This document shows positions 1 to 8,515 of a stretch of 8,515 nucleotides of DNA, one piece after another. The position numbers and the translations under genes were made by a program. The notes beneath the pieces are model-generated. The model ran no database searches and was not told the origin of the DNA. It was given only the letters and a program-made list of their open reading frames with translations. The first letter of the stretch is position 1, and every line of letters begins with the position of its first letter. Location: the NCBI GenBank assembly GCA_030040815.1, contig JASHSZ010000580.1, positions 1 through 8,515 on the forward strand, read 5' to 3'. Source of the stretch: Streptosporangiaceae bacterium (GTDB taxonomy: Bacteria; Actinomycetota; Actinomycetes; Streptosporangiales; Streptosporangiaceae).

Positions 1-167
1 CCATGCGGGTGCCCGACGACGAGCTGGTGGCAGCGGCCACCAGGAACCTCGATGTCGCCGGGATACCGGTCCGGCACTTCGTTGTCCGGCTGCCTAGCCT
101 GGATGAGGCGTTCCTGGCGATCACCGCCCAGCCGGGCGGCACGCAGCGGGCCGGAGCGAGCCGGTGA
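1..167 (+). CDS. ABC transporter ATP-binding protein, DrrA type (C-terminal fragment)
   Basis: Only the last ~54 codons lie in the window, read in the frame that ends at TGA 165-167. The segment holds none of the Walker or signature motifs, which would lie upstream. It ends with a stretch around VVRLPSLDEAFLAITAQ, matching the conserved tail of daunorubicin-resistance-type (DrrA, DUF4162) ATPases, where R-x-P-S-L-D-E-x-F-L-x-(L/I)-T is typical. The stop overlaps the permease start (GTGATG at 164-169), so the two are translationally coupled and should form one exporter with the ATPase at the inner face of the membrane. The fragment and the adjoining permease together make the assignment fairly safe; the substrate cannot be told. 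Confidence 0.85.
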   Translation, partial: MRVPDDELVAAATRNLDVAGIPVRHFVVRLPSLDEAFLAITAQPGGTQRAGASR

Positions 168-919
168 TGGTCTTCGCACAGACCGGGGTGATGGCCAGGC
201 GGAACCTGCTGCACGTGCTGTCCGATCCCGAGCAGCTGATCGGCATCACCGTTCAGCCGCTCATGTTCCTGCTGCTGTTCGTCTACGTGTTCGGCGGCGC
301 GATCTCCGGCTCGACCACGGGCTACCTGGAGTTTGTGCTGCCTGGCCTGCTGGTGCAGGGCATCGGGTTCGGCACGACGCAGACCGCGATCGGGCTCAAC
401 GCCGACTTCCAGCGCGGGCTCATCGACCGCTTCCGGTCGCTGCCGATGGCTCGCTCGGCCGTGGTGGCCGGCCGCGTCACGGCGGATATCGGCCGGACCG
501 CGTGGATGTGCCTGATCACCGTCGGGGTGGCGGCCGCGCTGGGGTTCCGGTTCCACGGCGGGGTCGCGGGCGCGGTCGGCGCGTTCGGCCTCGTGCTGGC
601 ACTGGGCGTTGCCATGTGCTGGCTGATGGCCTACCTCGGGGTGTCCCTGCGCAGCGCCGAGGCCGTGCAGACCGCGGGGTTCCTGCTGATCCTGCCGCTC
701 ACTTTCGCCAGCTCGGTGCTGGTACCCGCCGCCAGCATGCCCGGCTGGCTGCAGGCGTTCGTCAAGGTCAACCCGATCTCGATCTTCGCGACGGCCATGC
801 GCGGCCTGCTGCTCGGCGGCCCCGTGGCCACGCCGGCGCTGCAGGCCGGGGCGTGGATCGTCGGGCTATGCGTGGTGTTCGGCACGCTGACGGTAGGCCG
901 GTACCGCCGCCGCGCCTAG
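164..919 (+). CDS. ABC-2 type exporter permease, DrrB-like
   Basis: A 251-residue integral membrane protein, the usual length for DrrB-like ABC-2 permeases. Hydrophobic segments lie at about residues 26-46, 58-80, 110-127, 135-160, 168-190 and 228-246, giving six membrane spans. The cytoplasmic loop before the third span carries GLIDRFRSLPMARSAVVAGR (about 85-104), the family's hallmark for the ATPase-contacting coupling region. It should pair with the upstream ATPase to export a hydrophobic compound or lipid; the actual substrate is unknown. The start is GTG 164 or the next codon, ATG 167; both overlap the ATPase stop, so either gives translational coupling. It ends in a basic tail (RYRRRA) and is followed 10 nt later by a DUF2087 gene that may share the transcript. 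Confidence 0.93.
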   Translation: MMVFAQTGVMARRNLLHVLSDPEQLIGITVQPLMFLLLFVYVFGGAISGSTTGYLEFVLPGLLVQGIGFGTTQTAIGLNADFQRGLIDRFRSLPMARSAVVAGRVTADIGRTAWMCLITVGVAAALGFRFHGGVAGAVGAFGLVLALGVAMCWLMAYLGVSLRSAEAVQTAGFLLILPLTFASSVLVPAASMPGWLQAFVKVNPISIFATAMRGLLLGGPVATPALQAGAWIVGLCVVFGTLTVGRYRRRA

Positions 920-929
920 CCAGATAAGA

Positions 930-1241
930 ATGGGCGTCATGGCAGAGGCGAGTCCGGCTGACGTGCTCGACGCGCTGGCCCGCGACGTCCGGCTGCGGGT
1001 TTTCCTGCGCGACGGGAGGATCGACGCGATGCCCGCGAAGCAGTCTCGCCGGCGGCAGCTCCTGGCCGAGGTGGCGCAGGTCTTCGAGCCAGGCGTGCGC
1101 TATCCGGAACGCGAGGTCAACGACGTACTCAGCGCGCTGTACCCGGACTTCGCGGCGCTGCGCCGGTACCTGGTGGACGAGGAGTTCCTCGACCGGTGCG
1201 GCGGCGAGTACTGGCGCATCGGCGGCCCGGTCTCGTCGTAG
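930..1241 (+). CDS. Stand-alone DUF2087 domain protein
   Basis: A 103-residue soluble protein. Residues about 20-100 fit DUF2087: FLRDGRIDAMPAK, then a basic KQSRRRQLLAEVAQ helix, the strongly conserved YPEREVNDVLSALYPDFAAL and RRYLVDEEFLDR, and a terminal GGEYWRIGG. In other proteins this domain often follows an ArsR/MarR-like helix-turn-helix, and it is thought to be regulatory or nucleic-acid binding. Here it is alone, with only a short N-terminal leader. ATG 930 is used as the start; ATG 939 (MAEASPAD...) is equally possible, as neither has a Shine-Dalgarno sequence. The AT-rich stretch AGATAAGAAT (922-931) just upstream could be a weak -10 box for a leaderless message, or the gene may simply be read through from the permease. 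It converges with the next gene, leaving 12 nt. Biochemical function is unknown. Confidence 0.85.
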   Translation: MGVMAEASPADVLDALARDVRLRVFLRDGRIDAMPAKQSRRRQLLAEVAQVFEPGVRYPEREVNDVLSALYPDFAALRRYLVDEEFLDRCGGEYWRIGGPVSS

Positions 1242-1252
1242 CGCGAAGCGCT
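1240..1252. terminator. Short inverted repeat between convergent genes, possible weak bidirectional terminator
   Basis: AGCGC-GAA-GCGCT is a perfect 5-bp stem with a 3-nt loop. It starts at the DUF2087 stop codon and ends just before the stop of the opposing gene. There is no T-tract on either side, so it is at best a weak or factor-assisted terminator. Its place in the 12-nt convergent gap is the main argument. Confidence 0.3.
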
Positions 1253-1253
1253 G

Positions 1254-3086
1254 CTAGCCTGCCAAGCCGACGCTGAAGGCGGTCGGGCCCAGGCCAAACG
1301 GGGCCGCCGCCATGACCCCCACCCCGCCCGGCAGCGCGGGCAGCAGGGTCTGGGTGGCGCCGGTCGCGGGATCGAGCCAGAGCAGCGCCGAGGAGCCAGG
1401 GCAGCTCGTCTCGGCGAGCAGCAGGAGCCGGCCGTCCAGCGCCGAGACCACGGCGGTGTGGTTGTTGGTGGTGCCGCTCACGCTGATCGGCTGCAGCGAA
1501 CCGCCGCTGACCGTGGATACTGTCTCCCCGCCCGGCCCGGATGCGGCGCTCGGGCACTGGGTGAAGGCGGTCGTGTTGGCGTACACGGCACCGGCCGCCT
1601 GCCACGCTCCGACGAAGATGCCCATGCCCGACGGCGAGCCCGATGCACTGGTCACCGGTGTCGGAGTGCTCCCGTCCGCCGGCACCAGCCACAGTCGGCT
1701 TACGCTCGGCGGCTGGCCGGTGACCTCGCAGTCCGCAAGGACCGTGTCGGTGCTCCACCAGGTCACCGGGATACACGACGGCGGCGAGCCGCTGTCGGGC
1801 ACGGCGAGCCTGCGGATCACGGACCCGCCGGCATTGCTCAGGAGCTGCATCTCGTCGCCCGCCACGCCCCAGACGGCGAAGAGCCCGGTCGGGGAGCTCA
1901 GCGCCCCGCATTCCGTACCGCAATCCGGCCAGTTGGGGGTGACGCCTGGCTTGACCGGCAGCGACCCGATCGTTGCCTGGTAGGTCCCAGCCAGATTGAA
2001 GCGCTCCAGCTGGAACGCGGTCGAGGTCTGGTTCACCGCCAGGATGTTGAGACCCATCGGCCGGGTAAAGCCGACGGCGGTGACGCCCGCCGGCAATGGC
2101 AGCGCCGACATGCTGCCGGTTGTCAGGGACAGCAGCTCGTAGCCCGCTCCGCTACCCGACGAGCCAGGCGGCACCTCAAAAAGCGCGTTCTGGGCATTAC
2201 CCGACCACGCGAGCAGGACCGGCGCGGGGCCGGCCGACGTCTGAATCTGGTACTTGCCCCCCTCCGGATCCACCAGGTAGGTGGTCACCGTGCCACCCCC
2301 GGTCGCGGTTCCGTTGGGTCCCGGTGCGGCGGTAGAGACCTCCGCCACCGTCCAGCCAGCCACGACCAGGGACCACGGGATCGCGCCGATGGTGCCTGTC
2401 CGGCCCGCTGCGAGCATCTGCACCGTCGGCTTGTGGTGCGCTGCGGCCGCGCCTGTGCCATGGCTGGCGGGTCGCGCGCCGGGATTGCGCCCGGCGACCA
2501 GGTAGCCAATCCCGCCCGCCGCGCCGAGGGCGACGACGACAGTCAGCACGACGAGGGTGACCGGGAGTCGGCGACGTCTCGGGGAGAACCCGCCGGGCGG
2601 CCCTGGCGGCCACGGCCCGCCGGGCTGGACGGGCTGCCCGCTGAGTGCCGCCTGGTCGCCAGCCAGCCGAGCGGTCGCCGTGGCGCTGCCCGGCCTGGAG
2701 GCGGGGGTGAACCAGCTGCCTGCCTGCTCCTCGGCGCGGTTCGGGGGCGGGGTCACGGTCTTGTCGCCGGCGCCGGCCGACTCGTTGCGGACCGGGCGGA
2801 ACATCCCCGGCATGCTCAGCGGGTCGTGACCGGGCCGGGTCGGGTCGGGGGCCGGGGCGGGGGCCATGGGTCGCCTGCGCTGGTAGGCCTCCCTGGCGAC
2901 GGCCAGCACCCAGCCCTCGGTGTCCGGGTAGCCGGATATCTCATACCACTGCTGGTAGGCACGGGCGTACGCCTCGCGAATCGCGTGATCAGCAGCGCTG
3001 TCATCGCCCGCCAGAGCGTGCATCTGGCTGGTGACGTTGCCCACCGTCCGGGCGTAGAAGGCCTCAAAGGACTCCGAGTCGGGCAT
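1254..3086 (-). CDS. Membrane protein with sigma-70 region-2-like N-terminus and extracytoplasmic propeller-like domain
   Basis: 610 residues. Residues 6-72 (SFEAFYARTVGNVTSQMHAL..., then HAIREAYARAYQQW and GWVLAVAREAYQRRR) resemble region 2 of SigE-type ECF sigma factors. No region 4 follows. Instead there is a Pro/Gly-rich linker (about 73-170), the basic stop RRRR (170-173), one transmembrane helix (about 174-197) and a ~410-residue part with repeated beta-strand/GG/W patterns suggesting a propeller. Positive-inside logic puts the sigma-like part in the cytoplasm. All six cysteines (389, 393, 438, 453, 511, 562) are in the outer part, consistent with disulfides. ATG 3086 is preceded by an excellent Shine-Dalgarno sequence. 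The region-2 and topology readings are by eye; function is unknown. It may be a membrane-tethered regulator, or a degenerate sigma factor now acting as a sensor or anchor. It shares the strand of dapC, 124 nt downstream of it. Confidence 0.82.
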   Translation of the reverse strand: MPDSESFEAFYARTVGNVTSQMHALAGDDSAADHAIREAYARAYQQWYEISGYPDTEGWVLAVAREAYQRRRPMAPAPAPDPTRPGHDPLSMPGMFRPVRNESAGAGDKTVTPPPNRAEEQAGSWFTPASRPGSATATARLAGDQAALSGQPVQPGGPWPPGPPGGFSPRRRRLPVTLVVLTVVVALGAAGGIGYLVAGRNPGARPASHGTGAAAAHHKPTVQMLAAGRTGTIGAIPWSLVVAGWTVAEVSTAAPGPNGTATGGGTVTTYLVDPEGGKYQIQTSAGPAPVLLAWSGNAQNALFEVPPGSSGSGAGYELLSLTTGSMSALPLPAGVTAVGFTRPMGLNILAVNQTSTAFQLERFNLAGTYQATIGSLPVKPGVTPNWPDCGTECGALSSPTGLFAVWGVAGDEMQLLSNAGGSVIRRLAVPDSGSPPSCIPVTWWSTDTVLADCEVTGQPPSVSRLWLVPADGSTPTPVTSASGSPSGMGIFVGAWQAAGAVYANTTAFTQCPSAASGPGGETVSTVSGGSLQPISVSGTTNNHTAVVSALDGRLLLLAETSCPGSSALLWLDPATGATQTLLPALPGGVGVMAAAPFGLGPTAFSVGLAG

Positions 3087-3095
3087 GCGCTGCTA

Positions 3096-3102
3096 CACCT
3101 CC
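3096..3102 (-). promoter_or_regulatory. Strong ribosome binding site for the sigma-like membrane protein
   Basis: On the minus strand GGAGGTG lies 9 nt before ATG 3086, a full match to the 16S rRNA 3' tail. It fixes the start codon. It also shows that this message has a real leader, unlike the leaderless genes elsewhere in the window. Confidence 0.75.
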
Positions 3103-3210
3103 GAGCGCGTCATCCGGCCGGCCTGCTGCACCAGTCCGGCGACGTCGGCGGCAGCCTGGAGTCAGTATGCCCGCATCGTTCCTAAGCCGCCGAATTTTGC
3201 CGCGATCGGG

Positions 3211-4320
3211 TCAGGCAGCTGCGGCGAGGCTCCGCAGTCGGCTGACGGCGGCGTCGACCCGCTCGTCGGCAGCGGTCAGCGCGACCCTAATGTGCCCGGC
3301 ACCACGAGGTCCGTAGAACTCGCCTGGCGCGACGAGAATGCCGGCCTCGGCGAGCCGCTGCACCGAGGATCGGCCGTCCAGGCCTGGGTGCCTGGCCCAG
3401 AGGTAGAGCCCGGCGGCCGACTCCTCAATAGCCCATCCGGCCGACTCCAGCGCTGGCCAGAGCCGGGCACGCCGGGCGGCGTACCGGGCCCGCTGCTCGT
3501 CGGCGTGCATGTCGTCGGTCAGCGCCGCGGCCGCGGCCGCCTGGACCGGACCGGGCATCATCATCCCGGCGTGCTTGCGGATCTCCAGGAGCCGTGCGAT
3601 GAGGTCGGGGTCGCCGGTCACGAAGCCGGCCCGGTAGCCGGCCATGTTGGATCGCTTCGACAGCGAGAAGACGCCAAGCAGCCCGGCGTGCGAGCCAGCC
3701 GACGCGTCCGGATGCAGGATCGACGTCGGCTGGCCCTGCCAGCCGAGGTCGATGTAACACTCGTCCGAGGCGACGACGGCGCCGCGATCGCGTGCCCAGC
3801 CGACGACCTTGAGCAGATGCTCAGGCGGCAGCACGCGGCCGGTCGGGTTTGACGGTGAGTTCAGCCACACCAGCCGCACTCGGCTTGGCCCCACGGCGAC
3901 GAGGCTGTCCGCGGCCACTGGCGTGGCCCCAGCGAGGCGGGCGCCCGCGTCGTACGTCGGGTAGGCAAGCTCGGGATGGGCAACCACATCGCCCGGCCCG
4001 CAGCCGAGCAGCGTCGGCAGCCAGGCGATGAACTCCTTGGTACCGACCACCGGCAGCACCGCGGCCGGGTCTACGCGGACGCCGTGCCGCCGGGCCAGCC
4101 ACCCGGCAGCGGCCTCGCGCAGGGCCGCGGTTCCGGCCGTAGCTGGGTAACCAGGGAAGTTGCCCGCTGCGCGCAGCGCGGCCTGGACGACGTCGGGGAC
4201 AGGGTCGACGGGCGTCCCGACCGACAGGTCGACGATCCCGTCCGGGTGTGAGCGCGCCAGTTCAGCGGCAGCCTGCAGCGAATCCCACGGATACGCCGGG
4301 AGCCCGGCCGTCACCGCCAC
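3211..4320 (-). CDS. dapC: N-succinyldiaminopimelate aminotransferase DapC
   Basis: A class I/II fold-type I PLP aminotransferase of 369 residues. It should transfer an amino group from glutamate to N-succinyl-2-amino-6-oxopimelate, giving N-succinyl-LL-diaminopimelate in the succinylase branch of lysine/DAP synthesis, in the cytoplasm. Counting from GTG 4320: the N-terminus LPAYPWDSL and DLSVGTPVDPVP (about 31-42) are typical of actinobacterial DapC. The NSPSNPTG loop (154-161), D186/Y189 (SDECYIDL), the Schiff-base lysine K222 in SLSKRSNMAGYRAGF, and the substrate-carboxylate arginine R345 (HIRVAL) are all present. The open frame extends upstream through fdxA, but that part is out of frame with the ferredoxin and is not real. 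GTG 4320 lies 10 nt after the fdxA stop. GTG 4314 is the alternative and has the better spacing (9 nt) from a GGGGG tract. Operon with fdxA. Confidence 0.93.
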   Translation of the reverse strand: MAVTAGLPAYPWDSLQAAAELARSHPDGIVDLSVGTPVDPVPDVVQAALRAAGNFPGYPATAGTAALREAAAGWLARRHGVRVDPAAVLPVVGTKEFIAWLPTLLGCGPGDVVAHPELAYPTYDAGARLAGATPVAADSLVAVGPSRVRLVWLNSPSNPTGRVLPPEHLLKVVGWARDRGAVVASDECYIDLGWQGQPTSILHPDASAGSHAGLLGVFSLSKRSNMAGYRAGFVTGDPDLIARLLEIRKHAGMMMPGPVQAAAAAALTDDMHADEQRARYAARRARLWPALESAGWAIEESAAGLYLWARHPGLDGRSSVQRLAEAGILVAPGEFYGPRGAGHIRVALTAADERVDAAVSRLRSLAAAA

Positions 4321-4330
4321 CGGCCCCCGG

Positions 4331-4657
4331 CTAGTGCCCGGTCTCCTGCGGCGGCAGGGCCGCCACCAGCGGATGATCGAAGTTGAGCTTGCCAGTCTTG
4401 GATGCGCCGCCAGGCGACCCGAGGTCGGCGAAGAACTCGACGTTGGCCTTGTAGTAGTCCTTCCACTGGTCCGGCACGTCGTCCTCGTAGAAGATGGCCT
4501 CGACCGGGCACACAGGCTCGCAGGCGCCGCAGTCCACGCACTCGTCGGGATGGATGTAGAGCATCCGCTCACCCTCGTAGATGCAGTCGACCGGGCACTC
4601 TTCAATGCATGCCTTGTCGATCACATCGACGCAAGGCTGCGTGATGATGTAGGTCAC
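4331..4657 (-). CDS. fdxA: Seven-iron ferredoxin (3Fe-4S/4Fe-4S), FdxA type
   Basis: A 108-residue small electron carrier. The cysteine pattern matches Azotobacter ferredoxin I shifted by one residue. C9, C17 and C50 should hold the 3Fe-4S cluster; C21, C40, C43 and C46 the 4Fe-4S cluster; C25 corresponds to the free cysteine (Azotobacter C24). The core reads ACIEECPVDCIYEG, then CVDCGACEPVCPVEAIFYED. The tail (PDQWKDYYKANVEFFADLG) is the usual actinobacterial FdxA extension. GTG 4657 is chosen because homologues begin M-T-Y-I-I and because AGGAG lies 7 nt upstream; the open frame continues further but is not ferredoxin-like. It runs directly into dapC with a 10-nt gap, the same fdxC-dapC order as I recall in Mycobacterium tuberculosis. 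Its redox partner is not shown; DapC itself needs no electrons. Confidence 0.95.
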   Translation of the reverse strand: MTYIITQPCVDVIDKACIEECPVDCIYEGERMLYIHPDECVDCGACEPVCPVEAIFYEDDVPDQWKDYYKANVEFFADLGSPGGASKTGKLNFDHPLVAALPPQETGH

Positions 4658-4664
4658 TTCCGCG

Positions 4665-4669
4665 CTCCT
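4665..4669 (-). promoter_or_regulatory. Ribosome binding site of fdxA
   Basis: AGGAG on the minus strand, 7 nt before GTG 4657. It decides for the short ferredoxin start over the longer open frame that extends upstream to about 4897. Confidence 0.7.
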
Positions 4670-4731
4670 ATTCCCTCCGCGCCCGGCGCACTCAGCGGTG
4701 CCTCTGACCCGAGCATCACGGCTTGCCACCA

Positions 4732-4760
4732 GTATCGCGCTCCCGGACGGGCCGTATCGC
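4732..4760. repeat. Direct repeat GTATCGC, 22 bp apart, upstream of fdxA
   Basis: GTATCGC occurs at 4732-4738 and again at 4754-4760, a spacing of 22 bp or about two helical turns, 75-100 nt upstream of the fdxA start. On the minus strand the copies read GCGATAC, and the nearer one contains GATACT, a possible -10 box. No convincing -35 is seen. This 149-nt gap (4658-4806) otherwise holds only the fdxA ribosome binding site. Confidence 0.3.
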
Positions 4761-4806
4761 GGCGCTGTGCAGCATGGCCCAGCCGGTGGTCGGGAAACGC
4801 AGGGTA

Positions 4807-5655
4807 TCAGCCGAACTCGACGCTGGCCGTGCCGCCTAGCCCCGGCGGCGTGCCACGCTGGGCCCGCCATCGGCTGGGTCCGCTGAAGCCCAGCCACCGG
4901 TAGCCCCCGTACCGGACGCTGTCAATGCCGTACTCGGCGCCGTGGCTCACGAGCCAGGCTGTTACGGCCCAGCCCTGTGCGACCGCTCCGACGCTGACGA
5001 TCATGGTCCGACTACGGCCCGCCGGGCGGGCGGTCAGGCCGAACGCAGCCGTCATGGCCCGGCCGGCCGCAGCAAGGCTGGCCGCGCCCGGCGGATCGGC
5101 GTAGCTGCACCAGACAGAGTGCGGGTCGGCTCCGGTGAACGCGGCGGCGAGCGCGGTCCCCAGGTCGGCCCACTGCGCGTAAGCGGACCCGTCTGCGCTG
5201 TGCTGCACATCCTGCGCCGCGACGTCAATGGGCAGGTTCAGGTACTGCGGCACCGCCACCAGGGCGTCGAAGAACCGCTCGGTGGCGTAAACGGGATCCT
5301 CGATCTGCCGCGCGCTACCCCAGCCCTGCGACGGGCGTTGCTGGAACACGCCGACCGAGTCGAGGTCGCCGTAGTGCAGGTTCTGCAGCTTCGATTCCTG
5401 CAGCGCAGTCGCGTACGCGATTGCCACGGCCCGCTCCGGCAGCGCTCGCCGGGTCGCGACCCCGGCGATGATGGCCGCGATGCCCGCCTGACCGGGCGTC
5501 AGCTCTAGCTCCTGGCCGCCGACGCTGGCCGCGCACGCGGTAAACCGGGGTGGGGGCGCGGGGGACGGCCGGAGCACGAGATAGATCGCGCCGCAGAACA
5601 GAATCACGACGAGCGCCGCCGCCAGCCGTGATCCACGCTGTCTGGATAGCGGCAC
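4807..5655 (-). CDS. Membrane-anchored lysozyme/transglycosylase-like protein
   Basis: 282 residues. A short basic N-terminus is followed by a hydrophobic segment (about 11-28), a signal anchor or uncleaved signal, then a proline spacer (30-36) and an extracytoplasmic part. Residues about 53-185 resemble a lysozyme-like fold of a widespread actinobacterial family. The markers are AYATALQESKLQNL with the likely catalytic E87, GDLDSVGVFQQRPSQGWG (96-113), QIEDPVYATERFFDAL, and C41/C183, which may pair. The C-terminal ~80 residues (VSVGAVAQGWAVTAWLVSHG, then YGIDSVRYGGYRW) form a second small domain typical of the family and of unknown role. Homologues are often labelled hypothetical or, doubtfully, heavy metal transporter; I see no metal-transport features. 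Peptidoglycan cleavage is inferred, not shown. The start is GTG 5655, with a -10 box 6 nt upstream suggesting leaderless translation. It is divergent from dapD and 149 nt upstream of fdxA on the same strand. Confidence 0.85.
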   Translation of the reverse strand: MPLSRQRGSRLAAALVVILFCGAIYLVLRPSPAPPPRFTACAASVGGQELELTPGQAGIAAIIAGVATRRALPERAVAIAYATALQESKLQNLHYGDLDSVGVFQQRPSQGWGSARQIEDPVYATERFFDALVAVPQYLNLPIDVAAQDVQHSADGSAYAQWADLGTALAAAFTGADPHSVWCSYADPPGAASLAAAGRAMTAAFGLTARPAGRSRTMIVSVGAVAQGWAVTAWLVSHGAEYGIDSVRYGGYRWLGFSGPSRWRAQRGTPPGLGGTASVEFG

Positions 5656-5667
5656 GCTCAGACGCTA
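5656..5667 (-). promoter_or_regulatory. Leaderless promoter of the lysozyme-like gene
   Basis: TAGCGT (minus strand, 5667-5662) fits the actinobacterial -10 pattern TANNNT. It is followed by 6 nt and then GTG 5655, so transcription would begin at the start codon. There is no Shine-Dalgarno sequence and no clear -35. Confidence 0.5.
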
Positions 5668-5698
5668 CGCCATCCGGGTTGCCCGCTGGGGTCCCGAC

Positions 5699-5712
5699 TA
5701 GGCTCCAGGGCT
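5699..5712 (+). promoter_or_regulatory. Leaderless promoter of dapD
   Basis: TAGGCT (5699-5704) fits TANNNT and ends 8 nt before ATG 5713, placing the transcription start at or one base before the ATG. Only a poor AGGG sits just upstream, too close for a ribosome binding site. Its upstream half overlaps that of the divergent promoter at 5656-5667. Confidence 0.55.
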
Positions 5713-6555
5713 ATGTCAGCTGTGACCGCCGTCGCCTCGCCACTGCCGGCCGGGATCGACGAACTCTGGGACCGCCGGGCGGGACTCGGCCCGCGCGACA
5801 TCAAGGCGCAGGACCTGGTCGTCGCCGCCGTGGACGTGATCGGCGCCGGCGAGTGCCGGGTCGCCTGGCCGGACGCCGACACGGGCGAGGTCGTCGTGGA
5901 CGAACGCGCCAAGCGCGCCATCCTGCTCGCGTTCCGGCTGCTGCCGATGGTGCAGTCGCAGGTGGGCGACTTCCGCTACCACGACCGGGTGCCGCTCACC
6001 ACCCGGCTTGACGGCGTCCGGGCAGTCCCGGGCTCGATCGTCCGGTGGGGTGCGTACGTCGCGCCCGGCACCGTGCTGATGCCCTCGTTCGTCAACATAG
6101 GCGCCTACGTGGACTCCGGGACCATGGTGGATACGTGGGCGACGGTGGGCTCGTGCGCCCAGATCGGCCGGGATGTCCACCTGGCGGGCGGGGTCGGTAT
6201 CGGCGGCGTGCTCGAGCCGCCGAGCGCGGTGCCGGTGGTGGTCGAGGACGCGGCCTTCATCGGGTCCCGCTGCATGGTCGTGGACGGAGCCAGGGTCCGG
6301 TCCGGCGCGGTGCTGGGCGCGGGCACGATCCTGACCAGGACGACGCACGTGATCGATGTGGAAACTGGTAGCGAGCTGCCGTCCGGCGAGGTGCCGGCCT
6401 GGTCGGTGTGCGTTGGCGGCACCCGGATGCGGACGTTTGCCGGCGGTGAATTCGGGATGCCGTGCGTGCTGGTGCTTCGGCGCCTCCCGCCGGGCGGCAC
6501 GCTCGACAAGGCCGCCCGGAGCGACATACTCCGCGACCACGGAGTCTTTGGGTAG
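5713..6555 (+). CDS. dapD: Tetrahydrodipicolinate N-succinyltransferase DapD, proteobacterial-type sequence
   Basis: 280 residues, against 274 in E. coli. It is expected to use succinyl-CoA to succinylate tetrahydrodipicolinate, the step before DapC. An N-terminal helical domain (about 1-100, with RAKRAILLAFRL) precedes a left-handed beta-helix of hexapeptide repeats (about 105-215) and a C-terminal strand segment. The stretch NIGAYVDSGTMVDTWATVGS and the following CAQIGRDVHLAGGVGIGGVLEP (128-169) are nearly identical to E. coli DapD, and D140 matches catalytic Asp141. The ungapped alignment puts M188 (FIGSRCMVVDG) where E. coli has catalytic Glu189 (FIGARSEVVEG). The C-terminus also diverges (GGTRMRTFAGGEFGMP). 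As I recall, most actinobacteria carry a different DapD subfamily of ~317 residues. DapD is the likeliest role, but a changed substrate or low activity is possible. ATG 5713 is supported by the leaderless promoter. Confidence 0.88.
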   Translation: MSAVTAVASPLPAGIDELWDRRAGLGPRDIKAQDLVVAAVDVIGAGECRVAWPDADTGEVVVDERAKRAILLAFRLLPMVQSQVGDFRYHDRVPLTTRLDGVRAVPGSIVRWGAYVAPGTVLMPSFVNIGAYVDSGTMVDTWATVGSCAQIGRDVHLAGGVGIGGVLEPPSAVPVVVEDAAFIGSRCMVVDGARVRSGAVLGAGTILTRTTHVIDVETGSELPSGEVPAWSVCVGGTRMRTFAGGEFGMPCVLVLRRLPPGGTLDKAARSDILRDHGVFG

Positions 6556-6628
6556 GGGTCGGCCACGGGCGCCGAAGATTCATCGTGACCCGCGGGGGTG
6601 TAGCGGCTGGCCAGGCGCCGAGGGCGGC

Positions 6629-6640
6629 TACTTTTGGGCC
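6629..6640 (+). promoter_or_regulatory. Leaderless promoter of the LOG-family gene
   Basis: TACTTT (6629-6634) fits TANNNT and is followed by 6 nt and ATG 6641, so the transcript should start at the A of the start codon. No Shine-Dalgarno sequence is present. It lies in the 85-nt gap after dapD, giving this gene its own promoter. Confidence 0.55.
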
Positions 6641-7417
6641 ATGAGCTCCTCCGAACCTCCGCGTCGGCTGCGGCGGCAGGGTCCAGCGACGCTGCGCGGT
6701 AAGCACATTCCGCGGACCACGACCGACCAGCGGCTCCTGGACTGGCGCGGGCCGAGCGACTGGGTGCACACCGATCCCTGGCGGGTCCTTCGCATTCAGG
6801 CGGAATTCGTCGAGGGATTCGGGCTGCTGGCCGAGCTCGGCACCGCGGTCTCCGTGTTCGGGTCGGCCCGCACGCTGCCGGGCAGCGCCGAGTATGAGCT
6901 CGCGGAGCAGATCGGATTCGACCTGGCGCAGGCCGGCTATGCGGTCATCACCGGCGGCGGACCCGGCGTCATGGAGGCGGCGAACAAGGGCTGCGCCAGT
7001 GCCGGCGGCGTCTCGGTCGGGCTCGGCATCGAGCTGCCGCTCGAACAGGGCATCAACGAGTACGTCGAGATCGGACTCGAGTTCCGGTACTTCTTTGTGC
7101 GCAAGACCGTGTTCGTCAAGTACTCGCAGGCGTTCGTCGTTCTCCCTGGCGGTTTCGGCACCCTGGACGAGCTGTTCGAGGCCGTGACGCTGGTCCAGAC
7201 AGGAAAGATCACCCGATTCCCTATCGTGCTGGTGGGCAGCGACTACTGGAAGGGCCTGACCACCTGGCTCACCGAAACCGTGCTGCCGGCCGGAAAGATC
7301 TCACAGCGTGACCCTGGCCTGCTCCAGGTCTGCGACGACCCGACCGAGGTTGTGCGGATCATCGCCGCGGCGCACAGCCTGGACTCGCCCGAGCAGAGCT
7401 TCAGCGAGATGACCTGA
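6641..7417 (+). CDS. LOG-family nucleoside 5'-monophosphate phosphoribohydrolase
   Basis: 258 residues of the TIGR00730/LOG Rossmann family. Members cleave the N-glycosidic bond of nucleoside monophosphates, including cytokinin ribotides, releasing ribose 5-phosphate and free base. An N-terminal extension of ~65 residues (TTTDQRLLDWRGPSDWVHTD, then PWRVLRIQAEFVEGF) is usual for the long actinobacterial form. The core runs SVFGSAR (71-77), the nucleotide loop GGGPGVMEAANKG (105-117), the arginine/lysine pair R154-K155 (YFFVRKTVF) and the family signature PGGFGTLDE (169-177) with the catalytic glutamate. The open frame extends back into dapD, but ATG 6641 matches family N-termini and sits right behind a leaderless promoter. 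A LOG gene also lies near dapD in M. tuberculosis (Rv1205). The true bacterial substrate is unknown; the old lysine decarboxylase label is misleading. Confidence 0.93.
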   Translation: MSSSEPPRRLRRQGPATLRGKHIPRTTTDQRLLDWRGPSDWVHTDPWRVLRIQAEFVEGFGLLAELGTAVSVFGSARTLPGSAEYELAEQIGFDLAQAGYAVITGGGPGVMEAANKGCASAGGVSVGLGIELPLEQGINEYVEIGLEFRYFFVRKTVFVKYSQAFVVLPGGFGTLDELFEAVTLVQTGKITRFPIVLVGSDYWKGLTTWLTETVLPAGKISQRDPGLLQVCDDPTEVVRIIAAAHSLDSPEQSFSEMT

Positions 7418-7443
7418 CGACGTGGTCCGCACCGGGCGGGTCG

Positions 7444-7462
7444 GCATGTTGCGCTAGCATGC
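7444..7462 (+). promoter_or_regulatory. Inverted repeat around a TAGCAT -10 box, upstream of the DivIVA-like gene
   Basis: GCATG (7444-7448) and CATGC (7458-7462) form an inverted repeat with a 9-nt centre. TAGCAT (7455-7460) inside it fits TANNNT and would start a transcript near 7467, about 20 nt before GTG 7488. The rest of the 70-nt gap (7418-7487) has no Shine-Dalgarno sequence or terminator. Either reading is tentative; the gene could also be read from the LOG promoter. Confidence 0.3.
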
Positions 7463-7487
7463 GGCCGGCCGTGGCACGATTTACTGC

Positions 7488-7823
7488 GTGGCTATCGTGA
7501 TCGTGCTTGCGGCCGGGGTGATCCTGGCCGGCGTCGTCGTGGTCGCGATGGGCCGAGGGGGTGAGCTAGCCAGGGACTTGCCCGCGGAGCCGGCCGCCAC
7601 GGACTTCCGGACCTGGTCCGACGTCGCGTCTTACCGGCCGCCCGGTGCGCTGCTCGGCTATGACGCCGGCGCCACCGAGTACGCGCTAGCCCAGGTCGCT
7701 CGCGCGATCGCGGAGCGCGATGCCGAGATCGACCTGCTGCGCCGCAGGCTCGCGGCCGCCCAGTTGGCGACCGATGCGCAGTGGCAGGTGTCCCGCACCG
7801 CCGAGCAGAGGCCGGACGAGTGA
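7488..7823 (+). CDS. Small membrane protein with DivIVA-like coiled coil (Rv1209-like)
   Basis: 111 residues. The N-terminus (about 2-22, IVIVLAAGVILAGVVVVAMG) is one transmembrane helix. A linker of ~25 residues with several acidic positions leads to a segment shaped like a DivIVA N-terminal motif (PPGALLGYDAGATEYALAQV, about 51-70), then a charged helix of coiled-coil type (ARAIAERDAEIDLLRRRLAAAQ). In actinobacteria a small protein of this kind sits just before tag, as Rv1209 does before Rv1210 in M. tuberculosis, and is often labelled a DivIVA domain protein. Such proteins may bind curved membrane or scaffold polar growth; that role is inferred. GTG 7488 is the only sensible start. Its stop overlaps the tag start by 4 nt (GTGA), so the two are translationally coupled. 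Confidence 0.8.
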   Translation: MAIVIVLAAGVILAGVVVVAMGRGGELARDLPAEPAATDFRTWSDVASYRPPGALLGYDAGATEYALAQVARAIAERDAEIDLLRRRLAAAQLATDAQWQVSRTAEQRPDE

Positions 7824-8386
7824 CCGAAGGGCTGCGAGCCGGGCCGGACGGACTGCTGCGCTGCCCGTGGAGCCTGGCGAGCCCGGAGTACCTCCGCTAT
7901 CACGACGAGGAGTGGGGCAAGCCGGTCAGGAACGACACCGGCGTGTTCGAGCGGCTCTGCCTGGAAGCCTTTCAGTCAGGCCTTTCCTGGCTCACGATCC
8001 TGCGCAAGCGGGAAAACTTCCGGCGAGCCTTCGCAGGCTTCGACGTCCAGACCGTGGCGCGGTTCGGGCCTTCCGACGTCAGCCGGCTGCTGGCCGACGC
8101 CGGAATAGTAAGGAACCGGGCGAAGATCGAGGCGGTGGTGGCGAATGCGCAGGCTGCGCTCGGGCTCGCCGACGGGATCGCCGCGCAGGTGTGGAGGTAT
8201 GCCGACAGCGCGGCGCCAGCGCCGGCCAGCCTGGCTGATATTCCGTCGTCCACCAGCGCTTCCCGGGCGCTGGCAAAGGACCTGCGCAGCCACGGATTCC
8301 GATTCACCGGACCCGTGACGGCTTACGCGACGATGCAGGCGTGCGGAGTCGTCAATGATCACCTGGCCGGCTGCGTGAGTCGCTGA
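7820..8386 (+). CDS. tag: DNA-3-methyladenine glycosylase I (Tag)
   Basis: 188 residues, as expected for Tag (E. coli 187). It removes 3-methyladenine from alkylated DNA as the first step of base excision repair. The zinc-snap ligands of the family are all present: C15 (RCPW), H28 (YHDEEWG), H181 and C185 (VNDHLAGC). The catalytic/base-recognising glutamate is E49 in CLEAFQSGLSW, with W57 in the pocket. ILRKRENFRRAFAGFD, the helix-hairpin-helix-like DAGIVRNRAKIEAVVANA and the C-terminal FRFTGPVTAYATMQACG complete the signature. The open frame extends upstream to 7781, but GTG 7820 overlaps the preceding stop as GTGA and gives the standard length. Coupled expression with the DivIVA-like gene is likely. 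No PafBC- or Ada-type site is evident near it. Confidence 0.97.
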   Translation: MTEGLRAGPDGLLRCPWSLASPEYLRYHDEEWGKPVRNDTGVFERLCLEAFQSGLSWLTILRKRENFRRAFAGFDVQTVARFGPSDVSRLLADAGIVRNRAKIEAVVANAQAALGLADGIAAQVWRYADSAAPAPASLADIPSSTSASRALAKDLRSHGFRFTGPVTAYATMQACGVVNDHLAGCVSR

Positions 8387-8436
8387 TTGTTTCCCTAACT
8401 GGCTCAGCCATTTGGCGCGACATTAACCGAATCCCA

Positions 8437-8464
8437 TTGCGAAACTTCGCACAAGCCCCATAAT
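8437..8464 (+). promoter_or_regulatory. Sigma-70-type promoter for the gene starting at 8503
   Basis: TTGCGA (8437-8442) and CATAAT (8459-8464) are separated by 16 nt. The -35 matches TTGACA at four of six positions and the -10 matches TATAAT at five of six. TAATCT at 8461-8466 is an alternative -10 with an 18-nt spacer. Transcription would start near 8471, leaving a ~32-nt leader with a ribosome binding site. The surrounding DNA (8387-8470) is clearly more AT-rich than the genes. Confidence 0.55.
8438..8451. repeat. Palindrome over the -35 box, possible operator
   Basis: TGCGAA-AC-TTCGCA is a perfect 6-bp inverted repeat with a 2-nt centre, overlapping the -35 box of the promoter at 8437. 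It differs from the actinobacterial LexA box (TCGAAC-N4-GTTCGA). A bound regulator would block the promoter, but none is identified. Confidence 0.35.
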
Positions 8465-8474
8465 CTGGGCTCAC

Positions 8475-8484
8475 GTAGGCCTAC
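8475..8484. repeat. Ten-base perfect palindrome in the leader before the last gene
   Basis: GTAGGCCTAC reads the same on both strands. It lies a few bases after the predicted transcription start and before the ribosome binding site. It may be an operator half or chance. Confidence 0.3.
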
Positions 8485-8502
8485 CCGGGAGGGCGGAGGA
8501 GC

Positions 8503-8515
8503 ATGCGGCCGCCAA
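8503..8515 (+). CDS. Start of a downstream gene, probably a small DUF3117 protein (cut by window end)
   Basis: ATG 8503 is preceded by GGAGG at 8488-8492 (10-nt spacer), with a second GGAGG at 8495-8499. Only M-R-P-P and one base are visible. In M. tuberculosis the gene after tag is Rv1211, a tiny DUF3117 protein whose relatives start M-(x)n-MKPRTGDGPLEV. If the next bases are TG, an in-frame ATG begins at 8515, which would suit that family. Identity rests on gene order only. Confidence 0.4.

What the first reader, a model, noticed from the sequence alone, without database searches (positions are those of the whole stretch)
1254..3086. One-protein sigma region 2, membrane helix and extracytoplasmic sensor fusion without region 4
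The first ~70 residues look like region 2 of a SigE-type ECF sigma factor, the part that binds core RNA polymerase and melts the -10. The -35-binding region 4 is replaced by a proline-rich linker, a transmembrane helix and a ~410-residue disulfide-capable, propeller-like outer domain. Normally sigma and membrane sensor are separate proteins (ECF plus anti-sigma). Possible roles are a tethered sigma freed by proteolysis, a decoy that titrates an anti-sigma factor, or a degenerate sigma domain reused as a cytoplasmic adaptor. No separate anti-sigma or ECF gene lies next to it in this window.
Basis: partly seen in the sequence, partly recalled or inferred. Interest (0 to 1): 0.72.

Follow-up and report, generated by a model that had tools for sequence, protein, structure and literature searches.

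The report
Membrane sensor with disarmed sigma domain
This soil actinobacterial gene joins half of a transcription-starting sigma factor, apparently disarmed, to a membrane anchor and an outside propeller-shaped domain, a combination that may let the cell surface act on sigma regulation without a working sigma factor.

Summary
The minus-strand gene 1254-3086 (610 aa) encodes a SigE-type ECF sigma region 2 (residues 4-72), a Pro-rich linker, one membrane helix (about 178-198, N-in) and an outer beta propeller (about 224-605), without region 4. It is not an artefact: 261 homologues at E<=1e-3; of 150 larger ones examined 148 have the sigma part and none a region 4. The sigma part is the best-conserved part (78% mean pairwise identity against 57% for the propeller; pN/pS 0.26 against 0.60), so it is probably used. 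But residues typical of a working region 2 are replaced in a fixed way: region 2.2 Asp by His (179 of 182 rows) and Gln by Arg (182 of 182), where 44 and 40 of 49 canonical relatives keep Asp and Gln. I read it as a disarmed sigma-2 mimic on a membrane sensor, most likely a decoy for a sigma-binding partner (PhyR-like logic), not a sigma factor awaiting release. No partner is shown; a plain adaptor remains possible. Membrane-fused ECFs (ECF52/53), ECFs with WD40 extensions (ECF57) and sigma mimics (PhyR) are known; this combination looks like a new variant.

The parts
1254..3086 (-). whole gene, 610 aa: sigma-2-like domain, linker, TM helix, beta propeller
3096..3102 (-). likely ribosome-binding site GGAGGTG before the ATG at 3086
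   Evidence: read directly
2871..3077 (-). SigE-type sigma region 2 (residues 4-72), helical
2946..2993 (-). region 2.2 helix, residues 32-47 (ADHAIREAYARAYQQW), near-invariant except residue 42; canonical Asp is His at 34, canonical Gln is Arg at 37
2574..2858 (-). Pro-rich, poorly conserved, disordered cytoplasmic linker (residues 77-171)
   Evidence: (pLDDT under 50 at 77-180)
2793..2831 (-). conserved short motif in the linker (residues 86-98; pattern D/E, up to 4 residues, [WML]-P-G-x-[FYW]-R found in 106 of 112)
2493..2555 (-). membrane helix (residues 178-198), Arg-rich on the N side
1272..2417 (-). extracytoplasmic beta propeller (residues 224-605), TolB/S9-peptidase-like, with four invariant Cys

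Best explanation
A single-pass membrane sensor whose cytoplasmic head is a sigma region 2 that no longer works as a sigma factor but still serves as a binding module. Shown: the anatomy, its conservation across the family, the fixed replacement of the region 2.2 Asp and Gln, the absence of region 4. Inferred: that it cannot join core RNA polymerase; that the outer propeller (ligand, cell wall, or redox state through its Cys) changes exposure of the head; that the head binds a protein that normally grips SigE-type sigma factors, most simply the short cytoplasmic segment of one of the TM proteins encoded beside SigE genes in these genomes, and so frees or holds the true sigma factor (a membrane-bound counterpart of PhyR).
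For: Fold kept. The domain is the best-conserved part: mean pairwise identity 77.8% against 57.4% propeller and 31.3% linker (1500 sampled pairs of the 120 listed homologues); pN/pS 0.26, 0.60, 0.89 (21 pairs of 7 genes). Position 34 is Asp in 44 and Glu in 5 of 49 canonical SigE, His in 179 of 182 fusion rows; position 37 is Gln in 40 of 49 (never Arg), Arg in 182 of 182; position 61 Arg in 36 of 49, Leu in 178 of 182; position 66 Asn in 38 of 49, Glu or Asp in 164 of 182. The seven genomes with the fusion hold 30 to 105 matches each to the SigE model at E<=0.001. Of 31 canonical SigE frames with a following frame, 19 are followed by one with a hydrophobic stretch behind a short head, judged by eye; likewise 5 of 9 loci of close canonical relatives. 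Precedents: PhyR's sigma-like domain has degenerate core and promoter contacts and titrates NepR (PMC8103513, passages); ECF43 sigma factors that lack the acidic DAED motif of region 2.2 are inactive until phosphorylated (PMC8999054, passages).
Against: No sigma-binding gene was found conserved beside it; its usual neighbours are fdxA-dapC and a convergent DUF2087 gene. The acidic patch of region 2.2 is reduced, not gone: position 33 is Asp and 38 Glu in 182 of 182 rows (canonical 33 is Glu in 40 and Gln in 8, 38 is Glu in 17 of 49). Class I anti-sigma factors are held to bind two faces of an ECF (title of PMC7406223 in the listing; details recalled), and a region-2-only mimic offers one. That the TM neighbours of SigE genes are anti-sigma proteins is inference. 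Conservation does not separate decoy from adaptor. Many rows were found by searches that use words of this same domain, so real variation is probably underestimated; the 118 rows alone give His-Arg in 117 and Glu-Arg in 1.
Confidence: 0.45

Rival explanations
1. Cytoplasmic adaptor: the sigma-2 fold was reused to bind a protein unrelated to sigma regulation (for instance an envelope or metabolic enzyme), and the propeller controls that.
For: A residue set of its own is fixed on the former core-binding helix; a conserved linker motif in 106 of 112 suggests a further docking site; directly after dapC in 4 of 7 fusion loci and in the window.
Against: No such use of a sigma-2 fold appeared in the listings (titles and abstract starts only); genomes rich in SigE-type genes make a sigma-linked partner the simpler guess.
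Confidence: 0.3
2. Tethered sigma factor: regulated proteolysis frees the head, which joins core polymerase and melts a -10 element without region 4.
For: IutY is shown, and ECF48/52/53 are expected, to be membrane-fused sigma factors freed by proteolysis (PMC8999054, passages; PMC5826349, passages). An acidic residue at 33 and Glu38 are present in 182 of 182.
Against: Those are, as I understand them (not tested here), complete sigma factors with region 4; here 0 of 148 have one. Region 2.2 Asp and Gln are replaced, and so are Arg61 and Asn66. I recall, from no call, that Gln to Arg at the matching place of sigma 32 (Q80R) lowers core affinity; none of the 8 papers listed of 75 holds that term.
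Confidence: 0.12
3. Split sigma factor as in SigO-RsoA: the head supplies region 2 and a separate protein supplies region 4.
For: RsoA is a natural region-2-only protein that works with SigO (PMC8103513, passages).
Against: The canonical SigE profile finds no region-4-only frame in the seven fusion loci, apart from the second half of the broken sigma gene in L002, nor do in ten window ORFs; core-contact residues are replaced.
Confidence: 0.08
4. Decaying relic or assembly chimera.
For: Some copies are broken (P0155 loses the propeller frame), and a sigma-2/propeller frame in L039 sits near a contig end.
Against: 261 homologues from several sources; intact frames in 6 of 6 full-length locus copies, with purifying selection strongest on the sigma part.
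Confidence: 0.02

Closest known systems
SigE-type ECF sigma factors of actinobacteria (NCBIfam TIGR02983)
   Same: Region 2 sequence and fold; nearest relatives that keep the Gln, L093 and L094, are 47% identical over 64 residues
   Different: No region 4; region 2.2 Asp and Gln replaced; fused to linker, TM helix and propeller
ECF48/ECF52/ECF53 membrane-fused sigma factors (e.g. SCO4117)
   Same: Sigma part, Pro-rich stretch, TM helix and outer domain in one actinobacterial protein (passages)
   Different: Those carry a zinc finger anti-sigma domain and, in SCO4117, a carbohydrate-binding outer domain; neither was found here, and region 4 is missing here
ECF57 sigma factors with WD40-like C-terminal extensions
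   Same: ECF sigma part followed by propeller-type repeats (passage)
   Different: The passage describes two Cys linking sigma 2 and sigma 4, so region 4 is present; it mentions no membrane helix
PhyR (alphaproteobacterial sigma-factor mimic)
   Same: Sigma-like domain with degenerate core and promoter contacts in a signalling protein (passages)
   Different: PhyR is a response regulator; here a TM helix and propeller. One of 15 members gives a weak PhyR_sigma2 hit (0.0056), about as weak as Sigma70_r2
ECF43 sigma factors such as EcfP
   Same: Acidic motif of region 2.2 lost across the group (passages)
   Different: Soluble sigma factor switched on by Thr phosphorylation; here His and Arg stand in the motif
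RsoA of the SigO-RsoA split sigma factor
   Same: Region 2 without region 4 (passage)
   Different: Works with a separate region-4 protein, SigO; none found here
Outer-domain relatives in Mycobacterium/Mycolicibacterium (31 loci) and Acidimicrobiaceae (4 loci)
   Same: Propeller domain, 28-36% identical
   Different: Many begin with a signal-peptide- or lipobox-like stretch, judged by eye, instead of sigma head and linker

Membership tests
SigE-type ECF sigma factor | sigma region 2 sequence and fold | tested here: met
SigE-type ECF sigma factor | sigma region 4 (-35 binding) | tested here: not met
   profile match past position 100 in 0 of 148 homologues
SigE-type ECF sigma factor | region 2.2 Asp and Gln | tested here: not met
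   His 179/182, Arg 182/182 against Asp 44/49 and Gln 40/49 in canonical relatives
SigE-type ECF sigma factor | binds core polymerase and starts transcription | not testable with these tools
   needs bench work
Membrane-fused ECF (ECF48/52/53) | complete sigma factor with zinc-finger anti-sigma domain and TM helix | tested here: not met
   TM helix present, but no region 4 and no zinc-finger family at E<=1
ECF57 | complete sigma factor with WD40-like extension | tested here: not met
   propeller present, region 4 absent; no ECF57 profile was at hand
PhyR-type sigma mimic | sigma-like domain with degenerate core and DNA contacts | tested here: met
   residues; fold; that the contacts are lost in fact is inferred
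PhyR-type sigma mimic | receiver domain | tested here: not met
   no response-regulator match; propeller instead
PhyR-type sigma mimic | binds and titrates an anti-sigma protein | not testable with these tools
   partner unknown
RsoA/SigO split sigma | region-4 partner encoded alongside | tested here: not met
   ten window ORFs; seven fusion loci
ECF43 (EcfP) | Thr in place of the acidic motif, kinase gene nearby | tested here: not met
   stretch reads A-D-H-A-I-R-E; no kinase family in ten window ORFs

The most novel reading that the evidence does not exclude
A transmembrane sigma-factor decoy: an outer propeller presents or withdraws a disarmed sigma region 2 on the inner face of the membrane, so that an extracytoplasmic signal frees a true SigE-type sigma factor by competing for its membrane-bound partner, without kinase, phosphorylation or proteolysis.
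Probability: 0.3. Interest if true: 0.82.

Novelty: new variant of a known kind. Interest (0 to 1): 0.62.

Why it matters
The seven genomes in which I found the fusion carry 30 to 105 SigE-model matches each at E<=0.001 (not all over the curated cut-off). A fixed, strongly selected sigma-2 mimic on a membrane sensor would be a new wiring for sigma control and, because the changed residues are few and named, it makes the question whether region 2 alone can serve as a mimic directly testable.

Tried and rejected
Rejected: operon with dapC as the key to function, since in L002, L006 and L007 (3 of 7 fusion loci) the fusion lies over 3 kb from dapC. In ten relatives chosen for lack of a strong fusion hit, the dapC regions (L129-L138) show no propeller match and one SigE-profile match (L132); I read the genes only of L138, where unrelated genes follow dapC. 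Rejected: relation of the fusion propeller to the outer parts of SigE neighbour proteins; its profile finds none in L055-L084 and L093-L114 at E<=10. Considered: the ECF gene about 9 kb away in L001, L004 and L034; it keeps D-A-E-D and Q, and by recall looks like the classical actinobacterial sigE at an old syntenic site, so nearness need not mean a link; not tested further.

Led nowhere: promoter and terminator scan (none found, 0.1 and 0.3 expected); PDB sequence searches (none; 4 weak matches, best SigR at E 0.076); PF26549, precomputed for some homologues but not reported by the held Pfam copy, so its meaning is unknown; Gln-to-Arg literature; papers on SigE in Streptosporangiaceae.

Limits and dropped rows: one search used 115 of 120 homologues (those passing an N-terminal pattern); one search used no such pattern, gave 182 rows from 184 proteins and agrees. 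One search's motif and TM counts use 112 of 120. One search examined 150 of 177 retrieved proteins; the 27 short ones were left out. Its exceptions are P0030 and P0119 (no sigma part; P0030 is named partial) and P0155 (no propeller). The 49 canonical sequences come from loci ranked best by two searches, not a random sample. The locus scan used two peptide patterns, one inside the sigma head, so divergent heads can be missed. In one search, 8 of 250 genomes have a match under 1e-30, seven of them known beforehand, so this is no frequency; only 22 candidates per genome were scored. In one search, 8 of 14 control genomes also ring below the cut-off, so the match counts include other ECF types, and for three genomes not all candidates were scored. 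The hydrophobicity maxima overlap (1.81-2.54 for the 19, 1.05-1.98 for the 12), so that split rests on reading the sequences. No tree was built.

Full report

Not an artefact. The protein search gives 261 homologues at E<=1e-3 among 7995 scored candidates, 120 listed. Of 150 proteins examined (27 short ones left out), 148 have the sigma-2 part and 149 the propeller; none of the 148 has a region 4 match. A genome scan found 54 loci. Seven carry the sigma head (L001-L004, L006, L007, L034), L005 is cut off at its start, and 46 match only from residue 100 or later: 31 are Mycobacterium or Mycolicibacterium, 4 Acidimicrobiaceae, 11 others. The gene order seen in the window recurs: dapC is followed directly by the fusion in L001, L003, L004 and L034, and DUF2087 faces it; in L002, L006 and L007 DUF2087 follows dapC and the fusion lies over 3 kb further on. 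In L006 a SigE gene and TM partner lie in that gap, in L002 the sigma is split over two frames, and L007 has other genes there. In L001, L004 and L034 a complete ECF gene of another type, which keeps D-A-E-D and Q, lies about 9 kb from the fusion.

The sigma part is kept but changed. It is the best-conserved part: mean pairwise identity 77.8% against 57.4% (propeller) and 31.3% (linker); pN/pS 0.26, 0.60 and 0.89 over 21 pairs. It differs from 49 canonical SigE sequences at fixed places, counted on 182 rows: position 34 His 179 (canonical Asp 44, Glu 5 of 49), position 37 Arg 182 (Gln 40, none Arg), position 61 Leu 178 (Arg 36), position 66 Glu or Asp 164 (Asn 38). The three rows without His at 34 are L003 (Gln), P0097 (Glu) and P0147 (Asp); the 118 rows that come alone give 117 His-Arg and 1 Glu-Arg. 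Canonical positions 31-34 read D-A-E-D in the commonest letters (17, 48, 40 and 44 of 49). I take this to be the DAED motif whose absence leaves ECF43 sigma factors inactive until phosphorylated (PMC8999054, passages only). Position 33 stays acidic (Asp in 182 of 182) and 38 is Glu in 182 of 182, so the acidic patch is reduced, not gone. Two relatives at 47% identity (L093, L094) keep the Gln and the Arg, which suggests that the change came with the fusion family.

Setting. The seven genomes with the fusion hold 30 to 105 matches each to the SigE model at E<=0.001; with five more genomes the range is 27 to 117 (other ECF types are counted in, since 8 of 14 control genomes also ring below the cut-off). 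Of 31 canonical SigE frames with a following frame, 19 precede one with a hydrophobic stretch behind a short head and 12 precede another, soluble-looking conserved gene, judged by eye. Among nine loci of close canonical relatives five show such a TM neighbour. That these neighbours are anti-sigma proteins is inference.

Reading. I take the protein as a membrane sensor with a disarmed sigma-2 head. A decoy for a sigma-binding partner is the simplest use, by analogy with PhyR (PMC8103513, passages only); an adaptor is next. A releasable sigma factor, as proposed for ECF52 (PMC8999054 and PMC5826349, passages only), is less likely for want of region 4 and of the usual core contacts. As to print: in the listings no title or abstract start points to a region-2-only, membrane-bound sigma-like protein with a propeller. 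The library holds open-licence papers only, and beyond listings I saw passages of three papers. Nearest in those passages are ECF52/53 fusions and ECF57 with WD40-like extensions.

Noticed in passing
L006:7170-8917, L002:7111-8869: A SigE-family ECF gene with a TM partner lies between DUF2087 and the fusion in these relatives; one frame in L006, split over two frames in L002.
   Followed up: partly
L001:691-1347 (-), L004:45-878 (-), L034:131-979 (-): A complete ECF gene of another type about 9 kb from the fusion in three relatives; by recall like the classical actinobacterial sigE. Its regulator might be a candidate partner.
   Followed up: partly
L102:1099-2382: One open frame (428 aa) holds a diverged sigma-2-like stretch without the Gln (VRQAMTKAFDDW, then WVL as in the fusion) ahead of a complete ECF-like sequence; two genes in frame or a double sigma protein.
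   Followed up: no
L039:17641-18588: A frame near a contig end joins an ECF region 2 to the last part of a related propeller; an independent fusion, a deletion or an assembly product.
   Followed up: partly
L054:9782-11218: Relative with Pro-rich start, TM helix and propeller but no sigma domain; none of the other window genes was found beside it.
   Followed up: partly
loci L055-L066: In 12 of 12 genomes the best SigE match sits directly before the same soluble-looking gene; a conserved pair worth naming.
   Followed up: no
window 4807-5655 (-): 282 aa protein with no Pfam or NCBIfam match at E<=1, found between fdxA and dapD in 6 of 7 fusion loci.
   Followed up: no
window 2793-2831 (-): Conserved linker motif (106 of 112), and in 43 of 112 homologues a D-x-x-T-like motif further on; possible docking or phosphorylation sites.
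   Followed up: no
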